Source of the DNA: an uncultured Bacteroidota bacterium
GTDB taxonomy: Bacteria > Bacteroidota > Bacteroidia > Chitinophagales > Chitinophagaceae
Reading direction: 5' to 3'
Assembly: GCA_903824665.1 (NCBI GenBank)
Contig: CAIJXT010000019.1
Location: 1 to 64,000 of the forward strand
DNA length: 64,000 nt
Part shown: positions 1 through 64,000 of the stretch, piece after piece
Numbering within the stretch: position 1 is the stretch's first letter
Layout: every line of letters begins with the position of its first letter
The notes under the pieces: model-generated
What the model was told of the DNA's origin: nothing
What the model saw: only the letters and a program-made list of their open reading frames with translations
Databases searched by the model: none
Translations under genes and position numbers: made by a program

Positions 1-346
1 AACTTCATCGTTACCTGCTGTTGCTATTTTATTTTTTCCAATCTTTCAAAGAACTTATTGCGACCCGTTTACCTTTGTAAACATCCTCAATCTTTTTGTC
101 AGTACCATGGACTCGAACCACTCGTGCAGCCTCTAACTGCGCACCGCTCAACTTTACTATTTTAAGAACTTTCTGTTACTTTTCCTTTACGCTCTTTCTG
201 TAAGGGAGTGCAAAGGTATAGAGTTGATTTCAGACTACCAAATTTTGTTTCAAATTTATTTTTAAAACTACTCCCGGTTACTCCGCTTTTTCAACTCCTC
301 AAAGAACTTTTCCCGTCACCGTTTCCGCTAAGGGAGTGCGAAGATA
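1..346 (-). promoter_or_regulatory. Probable rRNA operon leader (16S gene off left edge)
   Basis: Read on the minus strand, two promoters are each followed by the same initially transcribed sequence (GCACTCCCTTA) and by a box resembling AAGTTCTTTGA (plus-strand 299-309, 162-172, 46-56). The last box continues as AGTTCTTTGAAAGATTGG about 40 nt from the window edge. Tandem strong promoters and an AGTTCTTTGA antitermination-like box just ahead of 16S are what I know from Bacteroidota rRNA operons. The 16S gene itself is not in the window, so the assignment is inference. A tRNA operon leader is the main alternative. Confidence 0.6.
211..242 (-). promoter_or_regulatory. Leader promoter P2 (downstream)
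   Basis: On the minus strand, TACCTTTG (plus 211-218) is a perfect Bacteroidota -7 box. A TTTG -33 element (plus 239-242) lies 20 nt upstream. The transcribed sequence begins GCACTCCCTTA, as in P1. Confidence 0.7.
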
Positions 347-368
347 GAACGCTTTTCTCATCCTGCAA
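339..368 (-). promoter_or_regulatory. Leader promoter P1 (upstream)
   Basis: On the minus strand, TATCTTCG (plus 339-346; one mismatch to TAnnTTTG) has a TTTG -33 element at plus 365-368, 18 nt upstream. The 11 nt after the -7 box match those after P2, so P1 and P2 look like a duplicated promoter-leader unit 128 bp apart. Confidence 0.6.
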
Positions 369-504
369 AATCTATTTCAAGTTATTTTGAAGAAAACTTG
401 TTAAAACATCCCAAACCCTTACCTGCAGCCATTGTTACAACAGCCATAATAGCCCTTTGTAACTAATACAGGAGTTTCTTTTCTTTGCGTACTTTACAAC
501 CACT

Positions 505-1386
505 ATGATCAATTATAATACAAAAGCCTGGCTGCACAGCATATTCGTTTTCAAGAAGGCCGATACACTCCGCCAGCTGTTCCCAATGATACTTATTGTA
601 AGCGCCTACACCACCTGTATAGTATATATAGAGAACGACTGGCTGAAACTCAGCGAAAACAGCCCCATCAAGAACTTTACAATCCTGCAGACATTGCTCA
701 GCTTTGTCATTTCCATGTTGCTGGTGTTTCGCACCAATACCGCCTACGACCGTTGGTGGGAAGGTCGCAAGCTATGGGGCAGCCTGGTCAACAACAGCCG
801 TAACCTCGCTATCAAAATGAACGCGATGCTCCCACAAAATGATATCAAGAACAGGACATTCTTCCGTACCATCATCCCAATGTTCGCCACCGCATTGCAA
901 CAACACCTGCAATCCGAAACCACACGCCTGGAGCTGGACTCTGAGCCACACCCCGAAATACCCGACTTCGACCATACCAAGCACGTACCCAACCAGGTAG
1001 CCGCTCTTATGGCTACTAAACTCAACATCCTTTATAAAGAAAAGGTTATTTCCGGTGATCAGCTTATCGCCGTAAACAATGAGTTGCAATCTTTCCTGGA
1101 TACCTGTGGAGCCTGCGAGCGTATCAAAAACACACCAATACCCTACTCCTATAGTGTGTTCATCAAAAAATTCATTTTCCTGTACATCGCCACCTTGCCA
1201 CTCGGGCTATCCCTCTCGCTGCACTACTTACTCGTTCCTATTGTTGCGTTGGTGTTCTACGTACTCGCCAGTCTGGAAATGATTGCTGAAGAAATCGAAG
1301 ACCCGTTCGGCAACGACGATAACGACCTGCCGATGAAGAAAATGACTGCTAACATCCGCAAGAACGTTAACGACATCCTCCGCTGA
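505..1386 (+). CDS. Bestrophin family anion channel
   Basis: A 293-residue membrane protein of the bestrophin/UPF0187 (YneE) family, which forms pentameric chloride-type anion channels in the inner membrane. The family signature FRTNTAYDRWWEGRKLWG lies near residues 74-91, after two N-terminal membrane segments. A second hydrophobic pair lies near residues 210-260, followed by the acidic EEIEDPFGNDDNDLP belt that in bestrophins sits near the cytosolic gate. Length is normal for bacterial members. The gene stands alone and faces away from the leader promoters at the left edge. No clear -7 box was found upstream. The transported ion cannot be read from sequence. Confidence 0.9.
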   Translation: MINYNTKAWLHSIFVFKKADTLRQLFPMILIVSAYTTCIVYIENDWLKLSENSPIKNFTILQTLLSFVISMLLVFRTNTAYDRWWEGRKLWGSLVNNSRNLAIKMNAMLPQNDIKNRTFFRTIIPMFATALQQHLQSETTRLELDSEPHPEIPDFDHTKHVPNQVAALMATKLNILYKEKVISGDQLIAVNNELQSFLDTCGACERIKNTPIPYSYSVFIKKFIFLYIATLPLGLSLSLHYLLVPIVALVFYVLASLEMIAEEIEDPFGNDDNDLPMKKMTANIRKNVNDILR

Positions 1387-1469
1387 TACTATATTATGTT
1401 TAGCGGTCTGCATACACACTGCAATCAGGCATGAATTTGTATATCCAAAAGAGAATGATCATCGTCACA

Positions 1470-1498
1470 TTTGTTTAACGTCTCAATACCTACCTTTG
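1470..1498 (+). promoter_or_regulatory. Promoter of hbd
   Basis: TTTG (1470-1473), 17 nt, then TACCTTTG (1491-1498), a textbook Bacteroidota -33/-7 pair. It decides the start of the next gene: an in-frame ATG at 1496 lies inside the -7 box, so translation must begin at the ATG at 1523. Confidence 0.75.
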
Positions 1499-1522
1499 CA
1501 CCCCAAACTAAAAAAGGGAATA

Positions 1523-2440
1523 ATGCAAGGCGGAATAAGCAACGTGACAGTGATAGGATCAGGAACTATGGGAAATGGAATCGCACACACATTTGCACAG
1601 TGTGGGTTCAATGTTTGCATGATGGACATAAGTCAGGATGCGCTGGACAAGGCCATTGCTACCATCACCCGCAACCTCGATCGACAGATCGCGAAGGGCA
1701 CTTTGACCGAAAACAACAAAAAAGAAACACTATCCCGCATTGCTACTCACACCATTATGGCAGATGCTGTTGCCAATGCAGACCTTGTAGTAGAAGCCGC
1801 CACCGAGAACATTGCACTCAAAATCAGCATCTTTCGTCAGTTAGACGAGCTCAGTCCTGCTGCATGCATTCTTGCTTCCAATACTTCTTCCATATCCATC
1901 ACCAAAATTGCATCGGCTACCAAAAGACCCGAGAAGGTTATCGGTATGCACTTCATGAATCCGGTACCGGTTATGAAACTGGTAGAAGTAATAAATGGGT
2001 ACTCTACAGCCAAAACCGTAACGCAAACCATATATAAGTTATCTGAGCAACTGGGCAAGTTGCCTTGTGTAGCCAATGACTATCCCGGCTTCGTTGCCAA
2101 CCGAATATTGATGCCCATGATCAATGAAGCCATCATTACACTTCAGGAGGGCGTTGCTGGCGTTGCCGAGATAGATACAATTATGAAACTGGGCATGGCC
2201 CACCCTATGGGTCCATTGCAACTCGCCGACTTCATAGGGCTCGATACATGCCTGTCTATACTCACCGTACTGCATTCAGGTATCGGCATACCCAAGTATG
2301 CTCCGGCTACATTGCTTGTCAATATGGTGCAGGCCGGCTGCCTGGGCGCAAAGAGCGGAGAGGGTTTCTACAAATACACGCCAGGTAGCAAAGAACTTGT
2401 TGTCAGCCCGCTGTTTGCAGCAAAAGAATGGAACAATTAG
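1523..2440 (+). CDS. hbd: 3-hydroxybutyryl-CoA dehydrogenase
   Basis: A 305-residue NAD(P)-dependent dehydrogenase of the 3-hydroxyacyl-CoA dehydrogenase family. It interconverts 3-hydroxybutyryl-CoA and acetoacetyl-CoA in the cytosol. The N-terminal Rossmann motif GSGTMGNGIAH is followed by the SNTSS segment and the catalytic His region GMHFMNPVPVMKLVE. The C-terminal dimerization domain carries PGFVANRILMPMINEA and MAHPMGPLQLADFIGLD. The start at 1523 rather than 1496 follows from the promoter. It is single-domain with no fused hydratase, as in Hbd/PaaH. The gene converges on coaD with 9 bp between them. No other fatty acid or butyrate genes are nearby, so the pathway is open. Confidence 0.92.
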   Translation: MQGGISNVTVIGSGTMGNGIAHTFAQCGFNVCMMDISQDALDKAIATITRNLDRQIAKGTLTENNKKETLSRIATHTIMADAVANADLVVEAATENIALKISIFRQLDELSPAACILASNTSSISITKIASATKRPEKVIGMHFMNPVPVMKLVEVINGYSTAKTVTQTIYKLSEQLGKLPCVANDYPGFVANRILMPMINEAIITLQEGVAGVAEIDTIMKLGMAHPMGPLQLADFIGLDTCLSILTVLHSGIGIPKYAPATLLVNMVQAGCLGAKSGEGFYKYTPGSKELVVSPLFAAKEWNN

Positions 2441-2449
2441 TGCTTTTGA

Positions 2450-2908
2450 TTAAAGCCTTACCTGACCCGGTATAAACATGCCTGCATTGCCACCGTTACG
2501 TATCACATCACGTACCAACGTCGACGATATGGTTGAATACACTGGCGAACAGGTGAGGAAAATTGTCTCAATACCCGGAGCCAGCATTCTGTTCATATCA
2601 GCAATTGCTTTCTCGTATTCAAAATCGCTGATGTAGCGGATACCCCTTAAAATATACTGAGCATCTACTTTTTTGCAGTAATCCACTGTCAACCCCTCAT
2701 AACCGTGCACTTCAATCCGAGGGTCTGCTGCAAATATTTCCTTTATCCATCCGGCCCGCTGGTCTATCGAAAACATAGGCTGCTTCGATGCATTGATACC
2801 TACCCCAATGATCAACTTATCAAAAAGCGAGACCGCACGCTCTATAATATCCACATGACCCAGTGTTATCGGGTCGAAAGTGCCTGGAAAAAGACAAATA
2901 CGCTGCAT
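2450..2908 (-). CDS. coaD: Phosphopantetheine adenylyltransferase
   Basis: A 152-residue nucleotidyltransferase for the penultimate step of coenzyme A synthesis, 4'-phosphopantetheine plus ATP to dephospho-CoA. Visible family motifs are FPGTFDPITLGHVDII (T/HxGH fold, residues 7-22), YILRGIRYISDFEYE and the STISSTLVRDVI segment near the C-terminus. Length matches the family. Its ATG shares one base with the rsmD stop (TAATG), so the two are translationally coupled. rsmD-coaD pairing is common in bacteria. Confidence 0.95.
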   Translation of the reverse strand: MQRICLFPGTFDPITLGHVDIIERAVSLFDKLIIGVGINASKQPMFSIDQRAGWIKEIFAADPRIEVHGYEGLTVDYCKKVDAQYILRGIRYISDFEYEKAIADMNRMLAPGIETIFLTCSPVYSTISSTLVRDVIRNGGNAGMFIPGQVRL

Positions 2909-3453
2909 TATGCTACTGGTTGTGTGAAAAAAGTAAATACCGTGGTGCCGTAATTTTTAATGCGGGAAAAACGGGGATGTTTCTGGTAATCATTACGCGG
3001 TGTGTGCTCCAGCACAAAAGTGCCACCTGGCAGCAGCAGGTTCTTCTCAAAAACCAGTAATGGCAGCTCGTCTATTTGATCCAGCGCATAGGGCGGTCCG
3101 GCAAAAATAAAATCATACTGATCTGTACATTGCTTTACAAACTTGAACACATCGCCTTTTACGATCTGCAGCCGGTCCGATATTCCCAGTTCTTTCGACG
3201 TCTTCTTAATAAAGTCAATCGTCGACGGATCGCGCTCTACCAGCGTCATATCTGCAGCGCCACGCGATGCCAGTTCATAGGTAATACTGCCGGTGCCACC
3301 AAAAATATCAAGCGTTTTGATACCGTCCAGATCTATGCTGTTCTGAAGCATGTTAAACAACCCCTCTTTGGCAACTTCTGTTGTGGGCCGCGCCGGTATA
3401 CGTGCCGGTGGGCTGAATCTCCGGCCTCCAAATGTTCCTCCTACAATACGCAT
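2908..3453 (-). CDS. rsmD: 16S rRNA (guanine966-N2)-methyltransferase, RsmD-like
   Basis: A 181-residue class I SAM-dependent methyltransferase that by family methylates G966 of 16S rRNA. It starts MRIVGGTFGGRRF, the usual RsmD N-terminus, so the ATG at 3453 is preferred over the one at 3492. SAM motif I is TLDIFGGTGSITYE. The catalytic motif IV reads FAGPPYAL, where the family normally has (D/N)PPY. The codon is GGA, two changes away from GAC. The gene overlaps the DUF3822 gene upstream by 13 nt and coaD downstream by 1 nt, so all three form one operon. Catalytic competence is uncertain because of the Gly. Confidence 0.88.
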   Translation of the reverse strand: MRIVGGTFGGRRFSPPARIPARPTTEVAKEGLFNMLQNSIDLDGIKTLDIFGGTGSITYELASRGAADMTLVERDPSTIDFIKKTSKELGISDRLQIVKGDVFKFVKQCTDQYDFIFAGPPYALDQIDELPLLVFEKNLLLPGGTFVLEHTPRNDYQKHPRFSRIKNYGTTVFTFFTQPVA

Positions 3454-4274
3454 CCTAACAATTGATTGGCAAGCATTACAGATGGGTCCCACCGGTCATG
3501 AATCGTATGTCCGTTTCCACCCTTTATACCCGGGAAATATTGAGTCAACTCATTGATTACGTCATATTCTGCTCCAGATAGTGCATTGCACGTGATATTC
3601 AGCTTGGCAGCGTCAATATAGTTTTCCCGGCATAGCAGCTTTATCGCATAGGCAATATCCTCTGCACCCGAGTAGTCAAAAATCCGGTGCCACAGCAACT
3701 GACTATAGTTATGCAGTGTAGCAGTAACCTGATCATTGCTGATGCAGCACTGCAACTGCAGGCTCTGAGCCTGTCGTACACCAAACTGATAGGCAGCCAA
3801 TGGCTGGATAACTGCCTTCTTGAAGTTTATCCTGATCAATTCAGACATATTCAGCGGTATAGAGTGCAGATACGTAGCCTTATCATTGATCAGAGGATAC
3901 TTCACAATGGCTTCCTGTTCTTCAATATAGAAAATTCGCTGCATCCACTGCACCGCATCCCGCTCGGCATACAACTCATCTGGGACAATTATGTTCTTAT
4001 GACTGCTCACGAAAAGACCCTTTACCTTCTCCCGCACCAGCAGCAAAGGCTCATTAGCAAACAAATGCTCAAAAAAATCGAGCTCCCATACCGGTTTGTT
4101 CCTGCTGTAGCCTGCATAATGAATGGTAAGCAACTCCTTTGTGATACTAAACCCGGCCACAAAAAGGCCACGTTCAGCAAGCACACACACCACCAATGCC
4201 ACCCTCGACAAAAGGGTTTCATCCTCCCGCACATTGTAAACCTGCTCGTAAGTGTTGGTATCGGTGTTTGCCAT
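3441..4274 (-). CDS. DUF3822 family protein
   Basis: A 277-residue protein of DUF3822, a Bacteroidota family of unknown role usually encoded just upstream of rsmD and coaD, as here. No signal peptide or membrane segment. I see alternating beta strands and acidic stretches consistent with an ASKHA-like fold proposed for this family, but no catalytic motif I can defend. It is the first gene of a minus-strand operon DUF3822-rsmD-coaD with overlapping ends, and about 380 bp of non-coding sequence precedes it. Confidence 0.8.
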   Translation of the reverse strand: MANTDTNTYEQVYNVREDETLLSRVALVVCVLAERGLFVAGFSITKELLTIHYAGYSRNKPVWELDFFEHLFANEPLLLVREKVKGLFVSSHKNIIVPDELYAERDAVQWMQRIFYIEEQEAIVKYPLINDKATYLHSIPLNMSELIRINFKKAVIQPLAAYQFGVRQAQSLQLQCCISNDQVTATLHNYSQLLWHRIFDYSGAEDIAYAIKLLCRENYIDAAKLNITCNALSGAEYDVINELTQYFPGIKGGNGHTIHDRWDPSVMLANQLLGCVL

Positions 4275-4657
4275 AGCTTAACTGCACAATTATAAGAAAT
4301 AGTCCTTGTAATTACCTAATTATCTTCATGCCGGGTCTTTTTCTACTATTGTCATACCTCAACCCTTCCGTCAGAAAACCACTACTTCAATATACAGAAT
4401 GCAGTAATTTCTGCCCGTCTGGTCTGCAAATTTACCTATATCCTGCTGATTTGCCGCACCCCAATACTTTCAGTCATCGCAGGTAATAAAATTACACCTA
4501 TTTTTACACCTGTGCGCTCATAATTAGGTGACCATTTTACGTAAACGATCACTATCCCTATAACAGCTCTTTTATTCCTGAACTGCGTGGATAGCGTTAA
4601 TGCAAATTCAATAAAAATACGGATGGAGCAATCTTCCCGTGATTACAGCTTTTAGTA
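4275..4657. other. Intergenic region without a gene
   Basis: A 383-bp divergent spacer between the DUF3822 operon (minus) and the MlaF-like gene (plus). A TAAATTTG box on the minus strand (plus 4427-4434) could serve the operon but is 150 nt from the start. No MlaE-type permease or other ORF is present. Nothing else stands out. Confidence 0.5.
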
Positions 4658-5449
4658 ATGATAGAAATCAAGAACATAAAAAAGAGTTTTGGTGAAAAAA
4701 TAGTGCTGAACGATGTGTCTGCAACTATGGATGCCGGCAACACCAATCTGATCATTGGCACGAGCGGCAGCGGCAAAACCGTCCTCATGAAAATAATGAT
4801 CGGCCTGCTCCCTGTCGACTCCGGATCCGTATTGTACGAGGGTAAAGATATTACCCGCATGAACGAGACCGAACTCAAAGAACTGCGTATGCAGGTAGGC
4901 ATGCTGTTTCAGGGCAGTGCCCTCTTCGACAGCAAAACGGTCGAAGCCAATGTTATGTTCCCGCTCGATATGTTCACAAAATCATCTTACCGCGAGAAAC
5001 TGAAGAGGGTAAACGAAGTACTGGACCGGGTAAACCTCAAAGACGCCAACAAAAAATTCCCAGCAGAGATAAGTGGTGGTATGAAAAAACGCGTAGCATT
5101 GGCCAGAGCCATTGTACAGAACCCCAAATACCTGTTTTGCGACGAACCCAACTCCGGTCTCGACCCGCAAACGTCACTGGTTATCGATAAATTAATTCAG
5201 GAAATTACTAACGAATACAAGATCACCACCGTCATAAACACCCATGACATGAATACGGTAATGGAAAGTGGCGACTATATACTATACCTCTACAAAGGCA
5301 ACAAACAATGGGAAGGCTCCAACAAAGACATCATTTTCAGCAAAGACGAAAAACTGAACGCTTTCATTTTTGCCTCAGAGTTTTTGGCAAAAGCAAAGGA
5401 AATGAGCATGATTGAAGCCAATGAACAAAAACGGAATCTTCAGAAATAG
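4658..5449 (+). CDS. MlaF-like ABC transporter ATP-binding protein
   Basis: A 263-residue ABC ATPase. Walker A is GTSGSGKT (about residues 33-40), the signature loop is SGGMKKRVALARA, Walker B is YLFCDEPNSGLDP and the switch His is in NTHDMN. The SGGMKKR form of the signature is typical of the MlaF/YrbF/TGD3 branch, which powers phospholipid or lipid exchange between membranes with MlaE-type permeases and MCE proteins. No permease or MCE gene is within several kb on either side, which is unusual because in Bacteroidota mlaE normally sits directly upstream. Transport role by family; substrate unknown. Confidence 0.88.
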   Translation: MIEIKNIKKSFGEKIVLNDVSATMDAGNTNLIIGTSGSGKTVLMKIMIGLLPVDSGSVLYEGKDITRMNETELKELRMQVGMLFQGSALFDSKTVEANVMFPLDMFTKSSYREKLKRVNEVLDRVNLKDANKKFPAEISGGMKKRVALARAIVQNPKYLFCDEPNSGLDPQTSLVIDKLIQEITNEYKITTVINTHDMNTVMESGDYILYLYKGNKQWEGSNKDIIFSKDEKLNAFIFASEFLAKAKEMSMIEANEQKRNLQK

Positions 5450-5557
5450 CACTTTTAATGCACCCTCTGATCTCCGCCACACCCATACACCCGCAAACAG
5501 CGCACACATTAGTCCGAATTTCTTTTATTTTTATCCCTGAATTTTCAATTCTGAATA

Positions 5558-6037
5558 ATGCACTTTAAAATCAACCTGACACTGATTGCAGTACTATCCA
5601 TAGTCTTGTTCTTCAGCATACCGTTTTACAACAACTGGCTGAATACGAATTTGCTGAATCCGTCACTCAGCTTCTGGACATTGTATAAACAAATGGATAT
5701 CGAGCAGCGCAAAATCTCCAGGTTCGGCTACTCATATGTCATTTACAAAGAGGTCGCAGGTGTGTTTGCATCTGCAAAGATCAAAAATCCTGTCCTGCTG
5801 CTTCCTCCCGATGCCTTTCTGAAAGAGCGCCGTGTGACAAATCTTGCTGTTGTAGAACCTGCAATTTTCTACTATTTCACCGGCCACAAAGCTGTTTGGT
5901 ACAATAGCCCCGGCGTTGCTGCCGCCAATTGTGCACTAGTGCCAGACAATAATGGCAAAGTAGTACTGAAGAGAATCACTACACCCGAAGACCTTAACAA
6001 TATGATCACCGCTTACAAAAAATACAAAATAGATTAA
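5558..6037 (+). CDS. Hypothetical protein with one N-terminal membrane segment
   Basis: A 159-residue protein I do not recognise. One hydrophobic helix (about residues 6-24) is followed by a soluble domain of about 130 residues that would lie outside the cytoplasm. No lipobox and no recognisable catalytic motif. It ends 4 bp before the next gene, so the two are almost certainly co-transcribed and may form a functional pair with that polytopic membrane protein. Confidence 0.7.
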   Translation: MHFKINLTLIAVLSIVLFFSIPFYNNWLNTNLLNPSLSFWTLYKQMDIEQRKISRFGYSYVIYKEVAGVFASAKIKNPVLLLPPDAFLKERRVTNLAVVEPAIFYYFTGHKAVWYNSPGVAAANCALVPDNNGKVVLKRITTPEDLNNMITAYKKYKID

Positions 6038-6041
6038 TTCT

Positions 6042-7493
6042 ATGAACATTATCGGGCTTATCTGTATTCTTATTGCTCAGTTTTTCTCTGGTGCCGGCAT
6101 TGTGAGGTTATTCCGTATTCAACTCTCCACAGTGCCTTCATGGTGTCTTTCTATGATCACCGGGGTGGCACTTACATCATTCGTTCCCTGCTTCATGCAG
6201 TTGCTCGGTATTCCTATTACACATACTTACACAGCCATATCCATTGGGTTGTTCACTGCATTGTGCAGTATCCCGCTCATTTTACCTTTCCGCATGCCTC
6301 GGCTGGGTACCATTGTACTGCCCAAAATGTATGAATTGCCCTTTATACTCGTATTCCTGTTCCTGATCGTATCCAGCCTGTGGCGTTGTTTCTATTTCCC
6401 GCCTACTCCCCGCGACGTACTGGCAGGTGCTGAGCTCCTCGCCGAATTCACTGTCCGCGAGCACACTATGGTCAATTCCGTATACAGCATCGACCTGCAT
6501 ACCACCAACAATCAGTTCAAATCCCCTTACCTCACCTCACTGCAGATCATCTACAAGCTTTATGTCTGTCCGTTCGGGCAGCTTTGGCTGGGCTCACTGT
6601 TCGTGCCACTCGTCATCTGGCTATACAACATCCTCCGCGATCGCATACATTCCCTGCTTGCCTGCATGGTGCTGCTGATGTATTTCGCCATACCCGATGC
6701 TTTCGCCTACACCTATATCATGTTGTACGACTTCAGCAATATGGTCTTCTTCTTCAGTGGCTTCTACTTCCTTACGCAATACATCCTCCACAAGCGCCAG
6801 CCCGATTTCGCATTTTCCGTTTTCCTTTTCGGCATCGCTACCTACATCAGGGTAGAGACGCTGGTGCTGGTGGCGTTGGTATCGCTAATGCCCGCCTTTA
6901 ATTATTACAAAGAAAAACTCCCGCTCCCCAGGATTGCACTACGCACACTGCTGCTCATGGCTGGTCCGGTCTTCTTCTACATTGTGTGTATGCACATCTT
7001 CATCCCCAATTTTGTACCTGCCAAACTCGATACCGCCGGTCAGATCAACCAGAATCTTACCGACGTATCCGCATACTTCACACGCCTTTCTGCTATCAAC
7101 GATTTACTTATTTTCTCCGAAAAAGGAGTCCTCGTTTTCGGATACTACATGTACTTCTTTATGGCTATACTCACATTCGACCTGATCTTCATCCGCAAGT
7201 TTACCCGCGAGGCGCGCATGGCTTTGTTTGGCATCGGGGTGGTCTATTTTGGTCTGGCATTTCTGGGCTACCTGCTGCCGTTGTTCGATGTACTCAATAC
7301 TACCAAGCGTGGCCTGTTCAAGGTAATCCCACTCATATCATTATATTATGCCAATAGCGGCATGATCACCCGCATATCAGACTACCTGAAACGAAAAGAG
7401 CTTAAAGCCTCAGAACCCGATACACAAACCACCACAGCCCCCAGGCCAGTTGTGGCATCAGCAAAACAAAAAGAAGGGAAAGCTAAAAAATAA
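6042..7493 (+). CDS. Polytopic membrane protein, GT-C-like, function unknown
   Basis: A 483-residue protein with about 10-12 membrane helices and a Thr/Ala/Lys-rich cytosolic tail (last 35 residues). The layout resembles GT-C glycosyltransferases or their accessory proteins, including a large extracytoplasmic loop after the third or fourth helix (PTPRDVLAGAELLAEFTVRE). I see no clean catalytic DD/DE motif in the first loop, so enzyme activity is not claimed. It follows the single-span protein with a 4-bp gap. Confidence 0.65.
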   Translation: MNIIGLICILIAQFFSGAGIVRLFRIQLSTVPSWCLSMITGVALTSFVPCFMQLLGIPITHTYTAISIGLFTALCSIPLILPFRMPRLGTIVLPKMYELPFILVFLFLIVSSLWRCFYFPPTPRDVLAGAELLAEFTVREHTMVNSVYSIDLHTTNNQFKSPYLTSLQIIYKLYVCPFGQLWLGSLFVPLVIWLYNILRDRIHSLLACMVLLMYFAIPDAFAYTYIMLYDFSNMVFFFSGFYFLTQYILHKRQPDFAFSVFLFGIATYIRVETLVLVALVSLMPAFNYYKEKLPLPRIALRTLLLMAGPVFFYIVCMHIFIPNFVPAKLDTAGQINQNLTDVSAYFTRLSAINDLLIFSEKGVLVFGYYMYFFMAILTFDLIFIRKFTREARMALFGIGVVYFGLAFLGYLLPLFDVLNTTKRGLFKVIPLISLYYANSGMITRISDYLKRKELKASEPDTQTTTAPRPVVASAKQKEGKAKK

Positions 7494-7516
7494 CCTCGCG
7501 GCTCGCTGTCAGTTTC

Positions 7517-8092
7517 TTATTTCTTATGGCACCGGCCATACGACTGCCGCAACAGCGCTACAAGCTCCGCATCATACTCCGACACGGCCGTTAGCACCAC
7601 CATGTGCGATATACGGGGCATTGGTCCGGTAAGTTTTGATTTGGCCACACGGCCCGCACACGGCTCATCACCCAGATCCAGACCCAGCCGCAGTTCTTTG
7701 GGCTTTATGTTTATTGCCGCAAACTCTCTTGTGGCGGTAAATGAAACATAGGTTTTCTTGGGTATCACCTGCACGTCTGCAAAATCCGCCTGTATCTTCG
7801 CTACAATGCCATCAAACAATATCCGCATGTTTTCAGCCTTGGCAAACTGCTGATCCAGCAAGTTGCCCTCATTCATATATACCGGCTTACCGCCGTTCAG
7901 ATACATACCCGACAGCAGGTTGGCCTGCAGGTGGTTCATGCCATGTGCCTCCTTCAGCCAGTTCAGCAGCTCCATAGGCTTGGTATAGCCGCTGCCTGCC
8001 AGCACCGGCATCCACTCCTCCACCGTCCTGCCCGTATGCTGTTTGGCAGTTTCAATAAATTCCTTTTCAAAATCTCCTGAAGTCTTTGCCAT
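7517..8092 (-). CDS. DUF4287-DUF5655 protein
   Basis: A 191-residue cytosolic protein. The N-terminal half (about residues 15-65, with TGRTVEEWMPVL and HGMNHLQANLL) matches DUF4287, and the C-terminal half (about 75-190) matches DUF5655, whose members carry a TYVSFTATREFAAINIK-like core. Biochemical role unknown. Convergent with the membrane pair (24 bp). Single-gene unit. Confidence 0.8.
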   Translation of the reverse strand: MAKTSGDFEKEFIETAKQHTGRTVEEWMPVLAGSGYTKPMELLNWLKEAHGMNHLQANLLSGMYLNGGKPVYMNEGNLLDQQFAKAENMRILFDGIVAKIQADFADVQVIPKKTYVSFTATREFAAINIKPKELRLGLDLGDEPCAGRVAKSKLTGPMPRISHMVVLTAVSEYDAELVALLRQSYGRCHKK

Positions 8093-8149
8093 ATACTATT
8101 CGCTTTTGATGTTTGTTAACTTGATTCAGACTACTTTGCCGGCAATAAC

Positions 8150-8557
8150 TCAACGCCACGCCCCCAGTATAAAACCGATCAGCGTGAAGTAAACCGTAAT
8201 AAACCCACCGTTGATCAGCATATATCGCCAGGTTCGCTGCTCAAACAATCCGATCACTACAAATATAAGCGACGCCCACCCAAAACCGGCAAGGAAACCC
8301 GCAGCCGTACCCCATGCCATATCTGTCTTATTGTCGCCCAGAAAGAACGCCATGTTGTAGCTCATGATCAGCGACAGCACAAACGTAGTACCATACACTT
8401 TTGCCGGGTTTATCGCTTTTAGCTGCTCGTCGGTCAGTTTATTTTCCGCCTGCCAGGCCTTGTAAAACAGCAGCGGCGAATACCATATCGCCCCCAGCAG
8501 CAGATTCGCGGCAGCGCATACCAGCACCGCCCAATGATTAATGTGAAACTGTTCCAT
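8150..8557 (-). CDS. DUF1761 family membrane protein
   Basis: A 135-residue inner-membrane protein with four predicted helices. The family hallmark is the early AAANLLLGAIWYSPLLFYKAW segment (residues 16-36, partial citation), plus the FLAGFGWASLIFVVIGLFEQ helix. Role unknown. Length is normal. It may be co-transcribed with the DUF4287 gene 57 bp downstream. Confidence 0.85.
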   Translation of the reverse strand: MEQFHINHWAVLVCAAANLLLGAIWYSPLLFYKAWQAENKLTDEQLKAINPAKVYGTTFVLSLIMSYNMAFFLGDNKTDMAWGTAAGFLAGFGWASLIFVVIGLFEQRTWRYMLINGGFITVYFTLIGFILGAWR

Positions 8558-8633
8558 GTTTTTTCATGCAAAGAAAAACCACTACCCGGTGCCGGTATTG
8601 GAAAAATTTTACCTTCACACACCTCCCCCATAT

Positions 8634-8662
8634 AAAAAAGGCTGCAAATTGCAGCCTTTTTT
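8634..8662 (-). terminator. Intrinsic terminator
   Basis: The stem AAAAAAGGCTGC / GCAGCCTTTTTT with an AAATT loop is symmetric, so it can end transcription from the lipoprotein gene (minus) that stops at 8691. Confidence 0.85.
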
Positions 8663-8690
8663 ATATAAAATGTATCTGATTAAGTACTGA

Positions 8691-8978
8691 TTACTTCAGC
8701 TTGCATGCACCCACGCTTCCCAGCGTATCGGTATAGCCCACTTGTGCCTGCTTGCAAAACGACTCTGCCGATACTCGGTCCATATCATTGGCCTGCAGGT
8801 ACACTGTATCATAGGTAAATATTGGTATCGTATCAGTTGGAGTTCTCAGAGAGTCTACCTGAGTCACAAAGCACGTGCATTTCCAGTCGGCATAGGGGTT
8901 GTCATCGCCCTTGTTGCAGGAAACAAAAAATAGCAGTCCACAGGCCACTGCAACCACCAGAGGGAATAGTTTTTTCAT
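8691..8978 (-). CDS. Small lipoprotein, unknown function
   Basis: A 95-residue protein with a lipoprotein signal: KK start, hydrophobic core, then a lipobox-like FFVSC with the acylated Cys at residue 21, followed by NKGDDN. The mature part (74 residues) has four further cysteines (CTC, one in SFCKQ, one in GACKLK), suggesting disulfides. No family recognised. It has its own terminator and is divergent from ahcY. Confidence 0.75.
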   Translation of the reverse strand: MKKLFPLVVAVACGLLFFVSCNKGDDNPYADWKCTCFVTQVDSLRTPTDTIPIFTYDTVYLQANDMDRVSAESFCKQAQVGYTDTLGSVGACKLK

Positions 8979-9075
8979 CCGTATTAGCTTTTTCGTTTGG
9001 TAAATGTAGGGTTTATTTTAACAAAATAAAAGTCCATAGGTGGTTCCGATGCATTTATGAATCACTTATTTACTA

Positions 9076-9083
9076 TACCTTTG
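9076..9083 (+). promoter_or_regulatory. -7 box of ahcY promoter
   Basis: TACCTTTG, 25 nt ahead of the ahcY ATG and followed by an AT-rich leader. No clear -33 TTG at 17-20 nt. No SAH riboswitch-like structure was seen. Confidence 0.6.
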
Positions 9084-9108
9084 CGGAAATTTTTTAATAA
9101 TTTTTTAT

Positions 9109-10437
9109 ATGAGCACAATGACGCGTTCTAAAATTGACTTTAAATTACCTTACAAAGTTAAGGACATCAGCCTCGCAGAGTGGGGGCGCAAGGAGATCAG
9201 GTTGGCAGAAGCTGAAATGCCCGGACTTATGGCGGTTCGTGAAGAATATGGCGCTCAGAAGCCATTGAAAGGTGCCCGTATCGCGGGTTGCCTGCACATG
9301 ACAATACAAACTGCCGTACTTATCGAGACATTGGTGGAATTGGGTGCTGAAGTACGTTGGAGTTCCTGCAACATTTTCTCTACTCAAGACCACGCCGCAG
9401 CTGCTATTGCCGCTGCCGGTATCGGTGTATTTGCCTGGAAAGGACAAAGCCTTGAAGAGGCTGATTGGTGTATCGAGCAGACATTGTTCTTCGGCAGCGA
9501 AGACCGTCCGCTCAACATGATCCTCGACGACGGTGGCGACCTTACCAACATCGTTCTCGATCATTACACAGAGCTGATTCAGCACATCAAGGGCCTCAGC
9601 GAAGAAACCACTACAGGTGTACACCGCCTTTACGAAAGAATGCAGAAAGGCACTTTGCCCGTACCTGCTATCAATGTAAATGACTCTGTTACCAAATCTA
9701 AATTCGACAACAAGTATGGCTGCCAGGAAAGTCTGGTTGATGCTATCCGCCGCGCTACAGACGTAATGATGGCAGGCAAAGTAGCCGTAGTTGGTGGTTA
9801 TGGCGACGTAGGCAAGGGTTCTGCCCTCTCTCTCCGTGGTGCCGGCGCCCGCGTTATCGTTACCGAGATCGATCCTATCTGCGCCCTTCAGGCTGCTATG
9901 GACGGTTTCGAAGTGAAGCGTATGATCGACGCAGTGAAAGAAGCCGACATCATCGTTACTGCTTCAGGTTGCCGCGACCTTATCACAGAAGCGCATTTCC
10001 GCTCTATGAAAGACAAGGCGATCGTTTGTAACATCGGCCACTTCGATATCGAAATAGATATGGCATGGCTCAATGGTGCTTACGGACATACCAAGGATAC
10101 CATCAAGCCACAGGTTGACCTATATACCATCGAAGGCAAAGATGTGATCATTCTGGCAGAAGGCCGTCTGGTAAACCTCGGCTGCGCTACCGGTCACCCA
10201 AGTTTTGTAATGAGTAACTCCTTTACAAACCAGACACTGGCTCAGATAGAATTGTGGCTCAACCACAGCAAGTACGAAAACAAAGTATACGTACTTCCAA
10301 AACATCTTGATGAAAAAGTAGCTCGTCTGCACCTTGCAAAAGTGGGCGCTCAGCTCGAAGAGCTCACCAACGAGCAGTCTGCTTACCTCGGTATACCTAA
10401 GTCTGGACCATACAAGCCAGAAATGTACCGTTATTAA
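9109..10437 (+). CDS. ahcY: Adenosylhomocysteinase
   Basis: A 442-residue NAD-dependent hydrolase that splits S-adenosylhomocysteine into adenosine and homocysteine in the activated methyl cycle. Visible features are the substrate site segment [16 protein letters not shown], the [11 protein letters not shown] loop, [12 protein letters not shown], the NAD-binding [11 protein letters not shown] (about residues 226-236), [11 protein letters not shown], and the C-terminal [12 protein letters not shown], whose Lys/Tyr complete the NAD site of the partner subunit. Full length. A second in-frame ATG three codons in could also start it. Flanked by its own promoter and terminator, so monocistronic. 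Confidence 0.97.
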
Positions 10438-10462
10438 TCTTCATCAAACAGTATAAAGCTCC

Positions 10463-10489
10463 CAAAAGCCCCGCGATGCGGGGCTTTTG
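10463..10489 (+). terminator. ahcY terminator
   Basis: Perfect CAAAAGCCCCGC / GCGGGGCTTTTG stem with a GAT loop, then a T-rich run. 25 bp after the ahcY stop. Confidence 0.9.
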
Positions 10490-10537
10490 TTTTGCCCCCC
10501 GTCTGCAACCTGCCAACGGCATCGGCCCATAGCACAG

Positions 10538-10597
10538 GGTCATTGCGAAGGTTTGCGCGTTGCCTTGCGCGCTGCCGCAAACCTGTGGCAATCTCAC
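10538..10597 (+). repeat. Hairpin repeat, left copy
   Basis: A 60-nt unit with conserved ends GGTCATTGCGA and GTGGCAATCTCAC and inner arms AGGTTTGCG / CGCAAACCT. It ends 17 bp before the GIY-YIG stop codon. Same family and orientation as the tandem array at 11086-11541, opposite to the copy at 10979-11037. Confidence 0.9.
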
Positions 10598-10614
10598 AAA
10601 ATTCAAATGCTCAC

Positions 10615-10923
10615 TCAATAAAGACGAATATCCTTCACTTGCTCCCACAAGTCTTTCCATTCGTAATTGAAGTTGTTGATCAGTGTTTCCTTCCTTCTGC
10701 GACTACCAGCTTTTATGGTTTTTTCTGCTGCAATGGCTTCTTCTATATCTATAAAATACTTGTACCATACCAGCATCACACAATTATACTTAGCTGTAAA
10801 ACTGTTTTCGTAAAATTTGGTTTTATGTTTCCATATCCTTGTCTGCAGGTCAGAAGTAACGCCGGTATACAACACGTTCCTGTCAGGTGAACAAACAATA
10901 TAAACCAAACCTCCTTTTTGCAT
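10615..10923 (-). CDS. GIY-YIG family endonuclease-like protein
   Basis: A 102-residue stand-alone GIY-YIG domain of the UPF0213/COG2827 type. The expected catalytic set is present: Tyr8 in VYIV, Tyr19 in LYTG (Thr replaces Ile of YIG), Arg29 in TRIWKHK, Glu67 in AAEKTIK, and the closing NYEWKDLW segment. No DNA-binding domain is attached. It lies between inverted copies of a hairpin repeat, with 17 bp to the left copy and 55 bp to the right. A TTAATTTG box (plus 10929-10936, one mismatch to TAnnTTTG) just before the ATG would give an almost leaderless transcript. Such small GIY-YIG proteins are frequent in Bacteroidota and their role is unproven. Association with the repeat is inferred from position. 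Confidence 0.88.
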   Translation of the reverse strand: MQKGGLVYIVCSPDRNVLYTGVTSDLQTRIWKHKTKFYENSFTAKYNCVMLVWYKYFIDIEEAIAAEKTIKAGSRRRKETLINNFNYEWKDLWEQVKDIRLY

Positions 10924-10978
10924 TCCGCCAAATTAACTAACTGAAGTTACAATACAATTTTGCAATCAACAATGTACC

Positions 10979-11037
10979 GCGAGATTGCCACACCTCGTGG
11001 CTGCCGCGCACAGCCAGGCACGAGGTTCGCAATGACC
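10979..11037 (-). repeat. Hairpin repeat, right inverted copy
   Basis: Read on the minus strand it has the same ends (GGTCATTGCGA and GTGGCAATCTCGC), but the inner arms are ACCTCGTG / CACGAGGT plus TGGCTG / CAGCCA. Pairing is kept while the sequence differs from the other copies. Confidence 0.88.
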
Positions 11038-11085
11038 TATCCGCTTTAGAAACGCATTTTGCCACCCAGTCAGACCACAGCAGAT

Positions 11086-11541
11086 GGTCATTGCGAAGGT
11101 TTGCGCGTTGCCCAGCGCGTTGTAGCAAGCCTGTGGCAATCTCGCGCCACACTGTGCCACACACCTGGTCATAACGAAGGTTTGCGCGTTGCCGCAAGCC
11201 TGTGGCAATCTCGCTCCACACCGTACCACTGCAGCTGGTCATTGCGAAGGTTTGCGCGTTGCCCTGCGCGCTGCCGCAAACCTGTGGCAATCTCGCTCCA
11301 CACCGTACCACAGCAGCTGGTCATTGCGAAGGTTTGCGCGTTGCCCAGCGCGCTGCCGCAAGCCAGTGGCAATCCCGCACCACACCGTGCACAGCCGCTG
11401 GTCATTGCGAAGGTTTGCGCGTTGCCCAGCGCGCTGCCGCAAACCTGTGGCAATCTCGCTCCACACCGTACCACAGCAGCAGGTCATTGCGAAGATTTGC
11501 GCGTTGCCTTGTGCCATGCCGTAAGCCTGTGGCAATCCCGC
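11086..11541 (+). repeat. Tandem array of six hairpin repeats, about 82-bp period
   Basis: Copies start at 11086, 11167, 11237, 11319, 11400 and 11482. Steps are 81, 70, 82, 81 and 82 bp; the short step reflects about 12 bp missing from the loop of copy 2. Each has a 60-nt core (GGTCATTGCGA ... GTGGCAATCTCGC, last copies CCCGC) and a partly conserved 22-nt linker like CCACACCGTACCACAGCAGC. Arms AGGTTTGCG / CGCAAACCT pair in most copies. Core plus linker is amplified as one unit. The long ORFs running through it are repeat artefacts. Confidence 0.92.
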
Positions 11542-11637
11542 GCCATACTGGGCCGCAGCAGAGCTTTCGCCATTCACGAGACCCGCCTGCATCTAACTAC
11601 GGAAGTTGAATCTCGACGAACAATCCAAATACATGCC

Positions 11638-11850
11638 CTACATCATATAATCCACTTCCTTCCAGCTGTCCATTGGCACTCCAAACTCCTCAAGGGCTGT
11701 TTCTTTGCAAAATTGAATGCTATTTTGAAAATAATCATATGTACAGAAATCGTTTTCATATACGAATAAAAAGGAACCAAAATTTGGTATGTGATCAGTT
11801 ATTAAAAACCGCTTCTGATTAAATTCCGTCTCAAGTACTATATGGTACAT
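11638..11850 (-). CDS. Small immunity-like protein, unknown
   Basis: A 70-residue acidic, aromatic-rich protein beginning MYHIVLETEF. This ATG is preferred because GGAAAAAAG lies ahead of it; an upstream in-frame ATG at 11880 would add 10 residues. The end (ALEEFGVPMDSWKEV) resembles the C-terminal helix of small orphan immunity proteins of polymorphic toxin systems, but I cannot name a family. AT-rich like the two genes that follow and unlike the core genes, so probably acquired. No toxin gene adjoins it. Confidence 0.55.
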   Translation of the reverse strand: MYHIVLETEFNQKRFLITDHIPNFGSFLFVYENDFCTYDYFQNSIQFCKETALEEFGVPMDSWKEVDYMM

Positions 11851-12050
11851 TATATCTTTTTTCCGATGGCAAAATCTCATTCAATAGTCTCTTTTGTCAT
11901 GCTTGCATCCTAAGAATACCCCATCTCCCGCCGGTCTTTTCGATTCGCATCTCACTTGTCGCAGTGTTGTTCTCTTGCCAATTCAGGACAGCCCGTTGAT
12001 TCACCCAACTTCCCAAGATTGGCAAAATCAAACATCAGGGAATTTACCAT

Positions 12051-12929
12051 TTAGCGGTTTATTTCCTTAAATGTATGCGAATAATGTTTTTTATCCAAAA
12101 ATCCCACATATTTAATGCCGATGGCATTGGATAGATCCCCGTCTATCACACATGTATCTACAAAAGAGAAATGTTCAAGTCTTTTTAATAATTTCAAAAA
12201 GCTTAAGGTTATTATATCTTTTGAAGAAAAAATGCTCAAATAACGTAATTCATGTAGCCCGCCTATTACCTCGTAACTATCAAAATTTTTGCAATGATCA
12301 ATGACTAATTCTTGAATGCTATTTCTAGCAAATGCTAGTCCATTGATGCAAAATTTCGATCTTATATAATTCAGTTCAATTCGTCTAACATATTTAAGAT
12401 CTTTTATAAAATCAACATTATCAATGTTTGCTTGAGTCAGACCAAGTACTTCAATGTTTTTAGGACATGGAAATCCTGAATTCAATTTGCCAAATACGCG
12501 ATACTTGCGAATATACAATTCCTTCAAACTAAGACATTCACTCAAATTTACTAATCCCTTATGCCAAAATACATTGCAATATTCCAATTTTTTGAAACAA
12601 GCAAAATCTATCGGGCTTTTATTATTTCCACCAACAAATAGCTCCTTCAGGTTCGCACAAAAAATCAAACCCGACAGGTCGATTGTATCGTCAACAATGT
12701 TGATTTTTTCCACAACTGATGAAATATCTTTCAAGAAGTCAGTATCACGCAAAACATACCCATATCTGCAATTTAGTGATATACCAGAAATGCTTTTTTT
12801 GTTTACATAGCTTATAGTTTCTTCCATTCTGTTGGATTCGACCAATAGATTCAAAATTCTATTTCCAACTTTTTCAAACTTGAACCCATCAATTATTTCA
12901 ACATTCATAAGCAATAGTTTACTGTTCAT
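12051..12929 (-). CDS. Leucine-rich-repeat-like protein
   Basis: A 292-residue cytosolic protein, AT-rich, with about eight irregular leucine-rich repeats of 20-24 residues: LKELFVGGN, LEYCNVFWHKGL, LKELYIRKYRVF, IEVLGLTQANI, IQELVIDHCKNF, LRYLSIFSSKDI, LEHFSFVDTCVI. No signal peptide or sorting domain, so it is likely intracellular. Such short LRR proteins occur among orphan immunity genes in toxin islands; that is inference. The start is the first ATG (12929), but MNVEIIDG at 12908 is also possible. Confidence 0.65.
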   Translation of the reverse strand: MNSKLLLMNVEIIDGFKFEKVGNRILNLLVESNRMEETISYVNKKSISGISLNCRYGYVLRDTDFLKDISSVVEKINIVDDTIDLSGLIFCANLKELFVGGNNKSPIDFACFKKLEYCNVFWHKGLVNLSECLSLKELYIRKYRVFGKLNSGFPCPKNIEVLGLTQANIDNVDFIKDLKYVRRIELNYIRSKFCINGLAFARNSIQELVIDHCKNFDSYEVIGGLHELRYLSIFSSKDIITLSFLKLLKRLEHFSFVDTCVIDGDLSNAIGIKYVGFLDKKHYSHTFKEINR

Positions 12930-12937
12930 CTAGGCAA

Positions 12938-12960
12938 AAAGAGGGATAGCCACCCTCTTT
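12938..12960 (-). terminator. Intrinsic terminator
   Basis: On the minus strand, AAAGAGGG / CCCTCTTT with a 7-nt loop and then a T run. It ends the secreted-protein gene (13006-13596) and separates it from the LRR gene. Confidence 0.75.
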
Positions 12961-13005
12961 CCTACTCTTTTACCCGTGATGTGCTAGGTATTGATATCAT
13001 ATATA

Positions 13006-13596
13006 TCATCTAGAGCATGTTGCGTTGGATTCTCTATAGATCAAACGGTCAAATTGCAAACTACCTACCCCAACAACACAATCAGATATGTACAATATGT
13101 AGTCATTCTCTTCGACTAATCCTATCACGACACCTAAATCATGTGCTACCAAATACATTTCAGGCAACCTCATAAATTCAAATTCCCTCTTTACAATTCT
13201 TTTGTGCGTGAACTTATTCAGGAATTTTTTCCTTCCCTTTTTCATCCATTTTTTATAAAATTTTGTTTTGTTTATTTCAATTCCATTTAGCCTACCAAAT
13301 TCGGCATACGTAAAAGGTTCATCGCATAGCATCTTCCGTTCAATAATTTTGTCAAAATTTTCACCATATATATTTATATTTTTACTAAAATTAGTGTAAA
13401 ACCATCCGCCTTGCTGAAGGTAGGTGTGTGTGTTGTTTGCGGAATCTATATATCTGAATATAATATATCCATAATTTTGGTTTAATATTTTTTTAATGAA
13501 AGTCTTCCTGCATGCTGTATCGATTGCGCAATAACTTTTTGCACAATTCAAAAAAACAATGATACAAAGCACAAAAATAAATCTGTTAATTCTCAT
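13006..13596 (-). CDS. Secreted protein of unknown function
   Basis: A 196-residue AT-rich gene product with an N-terminal signal sequence (MRINRFIFVLCIIVFLNCAK). The mature part is basic in the middle (KKWMKKGRKKFLNKFTHKR, about residues 115-133) and ends in a strand-rich section (YLVAHDLGVVIGLVEENDYILYI). No family recognised. It has its own terminator. Base composition ties it to the LRR and immunity-like genes of the same island. Confidence 0.55.
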   Translation of the reverse strand: MRINRFIFVLCIIVFLNCAKSYCAIDTACRKTFIKKILNQNYGYIIFRYIDSANNTHTYLQQGGWFYTNFSKNINIYGENFDKIIERKMLCDEPFTYAEFGRLNGIEINKTKFYKKWMKKGRKKFLNKFTHKRIVKREFEFMRLPEMYLVAHDLGVVIGLVEENDYILYISDCVVGVGSLQFDRLIYRESNATCSR

Positions 13597-13658
13597 CTGT
13601 TTTCAGAGTTTGTTTTTCATTAGTCGATTTTTCGTCAAAAAACACATTCCGGGCTTGG

Positions 13659-13704
13659 CGTAGTCTCTGACTACGTCATACTGGTGGCCAATCTCCAGAT
13701 TGGC
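13659..13704. repeat. REP-type hairpin pair next to a dead transposase
   Basis: Two perfect short palindromes: CGTAGTC-TCT-GACTACG (13659-13675) and GCCAATC-TCCA-GATTGGC (13687-13704). They lie 9 bp beyond the 3' end of the transposase remnant, the expected place for the REP elements mobilised by REP-associated tyrosine transposases. Sequence-unrelated to the GGTCATTGCG repeats. Confidence 0.75.
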
Positions 13705-13712
13705 GAAAAAAA

Positions 13713-13961
13713 TCACCAAGTCTCCAACGGTATCTGACCTTTTTCATTTCCATACAGTGCAGCCGCACTGCTGTAAATTTAATCTTCTTCGCGCTTTACC
13801 CAACCCGCTCTTACCGGGTTTTGATGAATATAATCAAGCTTTTGTCTGAAGAACCCGTGTGACGAAACACTAATAGCGTGGTTCTCATGTGTCCATACCT
13901 GATATTTACTATTACGTTCATGCTTCGACGCATTCCACTCAAACCGGTGCTGCAGCCAGTC
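13713..13961 (-). pseudogene. REP-associated tyrosine transposase remnant (RAYT, Y1-Tnp C-terminal part)
   Basis: On the minus strand one frame reads WLQHRFEWNASKHERNSKY, then VWTHENHAI, then KLDYIHQNPVRAGWVKREED, the C-terminal signature of IS200-like/RAYT transposases. A TAA codon at 13779-13781 interrupts the conserved (Y)IYSSA segment, where the family has Tyr, and the frame then continues with IYSSAAALYG to a TGA at 13713-13715. The N-terminal half with the HUH and catalytic Tyr motifs is absent: upstream sequence does not continue the family. It is therefore a 5'-truncated gene with a nonsense mutation. Confidence 0.85.
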
Positions 13962-13970
13962 CCCCGCTAG

Positions 13971-14236
13971 CCTTCCCTTTCTTTCTGCCAGAGACCCTCC
14001 GAGATCGGAATACTGCCACTAACCATACAACTTTGCATGTAAAAAAGTCTTCAGGAAGTAATTCAAAAATCACCTTTCCACTATAAAAATATGGCATGAT
14101 ATTTGTGCCATTATCACTCCGTACTTTATGCTTCGCTGCCGCCATGTAAACTAAAATCGGGATTATGCGGCAAGAATAAAAACTAAGGATACCTGCCAGC
14201 AACCCACTGCTGCCATTGCACAAAGTGGGAAGAGCG
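13971..14236. other. Intergenic sequence, no convincing gene
   Basis: Between the transposase remnant and the TGCGCA cluster. A minus-strand frame near 14145 (MAAAKHKVRSDNGTNIMPYF) reads plausibly for about 50 codons but runs into the transposase area without a natural end and matches nothing I know. It may be another gene fragment. Confidence 0.35.
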
Positions 14237-14535
14237 TGCGCAATTTTTGCGCAAAAATAAAAAGCGCAGCTACGTACAAAACACTAAAAATCAATACTTT
14301 ATAACAACTACAGCGTTACACCAAAAAAATTGCGCACCCGTGCGCAAAAACCAAAATCAACCATTCCAGCGCCACCTTATCCACCACCCACCTCGCACAC
14401 AAAACGCACTGCAAAACGGGCAAAACTGCGCAAAAAGTGCGCAAAAATATAAGCAGACCAAATATACAAATCACTGAAAATGAAGGAAATAAACCCAAAT
14501 ACACCAAAACCAAAATTGCGCAGCAAAACTGCGCA
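14237..14535. repeat. Four evenly spaced pairs of TGCGCA sites
   Basis: TGCGCA occurs at 14237+14248, 14331+14341, 14427+14438 and 14517+14530. Starts within a pair are 10-13 nt apart (about one helical turn) and pairs recur every 94, 96 and 90 bp. The second member is followed by a run of A (TGCGCAAAAA) in all four. Sequence between pairs is A-rich but not conserved. It lies directly upstream of the DUF922 gene. It looks like an array of protein-binding sites; function unknown. Confidence 0.7.
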
Positions 14536-14631
14536 AAAACACCAAAACAGGCAGCCTGTACCTGGGCAATTCCGCAACTATTTTGCCATTACCCACACAA
14601 CACTTAATTTGCCCAACCATATTTCCGGAAC

Positions 14632-15858
14632 ATGCGCTTATTAATACTCTTCGCAATACTTACCGCCCACCTACCCGCCCTCTGCCAGACCGACGACTGG
14701 ATAGCACCCGAGGGCAAGATCATCAACTACCGCACACTCAACTGGAACGACTTTATAGGCAAGCCCAGGGGCGAGGAAGACAAATATACCCTGGCGGCTG
14801 TGTGCCCCGCTATATATTATTATGCCGATAGCGGTCATATACTGCCCAACGGCAGGGTGGCATTCAAATTCACGGTAAAGTGTGCGTTCCAGAGCGATGC
14901 CTTTGTACGCGAGGCCACCGCCAAAGAGCATACCAACTACTACCTCATACACGAGCAAAACCATTACGATATTGCCCTCACCTACGCCCGCCTGCTGCAG
15001 CAGCAACTGTCTGCCCGCGACTACAGCAAAGACAACTATAGCGACGAGATGGACAAAGTCAACGAGGCATTGTACAAAAACTACCGCAAAACCCAGACCA
15101 GCTACGACGGCGAGGTGAACCCTGAGGGCCGCATGGCGAAAGAAAAACAATACCTCTGGGATATGCGCGTACGCAAATGTATGGAGCAGAACACCGATGA
15201 GTTTTATGCCAGCCCCGAGGCCGTGGTGGCAACCGTCAGGGGCCTTGGGCAAACCGTAAAAAGAATACCCGGCGAGCCGGCACGCCAGTTTGTGGTCAGG
15301 GCCCGGCCTCTCTATACCGAGTATCCGCAGGAGATGGTGTCACGCCTGATAGAAACACAGGCATGGACCGTCGAAAAATCGATCATCGCTTTCTATACCC
15401 AGAAGTACTACCTCTCTGAAGATGGCATGACCCCCAAAGACTACCTGCGCGTACTGGCATTTGCATTTGTGCCCAATGGCAAAGACACCTACCGCCGGGT
15501 ATTGATAGACACCTTCAGCAATCTCGACAAGCCCGTGAAAATAGTAGCAGCCTTTTTCGCCAATGCCGACTCTGATGCCACACGCGAGCTGGTGATCGTA
15601 ACCAGCACGGCCCAGCGCGATGCCCGCAGCAATGGCACCCACTACAGCACACGCATATACGACAACATAAAACCGAAAGCCCTGCCCGCGAAGCTGAAAA
15701 AACTGGACGATGTAGCAGCAAAAGTCAGCGGCGGCTTTGACGGCGATATGGATGGTAGGCCACTGAAAGCGAAGTACAAAACAGAGGCCGAGGTAGCAGA
15801 GGCACTAACAAAAATGGGATACATCACCGTGCCGCTGCCTCCGGTCATCACCTACTAA
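14632..15858 (+). CDS. DUF922-type secreted putative zinc protease
   Basis: A 408-residue protein with an N-terminal signal peptide (cleavage near ALCQ, residue 19). The first half matches DUF922: LNWNDFIG near residue 36 and the HEQNHYDIALTYARLL helix near 107, an HExxH zinc-binding motif. The second half (about 200-408) is unassigned; it has a repeated alpha/beta character and a DGDMDGRP segment. The periplasmic or surface location and hydrolase role are inferred from the signal and motif. The region upstream carries the TGCGCA site pairs. A small membrane-protein gene follows after 15 bp. Confidence 0.78.
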   Translation: MRLLILFAILTAHLPALCQTDDWIAPEGKIINYRTLNWNDFIGKPRGEEDKYTLAAVCPAIYYYADSGHILPNGRVAFKFTVKCAFQSDAFVREATAKEHTNYYLIHEQNHYDIALTYARLLQQQLSARDYSKDNYSDEMDKVNEALYKNYRKTQTSYDGEVNPEGRMAKEKQYLWDMRVRKCMEQNTDEFYASPEAVVATVRGLGQTVKRIPGEPARQFVVRARPLYTEYPQEMVSRLIETQAWTVEKSIIAFYTQKYYLSEDGMTPKDYLRVLAFAFVPNGKDTYRRVLIDTFSNLDKPVKIVAAFFANADSDATRELVIVTSTAQRDARSNGTHYSTRIYDNIKPKALPAKLKKLDDVAAKVSGGFDGDMDGRPLKAKYKTEAEVAEALTKMGYITVPLPPVITY

Positions 15859-15873
15859 AACGATTATAGACTC

Positions 15874-16044
15874 ATGGAAGACTTTTTGCTTTGGACACTG
15901 GTAACAGTAGGAATGGTGGTTCTGTTTGTGATCTTTGTATTTGCTGGCATAGCCCGCAAAAACCTCAATATGTTTATCATGTCGGTAGTATTCCTGCTCG
16001 TAAGCATGGTCACTGCCGGCATAGCGGTTTTCAAATTATTGTGA
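15874..16044 (+). CDS. Small two-helix membrane protein (56 residues)
   Basis: ATG at 15874 to TGA at 16042-16044. Starts MEDFLLWTLVTVGMVVLFVI and continues through a short polar ARKNLN turn into a second hydrophobic helix ending AVFKLL. Two membrane helices with a basic hairpin turn. 15 bp behind the DUF922 gene and in the same direction, so probably co-transcribed. No family recognised. The lack of stops, strict hydrophobic pattern and tight spacing support a real gene. Confidence 0.65.
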   Translation: MEDFLLWTLVTVGMVVLFVIFVFAGIARKNLNMFIMSVVFLLVSMVTAGIAVFKLL

Positions 16045-16064
16045 TAGCAGATTGACTCATCGGG

Positions 16065-17825
16065 TCACCGTTTTCCTGTTGGTACAGTTACGGTCAGTAC
16101 CGGCGACAGTTCGCTCGTCACCCCCCTGTCTGTCACCGCCCGCAACCGGTAGTTGTTGGTAGCTCCTGGTTTCAGGTCCGAGTTGGTGAATTCATGGGCG
16201 TTTTTGCGCAGTACCTTTTCGTCGGCTACCAGTACATCGTCCATATACATCCTGAACCCTGCCAGATCGGGCACTTCAGGGTATTGCCATTGTACCGAGA
16301 GTTTTGATACATCTGGCATGTACTTGGTTATGGTGGGGGTAGGCAGCTCCAGACTCGGTGCCTGTATCGTCACCGTATCGCCGGGCACACTTTCTACCCC
16401 GGTGCGGCTTACTCCCGTCACACAAAACTTGTAACTGGAGCCGATACCCGGCTGAATGACATGCGTAAACGTAGTCGGCTTTAGCGGCAACTTATCAGCA
16501 AGGGCTATAAAGCGATAGTTCTCTACATCATACATATACACTTTGTAGTGGTGGGTAAGGCTGTCGCCGTTCATTATAGGGTCCCAGTTCAGCTTCATAC
16601 TGTACTTCTTGCCATCTATAGCACCGGCCACACGGGTGTTCTGCGGCTTGGGCGGGTCTATCATCATAAAGTAGCTATATAGCTTCTCTACACCATTGCT
16701 CAGACTTTTGTCGTTGTAGCAGGCGGTCACACGTATGCGGGTATAGCTGCTCACCGGCGACCCCGACTTGTCTATAAACATCCGGTCGCTGGCGCTGATC
16801 AGGTCAGACACCCGGCGGTAGCCTTCAGGCATATTGTCTTTCTCCAGGTAGAAGCCTTTGATAAAACGCTCATGCTCCCGTGGAAATGTCCACTCCACCT
16901 GTAGACCGTCTTTGAAGTAGAAACCCAATGGTGCTATCTTGGTTACTGCCGCGCGCATGTAGCTCTCAGGGTGATCCTCTGGATTGTACGTATACGACTT
17001 GATAATACCTTCAATACCAAACAGCGACTGGGCGCTGATGCTGTACTGGTCAGGAATTGAGGCGTCTGCCGCCTGGTCGTTCCAGGTATATTCAGAGTTG
17101 TCGTTGCGGTTGGTCTGCATTATAGGCTGGTCGTTGAGCCTTATGCCACGTTTGTACACATTGAAGCCGGCTACATAACCGGCCTTCAGCTTGCCTACGT
17201 TCACGTTCCAGATAAGGCGCACACCACGCTTGCCGGGTACCGACACCGAAGTGATCTCGCGCACTACATTCAGATCGGGTATCTCGCCATAGCTCCATGA
17301 CACCTGAGCCAGCATCTTGTCAGTGCCAGCAGCAAACAGGCCGTATTGATAGTCCATCTTCTGTGTCACAGTGCGGTCTACATACCCGAATCCACACAGC
17401 ACAGACACATCAAAATCGAGCGACGCGAGGTAAATGATATCCTGAATTTCCTTGTCATTGTTCTTCCACTTGGCAAAGAAGGTAGTGTAGTCATACTCCC
17501 GCAGCTTGCCGGTCTGGATCAGGTCTTTGAGTTTTTCGCGCATCCGCGATGCCTCCGTGTTGTCGGGCTCTGCTGAAGTAAGGTTCTTCTTTTGGGAAAT
17601 GCCGGGCAGTATGGGATCTGTGTTGAGCTTGTGCCAGTCACCCAGGCCATCTTTGCGCTTGATGTCAAAACCAGTGATATCTCCCGGCAGGCTGTTGAGA
17701 AACCATACGAGTTTCACGGTGCGTCCGTCGGGGCTTTGGGCTAGCAGGTCGGTGTTTCCCGTCTGTCCCTGCACACTAACTGTGCCGAGCAGAAGGGTCA
17801 AAAGAGCAATAAAGACAATTCTCAT
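16065..17825 (-). CDS. Secreted fibronectin type III-like repeat protein
   Basis: A 586-residue protein with a clear signal peptide (MRIVFIALLTLLLGTVSVQG). The mature part is a chain of about five FN3-like beta-sandwich domains; recurring marks are VKLVWFLN, VRLIWNVN, LQVEWTFP, MKLNWDPI and LSVQWQYP, each opening a strand pattern about 90-100 residues apart, with tails such as YKFCVTGVSRTG and YRLRAVTDRG. No C-terminal type IX sorting domain. The start at 17825 is fixed by the -7 box, which overlaps an upstream in-frame start at 17849. Likely periplasmic or surface; role unknown. Confidence 0.78.
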   Translation of the reverse strand: MRIVFIALLTLLLGTVSVQGQTGNTDLLAQSPDGRTVKLVWFLNSLPGDITGFDIKRKDGLGDWHKLNTDPILPGISQKKNLTSAEPDNTEASRMREKLKDLIQTGKLREYDYTTFFAKWKNNDKEIQDIIYLASLDFDVSVLCGFGYVDRTVTQKMDYQYGLFAAGTDKMLAQVSWSYGEIPDLNVVREITSVSVPGKRGVRLIWNVNVGKLKAGYVAGFNVYKRGIRLNDQPIMQTNRNDNSEYTWNDQAADASIPDQYSISAQSLFGIEGIIKSYTYNPEDHPESYMRAAVTKIAPLGFYFKDGLQVEWTFPREHERFIKGFYLEKDNMPEGYRRVSDLISASDRMFIDKSGSPVSSYTRIRVTACYNDKSLSNGVEKLYSYFMMIDPPKPQNTRVAGAIDGKKYSMKLNWDPIMNGDSLTHHYKVYMYDVENYRFIALADKLPLKPTTFTHVIQPGIGSSYKFCVTGVSRTGVESVPGDTVTIQAPSLELPTPTITKYMPDVSKLSVQWQYPEVPDLAGFRMYMDDVLVADEKVLRKNAHEFTNSDLKPGATNNYRLRAVTDRGVTSELSPVLTVTVPTGKR

Positions 17826-17846
17826 GGAGTACGTATGGTATAGCTG

Positions 17847-17854
17847 CAAAAGTA
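17847..17854 (-). promoter_or_regulatory. -7 box, FN3 protein promoter
   Basis: TACTTTTG on the minus strand, 21 nt before the ATG at 17825. Confidence 0.6.
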
Positions 17855-17934
17855 CTGATTTTCCCGGTTTCGGGGGTGTGCCACGGGGCAGGGTTATTCA
17901 TCTATCTGGCACATACCCACATCAGGGATCATCC

Positions 17935-20900
17935 TTAACTGAACAGGAAGGCAATATCATCCTTGGTCAGCCGCTTCATAAACGCATTGTCGTCAGATAC
18001 CAGCTCGCTGGCCAGTGCGCGTTTGCGCTCCTGCAGTTGCAGCATCTTTTCTTCAAGGGTATCCTTGCAGATAAGACGGTAGGCAAATATGTTCTTTGTC
18101 TGCCCTATACGGTGTGTACGGTCTATGGCTTGCTGCTCTACCGCGGGGTTCCACCATGGATCTACGATATATACATAGTCAGCGGCGGTAAGGTTGAGAC
18201 CTATACCACCTGCTTTGAGCGATATCAGGAATACACGGCACTCATGATTGTTCTGAAACTCCTGTATCGCACGTTCGCGCTCTACAGATGTGCTGCTGCC
18301 ATCAAAGTATACATGGGTGATGTTCTCTTCATTCAGCTTGGCCTTTATGAGTGCGAGCATACCCAGAAACTGAGAGAAGATCAGCACCTTGTGGTCGCCA
18401 ACGTTTTCAGTGATCTCGCGGCTCAGCTCATCGAGCTTCACCGAGTAGTTATGAAAACGTTCCTCCTCGTTGAGTATAGCCGGCGAATCACATATCTGCC
18501 GCAGGCGGGTAAGGCCCTGCAGTATATGCATCTGCGAGCGCTCCATACCACGCTCCTCTATCATGCCCAGTATCTGCGACCGATAGGTGTTACGGTAGGC
18601 ATCATAGATCTTGCGCTGCTCGGTACCCATTTCGCAGTACAAAATGGTCTCTGTCTTTTCAGGCAGGTCTTTTGCTACCTGCTCCTTGGTACGGCGAAGC
18701 AGAAACGGATGCGTCAGCTTGCGCAGTTGCTGTTTCACCTCATCTTCCATGAATTTGTCGATAGGTGTCGCAAACTCGCTCATGAAAAACTCCCTGCTGC
18801 CCAGCATACCCGGGTTCAGAAAGTTCATCTGCGCATACAGGTCAAATGTATTGTTCTGCACAGGTGTACCACTCAATGCCAGCCTGTTCTTACAGTTGAG
18901 CAACAGCGATGCTTTTGCCACCTGCGACTGCGGGTTCTTAATAGATTGCGACTCATCCAAAACTACGTAGTCAAACTCTATTTCGCGCATTCCCTTTATG
19001 TCACTACGCATGGTGCCATAAGTGGTGATAATGATGTCAAAACCTTTGTAGCTTGCCGGAGACGGGTTTCGCTTAGGGCCATGATGAATAACGTGTTTCA
19101 GTTCAGGGGTAAACTTCTTGATCTCATTCTCCCAGTTGTACATCAGCGTTGTGGGGCATACCACCATAAAGAACGCCTCGGGATGCAGGTTTTTGTAATG
19201 CTGAAAGAATGCAAGTGTCTGTACCGTCTTACCAAGACCCATGTCATCGGCAAGTATACCACCCCACCCGGCCTCATTCAGGAATATAAGCCACTGAAAG
19301 CCTGCCAGCTGATAGGGCCTGAGCGTAGCGGTAAGGTGCGTTGGTGGCTCTATTAAACTGTAGTCATTATTAAGAATGTTCTCCAGTTTCTCCTTTTTGA
19401 GCTCCAGTTCCTGCTGCAGCGTATCTTCATCAATGTCGGCCAGCAGATCGTCGAGCACACTGAAATGGAACTTCTTCAGGCGCACTTTGTTGCCCTTGGT
19501 TTCGCCCATCTTCAGCAGCAGACTGTACTTTTTCAGCCACTCTTCAGGCAGCAAACCTATGGACCCATCACCCAGCCTGACGAAATTTTGCCGCTGTGCA
19601 AGTGCCTTCTTCACTTCTATTATAGAAACTGACTGATCTCCGAAAGTAAGCTCAACCGATGCATCAAACCAATCTATACCACTACTTACCTGTATCTGTG
19701 TCTGTGGCTTGTGTACATTGACTCTGAGGTTTTTCAGACCCTCAAAACCCATCATATCCACGCTGTTTTCACGCATGAGCTCTGTGAAGCGGAAAAACCA
19801 GTTATTGGTGAGCACGGCAGTGCCCGGCAAATGGAAAAAACCTTCTTTCTTGTTGTGCTGGATATCAGTATGAAGGGATTGTACGAGCTCAATAAATTCG
19901 CGCTCGGCAATTTCATTCCGCTTTATGATCGTGACGATACCATCCTTTGGCTGTATCACATCCCCGAAGTAGCCTGGCTTGATCTCGAAGCCACCGTACA
20001 CAAAAGCCGGTTGCAGCACCAGTGTTTGATCGCGCTCGTACAGGTACAATCGGTAGTCAGGCCTCATGTTCAGCACATGCTCTACAAGCTCTTCAGAAAA
20101 ATGCACATGTGCATTCTCGCTCCAGGGCATCAACTTATCGCGCAAAAACTGCTGCCACTCTGATGCCGCAATTTTGAGCTTGGCTGCCGGTAGTATTTGT
20201 TCGGCCAGCTGCACATCCTGAATGGAACCCAGCGCATACATATACCCCTCGTGTATCAGCACTGCCGAATTCACGATCCTGACATCTTTATGCGGTACAG
20301 CTTTACTATCTATGTTCCATTCCAGCGATACAGTGAAATCCTTCCCTGTTTTCTGGGCCACCAGTTGCGGATGCACTGGCCTGCCAGCAAATGCGATAGG
20401 CTCTATTGTTTTGGAAGAGAGCATCTTACCCTGCTGTTTCAGATACAAAAACGGGTGCAGGGAATAGCGGTCAAATAACTTCTGGTATTTCGGAAGCAGG
20501 TACTCCCAGGCTTGTTCACGTACTTCGTCCTGAGGTACATCTTTGAGTACACTTTCGTAATCCGACAGAAAATCGCCGAAAGGCAATGTTTTCTTCAGGT
20601 ATTTTAGCAGCTCATCAGGTATAAACTTCCTGATCACCGGTAACAGATCCCTGTCTTCAGCCTGAAAACGCATCGGATTCACATATTGGCTCAGCTCCAG
20701 CTTTTCTATACTACCGGTCAATTTCTGAGCTTCGTCGTCTGCAAGAGCCGCTATCAGCAGTACATCTACGTAAGGAAATGTCGTATTGCTGGTATCGAGT
20801 ACTATACCCAGTCGCTGCTCTTCCTGCGCTACGGCCACTACCGTTTCCACTACCGCAGGCTGCACCTTCACCGGTGTCTTGCTCTCTACCTTTTTTATTG

Positions 20901-21672
20901 AAGGATCCAGTACTCTGAGGAATGGTTTATTGTTCTCATAGGTAAATTCGAATTTATTCTTGAGGTCGTCCTTCAGGGTGTATCCGTACTGTTCCAGCAG
21001 CTTGTTCTTTTGCACATCCCAGTTCTGCATCGACTGAAAATGTTGCGCACCGAACAACTTCAGTACATGAAAAAACAATGCCGACTTGTGCACACACAGC
21101 GGATGGGTCTTTTCAGCACATGTGCATGATGTATCAAAATAGCGGTCCTCATTCTGACGAATGGTAACTCTGTATGTACCCTCATCAGGTACGTCGGCTT
21201 CAATACTGCCGTTGCGGTTGGTTACCAGCACCACCTTACCAGCATTACCTATCCGTTCGGCTTTCTCCAGCGCATCTGCCGAAGTAAACAACTGCAGCAT
21301 CTGTTTATTGATTTGCCGCATTCTTACAACAGTATGCTTCTGGTCGTATTCTATACTTACATTCTCGAAAAAACCGCTCTGTAAAATATCATTGAGCTGA
21401 AATAGTGCTCCTACCTCATGCCTGCATATCTCTCCGAGATTGTACGGGCACTGGCAACGCACCGTCATTTCCTTCGGCTGCAGGTACTTATTCACCGTCA
21501 CAGTGTAGTAATTCTGGTACAGATCGTTGCGCACCCTGAAGCGGACCTGCTCCAACAGATGATCTACATCGAGCATCTGAACGCCCGAAGTGTAAAATAT
21601 CTTCTTACCACGCCGAATCACTTCTTCGGTACCATGGTTGTAAACGTATCTCAGTATTGGTGGTAACGACAT
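17935..21672 (-). CDS. SNF2-family helicase with SWIM zinc fingers
   Basis: A 1245-residue DNA-dependent ATPase. The N-terminus has two SWIM-type zinc motifs: CQCPYNLGEICRH (near residue 72) and CTCAEKTHPLCVH (near 187). A long unassigned middle follows. The SNF2 core occupies the last 450 residues: motif I DDMGLGKTVQT (near 810), motif II VVLDESQSIKNP (DESQ replaces DEAH), motif III LALSGTPVQN, and helicase-C motifs FDGSSTSVERE, LKAGGIGLNL and IDRTHRIGQ. These proteins remodel or translocate on DNA; bacterial targets are mostly unknown. The start is MSLPPILRYV, 33 nt after a -7 box. Longer upstream reading frames cross the promoter and are not used. Confidence 0.93.
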   Translation of the reverse strand: MSLPPILRYVYNHGTEEVIRRGKKIFYTSGVQMLDVDHLLEQVRFRVRNDLYQNYYTVTVNKYLQPKEMTVRCQCPYNLGEICRHEVGALFQLNDILQSGFFENVSIEYDQKHTVVRMRQINKQMLQLFTSADALEKAERIGNAGKVVLVTNRNGSIEADVPDEGTYRVTIRQNEDRYFDTSCTCAEKTHPLCVHKSALFFHVLKLFGAQHFQSMQNWDVQKNKLLEQYGYTLKDDLKNKFEFTYENNKPFLRVLDPSIKKVESKTPVKVQPAVVETVVAVAQEEQRLGIVLDTSNTTFPYVDVLLIAALADDEAQKLTGSIEKLELSQYVNPMRFQAEDRDLLPVIRKFIPDELLKYLKKTLPFGDFLSDYESVLKDVPQDEVREQAWEYLLPKYQKLFDRYSLHPFLYLKQQGKMLSSKTIEPIAFAGRPVHPQLVAQKTGKDFTVSLEWNIDSKAVPHKDVRIVNSAVLIHEGYMYALGSIQDVQLAEQILPAAKLKIAASEWQQFLRDKLMPWSENAHVHFSEELVEHVLNMRPDYRLYLYERDQTLVLQPAFVYGGFEIKPGYFGDVIQPKDGIVTIIKRNEIAEREFIELVQSLHTDIQHNKKEGFFHLPGTAVLTNNWFFRFTELMRENSVDMMGFEGLKNLRVNVHKPQTQIQVSSGIDWFDASVELTFGDQSVSIIEVKKALAQRQNFVRLGDGSIGLLPEEWLKKYSLLLKMGETKGNKVRLKKFHFSVLDDLLADIDEDTLQQELELKKEKLENILNNDYSLIEPPTHLTATLRPYQLAGFQWLIFLNEAGWGGILADDMGLGKTVQTLAFFQHYKNLHPEAFFMVVCPTTLMYNWENEIKKFTPELKHVIHHGPKRNPSPASYKGFDIIITTYGTMRSDIKGMREIEFDYVVLDESQSIKNPQSQVAKASLLLNCKNRLALSGTPVQNNTFDLYAQMNFLNPGMLGSREFFMSEFATPIDKFMEDEVKQQLRKLTHPFLLRRTKEQVAKDLPEKTETILYCEMGTEQRKIYDAYRNTYRSQILGMIEERGMERSQMHILQGLTRLRQICDSPAILNEEERFHNYSVKLDELSREITENVGDHKVLIFSQFLGMLALIKAKLNEENITHVYFDGSSTSVERERAIQEFQNNHECRVFLISLKAGGIGLNLTAADYVYIVDPWWNPAVEQQAIDRTHRIGQTKNIFAYRLICKDTLEEKMLQLQERKRALASELVSDDNAFMKRLTKDDIAFLFS

Positions 21673-21705
21673 TAGTCCTGGCTCCGGTTCAAAAAAGGCA
21701 ATCTG

Positions 21706-21713
21706 CAAAAGTA
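21706..21713 (-). promoter_or_regulatory. -7 box, SNF2 promoter
   Basis: TACTTTTG on the minus strand, 33 nt before the SNF2 ATG. The spacer to the divergent NRPS gene is 266 bp and must hold the NRPS promoter too, for which no clear box was found. Confidence 0.6.
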
Positions 21714-21938
21714 TCGAAAAAAGGGACGTAGAAATTGCAGGAGAGGATAAAAATATGTTAAGACAGCACCCGGTAAATCTGCGGCAAAACAGGTCGATAA
21801 TTTTTAACGTTTTGAAATTCCGCCCGTTGTACAACAGTAATCGGGGATTATCGTATTTTTCACCCTGAACAAGGCGCTGCTCTACGATAAATAGTCGGTT
21901 GTAACCGGAAGTAAGGCAAGCAGGTTCGAAATTAGATA

Positions 21939-24900
21939 ATGACACCCGGAATTGTACTTGGCCCACATCGTCCCGATCTGCTGCATGAAGAAACGCTTGC
22001 AGATATCTTTCGTGCCAGTGCGCGAAGGTTACAGGGAAAGCCAGCAATTATTTTCAACACAACGTCACTTAGCTATGCTGACCTTGACCGCTGGAGTGAT
22101 GCTATGGCCGACTTTTTATCTCAGAATGGCATTAAAAGGGGCGACCCGGTAGGCGTTTGGTGGCCAAGGGGTATAGAATTGCATGTAGCCATTCTGGGTA
22201 TTGTCAAGGCCGGTGCCACTTACGTGCCCCTGGATCATGAGATGCCGGCAGACCGTGTAGCAACTGTATTGCTTGAGGTAGGTGCCCGCGGATACATCAG
22301 TCAGGAGAAAACAGCAATACCCTGCCCCATGTTCTCTGTAGTGCCACAGCCGAAGGCTGATGAGCTAGTGTATGTGCACCAGGGTGCACAACCAGATGAC
22401 GGCGCATATGTACTGTACACATCTGGTAGTACCGGAAAACCAAAAGGAATACCGATTTCGCACCGGCAGATATGCCAGTTTGTGCGTGCTGAGCAATCAA
22501 TACTTGACATCGGGGCCGACGATATTGTTTACCAGGGTTTTTCGGTTTCCTTCGACATGTGGTGCGAAGAAACCTGGATAGGATACCTGGCCGGCGCTAC
22601 CCTGTGGGTGGCAGATGCAGCAACGGCAAAATCAATCGACGAACTTTCCGATGTTTTGCGCAACAACAGGATTACTGTTTTGCATGCCGTACCCAGCCTT
22701 CTGGCAGTGATGGATGATGACATCCCGTCGCTACGGCTGGTAAATGCAGGCGGCGAAGCCTGCACCACCCAGGTGCTTGCCAGATGGTCTGCACCACCGC
22801 GGAGGTTTTTCAACACGTATGGACCTACCGAAACAACAGTATCTGCCACACTTGCCGAATTGAAACCGGGCGATCATATCTCCATCGGGTTACCACTGCC
22901 CAATTATGGCCTTGCCGTAGTAGATGATATGCTGAATCCGCTACCTTATGGTGAGCGCGGAGAGCTTGTCATTTCAGGCCCCGGACTCAGCAATGGGTAC
23001 ATTAACAATCCGACACTTACACAGGAAAAATTTGTAAGCAAACCCGAGTCGCTCCATGAAATGCCGGGAAGCCGCATATACCGAACGGGCGATACTGCTG
23101 TAGTTAATGCTGATGGCTCGATAGACTTTCATGGCAGATTTGATGACCAGGTGAAACTGCGTGGATACCGCATAGAACTGGGTGAAATTGAAAATCAGCT
23201 TTGCTCCCTTACCGATATTACAGCTGCGGCAGTAGCCGTAAAGAAAGACCTTAATGGGCAGGAACACCTTGCAGCGTACGTAGTTTGCGACGACCCGGTA
23301 CATATGAACCAGCAGCGGATACGCGAATCGCTGGCAAAAGTACTACCTGCCTACATGGTGCCGGCAGTGATCATGCAGTTGCCTGTAATGCCGCGGCTGC
23401 AGAGTGGCAAAATAGACCGAAAGGCACTACCGGTGCCGGCAATGCTGCTAGAAAATATCAGCTCCGTGGCCAACGAGGTAATTGATCTCGAAGCACCACT
23501 GACCGACAGGGTGATTGCTGTTCTGCGTGGTTTCTTTCCGAATCGAACAATAACTCCTGAAAATGATTTTTTTACTGATCTTGGCGGCCATTCTTTGCTT
23601 GCTGCTGCCATGGTATCGCGTTTGCGTAGGGATGCAGGTATACCGCAGGCATCCCTGAAAGACCTATATCTCCATCGGCCACTGAGTAATGTGATCGCCC
23701 ATTGGGAATCAAAACCAGTTGGGGTTATACAGGCAAAACGAATTTTCAACAAAATCCCAAAGGCTAGGTTCTACATCTGCTGGCTGGCACAAACGCTTTC
23801 GCTGCTGCTCATGTATGGGCTTTTTGCTGTCCAGATTTTCTTTCCCTACCTGGGATACTATATTGTAAAAGAAGACACCAATGACATTCCGTATGCTATA
23901 GGCACAGCATTGTGCCTGTTTCTATTCATACCACCATTCTTTGCTTTATGCAGTATTGTGATGAAATGGCTGGTGATAGGGCGGATGAAGGAGGGAGACT
24001 ATCCGCTATGGGGCAGCTACTATTTCAGGTGGTGGTTTGTGAAGACGATGCAACAGCTGTTGCCCTCGCAGTTTCTGAATGGTACACCTTTGTATTGTGG
24101 CTATCTGCGCCGCCTGGGGGTTAAAGTCGCTAAGGATGCACAACTGGGTGCGATGACGATAGGTGCAGAAGACCTTGTGACCATAGGCAGCGATGTAAGT
24201 ATCAGTTCTCAGGCAGTACTGAACAATGCGTTTGTAGAAGATGGCATGCTAAAGCTACGCCGTATTCACCTTGGCGACCATGCCTATGTGGGCAGCAGTG
24301 CCATCATTGCCGGAGGTGCGTCCATTGAAGCCTGGGGCGAGCTCCAGGACCTTAGTCACCTGCCAGCCGGCAAAACTATCAAAACCGGAGAAGTATGGCA
24401 GGGAAGCCCGGCTGTGCTCAAAGAAACGAAAGCTATTGAAGATCTGCCTCAGCCACTGCACGTATCGCCCATGAGGCGCAGGGCATATTCATGGCTTTTT
24501 ACGCTGTCGCTGCTTATCTTCCCAATAGTGGTATTACTACCACTGCTGCCCACCATTATAGTCATTCACAATCTCGACAACTCCACACCAGACTACGACT
24601 TCAGTTATCTGTCGGTAACTCCTTCTCTGGCGTTGAGCTATATCATCATATTTACCCTAAGCACTATACTGTTATCCCGCTTGCTGCAATGGGGTATCAA
24701 ACCCGGCAAATACCCTATTTACAGCCTTTTCTATGTGCGCAAGTGGTTTGCTGACCAGTTGATGTCGTTGTCACTGATCGTTTTGCACCCCATGTACGCT
24801 ACAGTATATGTATCCCTGCTTTTCAGAGCGCTGGGAGCCAAAGTGGGCACCAACACAGAAATATCAACAGCCAGCAGCGTTACCCACCCGCTGCTCGAAA

Positions 24901-25877
24901 TAGGCAAGGACGCGTTTGTTGCAGATGCCGTTACATTGGGCGAGTCGGACGTGCGCGGGCAGCAGCTGATACTGGACAAAACGGTTATCGGCAACAATAG
25001 CTTTGTGGGCAACAGCGCACTTATTCCACAGGGCTATACGCTACCCGGCAGAATGCTGATCGGCGTTCTTTCAACACCTCCATCGAAAGAACAACTTGAA
25101 CAAACTGCTGCCAGCGACTGGTTTGGTTCGCCGGCTATTCCACTGCCCCGCAGGCAGGAAAGCCGGACATTCCCGGCAACACAGACCTCCAACCCCACCC
25201 CACCCCGGATCCTTGGACGTAGTATAGTCGAGTTTCTGCGCATCATTCTGCCAGAGACAACCATACTTATTTGCAGCATTCTGTTTATTGCCTATTCCCA
25301 CAATCTTATAGTTGACAAGCCATGGTGGCGTATTTGCCTCGAGCTCCCCTTCTACTATCTGTTCTTTATGGGCCTGCCCACCTTCCTGGTGACGGTAGTG
25401 CTCAAGTGGCTGGTAGTGGGCAAGTACAAACCCGAGCAGCAACCCATGTGGACACCCAGAGTTTGGCTGAGCGAGGCTGTGACTTCTACCTACGAGTCGC
25501 TCGCGGTTCCCTTTTTGCTCGACTATATGAAAGGTACGCCCTGGCTGCCCATTCTGGTACGCCTTTTTGGCGTAAAGACAGGCAAACGGGTATACATGAA
25601 TACCACCGACATTACTGAGCATGACATGGTAGAGATAGGCGATGACACCGCACTTAATGAAGACTGTGGTCCACAGACGCACCTTTTTGAAGACAGGGTA
25701 ATGAAGGTAGGCAAGGTGGTAATAGGCAAGCGTTGCAGTATTGGTGCACGAAGCATTATTCTCTACGATAGTGAAATGGGTAATGATGTACACATTGATG
25801 CGCTATCGCTGGTGATGAAGGGTGAAAACCTGCAAAGCGACAGCAACTGGCTGGGCAGCCCGGTGCGGCCAGCGTAG
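21939..25877 (+). CDS. Pls-like NRPS (epsilon-poly-lysine synthetase type)
   Basis: A 1312-residue membrane-bound single-module NRPS. The adenylation domain (about 1-505) has YTSGSTGKPKG near 160, FNTYGPTETTVSA near 290, YRTGD, LRGYRIELGEIE and SGKIDRKALP. The carrier domain has DLGGHSLLAA near 547 (Ser is the pantetheine site). The last 700 residues are three repeats of paired membrane helices followed by a left-handed beta-helix-like hexapeptide segment (for example IGSDVSISSQAV, IGNNSFVGNSAL, IGKRCSIGARSI). No condensation or thioesterase domain. This A-T-TM-three-C-terminal-domain layout is that of poly-amino-acid synthetases such as Pls, which polymerise one amino acid. The A4 stretch FDMWCEE has an acidic residue compatible with a basic substrate, but I do not assign it. 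Confidence 0.88.
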   Translation: MTPGIVLGPHRPDLLHEETLADIFRASARRLQGKPAIIFNTTSLSYADLDRWSDAMADFLSQNGIKRGDPVGVWWPRGIELHVAILGIVKAGATYVPLDHEMPADRVATVLLEVGARGYISQEKTAIPCPMFSVVPQPKADELVYVHQGAQPDDGAYVLYTSGSTGKPKGIPISHRQICQFVRAEQSILDIGADDIVYQGFSVSFDMWCEETWIGYLAGATLWVADAATAKSIDELSDVLRNNRITVLHAVPSLLAVMDDDIPSLRLVNAGGEACTTQVLARWSAPPRRFFNTYGPTETTVSATLAELKPGDHISIGLPLPNYGLAVVDDMLNPLPYGERGELVISGPGLSNGYINNPTLTQEKFVSKPESLHEMPGSRIYRTGDTAVVNADGSIDFHGRFDDQVKLRGYRIELGEIENQLCSLTDITAAAVAVKKDLNGQEHLAAYVVCDDPVHMNQQRIRESLAKVLPAYMVPAVIMQLPVMPRLQSGKIDRKALPVPAMLLENISSVANEVIDLEAPLTDRVIAVLRGFFPNRTITPENDFFTDLGGHSLLAAAMVSRLRRDAGIPQASLKDLYLHRPLSNVIAHWESKPVGVIQAKRIFNKIPKARFYICWLAQTLSLLLMYGLFAVQIFFPYLGYYIVKEDTNDIPYAIGTALCLFLFIPPFFALCSIVMKWLVIGRMKEGDYPLWGSYYFRWWFVKTMQQLLPSQFLNGTPLYCGYLRRLGVKVAKDAQLGAMTIGAEDLVTIGSDVSISSQAVLNNAFVEDGMLKLRRIHLGDHAYVGSSAIIAGGASIEAWGELQDLSHLPAGKTIKTGEVWQGSPAVLKETKAIEDLPQPLHVSPMRRRAYSWLFTLSLLIFPIVVLLPLLPTIIVIHNLDNSTPDYDFSYLSVTPSLALSYIIIFTLSTILLSRLLQWGIKPGKYPIYSLFYVRKWFADQLMSLSLIVLHPMYATVYVSLLFRALGAKVGTNTEISTASSVTHPLLEIGKDAFVADAVTLGESDVRGQQLILDKTVIGNNSFVGNSALIPQGYTLPGRMLIGVLSTPPSKEQLEQTAASDWFGSPAIPLPRRQESRTFPATQTSNPTPPRILGRSIVEFLRIILPETTILICSILFIAYSHNLIVDKPWWRICLELPFYYLFFMGLPTFLVTVVLKWLVVGKYKPEQQPMWTPRVWLSEAVTSTYESLAVPFLLDYMKGTPWLPILVRLFGVKTGKRVYMNTTDITEHDMVEIGDDTALNEDCGPQTHLFEDRVMKVGKVVIGKRCSIGARSIILYDSEMGNDVHIDALSLVMKGENLQSDSNWLGSPVRPA

Positions 25878-25952
25878 CCGTACATCTATTCATCGTCCCA
25901 GCTATTCGGTACACTATTATGTCTGGCACTATGTGTACGTCAGCAAAATGAC

Positions 25953-25960
25953 TAATTTTG
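25953..25960 (+). promoter_or_regulatory. -7 box of the 25984 gene
   Basis: TAATTTTG, 23 nt before the ATG. Confidence 0.55.
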
Positions 25961-25983
25961 TTTGCATCACTTAATTTCCCCCA

Positions 25984-27171
25984 ATGAATCGATTATTTGC
26001 ATTGTTTTTGGGTATTGGCAGCTGCGTGCTGGCTGCTTCCAATACCGGGTTTGGGCAATCGCTGTCAATTACCGACCCCAATGGCGAACCGGATGATATT
26101 TACAAACATTATTCGGGCACTCTCGGCAAAAAACAAATTACACTCGACCTGCGGTATGGCTACAAAGGCGCATCGAATTACGGTGGCAGTACATGCTATT
26201 ACATGGATGGGCAGCGCTCTGCTCATTTCTATATCATTCAGCCACAGTCGTCTGAGCATGGCATGCCATTGACAGCCCATGAGTGGGCAGATGATTCTGA
26301 TCTGTACAGCAACCACGAGCCACGTACGCCTCAGCCAGCCTGGAAATTTACAATATCCGGAAACAAACTCGTCGGGAGCTGGTACAGTGCCGACCAGAAA
26401 GAAAGACAAGACATAGACCTCACAGAAGACTATACCAATTCTTATCCTTTGGATCTGGTACTAGAAAAAGATAGTCTGGCATTCAAAATCGAGGGAAGTG
26501 ACAAAAAATGGCTCTACACCTCCCTTATCTATGTGAAACCTGGCACTATTGTAAATCTGCCGGAAGGCCAATTTATCTATAACAATGCAATCAAGCTGAT
26601 AGGTTTATCTCCAAAAGTTGCCGAGGGAAGTGAGAAACTTGCTGCAGATTATCTTCAGATGTTTGCCAGTAAAACAGAAGCCAAAACGAAACGGGCTGAC
26701 CTCGCAAACAGCAACGCTATTGCATACCAAAACAACAAAACCGTGCTGCCGGTGTTCAATGACAAAGGCTTGCTGGTTTTGGAATGTAGCGAATTCGAAA
26801 TGGCAACCAGAAGCACCACTACAACAGCCAGGTATCTATGTCTTGATGTAGCAAATCACAAAGAACTGCAGCCTGCTGAAATTCTGGATATCGAACAGCT
26901 GAAAAAATCCGGGATGCTTGATGCAGCCTTTCGTAAAAAATTCAATCCCGGAAAGGATCAAAAGCAAACAGAGATATCGATACCAGACAAACTTCCCGTG
27001 ACCGACAATTTCTATCCGGTGCACAAAGGTGTTGTCTTTGTTTTTCAAACCGCTGACTTTGTTAAGGCCCAATCTGATCCACAACCCAATAAACAGGTTT
27101 CAGTATATATCTCCTACGAAAAACTTGGCAGCATAGTAAGGGAGGAATTCAAAAAACGATTGAACCAGTAG
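25984..27171 (+). CDS. Secreted protein of unknown function
   Basis: A 395-residue protein with a signal peptide (about 25 residues, ending TGFGQ). Early residues include YKHYSGTLGKKQITLDLRYG, a beta-strand pattern seen in small secreted DUFs that describe calycin-like or jelly-roll folds; I cannot name the family. The C-terminal half is alpha/beta with many Lys. It has its own promoter and a shared terminator with the convergent TlpA-like gene. Confidence 0.65.
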   Translation: MNRLFALFLGIGSCVLAASNTGFGQSLSITDPNGEPDDIYKHYSGTLGKKQITLDLRYGYKGASNYGGSTCYYMDGQRSAHFYIIQPQSSEHGMPLTAHEWADDSDLYSNHEPRTPQPAWKFTISGNKLVGSWYSADQKERQDIDLTEDYTNSYPLDLVLEKDSLAFKIEGSDKKWLYTSLIYVKPGTIVNLPEGQFIYNNAIKLIGLSPKVAEGSEKLAADYLQMFASKTEAKTKRADLANSNAIAYQNNKTVLPVFNDKGLLVLECSEFEMATRSTTTTARYLCLDVANHKELQPAEILDIEQLKKSGMLDAAFRKKFNPGKDQKQTEISIPDKLPVTDNFYPVHKGVVFVFQTADFVKAQSDPQPNKQVSVYISYEKLGSIVREEFKKRLNQ

Positions 27172-27225
27172 CTGCCACCTTCGCGTAGAGTCCGTGAGGG
27201 AGAATAATCTAAACCAAAAACCGTA

Positions 27226-27267
27226 AATACAAATATGCCCCGGCGCAAGCCAGGGCATATTTGTATT
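27226..27267. terminator. Bidirectional terminator
   Basis: Perfect 15-bp stem AATACAAATATGCCC / GGGCATATTTGTATT with a 12-nt loop, between convergent genes ending at 27171 and 27289. No long T run, but the AT-rich outer stem can serve both directions. Confidence 0.7.
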
Positions 27268-27288
27268 GAATTACAACAACCAATGTTG

Positions 27289-28737
27289 CTATTGTTTCGC
27301 TTTGTCTTTTGCCTTCTTTTCCAGCATCTCTATAAGGCCGGCAATATTGGTATGATCGAGCCGCTTTCCGCGAATGATCTTCTTCTCGTCCAGCACATAA
27401 ATGGTTGGCGTACTGTACACGTCAAATTTGCTATGGTAGTCGCTGGTATGATCATTATCCCATGTATTGAGCCACTCACCCATATTGTATTTCTTGATAA
27501 ACTCCGATATAGACTTCTGGTCGCCTTCCGTAGCCACAGTCATGATCTTTACGCCTTTTCCCTTCAGCACCTCTTTGTACAACGAATCGATAGACGGCAT
27601 TTCGTGCTGGCAGTGCCCACAAGTAGGTGAGTAAAACAAAACCATTGTATACTTAGCCTTGATTGCATGCAGGGTTTCCATCTTATTGGTAGCCACATTG
27701 GGCAGTTTGATCTCGGGAGCCATATTACCAATCACGTTTGGCGCAATTTTCTGTGCACGGTCTATGTACTTGCTGAGTTCATCACTCTTCAGCCAAAAAG
27801 CATCACCCTTCATGTAGTAGTTTTCAACAAGGTATACAAACACCTCATCCATACCCATCACCTTGCTATTCTCCACGTACCGGGTGATCCACCACAGTGT
27901 ATAATGGAACATATCCTTGGTTCCCTTCGTCTTCTTCAGCAGCACATCGGCTTCTTTCTCTACACTATCTGTCCAGGGCAGTACCAGCTTGCTGAAGTAT
28001 TCTTCCAGACGGGCATCATAGATCGGTGTATAAATAAGCCTGTCGTCGCGGAAATCAAATCCATCCCAGAAGTGCGATTTGTAATAGCGATAATTAAAAG
28101 TGGAATCTTTTGTTTTTCCATCTTCCAGAAAATGGTCGCCCTCAGGAATCTGAGGTGTTTCGATTGCATTGAATATGGTAGTGAGCAGCGTATTCGGGTT
28201 GTTCTTTACGTAGTCGCGGCGATACTTATTCAATTCTTTTGAGGCAGCTACCGCTTTCTTCCGTATGGCAGCTGTGTCAGCTGTAGTTCTTGCTTTTTCC
28301 AGTTCCTTTTTCAGTTTCTCTTCGCCGGCGCTATAGTTTTTCAGGTATTTCACGTAATCGCTGAAGCGAACATTTTCAGGCGAGTTTTTGTAAACAATGC
28401 CATCAGGCACCTGATCTATAGGAGCCACAATTGTAATATCGTCTCCTTTGTTCATGAGTACTTCAAAGTTGGTTTGAAGATCAGACAGGTAGAGGATGTA
28501 AATGCCCCCTGTAAACTCTGAACTGGTGCTGTGAAATACAGCCGTACCACTTTTGTCGAACCTGGCGGAGTCGGTCTTAAAAATTGTTGGTCTATTCTTG
28601 CCATAATAGTGCGCCAGAAACACCATAGAGTCTTTGACACCGGGCATCTTCAACACCAGGTGATACCCTTCCTTAGCCAATACCTGACCGGCAAAGGCAG
28701 TGAGCAGCAATGCAGTAATGAGTGAAATTCGCTTCAT
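27289..28737 (-). CDS. TlpA-like thioredoxin-fold protein with DUF5106-like domain
   Basis: A 482-residue exported protein. Signal peptide (residues 1-21, AFAGQVLA), an N-terminal DUF4369-like beta domain (about 25-110), a coiled-coil-rich middle resembling DUF5106 (about 125-330), and a C-terminal TlpA/ResA thioredoxin domain with active site PTCGHC near residue 372 and cis-Pro TPTIYVLD. By family it is a periplasmic thiol-disulfide oxidoreductase. Its Cys-Gly-His-Cys centre resembles the oxidising DsbA type more than the usual TlpA CxPC. Promoter box on the minus strand at plus 28806-28813. Confidence 0.85.
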   Translation of the reverse strand: MKRISLITALLLTAFAGQVLAKEGYHLVLKMPGVKDSMVFLAHYYGKNRPTIFKTDSARFDKSGTAVFHSTSSEFTGGIYILYLSDLQTNFEVLMNKGDDITIVAPIDQVPDGIVYKNSPENVRFSDYVKYLKNYSAGEEKLKKELEKARTTADTAAIRKKAVAASKELNKYRRDYVKNNPNTLLTTIFNAIETPQIPEGDHFLEDGKTKDSTFNYRYYKSHFWDGFDFRDDRLIYTPIYDARLEEYFSKLVLPWTDSVEKEADVLLKKTKGTKDMFHYTLWWITRYVENSKVMGMDEVFVYLVENYYMKGDAFWLKSDELSKYIDRAQKIAPNVIGNMAPEIKLPNVATNKMETLHAIKAKYTMVLFYSPTCGHCQHEMPSIDSLYKEVLKGKGVKIMTVATEGDQKSISEFIKKYNMGEWLNTWDNDHTSDYHSKFDVYSTPTIYVLDEKKIIRGKRLDHTNIAGLIEMLEKKAKDKAKQ

Positions 28738-28805
28738 ACTTTTTTAGGTTGATTTGGTTCCGTTTCAGTACGGTTTTGCTAAATAATATTGATTGTTCGT
28801 GAACT

Positions 28806-28813
28806 CAAAAATA
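28806..28813 (-). promoter_or_regulatory. -7 box of the TlpA-like gene
   Basis: TATTTTTG on the minus strand, about 70 nt before the ATG; a longer leader than most genes here. Confidence 0.45.
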
Positions 28814-28931
28814 ATCTAATAAACCATTGTTACATCGAAAAACAAGACCACGCCCGCCAAAATTCACAAAGTTTTATAGTTTATATGTACAGCTGACCAA
28901 GGTACCTGAAACTAATAAGAGTCACCAGACT

Positions 28932-29783
28932 TTACCTGCCTATGCCTCCTGACCGTATAATACCCAGGTAATAGCTCGTAGATAGATGGGAAAAGCCCGG
29001 ATGTACATGATCTTCTGAGTCGCCTTTATTCTCCTCGGTGAGTGCAAATGGCACATTGCCGCGATGCCTTATGTCAGACTTGTGGAATACATCCATAACC
29101 CGGGCAAGATACGCGGAATCGAACGGCAGAGAAGGACCAAACAACAGATAAGTGGTTTCCGCTTTTGCCTTCAGGTCCTGATCCAGCATTTTCAGTTCGG
29201 CAACTTCTTTTACGTTGATAGTGGTATCAAATTCGTTGCGTGTTTTATTGATGCGCTTCAGTGTTCCGGGATAGTCGTTATCTGCTATCACATTGGAGGC
29301 ACCAGTGCCGGTCAGGCTGGTAAACCAATTTTTGATCACAGGCTTAAAAAACAGCAGTGAGTTCTTATAGGCAGCACACCTCAATGACAATTTGCCGGAG
29401 TACAGATTGGGAAGCCACTTAGCTTCATCAGATACCGGCCGTGTACACATATCAATAGTATTAATCACAACCAGTGTATCGTAAGTGATATATTGGTCTA
29501 TGACCTTAATGAATGCCCTCGTACCCTCAAAACCATAACTGCCACTGAGGCACAGATTAATGGAGTTGGTGTCATCTGTCTCAATAGCATTACCGCCCGA
29601 ACTATCGCCTATAAAAAGTATCTTGAAATGCTTGCTGCGAAACTTCATCAACTTCTGTACCTGAAAATTGAGTATACCTATATTCTCCCAATGCGAACAC
29701 GTGAGCAGCAGATACCACGCCCCCATGAACAAAAGACATGGAAGGAAAAATACCAGCATCACCCGTTTTAAAAATCTTTTCAT
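28932..29783 (-). CDS. SGNH-like membrane-anchored protein, MBOAT partner
   Basis: A 283-residue protein with one N-terminal membrane helix (about 8-28) and an extracytoplasmic domain. FIGDSSGGNAIE near residue 57 is a GDS block with the candidate nucleophile Ser, and DHVHPGFSHLSTSYY near the C-terminus supplies the DxxH pair. This is the pattern of AlgJ/AlgX/DltD-like SGNH acyltransferases, which transfer acetyl groups supplied by an MBOAT protein. Its ATG shares one base with the stop of the MBOAT gene, so they are coupled. Confidence 0.72.
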   Translation of the reverse strand: MKRFLKRVMLVFFLPCLLFMGAWYLLLTCSHWENIGILNFQVQKLMKFRSKHFKILFIGDSSGGNAIETDDTNSINLCLSGSYGFEGTRAFIKVIDQYITYDTLVVINTIDMCTRPVSDEAKWLPNLYSGKLSLRCAAYKNSLLFFKPVIKNWFTSLTGTGASNVIADNDYPGTLKRINKTRNEFDTTINVKEVAELKMLDQDLKAKAETTYLLFGPSLPFDSAYLARVMDVFHKSDIRHRGNVPFALTEENKGDSEDHVHPGFSHLSTSYYLGIIRSGGIGR

Positions 29784-31246
29784 CAGAACTGGAAATAAAT
29801 AAAGGTGTTTTCAGAATAGCTGAGATTCCATACAAGCGCCAGCAGCAGTGCCCAGTAAACTGCAGCATGCGATACCCTTACAAAAGCAGGGCTCATATTG
29901 CCGAACGGCAATCTGAGACTGCGCTCACTTCTTCTCAGGTACCAATCCATAACCAGCAATGGCAAAATGTATACAAAGGCCATCTTACCACTGGGTAGGT
30001 GTAAAAACTGAGCCGGGTGCTGTGCGGCGTCTACCGCTATCTGCTTTATATAACCCAAAGCATGTGGCATACCCTCTGCTCTGAAAAATATCCATGCAAA
30101 TGTAGCAAGCGCGAAGGTCGCGGCCATTTGCCAGATTTCTTTTGCAGATGGAAAAATACCATACTGAGCCACAACATCCGTAAGGTGCTTGCGGTTTCTA
30201 TCCATCAGCAGCAACGGCAGAAAACAACAGGCGTGTATAAACCCCCATGCTATGAAATTCCAGCTTGCACCATGCCAGAAACCACTTACCAGAAAGATGA
30301 TAAAGGTATTACGTACTGCTTTGCCCTTGCCTTGCTTGGAGCCTCCCAGCGGTATGTAGAGGTAATCTCTGAACCACGACGACAATGAAATATGCCAGCG
30401 GCGCCAGAACTCAGCCATATCGCGCGAAAAATAGGGGAACCTGAAATTGCTGAGCAGCTCAAAACCGAACAGTTTGGCCGTACCCAAAGCTATGTCTGAA
30501 TAGCCACTGAAGTCGCAGTATATCTGAAAGCTAAATGCAATAGCACCTACAATAAGTGAAAATGCATTGTAATGCATGTAATTATTAAACAACTCATCTA
30601 CAATGCCTGCCAGATTATCTGCAATCACTACTTTTTTGAACATACCCCAAAGTATGAGCCGGCAACCCTCTACCCCCTGCAGATACCTGAATGTACGGGG
30701 TCGTTGTACCTGGGGCAATAAATGGTTTGCACGCTCTATCGGGCCGGCAACAAGCAACGGAAAAAAGCTCACAAATACAGCATAGTCTATGAAATTGGAA
30801 ACCGGCTTCTGATGTCCCCTGTAAATATCGAACACATAAGACATCCCATGAAAGGTATAGAACGAAATACCAATCGGCAGCGCCACACTGAGCAAATAGG
30901 GATTTGTATGGATACCCAGGAGCTCAAAGCCTTGCTGAAACTGTAGGGCAAAGAAATTATAGTATTTAAATACGCCGAGTATTCCCAGATTGTTGATAAT
31001 ACTAAGCCACAGAAACAACTTTGCCTTCTTTCTGTTGGGCGACGCCACCCAGAAACCATAGGTGTAGTCCAACACTGTACTTAAAACCAGCAAACCAAGG
31101 AACTGATAACTCCACCACCCATAGAAAAAATAGCTGGCGAAGAGTATGAGCACATTCTGCCACCGCAAAGATCTGTTGAACACAAACCAATACAGGCAAA
31201 AAACTACAGGAAGAAACAATAAAAACTCGAATGAATTGAAAAGCAC
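29783..31246 (-). CDS. MBOAT family O-acyltransferase (AlgI/DltB-like)
   Basis: A 487-residue polytopic inner-membrane protein. Signature segments are the N-terminal LFNSFEFLLFLPVVF, FFPLLVAGPIERA, FWRRWHISLSSWFRDYLYIP and the catalytic-His block SGFWHGASWNF near residue 322. AlgI-type proteins move acetyl groups across the membrane to an SGNH partner that O-acetylates an exopolysaccharide or wall polymer. The partner is the coupled downstream gene. No polysaccharide synthesis genes adjoin, so the acceptor polymer is unknown. Confidence 0.93.
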   Translation of the reverse strand: MLFNSFEFLLFLPVVFCLYWFVFNRSLRWQNVLILFASYFFYGWWSYQFLGLLVLSTVLDYTYGFWVASPNRKKAKLFLWLSIINNLGILGVFKYYNFFALQFQQGFELLGIHTNPYLLSVALPIGISFYTFHGMSYVFDIYRGHQKPVSNFIDYAVFVSFFPLLVAGPIERANHLLPQVQRPRTFRYLQGVEGCRLILWGMFKKVVIADNLAGIVDELFNNYMHYNAFSLIVGAIAFSFQIYCDFSGYSDIALGTAKLFGFELLSNFRFPYFSRDMAEFWRRWHISLSSWFRDYLYIPLGGSKQGKGKAVRNTFIIFLVSGFWHGASWNFIAWGFIHACCFLPLLLMDRNRKHLTDVVAQYGIFPSAKEIWQMAATFALATFAWIFFRAEGMPHALGYIKQIAVDAAQHPAQFLHLPSGKMAFVYILPLLVMDWYLRRSERSLRLPFGNMSPAFVRVSHAAVYWALLLALVWNLSYSENTFIYFQF

Positions 31247-31271
31247 CTGTTGACTGTGGCTGGTTTGGCAA

Positions 31272-31279
31272 CAAAACTA
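31272..31279 (-). promoter_or_regulatory. -7 box of the MBOAT-SGNH operon
   Basis: TAGTTTTG on the minus strand, 25 nt before the MBOAT ATG. Confidence 0.55.
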
Positions 31280-31399
31280 ATATTATTTTGCAATTAACCC
31301 GAGGTTCCCGCAGGTTTTGTAACGGCTGTATGCCCGGTATACGCACAGGCAATATTGCGAACAGGACGATGCCCGGATCTCTGAAAATGTGAAAAATAA

Positions 31400-31428
31400 A
31401 AAACCGGCCACTTGCAGCAGCCGGTTTT
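31400..31428 (-). terminator. Terminator of Bax-inhibitor-1 gene
   Basis: AAAACCGGC / GCCGGTTTT stem with an 11-nt loop; on the minus strand it is followed by a T-rich tract. 32 bp beyond the stop at 31461. Confidence 0.8.
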
Positions 31429-31460
31429 ACAAAAACATATTAATTGTAGATAAAAAGCAA

Positions 31461-32225
31461 TTAGTCTCTTTTGCCCCCAAAAAGGCGCAACAACATGAGA
31501 AAAAGATTAACGAAGTCGAGATAAAGTGTAAGACCGCCCATGAGCACCAGTTTTTTGGTGTCGTTTGCCGATGTACCCTCATATTCAAGACCTGCACCTA
31601 CCCTTTTCAGCTTCTGTACATCATAAGCAGTAAGACCGGTGAAAACCGCAACACCTACAATACTGATGATGTACCCCAGCGCATCGCTGTGCAGAAACCA
31701 GTTTACCATCATCGCTATCAGCATACCCACCAGTCCCATCATCATCAGCGACCCGAAAGATGTAAGGTCTTTATCCGTGGTATAACCCATCAGCGCCATT
31801 ACACCAAACATAACGGATGCCGAGGCAAAACAGCCGATGACAGATCCGGTCGTATAGGTGAGCAGAATAAAACTAAAACTGATACCGTTTACCGCCGCAT
31901 ATGCCATAAAGAGTGCCGTTAGCGCTGTGGCCGATAACCTATTGAATGCAAAAGACATAATAAGCACAAAAGCAAGCGGTGCAAATGTAACTGCCCATCC
32001 CAGCATATTGAGTCGGGCTCCTTTCTCAGTTATATTGATCAGATAACCTAGCAACTCTGTATTATTGGCAAACATGACCGCAAACAAAGTCGAAACACCC
32101 AATGCAAAAAACATCCATGTAAAAACACCGGCCATAAACTTCCGGGAAACGGCACCTGTTGTGCGTGCCTGCTTGCTCTCGAGTACGGTGTAATTTGAAA
32201 ACTCCTGCTGATTGAAATTGCTCAT
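31461..32225 (-). CDS. Bax inhibitor-1/YccA family membrane protein
   Basis: A 254-residue membrane protein with seven predicted helices from about residue 35. Family marks are TWMFFALGVSTLFAV, FMAYAAVNGISFSFIL, and the C-terminal VFTGLTAYDVQKLKR and LYLDFVNLFLMLLRLFG, whose conserved Asp residues form the pH-sensing pair in BsYetJ-type calcium-leak channels. The start is ATG at 32225 with AAGAAAAAG ahead; a TTG at 32240 would add five residues. Monocistronic with its own terminator. Confidence 0.93.
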   Translation of the reverse strand: MSNFNQQEFSNYTVLESKQARTTGAVSRKFMAGVFTWMFFALGVSTLFAVMFANNTELLGYLINITEKGARLNMLGWAVTFAPLAFVLIMSFAFNRLSATALTALFMAYAAVNGISFSFILLTYTTGSVIGCFASASVMFGVMALMGYTTDKDLTSFGSLMMMGLVGMLIAMMVNWFLHSDALGYIISIVGVAVFTGLTAYDVQKLKRVGAGLEYEGTSANDTKKLVLMGGLTLYLDFVNLFLMLLRLFGGKRD

Positions 32226-32349
32226 CTTTTTCTTATTCAATTATTAGTGTAAAATTAAGTAGTTAACCCTTTCCGCAAACATCCGGGGCACTAATTTAAC
32301 AATATTGTTCAATGTATCCGAACCCTTGTTAAATTGTCACCTTCTGCAT

Positions 32350-33285
32350 TCAATACGCTATTGATGCATTGAACCTGACGCGCTCCCTCTTTTTTGTAAA
32401 AACATGCCAGTTTCCATCGTAGCTGATGTATGACGGATACAATTTACCACCAGACTGAATAGTGCGCACCTTCATCTTCACATCAAAGTCGTATACAAAT
32501 GTGTGATACGACAAAGAATAGTCGCGGGCAAGTATGCTATAGTCGCTTTTCCTAAACCAGGTCGTAAGGTCTTTGTACAACACTTTGTTTTCAAATCCCT
32601 TCTTTGGCTTAATGGCAAATACGAAACACCCCGTGCCATTGTATTCTTCCTGGGTGATTTTGAAATCATACTTTTCGGCTTCCCCTTCATCAAAGATCGA
32701 TAATCTGTCTGCCATAAAAGGGATATTCCGGACTCGGGATCCGGGGTTAAAAATGAGCTGTTTCAGTTCATGCTTATTTTTCTCCAACCTTCCGGCCCCA
32801 CGCATATCCATCTTACCGGCCACAATGTCGTCTTCATTACAAACCCTGCCGTTGGTAAAAAAGAGATATGCAAAAAGTTCGGCGGTGTAGTATTCATACT
32901 CGCCGTTGCGTTTGTAGAATTTACCGGTTGTTTTTTCCTCCAGCACCTTCATTGTGCGGCACCTATCGATTACCTGCTGCCTTGTTTTGCTTTTTTGGGC
33001 AGCAATTATCTTAGCGCCATCGGTGCTGTAAATATCAATATTGTTCACAGCATCATAAGATAAAAGATGCATGCTCCGGAATGCTTTATAGAAAGTAGTA
33101 TCGGTGCGCACTCGTTTTATAAAAGCACTGACATCGAACCCGCTTTTTAACACAAATTCATCCATCTCTACCGGCTGTGCAAAGATGCTGCCGGTATCCA
33201 AATGCTGACACAATGCCGGCACGCCGCAGCACCCAATCAGAAACAAAAACATCAATTGGCCGGCAATCACAGAGCGGTTGATCAT
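32350..33285 (-). CDS. Exported protein of unknown function
   Basis: A 311-residue protein with a signal peptide ending near VPALC (residue 26). The C-terminal half (FKITQEEYNGTGCFVFAI, WFRKSDYSILARDYSLSY) has the strand pattern of outer-membrane lipoprotein-sorting-like or carboxypeptidase-regulatory-associated proteins common in Chitinophagaceae; family not certain. Its ATG overlaps the ispD stop by 4 nt (ATGA), so it is translationally coupled to ispD, though no functional link is known. Confidence 0.6.
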   Translation of the reverse strand: MINRSVIAGQLMFLFLIGCCGVPALCQHLDTGSIFAQPVEMDEFVLKSGFDVSAFIKRVRTDTTFYKAFRSMHLLSYDAVNNIDIYSTDGAKIIAAQKSKTRQQVIDRCRTMKVLEEKTTGKFYKRNGEYEYYTAELFAYLFFTNGRVCNEDDIVAGKMDMRGAGRLEKNKHELKQLIFNPGSRVRNIPFMADRLSIFDEGEAEKYDFKITQEEYNGTGCFVFAIKPKKGFENKVLYKDLTTWFRKSDYSILARDYSLSYHTFVYDFDVKMKVRTIQSGGKLYPSYISYDGNWHVFTKKRERVRFNASIAY

Positions 33286-33965
33286 ACACTTGCTTTAAGC
33301 AACGTATCGGCAATGATCATATCACCAGGATTGGTGATCTTTATATTCTCTTTGTCACCTGCTACCAGATGAACTTTTATACCGCTTGCCTCTGCTACTG
33401 TGGCCTCATCGGTAAATGCAGGATCATATGGCCTGTTGAATGCCATTAATATCTCTCTTGTCAGGAAGGTTTGCGGTGTCTGCACAATTCGCAACTGGTC
33501 TCTGTTCACCGGCGTCGATATCCCTCCGTCCCCGATCTGCCGCATACTGTCTACAACCGGTATTACAGGTATCGCGTTACCGTTTACCAATGCCCCTTCA
33601 TAACATCGGTATATCAGCGATTCCGAAATCAGTGGCCGTACTGCATCATGTATAAAAACCACTCCGTCGTTTTTCACCTTTTTCAGTCCGTTCTGCACAC
33701 TGTGAAAACGGGTTTCGCCACCGGCAACAGTGGTAATATTCAGTAGACCGATGTACGACTTAAGTATGGTATGAGCACTATCCAACTGATCAGGCGGCAC
33801 TACAAGAATAAGTTTGATATCGCGGAATGCATGGGCAAAAGCCTGCAACGAATGACACAAAACCGGCAGCCCCATCAGTGGCAGAAACTGCTTGGGTATA
33901 TTCCCTCCCATTCGTGTACCTTTACCACCAGCCACTATCACAGCGTATTTTTTTATATCAGTCAT
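33282..33965 (-). CDS. ispD: 2-C-methyl-D-erythritol 4-phosphate cytidylyltransferase
   Basis: A 227-residue nucleotidyltransferase of the MEP isoprenoid pathway, joining CTP and MEP to give CDP-ME. The N-terminal signature AGGKGTRMGGNIPKQFLPL, the VVPPDQLD loop, HDAVRPL and the C-terminal NIKITNPGDMIIAD are all present. The start at MTDIKKYAV (33965) fits the family; a longer frame to 34007 adds unrelated residues. It heads an operon with the exported protein and is divergent from the DUF6150 gene (57 bp). Confidence 0.96.
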   Translation of the reverse strand: MTDIKKYAVIVAGGKGTRMGGNIPKQFLPLMGLPVLCHSLQAFAHAFRDIKLILVVPPDQLDSAHTILKSYIGLLNITTVAGGETRFHSVQNGLKKVKNDGVVFIHDAVRPLISESLIYRCYEGALVNGNAIPVIPVVDSMRQIGDGGISTPVNRDQLRIVQTPQTFLTREILMAFNRPYDPAFTDEATVAEASGIKVHLVAGDKENIKITNPGDMIIADTLLKASV

Positions 33966-34022
33966 AACGATTGGTTTAGCATTGCCCTGTGGACGTGTAA
34001 AAAGCAAAAAAACAGTATTCTG

Positions 34023-34367
34023 ATGTCTTTACAAAAGTATTTTAAGATATTGCTGACGTCGGCAACCTGTTTTTTTTACTGTTTGGCGGGCGATGCTCAG
34101 GTGATATATGTAACACAATACAACGATGCCGACCTTGTAGTGTTTGTTACGGAATATAAATCAGATGCTGATCTTGTTGTTTACAAAACCAGTTATCCAA
34201 GCGAAGCGAAGGGGGATCAGGGGCTCTGGTTTTTCACCAAACAAAAAAGCGACGCTGGAAAATCGATCCGATTCACCCGTTACAGGTCACAAGCTGACCT
34301 TGTTGTTTACTACACCAACTTCAAAAGTGATGCCGGTTGGGCAAAAAAGAAGAAAAATTGCAAATAA
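34023..34367 (+). CDS. DUF6150 repeat protein, secreted
   Basis: A 114-residue protein with a signal peptide (about 26 residues, ending AGDAQ). The mature part is five to six copies of an 11-15-residue beta-strand repeat, for example YKSDADLVVYKTSY, YRSQADLVVYYTNF and YNDADLVVFVTEY, then a Lys-rich end. This is DUF6150, a Bacteroidota family of unknown role; the repeats suggest a small beta-sheet stack. The start at 34023 is favoured because the upstream frame overlaps ispD. Divergent from ispD with a 57-bp spacer. Confidence 0.82.
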   Translation: MSLQKYFKILLTSATCFFYCLAGDAQVIYVTQYNDADLVVFVTEYKSDADLVVYKTSYPSEAKGDQGLWFFTKQKSDAGKSIRFTRYRSQADLVVYYTNFKSDAGWAKKKKNCK

Positions 34368-34679
34368 CTTTCGTTTGGTGTTGATTTCTTTGGCAGCATT
34401 CCATTTGCTCCAACGTCCTGCATTTGCTGGTGATCCATTTTGTCATTCCGCATATCCGGCGGAACACCTGACATGATAATACGCCGCTCAAAGTAAGCCT
34501 GCACACCATAGAATGCAGGCTGGGCCTGTTTCATACATTTCGCCGCTATCAGAAAACAAATTCGCCGGATACAAATAAAACCCCACCAAATCAACACCCG
34601 GAAAAGACTTAACATAAAAGTAATACAAACATCACAATTGCGTAACGCTCAGTTTACATGTAATACGTATTAACAAAAC
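34368..34679. other. Intergenic region without a supported gene
   Basis: About 310 bp ahead of the porin promoter. It includes a short imperfect inverted stretch around GCCTGCACACCATAGAATGC (34499-34518). A minus-strand frame through here reads as compositionally odd and ends in poly-Phe across the DUF6150 gene, so it is not called. Confidence 0.4.
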
Positions 34680-34687
34680 TACTTTTG
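34680..34687 (+). promoter_or_regulatory. -7 box of the porin gene
   Basis: TACTTTTG, 18 nt before the ATG at 34706; the leader CCCAACGTTAAGGAATT contains a weak AAGGA ribosome-binding site. Confidence 0.65.
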
Positions 34688-34705
34688 CCCCAACGTTAAG
34701 GAATT

Positions 34706-35908
34706 ATGAAGTTTATATTACTATTTTCACTTTTTATTATGCCCATTGTGAGTGTTGCTCAAATGGACACCGCCAAAAAAGAGACTGAAAAAAAGGCTCA
34801 TTGGTACGATAAAGTTGCAATCCGTGGCTATATGCAAGCCAGGTACAATCGGCTTCTGGAAACCAACCCAAAACTCAAAAATGAACAGGGAGACAAGTCC
34901 TGGGGAGAACACGGTGGGCTTTTCATCAGGCGTATGCGAATAATAATTTACGGTCAGGTACATGAGCGTGTTTTTATCTACATTCAACCGGACCTGGCTA
35001 GTTCCCCTTCATCTACCGTGCTGCACTATGCTCAGCTTCGCGATGCCTACCTCGACCTGGGCCTGGATAAGAAAAACGAATTCAGGTTGCGACTGGGGCA
35101 GAGCAAGGTGCCATTTGGATTCGAGAATATGCAATCCAGCCAAAACCGCGTACCTCTTGACCGCAATGACGCGCTAAACAGCGCTGTCAGCAACGAGCGC
35201 GATATGGCTGCATTTTTCTATTGGGCGCCTTCCAAAGTAAGAAAACTGTATGCGCAACTTGTAAGCGACGGGCTGAAAGGTTCTGGCGATTATGGTGTTT
35301 TCGGTGGTGGCGTGTATAATGGGCAAACAGCCAATAAACCAGAATTAAATGACGAATTGCATGCTGTAGCCCGCCTTACCTATCCGTTCAGGATAGGCAA
35401 TCAGATCATTGAACCCGGGATACAAGGCTACACCGGACATTTTGTTATACCGACCGACCAGTTGACTGCCGGCGTGAAAACAATAAAAGACCGTAACTAC
35501 CTCGATCAGCGTGCTGCTGCTTCATTTATACTATACCCCCAACCCTTTGGCATACAGGCAGAATATAATATAGGCAAAGGCCCTGAATTTAATAAGCTCA
35601 CAGACTCTATCGAAGTACGCAATCTGAAAGGCGGCTATGCTACACTGACCTATCTGATCAAATACAAAAAACAGACGATCATTCCATTTTTACGTATGCA
35701 CACCTATCAGGGTGGCAAAAAGCAGGAAACAGATGCCCGCAGCTACAATGTGAACGAAATAGAACCCGGAATCGAATGGCAACCTATCAAGAATTTCGAG
35801 CTTACAGTGATGTACACAATGAGCGAAAGGCGTTTTGAAGATTTCAAAGTTCAAAACAATTTCCAATCTGGCAATCTGCTCAGAATTCAGGCGCAGTTAA
35901 ATTTCTAA
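34706..35908 (+). CDS. OprP/OprO-type porin
   Basis: A 400-residue outer-membrane beta-barrel with a signal peptide (residues 1-18, VSVAQ). It matches the phosphate-selective porin O/P family: an early IRGYMQARYNRL strand, FIRRMRIIIYGQVHERVFIYIQPD (partial), LRLGQSKVPFGFENMQSSQNR, and the FFYWAP turn. It ends in an aromatic residue (AQLNF), as expected for BAM-dependent barrels. Family members pass phosphate or polyphosphate, but anion choice cannot be read here. It has its own promoter and terminator; no pho genes are adjacent. Confidence 0.9.
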   Translation: MKFILLFSLFIMPIVSVAQMDTAKKETEKKAHWYDKVAIRGYMQARYNRLLETNPKLKNEQGDKSWGEHGGLFIRRMRIIIYGQVHERVFIYIQPDLASSPSSTVLHYAQLRDAYLDLGLDKKNEFRLRLGQSKVPFGFENMQSSQNRVPLDRNDALNSAVSNERDMAAFFYWAPSKVRKLYAQLVSDGLKGSGDYGVFGGGVYNGQTANKPELNDELHAVARLTYPFRIGNQIIEPGIQGYTGHFVIPTDQLTAGVKTIKDRNYLDQRAAASFILYPQPFGIQAEYNIGKGPEFNKLTDSIEVRNLKGGYATLTYLIKYKKQTIIPFLRMHTYQGGKKQETDARSYNVNEIEPGIEWQPIKNFELTVMYTMSERRFEDFKVQNNFQSGNLLRIQAQLNF

Positions 35909-35961
35909 TAACAGGCAGACTGTTTGCTTTACAAGCGAAATATTTCCAGAGTTTAAAAACC

Positions 35962-36004
35962 AAAAAAGGCAGATTTCCGTATATACCCGGAATCTGCCTT
36001 TTTT
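35962..36004 (+). terminator. Porin terminator
   Basis: AAAAAAGGCAGATT / AATCTGCCTTTTTT stem with a 15-nt loop, 53 bp after the porin stop. Confidence 0.88.
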
Positions 36005-36130
36005 ATGAAATTTCGGAAAATTTATATTACTATGATCGTAATTTTTAATTTTCAATAACAATTCATTAACTTGCCGTAAGTGTAGTATTTGCATAAAAAG
36101 AAGTTAGTACCATTAACACCCACTTTCGCT

Positions 36131-36364
36131 ATGAACAACTTCAATGTTTTGCTCGCAACAATAAGACAGCATTGCTTACAGGCAAACGAGCCTTCATCGG
36201 ATTGTTTTGAAATAGTCAAATCAGCTCTCGATAGTGCCTACCACGAGCACCTCGATTTTTACCTGAGTTTCCTCGAAGACCTTGGCCTGATAAAGTACAA
36301 CAACAAGGAAAAAACCATCGCAATAACAGATAAGGGAATACTCACCGAAAAGGTGTTTTCATGA
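36131..36364 (+). CDS. Small winged-helix-like protein
   Basis: A 77-residue protein starting MNNFNVLL (36131); a longer frame from 36089 adds a low-quality N-terminus. The second half, FYLSFLEDLGLIKYNNKEKT then IAITDKG, has the recognition helix plus beta-wing pattern of winged-helix DNA-binding proteins that sit in Rrf2/PadR/ArsR-like folds. Family not identified. Convergent with the amino acid permease (38 bp). Possible single-domain regulator. Confidence 0.65.
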   Translation: MNNFNVLLATIRQHCLQANEPSSDCFEIVKSALDSAYHEHLDFYLSFLEDLGLIKYNNKEKTIAITDKGILTEKVFS

Positions 36365-36402
36365 ACCCTTTTTGCCACACAAGAACAGCTTGACAGATTG
36401 CA

Positions 36403-38139
36403 TCACGACAAATTCTTCACGTCCACATTTTCACGTTCGGTATCTTCCTGCAACAGGCGACTGTTCTTTTTACCGTAGAGGAAATAAATGAGCAAACCTA
36501 TACACAACCATATGATAAAACGCTCCCAGTTTGACACGCCTGACTCTGATAAAAGGTACGAACAACAAAGAAAGCCCAGAACCGGGATAAGTGAATAATT
36601 GCGGATAAAAGCCAGGACAGAGGTCACCAGAAATACAATACCAAAGAGCCAGAACGGCACCTTACCCCTGACCACTTCCCATGTCACATTACCATGGTCA
36701 TCAGATACGTTGAATGCAGCACCAAAACCACCCGGATAATACAAACCGAAAAGCACAACCGTTAGAACAAACATTGCCGGAATGATCCATTTCGAATTGA
36801 CATAGGGTGTCTTGAACTTGCTCTGGAGACGATGTGGATCATTCTGAAGTTTGAGTATACCCCCACATACCAGCACAAAGGCGAATAATGTACCCACACT
36901 GGTAAGATCTACAACAACAGTTAGGTTCATGAACAGCGCTGGTATCCCTACAACCAAACCAGTGAGTATCGTTGAAAATGAAGGTGTCTTGTATTTCGGA
37001 TGCATTCTTGCAAATATGGGTGGCAGCAAACCATCCCTGCTCATACTCATCCATATGCGTGGCTGGCCCAGCTGAAAAACCAACAGCACACTTGCTGTAG
37101 CTATCACGGCACTTACAGAAATAACTCCGGCAATCCAGGTGGCCCATCTGCTGTTCATCATACTGAAAACATAAGCAAGCGGATCACCTACATCCAGGTT
37201 TCTATAGCTCGTCATACCAGTAAGTACAAGTGCTACCAATATATACACCACAGTACAAATGATCAGTGAATTGAACATAGCTTTGGGCAGATCACGCTGT
37301 GGATTGCGGCATTCCTCGGCAGTTGTAGATATGGCGTCAAAACCGATATAGGAAAAGAAAACCGCAGAAGTACCGGCCAGAACTCCACCCATTCCATTGG
37401 GCAAAAACGGTGTCCAGTTTGCAGTATCTACGTAAAAACACCCTGCAACCATTACAAGAATAATGATCGCAATTTTCAGTATCACCATTACATTGGTACT
37501 ACGCCGCGACTCCTTAATGCCGATATAGATGATCCAGGTTATAATTGCAGTGATCACAAAGGCCGGAATATTGCAGATAAATCTCACTCCTGCCACAATA
37601 GGGGCATTTGCCCACGCCAGCCTTGCAGCCTCATTAAGCCCATCTTTGGCTGTACAGTAGTCCGTTGCCAGATACTCAGGAATATGCAGCTGCATGCTCC
37701 CTATCTTAATACTGTTGACAAGTGATGTGAAATAGCTACTCCACGATATAGCCACTGCAATATTACCAATGGCATATTCCATGAGCAGGTCCCAGCCTAT
37801 GATCCAGGCTATAACCTCTCCAAATGCAACATAAGAATACGTGTACGCACTGCCCGATACCGGCACCATGCTGGCAAACTCGGCATAGCAGATGGCCGAA
37901 AAACCACAAGCTACCGATACAAACAAAAACAAAAGAATAATGCCCGGACCACCATCAAAACTGGCCTTGCCAATTGTAGAGAAAATACCTGCACCTACAA
38001 TAGCTGCAATACCCATGAAGGTAAGATCGCGCACTGTAAGCACCTTCTGCATATTGGTGGCATGACCCTCTACAAGGCCATCTGCCACTTCTTTATTGAT
38101 ATGCTTCAGTGTCTTTTTACGGAATATGCCTTCGTTCAT
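36403..38139 (-). CDS. APC-family cationic amino acid permease
   Basis: A 578-residue inner-membrane transporter with about 13-14 helices. The APC signature GIAAIVGAGIFSTIGKAS (near residues 43-60) holds the substrate backbone-binding GxG of helix 1. VFFSYIGFDAISTTAEECRNPQRDLP marks the CAT/YfnA branch (cited in part). The extracytoplasmic loop near residues 150-175 contains one Cys. Branch members import cationic or broad-range amino acids with protons. Single gene. Confidence 0.92.
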   Translation of the reverse strand: MNEGIFRKKTLKHINKEVADGLVEGHATNMQKVLTVRDLTFMGIAAIVGAGIFSTIGKASFDGGPGIILLFLFVSVACGFSAICYAEFASMVPVSGSAYTYSYVAFGEVIAWIIGWDLLMEYAIGNIAVAISWSSYFTSLVNSIKIGSMQLHIPEYLATDYCTAKDGLNEAARLAWANAPIVAGVRFICNIPAFVITAIITWIIYIGIKESRRSTNVMVILKIAIIILVMVAGCFYVDTANWTPFLPNGMGGVLAGTSAVFFSYIGFDAISTTAEECRNPQRDLPKAMFNSLIICTVVYILVALVLTGMTSYRNLDVGDPLAYVFSMMNSRWATWIAGVISVSAVIATASVLLVFQLGQPRIWMSMSRDGLLPPIFARMHPKYKTPSFSTILTGLVVGIPALFMNLTVVVDLTSVGTLFAFVLVCGGILKLQNDPHRLQSKFKTPYVNSKWIIPAMFVLTVVLFGLYYPGGFGAAFNVSDDHGNVTWEVVRGKVPFWLFGIVFLVTSVLAFIRNYSLIPVLGFLCCSYLLSESGVSNWERFIIWLCIGLLIYFLYGKKNSRLLQEDTERENVDVKNLS

Positions 38140-38242
38140 TGTGTTGTTTCAGGTAACTATTTGTAGACCAGAATACCAATATCAAATATTCAGACAGCAA
38201 ACAACATCAGTGCATTTGCCACTACCACCAGTGCTTACCGGC

Positions 38243-40219
38243 TTATTTGCCATTATTCCCCTGCGGTTGTCCCTGAGGCACTCCCGCTGCTGCCTGCTGT
38301 TGCGCCTGCGCTGCTGCCTGCTGATTTGCCTGCATCTGCATTATGGCTGTATTTATGCTTTGCTGTGCTACAACGTACTTTGGCTCCATCTGCAATACGG
38401 TTTGCCATACGCCTATAGCGTCTGGCACCTTGCCTGCCAGATAGTAACATACGCCCAGATTGTAGTATACTTCATATAACTTGGGGTAGTTAGGATACAA
38501 TTTCTTGGCCATGTCGTAATTCGCCTTGGCACTGTCTGGCATATCCAGCTTCAGGTAGGCAACACCGCGATTCATATACCCCGAAACAAACGTTGGATGA
38601 ACTTCCAATGCCTTATTATAATACTTGATACCGGTACGCAGATCAGCACGCTTTTTAGCGGTATCTTTTATCGCTTCAGAACGGTTTACATAAGACGAAG
38701 CAACATTGGCATTTACCAACACACTATTAGGAGCATTTTCGATATCGTGTGCAAAAAGTATCTCATCGTTCTTCCAATACTGATTCCGGTCTATAGTCTT
38801 AAAGGCAAACAAACCCGTGATCAGCACCATGCTGGCTGCAAGCGCCATGCGCCCGGTCTTGGCTGGCTGAATCTTTTCCATACCCTTGTACAGGAAAAAA
38901 GCAACAGCAATACAAAATCCAACAGAAGAGTGGAATATCAGACGTTCACCCATTGTACCACCAATATTGAAAATGATGTTACAAATGATCAGCATATTCA
39001 GCAGGTAAAAAGCAATAGCAAAAGCCATAACACTGCGACGCTTGAAATAATAAACCAGATACCTGAACATGGTGCCATGTACCAGTAGAGAGAGCCAAAC
39101 AGACCAGTGTGAGAATTTTTTGTATTCGATAGTATTATACGAGTAATCTGAACTGAGCGGATGCGGGAAAATAAGCAGCTTCACATAATTCAGCGTGGTA
39201 GAAATCTTGGTAGCCAGTTTCTCCGGATCGGTAGCGTTAGCATACGGATTGTTCAGGATATCATTGTCAGATGCAGCATTCATTGGCGCTACAATTGCCT
39301 TACGCATGGCCAGATATACCGCTATTACAGCGAAGTACGGAAGCGCCGCCTTTATACTCTTGCTGACATCAAAACCATTGAAAAGGTAAAAAGCAAGCGG
39401 CATAAGTATGATCATTGTAACCGCATATTCCTTGGCCAGAAAAGCAAGGAAAAGAAAAGCCATCGCCGTATACAGCAACGGTTTTTTTTCACCATTCTCG
39501 TAGTATCTGAATGCATAAATAAAGGTAAGGCACAGCAGTAACAGAGACATGATCTCATCCCGGCTCTTCACATTGGCAACAACCTCAGTATGTATAGGGT
39601 GAGCAGTAAACAGTACGGCGGCAATGAGCGCCATAATATGATTGTCCCTAAAAACAATATACCTGAGGAAGTACAACAACGCCAGCACACAACCTACATA
39701 CCACAATACATTGAAAACATGCCTCGTATGCATATTACTGAGAAACTTCTGCTCAGCTTTCGACTTCATTTCATAACTCATCCCGCGATCCAGTATACTA
39801 TCTACCTTCGCCTTTGGCACTGCCCCAAAAAACTGCTGCTCTACAGCAAACGTTAGTATAGACAGCGGCCTGTAACGCCCCCCGGACAGTTGGTTGGAGG
39901 AATTGAACTGACGGTAATAACTGTCAAAAGCATCCTTGGTCAGTATGTCCGGAATGCCGGCAAAGCCTTCATGAACGTACTCATTCTTCACTATTACAAT
40001 AGTATCGTCCAGTGCATACTCATGCTGAAACGTATTGCAATACAAAGCAAATGCCAGCAGACCTACGATAATAGCCTGAAACTTAAACTCATACAGCCAG
40101 GCGGGAATTAACGCATCTCTGACTGCAGACACGGTAGGTATGCCCGCCGTTGATGTCTCCTTCTGCTGGGGTACCGCCTGCGCAGGCCTTTTTGTGGGGT
40201 TATTTGTCTTTTTTGCCAT
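38243..40219 (-). CDS. TMTC-like GT-C glycosyltransferase with TPRs (copy 1)
   Basis: A 658-residue protein. An N-terminal polytopic membrane part of about 11 helices (residues 45-460) carries HEYALDDTIVIVKNEYV in the first extracytoplasmic loop (the acidic DD typical of GT-C enzymes) and GRYRPLSILTF. The C-terminal tail has three to four TPRs (YYNKALEVHP, NRGVAYLKLDMPDSA, YYNLGVCYYLAGKVPDAI) and ends in a Gln/Ala-rich stretch. Animal TMTCs are protein O-mannosyltransferases; bacterial acceptors are unknown. A paralogue lies immediately upstream with 136 bp between. Confidence 0.83.
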   Translation of the reverse strand: MAKKTNNPTKRPAQAVPQQKETSTAGIPTVSAVRDALIPAWLYEFKFQAIIVGLLAFALYCNTFQHEYALDDTIVIVKNEYVHEGFAGIPDILTKDAFDSYYRQFNSSNQLSGGRYRPLSILTFAVEQQFFGAVPKAKVDSILDRGMSYEMKSKAEQKFLSNMHTRHVFNVLWYVGCVLALLYFLRYIVFRDNHIMALIAAVLFTAHPIHTEVVANVKSRDEIMSLLLLCLTFIYAFRYYENGEKKPLLYTAMAFLFLAFLAKEYAVTMIILMPLAFYLFNGFDVSKSIKAALPYFAVIAVYLAMRKAIVAPMNAASDNDILNNPYANATDPEKLATKISTTLNYVKLLIFPHPLSSDYSYNTIEYKKFSHWSVWLSLLVHGTMFRYLVYYFKRRSVMAFAIAFYLLNMLIICNIIFNIGGTMGERLIFHSSVGFCIAVAFFLYKGMEKIQPAKTGRMALAASMVLITGLFAFKTIDRNQYWKNDEILFAHDIENAPNSVLVNANVASSYVNRSEAIKDTAKKRADLRTGIKYYNKALEVHPTFVSGYMNRGVAYLKLDMPDSAKANYDMAKKLYPNYPKLYEVYYNLGVCYYLAGKVPDAIGVWQTVLQMEPKYVVAQQSINTAIMQMQANQQAAAQAQQQAAAGVPQGQPQGNNGK

Positions 40220-40236
40220 TCTGATTTTGTAATAGC

Positions 40237-40244
40237 CAAATGTA
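40237..40244 (-). promoter_or_regulatory. -7 box of TMTC-like copy 1
   Basis: TACATTTG on the minus strand, 17 nt before the ATG, so copy 1 has its own promoter and is not merely read through from copy 2. Confidence 0.55.
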
Positions 40245-40355
40245 ACTATTTATCCATTTTTGTCATAGTGCAATTGTAAAAAAGCACACCAATGACTGGG
40301 TTATGTGAAGACAAACCGAACATAAGCGCCAAAACGCTCAACATATGCCCCATCG

Positions 40356-42104
40356 TTACATTCCAAGCCGGGCAATAATGCTTTGCGGAATGTCCATGCC
40401 CAAACTACGCATTCTCCCTACCTGTTGCCTTGCCTTTTCATTCTGTCCGGCATCCAGGTATATCAGCAGCAGGTTGTTGTTAGCCATTGCATTGTATTTG
40501 TCCCTGCCCAGAAAACGCTCCAGGTGCTGTATCGCACCGGCAAGGTCGCGCTTTTCCATATCCACACGGGCCAGGTAAAAATCGCACCTGATGTAGTCTG
40601 ATAGGCGCTGCTCTGTAAGCAGGTATGCCTCTGATGCAGCAACCGAATCTTTCTTCTGCAACAACTCACCAATGTAAAAATTGAGGTATTTTTCTTTCGG
40701 ATTTATGCGGTATGCTTTTCTGAATAGCTCTTCTGACCGCTTGAATTCAGAAGTATCGAGCCGTGCTGCAAGAGACATATTCGCAAACGCCGAATTGGGT
40801 GATGTCTCCACAGCCTGTGTCCAGAATGCACGGGGACTTTCAAAACTCTTCTGATGATTGTGATTGATAACTGCAAACACACCACATACCGCAACTACCG
40901 ATAAAATCAGTTGCTTCTCTGTTAGCTTATTTCTGAACAATACCGTTTGCGGTATCATCAACAGTAACCCTATAACCGGCAAGTATAACCTGTGCTCAAA
41001 AGTTTGCTGATTCAGTGCATTGGGCACGAGCAGTGCCGGCATCAGGAAAAGAATAAACACCCCAAAGGATGCGTAGATCGCTTTTGGCCCTCCCTGGTTT
41101 TCACTGTCATGTACTCCATCCTTCCTCAAACTCAAAAAAACAACAATCCCGAGTATTACCAAAGCAGCGATGCCAAAGTAAAGCACAGTATCTTCCTGAG
41201 TTGGAAACACACTCAGATTGAATGGCAGCACTACCTTTCCAATGTATTGAAGAATGACCGGCAACCTATGAATAAAATCGTTGACTGCATCGCCGGTAGC
41301 AATACCTGAAGACTGAATTGTAGCCATTGCACGCGCACCAAACCAGATTAAAAAACATACAACCCACAATCCATACTGACGCGACAGACGGGTATCGTTC
41401 CACTGCTTGCCCATATACAATACCAACAGTAAAAAACCTGCCGGCGCTGCAAACACAGCTGTTTCTTTAGTAAAATATGCAAGTAGCAGCGTCACCCCGG
41501 ACAACAAAAAGCTCTTGCCCTTTCCATCCACCGTATAACTGACCATATTGAGAAAGAATGCCAGCACAAAAACCGCCAGCATGGTGTCATTTCGCCCGGG
41601 TATCCATGCTACCGCCTGTGATAAAACAGGGTGGACTGCAAAAATCAATGCCATCAGAAAGCTATGTCCCTTGGCTATTCCCAGCTTGATTCCCAACCTG
41701 TAAAACAACAAAACAGAAATCAGGTGCAACATCACATTAACCACATGATAACCACCCGGTTCTTCACCACTGATCTGGTAATTGAGAATCATTGCATCTG
41801 AGAACAATGGACGGTAATATGGGTCCTTTATAGCATCAAACAAGCCTCTTGTAAATGCCGTAATCAGGTTGTGAATATCCTCATTGAAGACTCTGAATTC
41901 TTTTACAAAAATGGTGTCGTCCAACTCTGTAAAACCGAAAGAAAATACCGGAAAGTACACCAGCAGTACTGCGGCAGCAAGTAGCAAACCGGGATACGGA
42001 ATGATTTGCCCTGCTTTCTTTTCAGCTTGTATTGTTGCTGTGCCTTTTGCGGCTCCTGCACCACTCAACGGGGTGCTTTTCTGCTGTGCTTTGTACTTGC
42101 TCAC
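40356..42104 (-). CDS. TMTC-like GT-C glycosyltransferase with TPRs (copy 2)
   Basis: A 582-residue paralogue of the next gene. About 11 helices with FTELDDTIFVKEF in the first loop, DPYYRPLFSDAMI, HVVNVMLHLISVLLFYRLG and FAVHPVLSQAVAWIPGR, then TPR-like segments (FRKAYRINPKEKYLNFYIGEL, SDYIRCDFYLARVDM in part). The GTG at 42104 is chosen because the -7 box at plus 42125-42132 lies downstream of the ATG at 42155. A Ser/Ala/Lys-rich cytosolic N-terminus of about 35 residues precedes the first helix. Acceptor substrate unknown. Confidence 0.83.
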   Translation of the reverse strand: MSKYKAQQKSTPLSGAGAAKGTATIQAEKKAGQIIPYPGLLLAAAVLLVYFPVFSFGFTELDDTIFVKEFRVFNEDIHNLITAFTRGLFDAIKDPYYRPLFSDAMILNYQISGEEPGGYHVVNVMLHLISVLLFYRLGIKLGIAKGHSFLMALIFAVHPVLSQAVAWIPGRNDTMLAVFVLAFFLNMVSYTVDGKGKSFLLSGVTLLLAYFTKETAVFAAPAGFLLLVLYMGKQWNDTRLSRQYGLWVVCFLIWFGARAMATIQSSGIATGDAVNDFIHRLPVILQYIGKVVLPFNLSVFPTQEDTVLYFGIAALVILGIVVFLSLRKDGVHDSENQGGPKAIYASFGVFILFLMPALLVPNALNQQTFEHRLYLPVIGLLLMIPQTVLFRNKLTEKQLILSVVAVCGVFAVINHNHQKSFESPRAFWTQAVETSPNSAFANMSLAARLDTSEFKRSEELFRKAYRINPKEKYLNFYIGELLQKKDSVAASEAYLLTEQRLSDYIRCDFYLARVDMEKRDLAGAIQHLERFLGRDKYNAMANNNLLLIYLDAGQNEKARQQVGRMRSLGMDIPQSIIARLGM

Positions 42105-42124
42105 GATCCTGATTTCGTTACAAA

Positions 42125-42132
42125 CAAATGTA
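42125..42132 (-). promoter_or_regulatory. -7 box of TMTC-like copy 2
   Basis: TACATTTG on the minus strand, 20 nt before a GTG codon; a TTTG lies at plus 42147-42150. It rules out the upstream ATG start. Confidence 0.6.
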
Positions 42133-42169
42133 TTAAAGAGTGGCGACAAACCCAATTGACCTCAATATA

Positions 42170-42200
42170 AAAGCCGGCAATCTGTTCGATTGCCGGCTTT
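42170..42200 (-). terminator. Terminator of the Ig-like surface protein
   Basis: AAAGCCGGCAATC / GATTGCCGGCTTT perfect 13-bp stem with a TGTTC loop, 20 bp beyond the stop at 42220. Confidence 0.88.
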
Positions 42201-42219
42201 CAAAAAGATACTAATTGTA

Positions 42220-44250
42220 TTAGTTTGCTACGCTGATCCTTGTTGTGTGCCTGTTACCGTCTGCGGTAATGGCAGTGAGCAGGTATATTCCTGCTGGCTG
42301 ATCAATAACAACATCTGTAGGCGTATTTGTTGTAACGTTGAATTCCTTTACAACTACACCTGCCACATTGGTAACAGCTACCTTCACCTGCTCAGTTGCA
42401 GTAGCAGTAATGTTCACTGTCAATGGGCCGCGTGTTGGGTTAGGATACACATTCAGTTTTGAAACCGCAGCTACGAGACCATTCACACCAGCAGTAGCGC
42501 CGGCAAGATGTACAGTAAATGGTTTTGTAGATGTTCCGCAGGTATTACGTGCTGTGTAGGTGAATGTTGATGTTCCTGTATCCATTACAACGAAGAAGCC
42601 ATGACCTATCAGTGCCGTCATCGCCATATTGTTTGTAGTCCATGTTCCGCCTGATGGTGTGCCATACACTGTGTAAGAACCACCCAATGCTATTGCCGCC
42701 GGGCCAGATACAGTAATTACAGGAGGCTGATTAACAAATATACGCTTCAGTACTTTTGTAGAACCAAAGGCTGTAGTCACCGTATAATAAACAGAGTCTC
42801 TGCCGAACTCAATACCTGTCACCAGACCAGTATCGTTTACTGAAGCCAGTGTATCATGTTTGTTTGTCCAAACACCACCTGGCACAGAGGCCGTTAGCAA
42901 TATCGAAGTACCGGTACAAACACTGTCAGGACCAGTTACAGTGCCACCCTGTGGCAACGGACCTACATTCATCGTGATTGTAGACATGCTGGAACCACAG
43001 GTATTTGTCACTGCATAGGTTACAGTAGTCACTCCAGTGTCACGACCTTTGATAACATTAGATGAAACAAATTTTGCTATAGTAGTATCAGCAGATGTCC
43101 ATGTACCGCCCGGAGACGCATTGAAAAGAGCCAGAGTAGAATCAATACCTACGCTGTCATTACCTGTGATAGTTGAAGCTGGTATATCTACAGTAACAGC
43201 ATGTGTTGCAAAACTTGCACCGCAACTGTTTGCCTGATAATAGGAGATCAATGAAGAACCATGCATAACACCAGTAACATTACCTGCAGAGCTCACAACA
43301 GCAACTGAAGTAGTACCGCTGATCCAAACACCACCTGACACTGAAGAGGTAAGGTGTGTCCATGTACCAGCGCACAATGCAGATGCACCAGTGATTGTTC
43401 CGGCAGCAGGAAGTGTTTCAACAGTGATTACCATTGAAGATATCAATGATGACACACAGGCATTAGAGAAATTGTATGTTACTGTATCAAGTCCTGATGC
43501 TACACCGGTAACTACACCAGACGCGTTAATTGTGCTGTGTCCTGAAACACCCACACTCCACAAGCCTGTTCCTATTACGTTGGCATTAGCCATCGTGATC
43601 ATGTTACCAACACATACGTGAGTTGGCCCGGTCACAGGCGCTGCAGTAACTACAGTATCAACACGCATCAGCGTTGATGATAAAAAGGTGCCACAGGTAT
43701 TGGTCAGTACATAATGAATGGTATCTACACCAAAAGAACGTCCCGTTACAACACCCAGCGCACTGATGGTATCAATAACAGTGAGTACATTGCTCCACAC
43801 ACCACCCGGCATGCTGCTTGTCAGCGTTACATTACCACCATCACATACCGATGATGGACCTGAAATGATACCGGCTGATGGCATATCTACATGCAATGCA
43901 GCAGCAAGCGATGTATCAGAACCAGCACTATTAAAAACAATACTGCGGTACATTACACCATGCAAAGTTGGGTTTGCAATCACTCCCAATGTGTCGTTTG
44001 TAGCCCAGAAATAACTGGTTCCGTTAAATACGGTATCCCAGGAAGTTCCGGCGTCTGTGGAAAACTCCCACATAAAGGTCATAGGAGTAGCGCCGGCACT
44101 TGTAGCAACGCGAAAATAAGCCGTATCTGTTGTACATACGGTGTCAGTGACAGGGTCTGCAGATACTACTGGCACTTGCGCCTTTGCCAAATTCGAGAAA
44201 AGGCTTAAACAAACAACCAGCAGGCCTGATAAGTAAACACTTTTTTTCAT
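42220..44250 (-). CDS. Type IX-secreted Ig-like (BIG2-type) repeat protein
   Basis: A 676-residue surface or secreted protein. Signal peptide to AKAQ (about residue 25). The body has about seven beta-sandwich repeats of 75-85 residues, each with GGxW near its centre and VTG...G then Y..TN.CGS near its end, like bacterial Ig-like/BIG2 domains. The last 75 residues are a type A type IX sorting domain: LNVYPNPTRGPLTVNI, VTNVAGVVVKEF, PAGIYLLTAITADG, RISVAN. PorP/SprF genes elsewhere in the window fit an active system. Probable adhesin or matrix protein; binding partner unknown. Confidence 0.9.
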   Translation of the reverse strand: MKKSVYLSGLLVVCLSLFSNLAKAQVPVVSADPVTDTVCTTDTAYFRVATSAGATPMTFMWEFSTDAGTSWDTVFNGTSYFWATNDTLGVIANPTLHGVMYRSIVFNSAGSDTSLAAALHVDMPSAGIISGPSSVCDGGNVTLTSSMPGGVWSNVLTVIDTISALGVVTGRSFGVDTIHYVLTNTCGTFLSSTLMRVDTVVTAAPVTGPTHVCVGNMITMANANVIGTGLWSVGVSGHSTINASGVVTGVASGLDTVTYNFSNACVSSLISSMVITVETLPAAGTITGASALCAGTWTHLTSSVSGGVWISGTTSVAVVSSAGNVTGVMHGSSLISYYQANSCGASFATHAVTVDIPASTITGNDSVGIDSTLALFNASPGGTWTSADTTIAKFVSSNVIKGRDTGVTTVTYAVTNTCGSSMSTITMNVGPLPQGGTVTGPDSVCTGTSILLTASVPGGVWTNKHDTLASVNDTGLVTGIEFGRDSVYYTVTTAFGSTKVLKRIFVNQPPVITVSGPAAIALGGSYTVYGTPSGGTWTTNNMAMTALIGHGFFVVMDTGTSTFTYTARNTCGTSTKPFTVHLAGATAGVNGLVAAVSKLNVYPNPTRGPLTVNITATATEQVKVAVTNVAGVVVKEFNVTTNTPTDVVIDQPAGIYLLTAITADGNRHTTRISVAN

Positions 44251-44359
44251 GTTCTGTTTTTTATAAAATTCCTGTATTAAATAATCATTAAGAGCAGCTT
44301 ATGATTTCAATAACTGCCATAGCAAGCAATATATTACCGCGAAAGCAGCAATAATCACG

Positions 44360-44367
44360 CAAATCTA
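44360..44367 (-). promoter_or_regulatory. Possible -7 box of the Ig-like protein gene
   Basis: TAGATTTG on the minus strand, 109 nt before the ATG. The AT-rich 230-bp spacer holds no gene. Confidence 0.4.
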
Positions 44368-44482
44368 ATCAATTCAAACCAATATTTTGCAATGTGGGAA
44401 TGACGATATTCATATAATTTGTTCGACTATACGAAAAAATCCAATACCATAAAAAACAGCTATCCTGTAGATATACAACGAC

Positions 44483-44890
44483 TTATTGGGCTACTAAGGT
44501 TTGTTTCAGACTATCGATCTTCATATCAGAGCGCCGGCCATCGGTTGGCTCATCTTTGTGCTCCCGGATATCCCTGGTTATGATCAGAACACCGTCGTCG
44601 AGACCCTTGCCCAATACACGCAACGCAATTTCACCTGCCTTGATGGCCGCTGACTGCTTGCTGTCAGGGTTGGCATCGTAGTACTCGTTCGACCCTATAA
44701 TCAGTTTCAGTGTCACTTTTTCAGAGTTGAAATCACGTTTGGTACGTGCCTGCACCGATAATGCACCGGGAATAAGCCCTGACACACTGTCCTGATAGTC
44801 CTGCAATTGGGCCATCGTGATCATTTGCTGTTCTTCGCACCCGGCAGAGATCAAAGCAACCAGAAACAAGCCTGCAAGCACTACTTTCAT
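44483..44890 (-). CDS. Lipoprotein of unknown function
   Basis: A 135-residue protein with lipobox LISAGC (Cys at residue 18). The mature part has an acidic strand-helix pattern with no family I can name. It follows dapB by 39 bp and closes the parA-parB-dapB operon. Confidence 0.7.
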   Translation of the reverse strand: MKVVLAGLFLVALISAGCEEQQMITMAQLQDYQDSVSGLIPGALSVQARTKRDFNSEKVTLKLIIGSNEYYDANPDSKQSAAIKAGEIALRVLGKGLDDGVLIITRDIREHKDEPTDGRRSDMKIDSLKQTLVAQ

Positions 44891-44929
44891 ACAATTCTAT
44901 TTTTTTGTGGTTACCAATGATGCTCTCCG

Positions 44930-45649
44930 CTACCTGATGCCCAGAACATCTCTCATATTGAAGATCCCTGATTTGCCTGCAATAAACTCTGCCGCCAGTA
45001 CGGCACCCAATGCAAAACCGTCCCGGCTATGCGCAGTGTGAATGATTTCGATATCATCAATTGCTGATGTATACTTTACCTGATGGGTTCCCGGCACTTC
45101 ACCGCTTCTTGCAGCATGTATTGGTACGATACCATCAGACGGCCTTCCGTCCAATGCCCAGCCTTTTCTATTTTTTATTCGTTCAACGATCTGTTCTGCA
45201 AGCGTTATCGCAGTGCCGCCAGGCTTGTCCTTCTTATGCACATGGTGTGTTTCGTCCACAAAAACATCATATTCCGAATGACCATTCATCAATTGCGCCA
45301 ACAACTTATTCACTTCAAAAAAGATGTTGACACCAATACTGAAATTAGATGCATGCAACATGCCTGTGCCATTTGCCAATGCATATTCCTGCACCCTTTG
45401 CAGGTGGTCATTCCAGCCGGTTGTACCGCTCACAACATTCACACCCGCATCTATGCATTTCACCAGGTTTGCGGCTGCGGCTTCAGGCCCTGTAAATTCT
45501 ATAGCCACATCTGCTTTCTGCAGATGCGCTTTGGTAAGCTCGTGGATGTTTTCTGTTGTAATTCGCAACACTACTTCGTGATTGCGCAGTAATGCAGCAC
45601 GCTCTATAGCCTGCCCCATTTTACCATACCCTATGATGGCTATTTGCAT
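44930..45649 (-). CDS. dapB: 4-hydroxy-tetrahydrodipicolinate reductase
   Basis: A 239-residue NAD(P)H-dependent reductase of lysine and diaminopimelate synthesis. Motifs are IAIIGYGKMGQAIE (nucleotide binding), FTGPEA, GTTGWND, ASNFSIGVNIF and the substrate/catalytic ETHHVHKKDKPGGTA, and HTAHSRDGFALGA near the end. The start ATG at 45649 is 2 nt after the parB stop; a TTG six bases earlier would overlap parB. Length is near the short end of the family (about 240-270), as usual in Bacteroidota. Confidence 0.96.
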   Translation of the reverse strand: MQIAIIGYGKMGQAIERAALLRNHEVVLRITTENIHELTKAHLQKADVAIEFTGPEAAAANLVKCIDAGVNVVSGTTGWNDHLQRVQEYALANGTGMLHASNFSIGVNIFFEVNKLLAQLMNGHSEYDVFVDETHHVHKKDKPGGTAITLAEQIVERIKNRKGWALDGRPSDGIVPIHAARSGEVPGTHQVKYTSAIDDIEIIHTAHSRDGFALGAVLAAEFIAGKSGIFNMRDVLGIR

Positions 45650-45651
45650 GG

Positions 45652-46560
45652 TCAAAGGTTCATTTTACTCATAATACGCTCCAGATCTTCATCGTTGTAA
45701 AACTCGATGAGAATATTTCCCTTTCCACTCTTTTTCCGGTCCAGCTTTACACGGGTCGAAAAGTGCGATGCCATGCCGTCTTCAATACGCTTGTAGGCTA
45801 TCGGCAACTTGGGCGCTGGCGCTTTTGATGCTGTAGCCGGCAACTCTGCTGCCATTTGCTTTACCATCTGCTCTACCTGCCGCACCGAAAGTCCTCTTTG
45901 CATTGTTTCTCTGAACACATACAGCTGCTGCTCTACATGATCCAGCCCTATTATCGCTCTCGCATGCCCCATGGTAAGTTGGGCATCGCGCACTGCACGC
46001 TGCACATCAGGAGGCAGTTTCAGCAGGCGCAGATAATTGGCTACCGTACTTCTTTCCTTCTTCATACGCTCGGCCACCAGTTCCTGAGTAAGACCGCATT
46101 CGTCCATCAGCTGCCGGTAACTAAGCGCTATTTCTATTGCATTCAGGTCTTCGCGTTGCAGGTTTTCCAGCAATGCCATTTCGAGTATTCCCTGACTATC
46201 GGCGGTACGCACATAAGCCGGAATGTCGGTGAGACCTGCCATTTTAGAGGCGCGCAACCTGCGCTCTCCACTGATCAGCTGATAGGTATTTGCGCCAACC
46301 TTTATTACAGTAACGGGTTGAATAACATCATGTAGCTTTATGCTTTCAGCCAGCTCCTGCATGGCTTGCGGCTCAAAATCGCGTCGAGGCTGCTTGGGGT
46401 TTACTATGATCTGCGAAAGTGGTATTCGGGCTATCGAATTATTGTTCTGACCAGATACGGCTGGCACACCCTCCTTGGGTGTATTGATCTCATCGTCAAT
46501 GGTATCGAGCAATGCCCGGATACCTTTACCCAAACCCTGTTTTTTATGTAACTGCGACAT
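45652..46560 (-). CDS. parB: Chromosome-partitioning protein ParB
   Basis: A 302-residue CTPase and DNA-binding clamp. N-terminal GLGKGIRALL, then IPLSQIIVNPKQPRRDFE, the CTP-binding GERRLRASKMAG with the ENLQREDLNAIE box, a helix-turn-helix (LTQELVAERMKKERSTVANYL), and a C-terminal dimer domain. It follows parA with 166 bp between, larger than usual, so it may also have its own promoter. No parS palindrome (TGTTTCACGTGAAACA-like) was recognised in the spacer or nearby. Confidence 0.95.
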   Translation of the reverse strand: MSQLHKKQGLGKGIRALLDTIDDEINTPKEGVPAVSGQNNNSIARIPLSQIIVNPKQPRRDFEPQAMQELAESIKLHDVIQPVTVIKVGANTYQLISGERRLRASKMAGLTDIPAYVRTADSQGILEMALLENLQREDLNAIEIALSYRQLMDECGLTQELVAERMKKERSTVANYLRLLKLPPDVQRAVRDAQLTMGHARAIIGLDHVEQQLYVFRETMQRGLSVRQVEQMVKQMAAELPATASKAPAPKLPIAYKRIEDGMASHFSTRVKLDRKKSGKGNILIEFYNDEDLERIMSKMNL

Positions 46561-46726
46561 GCCTTAAAAATATTAGATGGGTGTAGCGCGTTTGTCAGTT
46601 ACCTTCCTGAAGCACGCAGCAAAATAAAAATGTGTGAACAATCTGTTTGCAATCACATCAGGGCACATTTTAAACTTGCATAGCTATACCCGCTTTTGTA
46701 GTTCAGACGCCGATCCTGTTTCCGTA
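46561..46726. other. parA-parB spacer
   Basis: 166 bp inside the operon without a gene. I looked for a parS-like palindrome and for a -7 box and found neither in convincing form. Confidence 0.4.
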
Positions 46727-47536
46727 TCAGACGTCTGTTTCAAATATCTTGTCCTCGTTTTTGATCTTTGTCATATTGTTCTTCTGAAGGATCTCCTTCG
46801 CGAGATTCAGGTAGTTAACGGCACCTGTGCTTTCCGCGTCATACAGTAGCGCGGGCATACCAAAACTCGGCGCCTCGCCCAAACGGGTATTGCGGTGCAA
46901 AATCGTATTGAATACCAGATCGCCAAAGTGGTTCTTGATCTCTTCAACCACCTGATTCGACAACCGCAGGCGACCATCATACATGGTCATCAGTATTCCC
47001 TCTATCTTCAGCTTGGCATTAATACGGGTCTGTACTATTTTGATCGTATTCAGCAGCTTACCCAACCCTTCCAATGCAAAATACTCGCATTGTACGGGTA
47101 TCACCACGCTATCTGCAGCAGTAAGTGCGTTTACGGTTATGAGACCGAGAGAGGGTGAACAATCGATAATAATAAAATCATACGTAGCACCTACAGAATC
47201 AAGTGCCTTCCTCATCACATGCTCCCTGTTGGGCTGATTGATAAGCTCAATCTCGGCGCCTACTAGATCCAGATGGCTGGGTATGAGATGCAGATTGGGT
47301 GTATCAGTCTCCAGCACCACCTGCGATGCCGGTGTTTCGTTTACCATGCAGTCATACAGGCTGATCTGAACATTCTTCAGGTCAAAACCATTTCCCGTAG
47401 TACTGTTAGCCTGCGGATCTGCATCAACAAGCAACGTTTTATATTCCAGAACAGCAAGACTTGCCGCCAGATTGATAGCAGTAGTTGTTTTACCTACACC
47501 GCCTTTTTGATTCGCAATTGCAATTACTTTAGCCAT
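46727..47536 (-). CDS. parA: Chromosome-partitioning ATPase ParA
   Basis: A 269-residue deviant Walker ATPase. KGGVGKTTTAINLA (Walker A with the signature Lys), VDADPQANST (A'), FIIIDCSPSLG (Walker B) and PVQCEYFALEGL are all present; no N-terminal HTH, so it is the chromosomal Soj type. It lies 53 bp after the UPF0173 gene and upstream of parB-dapB in one direction. Confidence 0.96.
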   Translation of the reverse strand: MAKVIAIANQKGGVGKTTTAINLAASLAVLEYKTLLVDADPQANSTTGNGFDLKNVQISLYDCMVNETPASQVVLETDTPNLHLIPSHLDLVGAEIELINQPNREHVMRKALDSVGATYDFIIIDCSPSLGLITVNALTAADSVVIPVQCEYFALEGLGKLLNTIKIVQTRINAKLKIEGILMTMYDGRLRLSNQVVEEIKNHFGDLVFNTILHRNTRLGEAPSFGMPALLYDAESTGAVNYLNLAKEILQKNNMTKIKNEDKIFETDV

Positions 47537-47589
47537 ATTCCCACCCTTATTAAGGGCATTATTTTTTTGTTGCCCGGACTACCATAATG

Positions 47590-48270
47590 CTACATTTCTA
47601 TGGTTTGCCCAATCTCAGGCAATATTAATTCTTTCCCCGCAGTTCTGAATTTTTCTTTTGCCAACTCCTTGTCAATTTTTATATATCCAAAGGTATCAAA
47701 ATGCACACCTATTACTTTATCACATTTAATAAATTCAGCCGCCACTATTGCGTCATCCACATCCATCGTGAAATTTCCACCTATGGGCAAAATGGCAAAA
47801 TCGAGCTTTGCATACCTCGGCACCAACTGCAGCTCCATGGAAAGACTGGTATCACCACTATAGTAGAATTTCTTTTCTGTGTCGTGCAGCAAAAACCCAC
47901 CGGCACTACCACCATACGATCCGTCGGGCAAGCTACTGCTGTGTGCCGCTGGCAGAAAATGCAACTTTCCAAACGGGAACATTGCCGGGCCTAAGTTGAT
48001 AGGGTGCACATTTTTTACACCATTTTTCTCTGCCCAGCCTATTACCTCGTAGGCTCCAATTACAAGCGCACCTGTGCGCTGCGCTATAGAAATCAGATCT
48101 GCCACATGATCGGCATGCCCGTGGGATGCTAAAATATAATCGGATTCGATACTGCCGGCATCAACAATTCCTTTCGTGAGCTCATTGCCGGTAATAAATG
48201 GGTCGAAAAGAAACTTTTTACCGCCAGATTCAATAGCAAAACAGGAATGTCCGTAAAATGTAAACTTCAT
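47590..48270 (-). CDS. UPF0173 metal-dependent hydrolase
   Basis: A 226-residue metallo-beta-lactamase-fold protein of the UPF0173 family. The metal site ASHGHADHVAD (HxHxDH), FLPAAHSSS, YYSGDTS and GVHFDTFGY supply the expected ligands. Substrate unknown. It starts an operon with parA, parB, dapB and a lipoprotein, driven by the promoter at plus 48296-48327. Confidence 0.92.
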   Translation of the reverse strand: MKFTFYGHSCFAIESGGKKFLFDPFITGNELTKGIVDAGSIESDYILASHGHADHVADLISIAQRTGALVIGAYEVIGWAEKNGVKNVHPINLGPAMFPFGKLHFLPAAHSSSLPDGSYGGSAGGFLLHDTEKKFYYSGDTSLSMELQLVPRYAKLDFAILPIGGNFTMDVDDAIVAAEFIKCDKVIGVHFDTFGYIKIDKELAKEKFRTAGKELILPEIGQTIEM

Positions 48271-48295
48271 TTGGCTGGTATTATTTAAGTGAACA

Positions 48296-48327
48296 CAAAT
48301 TTAGGTTTCCATTAGCCAAATCCCAAA
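48296..48327 (-). promoter_or_regulatory. Promoter of the UPF0173-parAB-dapB operon
   Basis: On the minus strand, TTTG (plus 48324-48327), 20 nt, TAAATTTG (plus 48296-48303), then 25 nt to the ATG. Good match to the Bacteroidota -33/-7 consensus. Confidence 0.65.
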
Positions 48328-48472
48328 TTGCAGGCTGAACTCAAATAAATTAGTCTGCGCCAGATACGGAACACTCCAGCCCGGCTCTATACAGACGGTG
48401 TCATGACCAAACGAAAGCATCATAATCCGTTAAAAATTCGACGTTGCAGGTTTATTATTATCGTATTACCCC

Positions 48473-48480
48473 TACATTTG
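48473..48480 (+). promoter_or_regulatory. -7 box of the thioredoxin-like gene
   Basis: TACATTTG, 30 nt before the ATG at 48511. Confidence 0.6.
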
Positions 48481-48510
48481 TTGTAATACTCATCCAAAAA
48501 TAGTTCCCGC

Positions 48511-49029
48511 ATGACGCGATCAATATTCATACTATCCCTGTTTGTACTGTTTTTCACAACACCCTCATGCGCACAACACAGTGCAGGCAACAAAGGAGAA
48601 CTGACCTGGCACACAGATCTGATGAAGGCTCAGGCACTCTCAAAAGCCTCAAAAAAACCAATCTTCGCTTTCTTTACCGGCAGCGACTGGTGTGGCTGGT
48701 GCCATAAATTGCAACGCGACGTATTTGTGAAGCCACCATTTATCAAATGGGCCAAGGATAAAGTTATTTTACTGGAACTGGATTTCCCGCGGCAGAAGCA
48801 ATTGCCACAGGAGCTGGTACAGCAAAATCAGAGCCTGCAACAGGCATTTCAGGTACAGGGCTACCCTACGGTTTGGCTGTTTTTCATGAATGAAGACTCT
48901 GCCACCAAACAAATGATCATCAATCCGCTGGGTTCGCTGGGCTACCCGTCTGGTTCCGAGCCTGGCAAGGAGGAAGTAAAATTCCTTAATGATGCCAATG
49001 GATACCTGGCAAAGGCAAAAACAAAGTAA
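48511..49029 (+). CDS. Secreted thioredoxin-like protein
   Basis: A 172-residue protein with a signal peptide ending TPSCAQ (about residue 22; the SCA could also be read as a weak lipobox). The thioredoxin_7-type domain has GSDWCGWCHKLQRDVF with the CxxC at about residues 61-64 and the cis-Pro in GYPTVWLFF. Such proteins act in periplasmic disulfide chemistry; the partner is unknown. A DUF1272 gene follows 25 bp downstream. Confidence 0.86.
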   Translation: MTRSIFILSLFVLFFTTPSCAQHSAGNKGELTWHTDLMKAQALSKASKKPIFAFFTGSDWCGWCHKLQRDVFVKPPFIKWAKDKVILLELDFPRQKQLPQELVQQNQSLQQAFQVQGYPTVWLFFMNEDSATKQMIINPLGSLGYPSGSEPGKEEVKFLNDANGYLAKAKTK

Positions 49030-49054
49030 GCCGCTTTTTTGACGCCACCTGGCA

Positions 49055-49360
49055 ATGCTGGAACTACGACCATCCTGCGAAAACTGCGATAAGCCACTGC
49101 CCAATGGCAGTATTGAGGCGATGATATGCTCGTTTGAATGCACGTTTTGTGCTGATTGTGTAACTAACGTATTGCACAATGTTTGTCCCAACTGCGGAGG
49201 TGGATTTGAAAAGCGCCCCACCCGCCCTACCCGCTGTGCCACCGAAAACTGTATCCAAAATTACCCTGCCGGTATCGTAAAGAAGCTGAGAACTCCAGAC
49301 CCGCAAAAATTAGCTGAAATGACGCGGATCTTCGGTCATCTCCCGCCAAACGAAAGATAG
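49055..49360 (+). CDS. DUF1272 zinc-ribbon-like protein
   Basis: A 101-residue protein. The first 57 residues are DUF1272: MLELRPSCENCDKPLP, CSFECTFCADC and CPNCGGGFEKRP, with paired cysteines likely to bind two zinc ions. The C-terminal 40 residues are an extension with one more Cys. Role unknown. Probably co-transcribed with the thioredoxin-like gene. Confidence 0.88.
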   Translation: MLELRPSCENCDKPLPNGSIEAMICSFECTFCADCVTNVLHNVCPNCGGGFEKRPTRPTRCATENCIQNYPAGIVKKLRTPDPQKLAEMTRIFGHLPPNER

Positions 49361-49592
49361 CACTGGGGCGATATCCGGCGCTTAAAGCGTGCAATTGGGG
49401 TTTAAGAAACAGCTTTGCACTGGGGAAAAGTTTTCTTTACCGGATAATTTGGCTTGATTTCAGTTACCCGAATACTTAAAACACAAAAATTACGTTATAT
49501 ACCCCGTAGCAGTACCCAAAAACAACTTGACCCTATACCTTTTCCTGAAAACCTTCCGGAGATCGGATAAACTATTTCAAACAATACGAGAA

Positions 49593-50102
49593 ATGAACAA
49601 AAATCCACAAACCCATTCTGCCAAAGGTAACCGCACTACTTTGTTTATGTTTTTCACACTCCTGATCATTGGAGTGGTGGCATGTACCAAACAACCTTCC
49701 AATTACCCCATCCATGGCGACTACTTTATTTACGGGCACACCGGTGGCTTTACTACACCTGAAGCCCGAACCACCTATTACCTCGTAAATAGTGGCCAGT
49801 TCCGTAAAGACATGACCCAACGCCACCAGGCACCACCTGTTCAGATCAGTCAATTCAATTTTCACTATCGTTTTTCGAATACGGAGTATAATACCGTGGC
49901 CGACCTTCCGGGGACCATCCCTGCAAAAATGCTGGCCATGAATGGACAATCCATCGGTACCGAACTGCCTGATGCCGGAGCAATAGACATCAGAGCATCG
50001 ATAAACGGCAAAACTTACAAATGGCAGGTCGAAGCAATGCTGGACAGCGTTGATACCACCATACAGCGATTCATGGACCGTTGCAGAACCTCATTTCCCT
50101 AA
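49593..50102 (+). CDS. Lipoprotein of unknown function
   Basis: A 169-residue protein. The start at 49593 gives MNKNPQTHSAKGNR, a hydrophobic core and the lipobox-like GVVAC (Cys at residue 32). A longer frame from 49527 adds a non-signal leader. The mature part is strand-rich and Thr/Tyr-rich, without a family I recognise. Nothing else fills the 230 bp ahead of it. Confidence 0.68.
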   Translation: MNKNPQTHSAKGNRTTLFMFFTLLIIGVVACTKQPSNYPIHGDYFIYGHTGGFTTPEARTTYYLVNSGQFRKDMTQRHQAPPVQISQFNFHYRFSNTEYNTVADLPGTIPAKMLAMNGQSIGTELPDAGAIDIRASINGKTYKWQVEAMLDSVDTTIQRFMDRCRTSFP

Positions 50103-50170
50103 ACATGGGTAAGCAGCATGAATTTGCATGGCTTTCACAAGAATTATTACCAATAACCCGCTCCTCTTCT

Positions 50171-50178
50171 TACTTTTG
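50171..50178 (+). promoter_or_regulatory. -7 box of the methyltransferase-PAP2 operon
   Basis: TACTTTTG, 25 nt before the ATG at 50204; it excludes upstream start codons of the same frame. Confidence 0.6.
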
Positions 50179-50203
50179 ATTGATCTCAATACTATATCAG
50201 AAA

Positions 50204-50938
50204 ATGAACTGGTTCGAAAATTGGTTTTGCTCACCTTATTACAGGATTCTGTACCAAAACCGCGATGAACTGGAAGCTCAGGAATTTGTGGAGCAGTTGC
50301 TCGCTTATTTACAGCCGGCTCAGGGCAGTACTATGCTCGACATTGCCTGTGGCGCTGGCCGGTTTGCCCGTCAGCTTTCGGGCCATGGATACGATGTGAC
50401 GGGTATCGACATATCAAACAGCAGTATTGCCACCGCCAAAAACTTCGAAACGGACAACCTGCATTTCTTCGTTCAGGATATGCGCCTGCCGTTTTACACC
50501 AACTATTTTGACTACGCCTTCAATTTTTTCACGAGTTTCGGCTATTTCACGCACGAGCGGGATCATATTCTGGCAGCCAGGTCGTTTGCCGGCGCGCTAA
50601 AGAACGATGGCATTCTTGTAATCGATTACCTCAACCACGAGTATGTTACAGCAAATCTGGTGGCGGAAGAAGAAATAGTACAGGGCGACTATGTTTTTCG
50701 TATTTCGCGGCGTCTGGAGAATAATCACTTTATCAAAGAAATCAGGTTTACCGGTGATGATGCCCAGCCAAGACAATTTACCGAAAGTGTTGCTGCGTTT
50801 ACGCTCGCCGACTTTACACGGATGTTGCGCCCTGCAGGCATGGTGCCGGTCGGAACCTTTGGCGATTATCAGCTGAATCCGTACCACCCCGTCGATTCGC
50901 CGCGTCTGATCATGATCTTCAAAAAGAAGTATGCCTAA
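50204..50938 (+). CDS. Class I SAM-dependent methyltransferase
   Basis: A 244-residue Rossmann-fold methyltransferase. Motif I is MLDIACGAGRFARQL (about residues 45-59), motif II VTGIDISNSSI, then FVQDMRLPF and FDYAFNFFTSFGYF. The N-terminus MNWFENWFCSPYY is characteristic of a Bacteroidota subfamily of small-molecule methyltransferases; the substrate is not known. It overlaps the PAP2 gene by 8 nt. Confidence 0.86.
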   Translation: MNWFENWFCSPYYRILYQNRDELEAQEFVEQLLAYLQPAQGSTMLDIACGAGRFARQLSGHGYDVTGIDISNSSIATAKNFETDNLHFFVQDMRLPFYTNYFDYAFNFFTSFGYFTHERDHILAARSFAGALKNDGILVIDYLNHEYVTANLVAEEEIVQGDYVFRISRRLENNHFIKEIRFTGDDAQPRQFTESVAAFTLADFTRMLRPAGMVPVGTFGDYQLNPYHPVDSPRLIMIFKKKYA

Positions 50939-51506
50939 ATCTTTGCTGGATACGGTGCTGTACTACGACCATGTGGCATGGTACTACCTCAATGTCAGGT
51001 GGCATAATGATCTGCTGGACCTGATAATGCCTTTTTTGCGCAATCAGTGGTTTTGGGCTCCGCTGTATCTGTTCCTGATCATCTTCATGCCTCGCAGATT
51101 TGGTAAGTATGGCTGGCTGTGGTGTGCCGGATTTCTGGCAACATTCGCCTTATCTGATCAGATCAGTGCCTCGTTCCTGAAGCCCATTTTTGGTCGGCTA
51201 CGCCCCTGCAATGACCCCTACCTGTCAACGCTGGTGCACATTATTGTGCCCTGCGGCGGCGGCAAGAGTTTTCCATCCTCACATGCTGCCAACCATTTCT
51301 CGCTGGCGCTTTTCAGTGCGGTATCATTAGGTCACGTAGCCCGTTGGGTGTGGCCTGTAGCATTGCTTTGGGCAACATCTGTAAGTTACGCACAGGTATA
51401 TGTAGGCGTTCACTTTCCGCTCGACGTGCTCTGTGGTGGCTTACTAGGCGCATCAATAGGGGTGCTCTCCGGTTCGGTGTTCAACAACCGGTTCAGACTT
51501 GCATGA
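50931..51506 (+). CDS. PAP2-family membrane phosphatase
   Basis: A 191-residue inner-membrane phosphatase with about five helices. Active-site motifs are KPIFGRLRP (C1), PSSHAANHF (C2) and SYAQVYVGVHFPLDV (C3), where Gln replaces the usual Arg before VYVG. The catalytic His pair and Asp are kept. Typical substrates are undecaprenyl pyrophosphate, phosphatidylglycerophosphate or lipid A phosphates; not decidable here. Translation is coupled to the methyltransferase. Confidence 0.9.
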   Translation: MPKSLLDTVLYYDHVAWYYLNVRWHNDLLDLIMPFLRNQWFWAPLYLFLIIFMPRRFGKYGWLWCAGFLATFALSDQISASFLKPIFGRLRPCNDPYLSTLVHIIVPCGGGKSFPSSHAANHFSLALFSAVSLGHVARWVWPVALLWATSVSYAQVYVGVHFPLDVLCGGLLGASIGVLSGSVFNNRFRLA

Positions 51507-51533
51507 TCCCACCCTACCAGCTGGGGCTACCAA

Positions 51534-52469
51534 TCAGATGTGTTGCCTGAAATAGGCTAATGTACGTTTCAGCCCTTCATGCCTGTCTACCTTTGGCTCC
51601 CAACCCAGTATTGTTTTTGCCTTCGTTATATTTGGCTGACGTTGTTTTGGGTCATCCTGAGGCAGCGGCTCGTATACAATCTTAGAGTTCGAGCCGGTTA
51701 AAGCCAGCACCTCCTCAGCAAATTGCAACAAAGTGATCTCTGAAGGGTTACCGATATTGACAGGTAAAAAATAATCAGACAGCAGAAGTCGATAAATCCC
51801 TTCTACAAGGTCATCTACATAGCAGAAGGATCGTGTCTGCGAGCCGTCTCCGTATACAGTAATATCCTCGCCCCGGAGAGCCTGACTCATAAAGGTGGGC
51901 AGTGCGCGCCCGTCATCGAGCCGCATCCGCGGACCATAGGTATTGAATATGCGTATGATACGGGTCTCTACATTGTGAAAAGTACGATAGGCAGTTGTAA
52001 TACTCTCCATAAAACGCTTGGCCTCGTCGTACACGCCACGCGGACCCACAGGGTTTACATTACCCCAGTACTCCTCCGTCTGCGGATGCACCAGCGGGTC
52101 GCCGTATACCTCTGATGTGGAGGCAACCAGAATTCGTGCTCCTTTAGATTTGGCAAGCCCCAGCAAATTATGGGTACCCAGCGCACCTACCTTCAATGTC
52201 TGTATAGGCATCTTCAGGTAGTCGATAGGACTGGCAGGCGACGCAAAATGCAGTATATAGTCTATTGCACCGGGCACATGCACAAACTTGGTTACATCGT
52301 GATGGTAAAACTGAAACTCCTTAACCGGAAACAGGTGCTCAATATTCTTGATATTGCCCGTAAGCAGATTGTCCATCCCAATTACTTCATACCCTTCTTT
52401 AAGAAAGCGGTCGCAAAGGTGAGAGCCCAGGAAACCTGCAGCACCGGTAATCAGAATTCTTTTAGCCAT
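51534..52469 (-). CDS. UDP-glucuronate decarboxylase (UDP-xylose synthase type)
   Basis: A 311-residue extended SDR enzyme. NAD motif [51 protein letters not shown], the YDEAKR form of the YxxxK motif, and [10 protein letters not shown]. These match UDP-glucuronate decarboxylase, which makes UDP-xylose. The preceding upstream gene on the same strand, ugd, makes its substrate; they are 97 bp apart. No glycosyltransferase that would use UDP-xylose is in the window. Confidence 0.93.
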
Positions 52470-52566
52470 GACGTATTTTTTTATTTCCGGTCGTTCTCAC
52501 CAAAGGCGATCACAATCGGTATTGATATGTATGTATTTGTATAAATATGCGCTCCTGCAACTGCGT

Positions 52567-53946
52567 CTAGTCTAGTGTTCCACGCTCCCTGATAATAGGG
52601 TCGCCTGGAAGCATAAATGTGTCTCGAACTTGCGGATGCACCAACCTTCTGCCAATGCTTTCGTAGTAAAAACCAAGTTCCTGCATCTTCTCCAGCGAGT
52701 ATACATTACGCCCGTCAAATATCGCAGGGTGTACCAGCATTGAACCGATCCGGTCAAAGTCGGGATTGCGAAACTCACTCCACTCGGTAACAATAATGAG
52801 TGCGCTGGCTCCTTTCAGCGTATCGTACTGATCTTCGGCATAATAAACTTTGTCACCCATCAGCTGCCGCACATTGTTCATGCCCTCCGGGTCGTATACA
52901 CGTACGGTGGCACCAGCCTGCAGCAACTCGTTGATCAGGTCTATAGATGGCGCATCGCGTATATCATCGGTCTCTGGTTTAAAAGAGAGCCCCCATACTG
53001 CAAATGTGATCCCTGATAGCTTGCTGCCAAAATAGTTTTTCACCTTGCTGCCCAGTACTTTTTTTTGCTGATCGTTCACCTGCATTACCACGTTCACCAG
53101 CTTGAAGTCGTAATCCATATCCAGTGCGGTATGCGCCAGCGCTTTTACATCCTTCGGAAAACAACTGCCACCATACCCTATCCCCGGAAACAGGAATCGT
53201 TTCCCAATACGGCTATCACCACCCATACCTATACGCACCCAGTCTACATTGGCACCGGCCTTTTCGCACAGGTTGGCCATTTCATTCATAAACGAAATAC
53301 GCATAGCCAGGTACGAATTGGCTGCATACTTCGTCATCTCTGATGACCGCTCATCCATGAAATGAATGGGATTGCCCTGCCGCAAAAATGGCTGATACAA
53401 CTCGTCCATAGCCTTCCGCGCCTTCTCTGACGACGTACCGATCACAACCCTGTCCGGCTTCAGAAAATCGTCTACAGCCACTCCCTCCCGCAGAAACTCC
53501 GGATTAGATACCACATCGTACAGCGACCTGTCAAGCCGCTGCGACAGCACCTGGCTCACTTTCTCTGCAGTACCTACGGGTACCGTGCTCTTGTTTACTA
53601 TTACCGTATATTTTGTAATGATCTTACTCAGCGACTCTGCAACATCCAGCACATACTGCAGGTCTGCAGAACCGTCTTTTCCGGGTGGCGTAGGCAAAGC
53701 CAGAAATATCACCCGAGCATCTTTAATACCATCAGCAAGCTGTGTCGTGAAATGCAACCGCTTTTCCTTGATATTCCGCTCCAGCAGCGTATCCAGACCG
53801 GGTTCGTATATAGGCGACTTGCCCTGTTTCAGTTTTTCTATCTTTCGCTCGTCAATGTCTATGCATACAACATTGTTGCCTGTTTCTGCGAAACAAGTGC
53901 CAGTTACCAGTCCTACATAACCGGTGCCTATAATTGCTAATTGCAT
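52567..53946 (-). CDS. ugd: UDP-glucose 6-dehydrogenase
   Basis: A 459-residue enzyme oxidising UDP-glucose to UDP-glucuronate with two NAD. N-terminal IGTGYVGLVTGTCFAETGN, the STVPVGTAE segment, NPEFLREGVA, the catalytic-Cys block PGIGYGGSCFPKDVKAL (Cys near residue 263), and the C-terminal domain with WGLSFKPETDDIRDAPS. Full length. It lies ahead of the decarboxylase gene, giving a UDP-Glc to UDP-GlcA to UDP-Xyl route. Confidence 0.96.
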   Translation of the reverse strand: MQLAIIGTGYVGLVTGTCFAETGNNVVCIDIDERKIEKLKQGKSPIYEPGLDTLLERNIKEKRLHFTTQLADGIKDARVIFLALPTPPGKDGSADLQYVLDVAESLSKIITKYTVIVNKSTVPVGTAEKVSQVLSQRLDRSLYDVVSNPEFLREGVAVDDFLKPDRVVIGTSSEKARKAMDELYQPFLRQGNPIHFMDERSSEMTKYAANSYLAMRISFMNEMANLCEKAGANVDWVRIGMGGDSRIGKRFLFPGIGYGGSCFPKDVKALAHTALDMDYDFKLVNVVMQVNDQQKKVLGSKVKNYFGSKLSGITFAVWGLSFKPETDDIRDAPSIDLINELLQAGATVRVYDPEGMNNVRQLMGDKVYYAEDQYDTLKGASALIIVTEWSEFRNPDFDRIGSMLVHPAIFDGRNVYSLEKMQELGFYYESIGRRLVHPQVRDTFMLPGDPIIRERGTLD

Positions 53947-53969
53947 TGTATTAAGTATAAATCAGGGCG

Positions 53970-53977
53970 CAAAAGTA
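53970..53977 (-). promoter_or_regulatory. -7 box of ugd
   Basis: TACTTTTG on the minus strand, 23 nt before the ATG. Confidence 0.6.
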
Positions 53978-54059
53978 ACTAATATTTCACTGGCATGTAC
54001 TTGGTGGACACACATAATAAAGCCAAAAACCGTGATCCCATACAGCCAGCCACCGCATC

Positions 54060-54773
54060 CTACCCCAGCATCAGAAACACGGCTGGTAGCTTACCCAATT
54101 CAGGGATCTGTTGCTTCCATTCTGCTACTGTGCGGGTCATGATGTACTCACCGGGTGCGGTAAGGTCCATGGCAATACAGATCTTGGTACGATTGGCGCA
54201 GATCTTCAACAGGTCTGCCAGCATAGCATTGTTGCGATACGGCGTTTCTATAAATAGCTGTGTTTGCTTCTCCGCGGCAGAGCGGGCTTCCAGCTCTCTG
54301 ATGCGTTTTGCCCGTGCCGGATCTTTCAACGGCAGATACCCCTGAAAAGCAAAACTCTGACCATTGAGACCAGATGCCATTACCGACAGTATTATGGAAC
54401 TGGGCCCTGTAAGCGGCACTACCTTGGCACCCATGTTGTGGGCAATGGCTACCAGCGCGCTACCGGGGTCGGCAATTGCTGGGCAGCCAGCTTCGCTCAT
54501 CACACCCACCTCCAGCCCTTCGGCCAGCCATTTGCGCAGCAATCCCGTATCTGCATTGGTATGCTTGTCTATTTCCGAAAACTGCAGATTTTCAATCACC
54601 AGCCCGGCATGCAACGACCGAAGGAAACGGCGCGCTGTACGCACGTTTTCTGCAAAATAATGTTGTATCCGGGCCGTATGTACAGACACCTCAGCAGGCA
54701 ATGTGTGGTTTGCACCCTCTGCCACCGGCAGCGGAATCAGATATAGTGAGCCGACCTTCTTGCTTGATGCCAT
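54060..54773 (-). CDS. RsmI-like SAM-dependent methyltransferase (tetrapyrrole-methylase fold)
   Basis: A 237-residue protein of the RsmI/YabC-related branch. LYLIPLPVAEG at the start, EVGVMSEAGCPAIADPGSALVAI (cited in part), VPLTGPSSIILSVMASGLNGQSFAFQGYLP and QLFIETPYRNNAM are its conserved blocks. RsmI proper methylates C1402 ribose of 16S rRNA; this shorter Bacteroidota form lacks the C-terminal RsmI HTH extension, so the target is uncertain. The start at 54773 (MASSKKVGSL) is preferred to the upstream hydrophobic extension at 54833. Confidence 0.86.
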   Translation of the reverse strand: MASSKKVGSLYLIPLPVAEGANHTLPAEVSVHTARIQHYFAENVRTARRFLRSLHAGLVIENLQFSEIDKHTNADTGLLRKWLAEGLEVGVMSEAGCPAIADPGSALVAIAHNMGAKVVPLTGPSSIILSVMASGLNGQSFAFQGYLPLKDPARAKRIRELEARSAAEKQTQLFIETPYRNNAMLADLLKICANRTKICIAMDLTAPGEYIMTRTVAEWKQQIPELGKLPAVFLMLG

Positions 54774-54848
54774 AAAAACTGTTGTTGTTTTGGTGATGGC
54801 TCCGAAAATACAGATTAACCATAGCAATTTCACATTTACTTTTGATGG

Positions 54849-55457
54849 ATGGTATTACCCGAATCATTTTACAGCCGGGAGGATGTGGTTGCCATAGCAC
54901 AGCAACTGCTGGGAAAGGTATTGGTATCGCGCATTGGTGGCGTCATCACCGCTGGCATCATCACCGAGACCGAGGCCTATGCCGGTGTTACCGACCGAGC
55001 CTCCCATGCATACGGTGGGCGCCACACTGCACGCACCGGTGTCATGTATGCATCCGGAGGGGTGGCATATGTGTACCTGTGCTATGGAATACATCACCTG
55101 TTCAATGTTGTAACAAATGTTGCCGGTATACCCCACGCGGTACTGATCCGTGCCATAGAACCCGTTGAAGGCATCAGCCACATGCTGTTGCGACGGGGGA
55201 GAGCTGTACTAGCACCGGCCGTTACCGCTGGTCCCGGAGCATTGACCGTAGCACTGGGCATCACCACCAGCCACACCAGCCTATCGCTGCAAGGCCCGGA
55301 AATAACTATCGAAGACAGACAGTGGAAAATTGATGAACAAAATATCATAGCAGGCACAAGGGTGGGCGTAGCCTATGCACAGCACGATGCCCTGCTTCCC
55401 TACCGCTTTTCTATCAGGGGCAACAAATTTGTCAGTAAGGGAAAGGGACTAAAATAA
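54849..55457 (+). CDS. mpg: DNA-3-methyladenine glycosylase (AAG/MPG type)
   Basis: A 202-residue base-excision repair glycosylase. Core marks are LLGKVLV, the catalytic ITETEAYAGVTDRASHAYGG (Glu activates water), RTGVMYASGGVAYVYLCYGIH (partial) with the intercalating Tyr, and AVLIRAIEP. Removes alkylated purines from DNA. Length matches the family. Divergent from the RsmI-like gene with 75 bp between, and its end overlaps the convergent PorP/SprF gene by 9 nt. Confidence 0.95.
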   Translation: MVLPESFYSREDVVAIAQQLLGKVLVSRIGGVITAGIITETEAYAGVTDRASHAYGGRHTARTGVMYASGGVAYVYLCYGIHHLFNVVTNVAGIPHAVLIRAIEPVEGISHMLLRRGRAVLAPAVTAGPGALTVALGITTSHTSLSLQGPEITIEDRQWKIDEQNIIAGTRVGVAYAQHDALLPYRFSIRGNKFVSKGKGLK

Positions 55458-56414
55458 CCGGGGAGACGACAACCTACTCAAATTGCCTATCCACAATAAT
55501 GAAACCTCGTAGCCGCCGACAGTAGAATAGCTGATCGGAGATGGACTGACATTAAGGTTGTAACTCATACCCAGCCGCAGCCCGGCGTACTCTATACCGG
55601 CATAGGGCGAGATAGCATGCTGATAACTATACCATGCCCCAAAGTGCAAAACGGTTCCCCGGTTCTTTGTACTGCCATCTGCACTCAGGCGAAAGCTGGC
55701 TATAGCATTGCCTCCGACATTTTTTCCTGGCGCAGAATACCTGTAAAAAACACCACCAAACACTGACGTCCTGCCAGACAGCGAGATTGCTGCACCGGCA
55801 TTGCCTGAGTGCAGATTATTTGGGACCAACGCTTCACTATTACCGAACGTATAACCACCTAACCGGCACCACGAATACCCGGAATATATAACAACATTTC
55901 GTGACACCGCCCCTGAATGCAATACACCGAAACCGAAATCGCCGTAATTACTCTTTTTGTCCCGTACCAGAATACTGCCATTTAAATAGTATACATTTTC
56001 AGTGACTTTTACATATGCCTGCCCCTGCATGCCCAGAGATATGCGATGTGCACGATCCTTACCGAGTGCTTTATGATAGCTTAGCGCAATACCACCTGTT
56101 GTACGCTTTTTCTGCCCGTTAACCACTCTATCATGGCTGCCATTAAACCCAATCCCCACACCATCGCCATGGGGAAGTACACCCGTGAGAACTGGCATAT
56201 CAAAAGAAAAAACACCTGTAACAGCGGGATTAGGAGAAACATTGCTCCATTGGCTTTTATAAACTGCAGCAACTCGCATATCAGATGCCAGACCAGCCAT
56301 AGCTGGATTGACAGAAACCGGCATTACCATATATTGTGTGAGGATGTATGGCTGCGCCGATACAACTGAGAAGGTGCACAAAAAAATTGCAGGAAACATC
56401 AGTAAATACTTCAT
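55449..56414 (-). CDS. PorP/SprF family type IX secretion membrane protein (copy 2)
   Basis: A 321-residue outer-membrane barrel with a signal peptide (start MKYLLMFPAIFLC; an upstream ATG at 56447 is less likely). The family opening ILTQYMVMPVSVNPAMAGL, YKSQWSNVSPNPAVTGVFSF and the C-terminal GMSYNLN...GGYEVSLLW pattern are clear. PorP/SprF proteins assist secretion or surface attachment of specific type IX cargo. A paralogue lies just upstream on the same strand, separated by a terminator. Confidence 0.92.
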   Translation of the reverse strand: MKYLLMFPAIFLCTFSVVSAQPYILTQYMVMPVSVNPAMAGLASDMRVAAVYKSQWSNVSPNPAVTGVFSFDMPVLTGVLPHGDGVGIGFNGSHDRVVNGQKKRTTGGIALSYHKALGKDRAHRISLGMQGQAYVKVTENVYYLNGSILVRDKKSNYGDFGFGVLHSGAVSRNVVIYSGYSWCRLGGYTFGNSEALVPNNLHSGNAGAAISLSGRTSVFGGVFYRYSAPGKNVGGNAIASFRLSADGSTKNRGTVLHFGAWYSYQHAISPYAGIEYAGLRLGMSYNLNVSPSPISYSTVGGYEVSLLWIGNLSRLSSPRLF

Positions 56415-56450
56415 CAATAATCGTTTTAGAGGTATTCTCGAAAACAAAAA

Positions 56451-56479
56451 ACGGCTGCATCAGTATATGAAGCAGCCGT
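56451..56479 (-). terminator. Terminator between the two PorP/SprF genes
   Basis: ACGGCTGC / GCAGCCGT stem with a 13-nt loop; on the minus strand it is followed by TTTTTTGTTTTC. It lies between the stop at 56501 and the next start at 56414. Confidence 0.82.
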
Positions 56480-56500
56480 CAAATATTATAAAGTACAATT

Positions 56501-57544
56501 CTAGTACAACTTAGGACAAGACCAGTTGTAGTTAGGATTGCGCTCACGTTTGTTGATACGACCAAAGTAAATCAGCGATACCTCATAAGCACCTACGCTG
56601 CGCGTGGCGGGCGTGAAGCTCGATACATTCACGTCGTAGCTGATACCAAGACGCATTTTAGACCATTCCAGACCAATATATGGTGCAACAGCATCCAGAT
56701 AACGGTACCAGCCACCAAGGTAGAAAATCGTGTTTTTCTGATATTCTTCGTCATGACCCGGGTTGAGTACAAAACCAACCGCGGCACCCAGCACCACTTC
56801 CTGTGCACCTGCCTGCGCCTGATACAGACCACTTGCATACAACACCGTATTCGGATTCATATCAAACGAACCACCTATATATCCTGTGTGACGGGAATGG
56901 ATCTGGTGGTCGCTGTTGTTCATAAAAGTTTCAACCGGGCGGGTAAGGTGATAATTTGAATAGCCAAGATAGAAAGTAGCATGATCAGCAATCTGGCCTG
57001 AATACATAACACCCAGATTGAAATCCGGATAGGTAAGATCAGCGTTATTAAACACTTCCTGAGTTGGATACGCCAATGTACCATTGCCATTGTTGTACAT
57101 ATCCTCAAATGTAAGACGGGCAAAATTCAGATTTTTCTGTACCAGTACCCCCTGCAAACCGAAGGACAAATGCTGCTGCCTGTCGCGGCCAAATGCTTTA
57201 TGGTAACTCATTGACAGCCCTACAGTTGTGTTGGTAAGCCCACCAGAGCCCGACTTATCGTATAGACCCAGAAAACCAAGTCCCAATGCATCACCTTCCG
57301 GCAGTTTGCCCTTCAGCGTCGCAATATCAAAAGACAGAGATCCGGTAACATACGGGTTGGGTGATACTGACGCCCACTGTGAACGGTAGTTGCCCGAAAC
57401 ACGAAGATCGTCAGCTACCAGACCGGTCATAGCCGGATTGAGTGTCAACGGCGATGTGAAATATTGAGTAAAGTGTACATCCTGGGCTTTCAATCCTCCT
57501 GAAAACAACATCGCTACACCCACCCCAAGTAATATTTTCTTCAT
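56501..57544 (-). CDS. PorP/SprF family type IX secretion membrane protein (copy 1)
   Basis: A 347-residue outer-membrane protein with a signal peptide ending GLKAQ (about residue 20). Characteristic TQYFTSPLTLNPAMTGL, YRSQWASVSPNPYVTGSLSF, GMSYHKAFGRDRQQHLSFGLQ-like and GISYDVNVS near the end, then VGAYEVSLIY. Paralogue of the next gene. These barrels often pair with large surface proteins; none adjoins here, though a type IX cargo is encoded at 42220-44250. Confidence 0.93.
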   Translation of the reverse strand: MKKILLGVGVAMLFSGGLKAQDVHFTQYFTSPLTLNPAMTGLVADDLRVSGNYRSQWASVSPNPYVTGSLSFDIATLKGKLPEGDALGLGFLGLYDKSGSGGLTNTTVGLSMSYHKAFGRDRQQHLSFGLQGVLVQKNLNFARLTFEDMYNNGNGTLAYPTQEVFNNADLTYPDFNLGVMYSGQIADHATFYLGYSNYHLTRPVETFMNNSDHQIHSRHTGYIGGSFDMNPNTVLYASGLYQAQAGAQEVVLGAAVGFVLNPGHDEEYQKNTIFYLGGWYRYLDAVAPYIGLEWSKMRLGISYDVNVSSFTPATRSVGAYEVSLIYFGRINKRERNPNYNWSCPKLY

Positions 57545-57835
57545 CTTTTGGTCTTTTATAAATCAGTATATAAAATTATGAGAGCAAATTAAGCCAATTA
57601 TTCCTTCTATACAAGACAATCACAAATATTATTTTAGTTGGGTGATTAATTCCTTTTAATTAATATTCTTTTTTGTTATACAAACAATCCAGGCAGATTA
57701 TACAGGTGGCACATATCCATATTTCGATATCCACATATACATGCAAATACGACCAATAGCACTCCAGACACAAATCTCTGGGCAACTGAACACTGCTACA
57801 GCCCGCCAACTACTGCGAAAACTTGTGAATTGCCC
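57545..57835. other. AT-rich divergent spacer
   Basis: About 290 bp between PorP/SprF copy 1 and murF-alr. It includes an ATTAAT...ATTAAT palindrome (57646-57664) in very AT-rich DNA. No ORF with coding character on either strand. Confidence 0.4.
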
Positions 57836-57843
57836 TACATTTG
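57836..57843 (+). promoter_or_regulatory. -7 box of murF-alr
   Basis: TACATTTG ends 10 nt before the ATG at 57854, so the mRNA leader would be only a few nucleotides. It rules out the ATG at 57830, which lies upstream of the box. Confidence 0.6.
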
Positions 57844-57853
57844 CTATAAGTGT

Positions 57854-60343
57854 ATGAGCAGTATTCAGGAAATCAAAGATTGGAGCAAGGGCGACTGGCT
57901 GGCACACGGCAGTGCTGACGCAGTAATTGAAGAGCTTGCAATAGACACGCGCAACATTGACCAGCCGGAAAATGCACTGTTCATTGCCGTGAAAACCCCT
58001 CTGCGCGATGGTCACCAGTTCATCACAGGTGCATGGCAAAAAGGTGTACGTAACTTTCTGGTATCCACTGTTATAGACATCAGCACGGTTCCGGGCGCTA
58101 ACGTCATCCTAGTACCAGATACCGTTGAAGCATTGCAAAACATTGCAGCAGCTTACCGCAGCAAATTTTCTATACCGGTTATCGGAATTACTGGCAGCAA
58201 TGGCAAAACAATTGTGAAAGAATGGTTGTCTGAGCTGCTTGGCCATACTTTCAATCTGGTCAGGAGCCCCAAAAGTTACAATTCCCAGCTTGGTGTGCCA
58301 TTATCGGTATGGTTGCTGCAACCGGAGCACGAATTGGCCGTTTTTGAAGCTGGCATATCATTGCCCGGCGAAATGGCCCGGCTGGAACCGGTAATACGGC
58401 CAACCATAGGTATTTTCACAAACATCGGCGAGGCACACAATGAAGGCTTTAGCAATACAGAACAAAAGATCAACGAAAAGTTGCAGCTGTTTGCCAGAGC
58501 CGGTCGGCTTATTTGTTGTACCGACAACGTCTTACTTGCAAATGCAGTAGGCAAATTTGAGGCAACACACCCCGCTGTAGAATTGTTCACCTGGTCTCGG
58601 ACCAGAGAGGCTACACTCTTCATTACCGAAGCCAAAGTCACCGCAACCCAAACAACGATAACCGCTACCTATTGCCACGAAACCATAACAATTTCCATCC
58701 CCTTCACCGACGAGGCATCGGTAGAAAATGCCATACACTGCTGGTGTGTGATGCTAATGTTGGGTATGACCAGTAGCCAGACCAAAGAACGCATGGCCGC
58801 CCTCCAGCAGGTATCCATGCGTCTGGAACTAAGGCAAGGCATCAACGATTGTACCATCATTAATGATACGTACAACTCAGACCTCACATCATTGCAAATG
58901 GCGCTCAACTACCTTGCGCAACAAAAACAGCACGATGTGCGTACGGTAATCATGTCAGACATTCTGCAGCCGGGAAAACGTAACGCAGAACTCTACGAAG
59001 ATGTAGCACTACAAATAAGCCGTCGTGGCATCAACCGCTTCATTGGCATTGGTCCGGCACTATACGAAAACAGGACAATTTTCAAAAAACACAAAAAGAT
59101 CAGCTGCGTATTTTTCAAAAATACCGAACATTTTCTGAAGAACTTTCACCGTGTCGCTTTCGAAAAAGAAACGATATTACTGAAGGGCGCACGGATTTTC
59201 GCTTTCGAAAAAATAGCACTGCTGCTGGAGCAAAAAGTACACCAGACAGTGATGTCCATCGACCTCTCGGCATTACGCCAGAACCTTGATGTTTTCCGGG
59301 CCAGACTCGACCCCGGTGTAAAGACCATGGCTATGGTTAAGGCATTCGCCTACGGCAGTGGCAGCTACGAGATAGCCAACTATCTGCAATATGCCGGCAT
59401 CGACTATCTGGCCGTTGCCTATACCGATGAGGGAATAGCGCTGCGCAAAGCAGGCATCAAAACTCCAATCATGGTGATGAGTCCGGATGCCACTTCTTTC
59501 GACCGTATGATCGCATGGAAGCTGGAGCCTGAATTGTATAATTTCCGGTCGTTCGATGCATTTGTTGCCATCGCCCAAACGTTGAATGTTACTGCCTATC
59601 CCGTACACATAAAGCTCGATACCGGCATGCACCGTCTGGGTTTCGAAAAACCTGATATTGACGCACTAATCAGAAAAATCGCAACCAGCTCGGAAATACG
59701 GATAGCTTCCGTTTTCAGCCACCTCGCCGCCAGTGACGACGAAGGCGAAGACCACTTCACACAACACCAGGCCACCCTGTTCGAAAACATGAGCGCGTCA
59801 ATAATAGCTGCATTACCCTACACACCATTGCGGCATCTCTGCAACTCTGCAGGCATATCGCGGCACCGGCCATTGCAATACGACATGGTCCGCCTCGGAC
59901 TCGGGCTGTATGGAGTAGACGGCAGTGGTGAACTTCAAAACAAACTACGACAAATAAGCACACTGAAAACCAGCATAGCACAGGTACGCGAGATACCGAC
60001 AGGTGACAACATTGGCTATGGCCACCACACCATTGCAACGCGCGATATGCGCCTAGCAACTATCTGTATTGGTTATGCCGACGGATACCCGCGAACAATG
60101 GGGCATGGCAAAGCTCATGTGCTCATACACGGACAGAAAGCGCCAACAGTAGGCATCATCTGTATGGATATGTGCATGGTAGACATTACAGACATACCAG
60201 ACGTCGCAGAGGGCGACGAAGCAACAATCTTCAGCAACGAGCTTCCCGTAACCAAACTTGCAGCGTGGGCCGGAACCATTTCTTACGAAATAATGACTGG
60301 CATATCACAACGGGTAAAACGTGTTTACACCAATAACGAATAG
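57854..60343 (+). CDS. murF-alr: Fused MurF ligase-alanine racemase
   Basis: An 829-residue bifunctional enzyme. The N-terminal half (about 1-455) is UDP-MurNAc-tripeptide:D-Ala-D-Ala ligase: GITGSNGKTIVKEWL (ATP loop), SPKSYNSQLGVPLSVW, FEAGIS, INDTYNSDLTSLQMAL. The C-terminal half (about 460-829) is a PLP alanine racemase: SIDLSALRQNL, AMVKAFAYGSGSYEI with the PLP Lys, KLDTGMHRLGF, YDMVRLGLGLYG, and ICMDMCMVDIT. Both active sites look intact. The racemase supplies the D-Ala that (via Ddl) the ligase half uses for peptidoglycan. This fusion is typical of Bacteroidota. Confidence 0.96.
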   Translation: MSSIQEIKDWSKGDWLAHGSADAVIEELAIDTRNIDQPENALFIAVKTPLRDGHQFITGAWQKGVRNFLVSTVIDISTVPGANVILVPDTVEALQNIAAAYRSKFSIPVIGITGSNGKTIVKEWLSELLGHTFNLVRSPKSYNSQLGVPLSVWLLQPEHELAVFEAGISLPGEMARLEPVIRPTIGIFTNIGEAHNEGFSNTEQKINEKLQLFARAGRLICCTDNVLLANAVGKFEATHPAVELFTWSRTREATLFITEAKVTATQTTITATYCHETITISIPFTDEASVENAIHCWCVMLMLGMTSSQTKERMAALQQVSMRLELRQGINDCTIINDTYNSDLTSLQMALNYLAQQKQHDVRTVIMSDILQPGKRNAELYEDVALQISRRGINRFIGIGPALYENRTIFKKHKKISCVFFKNTEHFLKNFHRVAFEKETILLKGARIFAFEKIALLLEQKVHQTVMSIDLSALRQNLDVFRARLDPGVKTMAMVKAFAYGSGSYEIANYLQYAGIDYLAVAYTDEGIALRKAGIKTPIMVMSPDATSFDRMIAWKLEPELYNFRSFDAFVAIAQTLNVTAYPVHIKLDTGMHRLGFEKPDIDALIRKIATSSEIRIASVFSHLAASDDEGEDHFTQHQATLFENMSASIIAALPYTPLRHLCNSAGISRHRPLQYDMVRLGLGLYGVDGSGELQNKLRQISTLKTSIAQVREIPTGDNIGYGHHTIATRDMRLATICIGYADGYPRTMGHGKAHVLIHGQKAPTVGIICMDMCMVDITDIPDVAEGDEATIFSNELPVTKLAAWAGTISYEIMTGISQRVKRVYTNNE

Positions 60344-60417
60344 CAATACAATCATAATGTGCTGTTTCCTGATTGCAAGGCAGTGTCTGCTTTATATTCC
60401 GGCACACTTCGGTCAGG

Positions 60418-60978
60418 TCACATATCCTCAAGCGGAATTCTGCTTTTTTCAGACAGGCGCATGAAGAAAGATGGTGTTTGCCCGGTCACTTTCTTAAACT
60501 GGTTAGACAAATGGGCAACGCTGCTGTAGTTGAGCCTGTAAGACACCTCGGTCAGATTCAGCCCTTCGTCTGCCAGCAACTCTTTCGCACGCTCTATTTT
60601 ATGCAGGATAATAAATTCCCTGATTGAGACTCCCTTTACCTGAGAAAAAACATTCGCCAGATAAGTATAATTTCTACCCAGCTGCTTGCTGATATAACTA
60701 GAGTATTTTACCGTTGGCAGATCGTCCAGGTAATGAACCATTTCTACAATTACATTCTTGATGCGCTCGGTAAGTATGGTCCGATGGTCACCAAGCAATG
60801 CCATGCCGAATACGCCGAGATTAATGTTCACTGCAACATACTGCTCAGCCGTTATGTCGCCAGCAAACTCAGCATAACCCAATTCCACTGAGAGCGGGTT
60901 CAGATGTAGCGATGCCAGTACTTCACGTACCACCACAATACAACTTCTGCTTACCATGTTTCTGATGAATAGTTTCAT
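60418..60978 (-). CDS. AraC-family regulator with HMA-like N-terminus
   Basis: A 186-residue regulator. The C-terminal AraC HTH domain (about 85-186) has YSSYISKQLGRNYTYLANVF, IREFIILHKIERAKELL, LTEVSYRLNYSSVAHLSNQF and FKKVTGQTPSFFMRL. The N-terminus (MKLFIRNMVSRSCIVVV, from 60978) resembles a heavy-metal-associated domain, but the CxxC has become SRSC, leaving one Cys. It lies about 470 bp from the HMA operon on the same strand and probably regulates metal genes; ligand unknown. An upstream ATG at 61026 is less likely. Confidence 0.86.
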   Translation of the reverse strand: MKLFIRNMVSRSCIVVVREVLASLHLNPLSVELGYAEFAGDITAEQYVAVNINLGVFGMALLGDHRTILTERIKNVIVEMVHYLDDLPTVKYSSYISKQLGRNYTYLANVFSQVKGVSIREFIILHKIERAKELLADEGLNLTEVSYRLNYSSVAHLSNQFKKVTGQTPSFFMRLSEKSRIPLEDM

Positions 60979-61445
60979 ATGGCTACATTTAAATGGTGAA
61001 GAAAAACTTCTATACTCTACTTCCATTTTATAGCTCTATTCATGCAACATGCTGTTTTTATTAAGTTTCTGTAATTCGCAATTGCACTAGCTGGATATGC
61101 ACGCATTAACCAACCTATAGACATCGCGTCGACCACGAAAAACAGAACAATATTCACGCCATGTGCGCCCTATTTTACACTGCCTTTTTACATACCAGTG
61201 ACAGATACAGAAATAACGGCTCACGAAATATGTAACACGCTCACTATCCAACCAATGCAGCGCCCGGGAACATCTATTTTGTGTTGTCAATGTTTTGTGA
61301 AAACACAAATCTGTGAACACTGCCGGAGCGGCCTGCAAATGAATGCTATACGATCGGGGAAATTTTTCTACGCAAACACCTGCCAATCCCCACTAATGCA
61401 GGACTCCAACGAAACCAGCGAATATAAAAATCCGGGATAGTTTGG
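60979..61445. other. Intergenic region, no supported gene
   Basis: 467 bp between the AraC regulator and the barrel gene. A plus-strand frame at 61198-61440 (80 codons) is cysteine-rich (ILCCQC, QICEHC), but its first 25 residues look random and it opposes both neighbours. A palindrome GTGTTTTC.../GAAAACAC-like (TTTTGTGAAAACAC around 61294) may be a regulatory or terminator element. Confidence 0.35.
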
Positions 61446-62264
61446 TTAGAGTACATTGAACAGCAAATGCTCAACACGCAATATAAAACCATTGGGCGCT
61501 GTTCTCAGCATGTTGCCAAATAGTTCATACTTGTACCCGATATCTACTCTGGTCTGGCTATTAAAGATAAACTGAACAGATGGCGCAAGGTCCATATACT
61601 GCTTCCCTCCCGGTGCCAGCACCTGTCCCAGTACTTCCATCATAATGTTCATATTCACTTGCCCGTATCCAGTGTATGATTTTGGCAGCATTAGCCGCCC
61701 GCCAGACAAACTGTAGTTTATTGCGCTACGCTCAGCAGTCGCTGGTATTTCATTGCTATTCAGATTGTTCAGCGCATGGTGATAGTACACAGACCCTGAA
61801 ATTGCTGTTTTGTGCAGCAGCGATGTAGCTATACCGCCTATCTGATAACCACTGTTGTGCCCGTTCGTTTGAATTTCTTCCTGATGTATATCTGCATTAT
61901 TTACAGACACCCTCCCGAACACCGCCATGCGAAAGTGCCTTTTCACCGCATCGCGGCTGTAAAACCGGTACTTGGCATATAGCCCACCGCCCTCAACCAC
62001 CAGCGCATTGGTATTTATTCTGTTACTCACAAAGCCTTCCGCATGTATCATCAGGTACTTATTCACACCCCACATCAGCTCTGGTATAAGGTGATAATTC
62101 ACACGGGCAGTGGCCTGTTCATCCATCATCCAGTTGCTGAGCCTTACACCTACTGATTTGGCAGGCATATTGCTGGCAGGCTCTGTTTGTACAAACAATT
62201 CCTGTGCACTTGCGCCATATGCGCCCACCACAACCAACAACACAAATAGTTTATAGCGCAACAT
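61446..62264 (-). CDS. Outer-membrane barrel of the metal cluster
   Basis: A 272-residue protein with a signal peptide (MLRYKLFVLLVVVGAYGASA). Alternating strands and a C-terminal VEHLLFNVL suggest a small beta-barrel. Family unnamed by me; similar barrels accompany HMA-domain proteins in Bacteroidota heavy-metal loci. Its ATG (62264) overlaps the end of the HMA gene by 14 nt, so they are coupled. A possible metal efflux or uptake channel, by context only. Confidence 0.7.
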   Translation of the reverse strand: MLRYKLFVLLVVVGAYGASAQELFVQTEPASNMPAKSVGVRLSNWMMDEQATARVNYHLIPELMWGVNKYLMIHAEGFVSNRINTNALVVEGGGLYAKYRFYSRDAVKRHFRMAVFGRVSVNNADIHQEEIQTNGHNSGYQIGGIATSLLHKTAISGSVYYHHALNNLNSNEIPATAERSAINYSLSGGRLMLPKSYTGYGQVNMNIMMEVLGQVLAPGGKQYMDLAPSVQFIFNSQTRVDIGYKYELFGNMLRTAPNGFILRVEHLLFNVL

Positions 62265-62790
62265 GGTATACACGATTTGAACCTGAAGAATTGGTTGGGC
62301 AACACGCGGCTGTTTCGCCGTTTTCAAAACACTTTCTGGTGGTATACCGCGCATACTTCTTCCTTTCCTTTATCGACAGATAACCCTTATCAACTATGGT
62401 CAGGGCTACGTCGCCGGAAAGTTGCTTTTCCTTTACATTCAGAAAATGAAAGGTCGAACCACCAACGATAAGGTGTGTATCACTCTGCACTTTCTCTCCT
62501 TTAAATGCTGCTGTAACCGTAAGGGAAGCCACCGAGAACCCTGCATCCTCAACAGCTTTCTTCACTGCATCCAGCGACACTGTTGCGCCCTCCTTAAATT
62601 GTATTTTAAATATCGACTTTTCCACATCAGCGTCTACAGCAGCTATCGTCGACACCTGTTCCAGTGCCTTGAATATTGATTTGCTGCACATGCTGCAGGT
62701 AAGGCCGCTGGCAGTCAGTGATGCCGATTTTATCTGGGCCATCATGGGCAGGCTCCACAAGAGCATACCTATTAACACGATTCTTTTCAT
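62251..62790 (-). CDS. Exported HMA-domain protein with C-terminal extension
   Basis: A 179-residue protein starting MKRIVLIGML. Signal peptide to MMAQ (about 18). HMA domain with GLTCSMCSKSIFKAL (CxxC near residues 31-34) and a ferredoxin-like fold up to about 95. The remainder (HLIVGGSTFHFLNVKEKQLSG, with C-terminal EAACC-like TAACCPTNSSGS) may bind more metal. By family it binds Cu(I), Hg(II) or similar soft metals in the periplasm. Confidence 0.82.
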   Translation of the reverse strand: MKRIVLIGMLLWSLPMMAQIKSASLTASGLTCSMCSKSIFKALEQVSTIAAVDADVEKSIFKIQFKEGATVSLDAVKKAVEDAGFSVASLTVTAAFKGEKVQSDTHLIVGGSTFHFLNVKEKQLSGDVALTIVDKGYLSIKERKKYARYTTRKCFENGETAACCPTNSSGSNRVYHVAL

Positions 62791-62830
62791 CGCTTTTGTT
62801 TTTCTGAATTGACTAGTTTGATTTTCGAAA

Positions 62831-63175
62831 TTATTTGCTTGTTCTTTTGTTATCGTACTGGCAGCACTCATGCAGGTTTTTATACACCTTCTCATCAGCA
62901 GTGTACTTTTCTGTATCGTAACCTACCGATGCAACCATTTTTTGTATCGCATCGTTAGACGATGTAGCTGCATCAAAGGTCACCTTCAGTTCCTTTGTCT
63001 TCTTGTTCCATACCGCCGTGGTTGCACCGGCATCCTTTGCCGCTGTTTCTATCTTCTTTGCACACATCCCACAGTTGCCCGAAACCTTTATTGTCTCAGT
63101 CTTTGTTTGTGCAGAGATTGTGTTTGCTACTGGTAGCAGCAGCAAGGCCATCAGTGCCATTTTTATCTGTTTCAT
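62831..63175 (-). CDS. Exported HMA-domain metallochaperone
   Basis: A 114-residue protein. Signal peptide to ISAQ (about 23), HMA domain with SGNCGMCAKKIETAAKDA (CxxC near 35-38), and a C-terminal NLHECCQYDNKR with two more Cys. The type is a MerP/CopZ-like periplasmic metal carrier. Lies between the MauE-type membrane protein and the longer HMA protein in one operon (spacing 40-45 bp). Confidence 0.87.
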   Translation of the reverse strand: MKQIKMALMALLLLPVANTISAQTKTETIKVSGNCGMCAKKIETAAKDAGATTAVWNKKTKELKVTFDAATSSNDAIQKMVASVGYDTEKYTADEKVYKNLHECCQYDNKRTSK

Positions 63176-63220
63176 ATTGCTGTTTTTGTAGGGACATTTA
63201 TCCCTTTGTTATAAAATAAT

Positions 63221-63943
63221 TCAAATCATTTGTACAAGCATTACTACACTCATGCCCGCCATCACCAGATCTTCCACCAGCGTCACATAGCTGAGCGGCA
63301 GGCTGATAACTGTTCCAAGGCACGCACACTGAAATTTGCTGCGCTTCATCAATCCCCGCACCACCCCTACTGCGCTTATGCTCATCACTACAAGAGTTAC
63401 TGCATTGACCGTTATCGGTGCAAAATGCGTCACAAATGCCAACCCAAGTAGCAACTCTATATAGGGGTAGATATATCCATACACAGGCCACTTTGCAGCC
63501 ACTATGTCGTAAGTGGCGTACCCCTCTGCAAACCCCTTCATATTGAGCAGTTTAAAAAAAGAAAAAACCAGAAAAAAACCACCCATAAAGTTTCCCATCC
63601 AGTACATCAGATCTATTCCTCCGTTAGCTATTCCGGTCAGCAATGGCACCACACCGAGGTAACCAAAAATCAGGTATATCGGATAGTAGGACGGCTTATC
63701 CTTCACCACTTCAACCGGTTTGTGCTGCACATTCTTTTCCACCGGTTGTATGCTGTACTTGCTATTGCCTATTGCCTGCTGCAACACAGTCAACGGGATC
63801 ATTTCATCCGATTCGATAGTAGCCTGTGGCGCACCGCGCTGCACCGATACTGTAACTACGCCGCTTGTTTGTTTCAGTGCCTGTTCAATAATGTTTACAC
63901 AACTGTTGCAGGTCATCCCGGTTATGTTGTATGCATGTTTCAT
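63221..63943 (-). CDS. HMA domain fused to MauE/DoxX-like membrane protein
   Basis: A 240-residue protein. Cytosolic HMA domain (residues 1-70; NITGMTCNSCVNIIEQAL with CxxC at 12-15), a Pro/Lys linker, then four membrane helices of MauE/DoxX type (about 92-240) with a FQCACLG motif between helices 3 and 4 that could relay metal or thiols. First gene of the metal operon (63943 to 61446) behind the promoter at plus 63965-63972. Probably involved in mercury or copper handling; the metal is not read from sequence. Confidence 0.86.
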   Translation of the reverse strand: MKHAYNITGMTCNSCVNIIEQALKQTSGVVTVSVQRGAPQATIESDEMIPLTVLQQAIGNSKYSIQPVEKNVQHKPVEVVKDKPSYYPIYLIFGYLGVVPLLTGIANGGIDLMYWMGNFMGGFFLVFSFFKLLNMKGFAEGYATYDIVAAKWPVYGYIYPYIELLLGLAFVTHFAPITVNAVTLVVMSISAVGVVRGLMKRSKFQCACLGTVISLPLSYVTLVEDLVMAGMSVVMLVQMI

Positions 63944-63964
63944 GATCTTTGCTTTTGTTCAGTG

Positions 63965-63972
63965 CAAAGGTA
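63965..63972 (-). promoter_or_regulatory. -7 box of the heavy-metal operon
   Basis: TACCTTTG on the minus strand, 21 nt before the ATG. The window ends 28 bp further, so upstream operators cannot be seen. Confidence 0.65.
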
Positions 63973-64000
63973 TTCATGACTATTGCGGCACCTGTTACGA

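Follow-up and report, generated by a model that had tools for sequence, protein, structure and literature searches.

The nuclease gene and its hairpin repeats

The window, a stretch of 64,000 nucleotides from contig C19 of an uncultured member of the Chitinophagaceae, carries a small GIY-YIG nuclease gene next to the S-adenosylhomocysteinase gene AHCY (Table 1). The earlier note had placed this gene between inverted hairpin repeats, and the PF01541 match together with strict repeats on both sides confirms it. The two copies named there are genuine, and the array runs on for 500 bp past the end given in that note, to position 11537. Among the further open reading frames of the surrounding island, one has a sub-threshold match to leucine-rich repeats (LRR) and two have no family match.

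Table 1. Features at the nuclease locus (positions in the window)
Feature	Position	Strand	Remarks
S-adenosylhomocysteinase (AHCY) gene	9109..10437	+	conserved left neighbour
Lineage-specific island	10438..14631	.	nuclease, repeats, 3 further ORFs
Hairpin repeat	10540..10593	+	21 bp past gene stop; head GGTCAT faces away from gene
GIY-YIG nuclease gene, 102 aa	10615..10923	-	PF01541 match, E=1.6e-13
Hairpin repeat, different interior	10983..11035	-	59 bp ahead of start codon; head faces away from gene
Array copy 1, hairpin repeat	11088..11141	+	strict pattern
Array copy 2, degenerate and shortened (TCATAACGA...GGCAATC)	11169..11210 (approximate)	+	counted by eye
Array copy 3, hairpin repeat	11239..11292	+	strict pattern
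Array copy 4, hairpin repeat	11321..11374	+	strict pattern
Array copy 5, hairpin repeat	11402..11455	+	strict pattern
Array copy 6, hairpin repeat	11484..11537	+	strict pattern
Further island ORFs	11638-11880, 12051-12929, 13006-13596		

An AF2 model of the protein has a mean pLDDT of 93, and no second domain was found in its 102 residues beyond PF01541. Searches of defence and phage libraries returned no match. In the 13-member alignment A1, the residues Y8, Y19, R29, H33, E67 and N86 are invariant; these are the catalytic positions of the GIY-YIG fold. The sole Foldseek match under 0.001 was the UPF0213 structure 1zg2, and the next ones, Slx1 (4xlg and 7cq3, E-values of 0.04 to 0.06) and UvrC, were all weak. 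The likeness to Slx1, a structure-specific nuclease, hints at branched DNA as substrate, at these weak E-values. Membership in UPF0213, implied in the earlier note, narrows to a distant relationship: the A1 profile matches the UPF0213 structures 1ywl and 1zg2 at E-values of about 1e-5 and has no NCBIfam hit at 0.001. Size and fold are common to the window protein and the single-domain GIY-YIG proteins of UPF0213, which we take to be of the YhbQ type, but the window protein belongs to a separate, repeat-flanked clade (A1 clade), whereas the other small GIY-YIG clades examined are mostly without repeats.

The strict repeat pattern, TCATTGCGA-N(10-40)-GCAATC, occurs 23 times across all 35 contigs of the genome (4.73 Mb), compared to no occurrence of the reversed control pattern. 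Because identical ends recur around differing interiors, chance can be excluded and the copies represent a dispersed family. Contig C19 holds eight strict copies, seven of them inside one 1-kb stretch, the nuclease locus. Folded as DNA, three of four window copies form the outer stem ATTGC/GCAAT in the minimum-energy structure and the fourth does so in the centroid; total fold energies of the four were modestly better than those of shuffled sequences (z between -0.9 and -2.1).

In the available part of their paper, Di Nocera et al. (2013, PMC3733652) describe CGTC-type REPs from five phyla, including the Neisserial dRS3 (CGTC-1) and the Rickettsial RPE-4/6. These REPs are said there to 'lack a dedicated transposase', 'apparently', with enzyme extinction or borrowed transposases offered as explanations. 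The window's repeats share with CGTC-tagged REPs the xGTC tag, the dispersed families and an AT that opens the stem and is paired there, which was found in the seven strict window copies (ATTGC/GCAAT). As the scan used for the survey of relatives demanded A, then T or C, at these two positions, the survey is no independent test of this feature. The tag itself is GGTC in the window and CGTC, TGTC, CCTC, AGTC or GGTC in relatives. An 8-9 bp stem with a 4-5 nt loop and a CCA-like tail was seen by eye in Rhizobiaceae copies, and one Neisseria copy folds with a stem of 8 bp and a loop of 4, but the window copies differ in having a 5-bp outer stem, mismatches, a long, imperfect inner stem and another tail. 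The repeats in the window are thus a CGTC-like variant with a GGTC tag and an imperfect stem.

Association of the repeats with one GIY-YIG clade

A scan of genome contigs yielded 15 loci encoding relatives of the window protein, and the plain pattern (head TCATTGCGA with at most one mismatch, followed by GCAATC) stood beside eight of them. The seven misses carry variant stems or tails, namely ATTTC/GAAAT in two Pedobacter and a Tenacibaculum, ATTAC/GTAAT in L020 and GCAACC tails in L019, L021 and L027, and we therefore adopted a covariation-aware element: TCAT, with its last two letters as the start of a 5-bp stem, then a spacer of 3-60 nt, the second, complementary stem arm and a C. A version with a 6-bp stem lost the signal (4/80 in the larger set below), because the sixth pair is unformed in the Bacteroidota type. 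L019 and L021, which belong to one genome, hold tandem units of about 600 bp, and DNA homology between L019 and L027, which come from different genomes, spans from inside the upstream hairpin to inside the downstream hairpin.

At E<=1e-10 the A1 clade is present in 174 of 394 family genomes. From the listed matches, 80 loci were taken in order of match quality, each with flanks of 4 kb unless the contig was shorter. The window's own locus and three copies standing in tandem in G299 were left out; five or more of the 80 seem to recur from the first 15, and the set includes related genomes. As controls we used 40 loci of other GIY-YIG clades, hand-picked from the listed PF01541 matches. Repeat and gene are physically associated: the element lies within 400 bp of 58 of the 80 clade genes, in 34 cases on both sides, with a density of 2.72/kb near the gene versus 0.311/kb far from it. 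The controls gave 13 of 40 with an element, three of them on both sides, and 0.57/kb near versus 0.224/kb far. Only two of these 13 were judged real (L140, L145), the rest being chance-like, and one of the two is the control nearest to the A1 clade (93 bits with the A1-HMM).

When 1024 head/tail motifs were ranked, TCAT...C came first with its 58 loci; the second motif (55) is this element seen on the other strand, the third reached 35 and the median was 7. By eye, each of the 22 loci missed by the rule has a variant hairpin, L069 and L074 being seen in part. Flank orientation is loose, with +- in 17 of 32 pairs.

The element, fixed beforehand, was also applied to an out-of-sample set. With a threshold of E<=1e-15, the clade was found in 141 of 296 phylum-wide genomes, and 29 loci, all from other families and with the window's own left out, were fetched. 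Using a downstream limit of 430 bp from the match end, 28 of the 29 have an element nearby, 23 on both sides (4.74/kb versus 0.576/kb). By eye, the xGTCAT head is present in 26 of the 29 and absent at L267, L272 and L273. The earlier note had made enrichment of nuclease genes near the repeat the test of its proposal, and the proposal passed: the enrichment is far above local background in both sets, and it is specific, as the 40 genes of other GIY-YIG clades are mostly without the repeat. The association belongs to the A1 clade; PF01541 is too broad a unit, and among its matches listed only the window's own gene adjoins a strict repeat (by eye).

Foldable hairpins close to a gene could also be immobile and serve the nuclease gene as terminators or in the processing of its RNA. 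This explanation is extremely improbable in our view, because the same hairpins occur at many sites without a clade gene, they form arrays, and at the 80 clade loci the element is about as common upstream (48 loci) as downstream (44 loci).

Gene and repeat also co-occur at the level of whole genomes. In 98 family genomes, the clade was found in 20 of the 28 that are positive for ATTGC or ATTTC repeats versus 20 of the 70 negatives (Fisher p = 2e-4), with 14/18 versus 26/80 for ATTGC alone (p = 0.001) and 13/20 versus 27/78 for ATTTC alone (p = 0.02). The 20 gene-positive genomes among the 70 pattern-negative ones perhaps carry other stem types. Eight of the 28 repeat-positive genomes have no clade match at E<=1e-10, including G037 (17 copies) and G064 (18+2), so that repeats can now exist without the clade gene. 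G031, G037, G062 and G064 hold 4 to 20 clade-type repeats and no A1-clade gene at this threshold; their repeats may have lost their enzyme or depend on a more distantly related one. G085 carries 83 ATTTC repeats and a single clade gene, which is located in an array of them. In this 8.4-Mb single-contig genome, the gene stands beside an array of five (G085:C1:656559-657485), and among the places listed the repeats are mainly of two subtypes, often in opposed pairs.

A Y1 transposase gene is present in 15 of the 18 ATTGC-positive genomes, which would fit a role of RAYT-type Y1 transposases in moving the repeats in trans, with the GIY-YIG protein resolving, trimming or restricting the hairpins. 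However, no PF01797 match was found in the window's genome at E<=0.001, and the Y1 transposase is likewise absent from G042 and from G052, which has 24 ATTTC repeats. Inside single genomes the repeat type follows the GIY-YIG clade, and in CGTC-bearing species the available part of PMC3733652 counts no tyrosine transposase gene flanked by CGTC repeats. We therefore regard this division of labour as improbable.

Some other small GIY-YIG clades sit among tRNA genes. In the window's own genome two such genes adjoin the tRNA genes for Asn and Lys (L002 and L003, on C26 and C30), and at L147, L152, L154, L166 and L167 they adjoin tRNA genes for Ala, Asp, Met and Pro. Some of them stand in tandem, about 340-380 bp apart, with repeated tRNA copies or fragments between them, and possibly represent a second, tRNA-associated mobile GIY-YIG unit.

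Stem type and the protein tree

The stems of the repeats covary. Of 373 heads TCANNNNGA, 186 have the complement of their own stem downstream, compared to a mean of 52.9 and a maximum of 74 in 2000 permutations in which stems were exchanged among the heads near clade genes. The protein tree, on which the stem types were placed, comprises 102 rows and rests on a short alignment with many weak forks. It omits L017, L019-L021, L024, L026 and L027, most of which duplicate fetched loci or have a broken frame, as well as A1 loci with a frame below 85 residues, and it keeps both of the identical L022 and L067.

On this tree, with 79 rows labelled by their 5-nt stem, the stem type requires 31 changes versus a shuffled mean of 49.8 (minimum 44, 500 shuffles). 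For ATTGC/ATTTC, a single change suffices in the 42 rows outside the plasmid set (shuffled mean 14.3, minimum 8, 1000 shuffles), and purine versus pyrimidine at stem position 4 requires three (mean 26.7, minimum 19, 1000 shuffles). The matching is also visible inside single genomes, where members in different protein clades carry different stems: ATTGC, ATTTC and ACTGC in G132, ATTTC and ATTGC in G298, ATTTC and ACTGC in G100. Across whole genomes, the types of repeat and protein agree weakly (rho 0.51, p 0.05, n 15, with two proteins carrying M or L at residue 73 put in the purine class). Stem type follows the protein clade, with compensatory stem changes.

The best separators in the protein are residues 72-73, which sit at a turn between two predicted helices. 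At residue 73, G, C or R goes with a purine in 36 of 36 cases and W, F or Y with a pyrimidine in 40 of 43, a correlation that amounts to one to four independent pairs, for which reason we treat a residue-73 code as a hypothesis. One mismatching label, that of L189, stems from a chance element next to a real ATTCC repeat. If it holds, the small or basic versus aromatic side chains of this turn would help to read purine versus pyrimidine at stem position 4.

Filled and empty sites, other phyla and a possible enzyme for CGTC-type REPs

Sites without gene and array, the comparison to which the earlier note had pointed, were found at the AHCY loci, at the G321 site, in Shinella and in Sinorhizobium. 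Downstream of full-length AHCY, the nuclease gene and repeat array are absent in all 26 other loci of the genus examined, two of which have only 479 and 1220 bp downstream; the partial loci L220-L222 were excluded. L210 has one ATTTC-like hairpin downstream of AHCY, and a few loci have scattered, chance-like matches. At L195, L198 and L218, AHCY is directly followed by a homologue of the window gene at 14632 (translated by eye), so that about 4.2 kb are extra in the window's lineage. In the window, this comparison does not show the minimal mobile cassette of the earlier note, as the lineage-specific insert is of that larger size.

The left flank of the nuclease locus in G321 matches in 14 of 14 genomes searched, and at the six loci read the gene is missing between the flanks; four members of the genus (G369, G083, G292 and G390) have a related gene elsewhere. 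In a relative of G321, G427, the same intergenic site is occupied by a Y1_Tnp gene (L243 867-1430, PF01797 E=5e-7) whose ends carry GGCGCAAGCGTCTCGCTTG-like repeats, and L245 shows an apparent remnant. One intergenic slot thus seems to be used by two unrelated repeat systems.

Such a slot, like the variable island in the window, is what one would look for if repeats and small genes both collected in variable intergenic islands and their association were indirect. We hold this to be very improbable: the 40 other GIY-YIG genes are mostly without hairpins, the element density around clade genes drops to background within several hundred bp, and mere co-residence gives no reason for the match between protein clade and stem type.

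The pairing extends beyond Bacteroidota. A tblastn search of a plasmid collection with the window protein gave 30 records, 14 of which were fetched, and by eye xGTCAT or CCTCAT hairpins lie within 400 bp at 11 of the 14 loci: Neorhizobium, Sinorhizobium (2), Shinella (2), Rhizobium (2), Neisseria gonorrhoeae, Aeromonas, the cyanobacterium Planktothrix and Spirosoma (Bacteroidota). At the remaining three, two in Sphingobium and one in Novosphingobium, convincing flanking hairpins were absent. The TCAT rule scores 12 of 14, including a chance-like match in Novosphingobium; a looser TCA[TC] rule scored 14 of 14 and was set aside in favour of the count by eye. The pairing thus recurs with CGTC-tagged REPs in Alpha-, Beta- and Gammaproteobacteria and in a cyanobacterium, and the clade occurs with its repeats in three phyla (Bacteroidota, Pseudomonadota and Cyanobacteriota). 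At the Rhizobiaceae, Neisseria and Aeromonas loci, CGTC-tagged REPs adjoin the clade gene, and from its tag, the genus and the dRS3 sequence we take the Neisseria array to be dRS3. On the Planktothrix agardhii plasmid (L183), clade gene and repeats lie between a gene for an MmeI-type restriction enzyme and the DISARM gene drmA.

Three Shinella records, two of which were aligned, carry a segment of about 590 bp that is missing from the three others read. As far as the diverged alignment shows, it starts and ends with CGTC REPs. In Sinorhizobium, the flanks are 94% identical, and their match breaks off within the REP palindrome. No exact point of insertion with a duplicated target emerged, the Bacteroidota sequences having diverged too far and the Sinorhizobium junction being ambiguous. 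These comparisons show a gain or a loss that is roughly repeat-bounded.

GIY-YIG is a classic homing-endonuclease fold, and a homing-like element is conceivable, in which repeats already in place are cut by the nuclease and the unit is copied into the cut by recombination, solitary repeats having another origin. It would fit Sinorhizobium, where the difference between filled and empty sites has both its ends within the REP palindrome and one hybrid REP is left in the empty allele (one read, of three such records). The same junction fits an insertion or a deletion between repeated 9-bp arms alike, and the Shinella empty sites that were read keep no repeat. Homing would also leave unexplained why solitary repeats share their ends and why there are repeat arrays with no additional copy of the gene, as in the window (11088-11537) and in G085. 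We consider it an unlikely but serious alternative.

The reading that we prefer, and that we consider quite likely, is that the clade nuclease is the cognate enzyme of the CGTC-like repeats, recognising end motif and stem and driving their spread and turnover. RAYT enzymes are matched to their repeat type. As in REP/RAYT systems (GTAG REPs with TnpA-REP; REPtrons, REPINs), a small gene is flanked by inverted palindromic repeats, repeat copies are dispersed both singly and in clusters, and the protein is matched to the repeat type, but the enzyme there is an HUH tyrosine transposase and the repeat end GTAG, whereas here they are GIY-YIG and xGTCAT. Of the features that define a REPtron, the window and relatives show inverted repeats from a dispersed family on both sides of a gene, but in place of an HUH Y1 transposase between the repeats the flanked gene of the window matches PF01541.

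According to this preferred reading, a distinct GIY-YIG clade would recognise its cognate hairpin through TCAT and stem at one end and stem and C at the other, probably as a single-stranded hairpin or cruciform DNA, and probably cut there. Cutting would drive spread, tandem amplification and turnover of the 'repeat - gene - inverted repeat' unit and likewise the spread of solitary repeats with the same ends. The nuclease would thus serve CGTC-type repeats as RAYT serves GTAG REPs, by unrelated chemistry. The earlier note had already conjectured that the nuclease may nick the hairpins or resolve them and bring about their spread; we infer recognition, cutting and spread from the RAYT analogy, the type matching and the repeat-bounded turnover, and direct binding, cleavage, a single-stranded substrate and mobilisation in cis and in trans would follow the same analogy. 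The REP-RAYT analogue on a GIY-YIG fold that the earlier note envisaged gains support from the repeat type following the protein, and the pairing of gene and repeat is supported about as far as genome comparison allows.

The A1 clade is the best candidate that we know of for the missing enzyme of the CGTC REPs, and probably is that enzyme. With somewhat less assurance, we favour the wider proposal that the whole superfamily of CGTC-type REPs has its dedicated enzyme in this GIY-YIG clade, in at least three phyla, and that residues 72-73 help to read stem position 4. A literature search, with most subscription papers and all preprints outside its range, showed no paper linking GIY-YIG proteins to REPs among those listed, and a term search for 'GIY' gave no occurrence in the available text of a 2025 REP survey (PMC12306157) and of PMC6006769.

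A type-matched nuclease clade makes the question of the CGTC REP enzyme testable with a 100-residue protein and an oligonucleotide of 30-60 nt. If the proposal is true, it would give a role to a common small GIY-YIG clade (174/394 family and 141/296 phylum genomes) and add a second, unrelated solution to the task of RAYT, with a class of mobile elements that is based on GIY-YIG chemistry and in which each clade reads its own stem.
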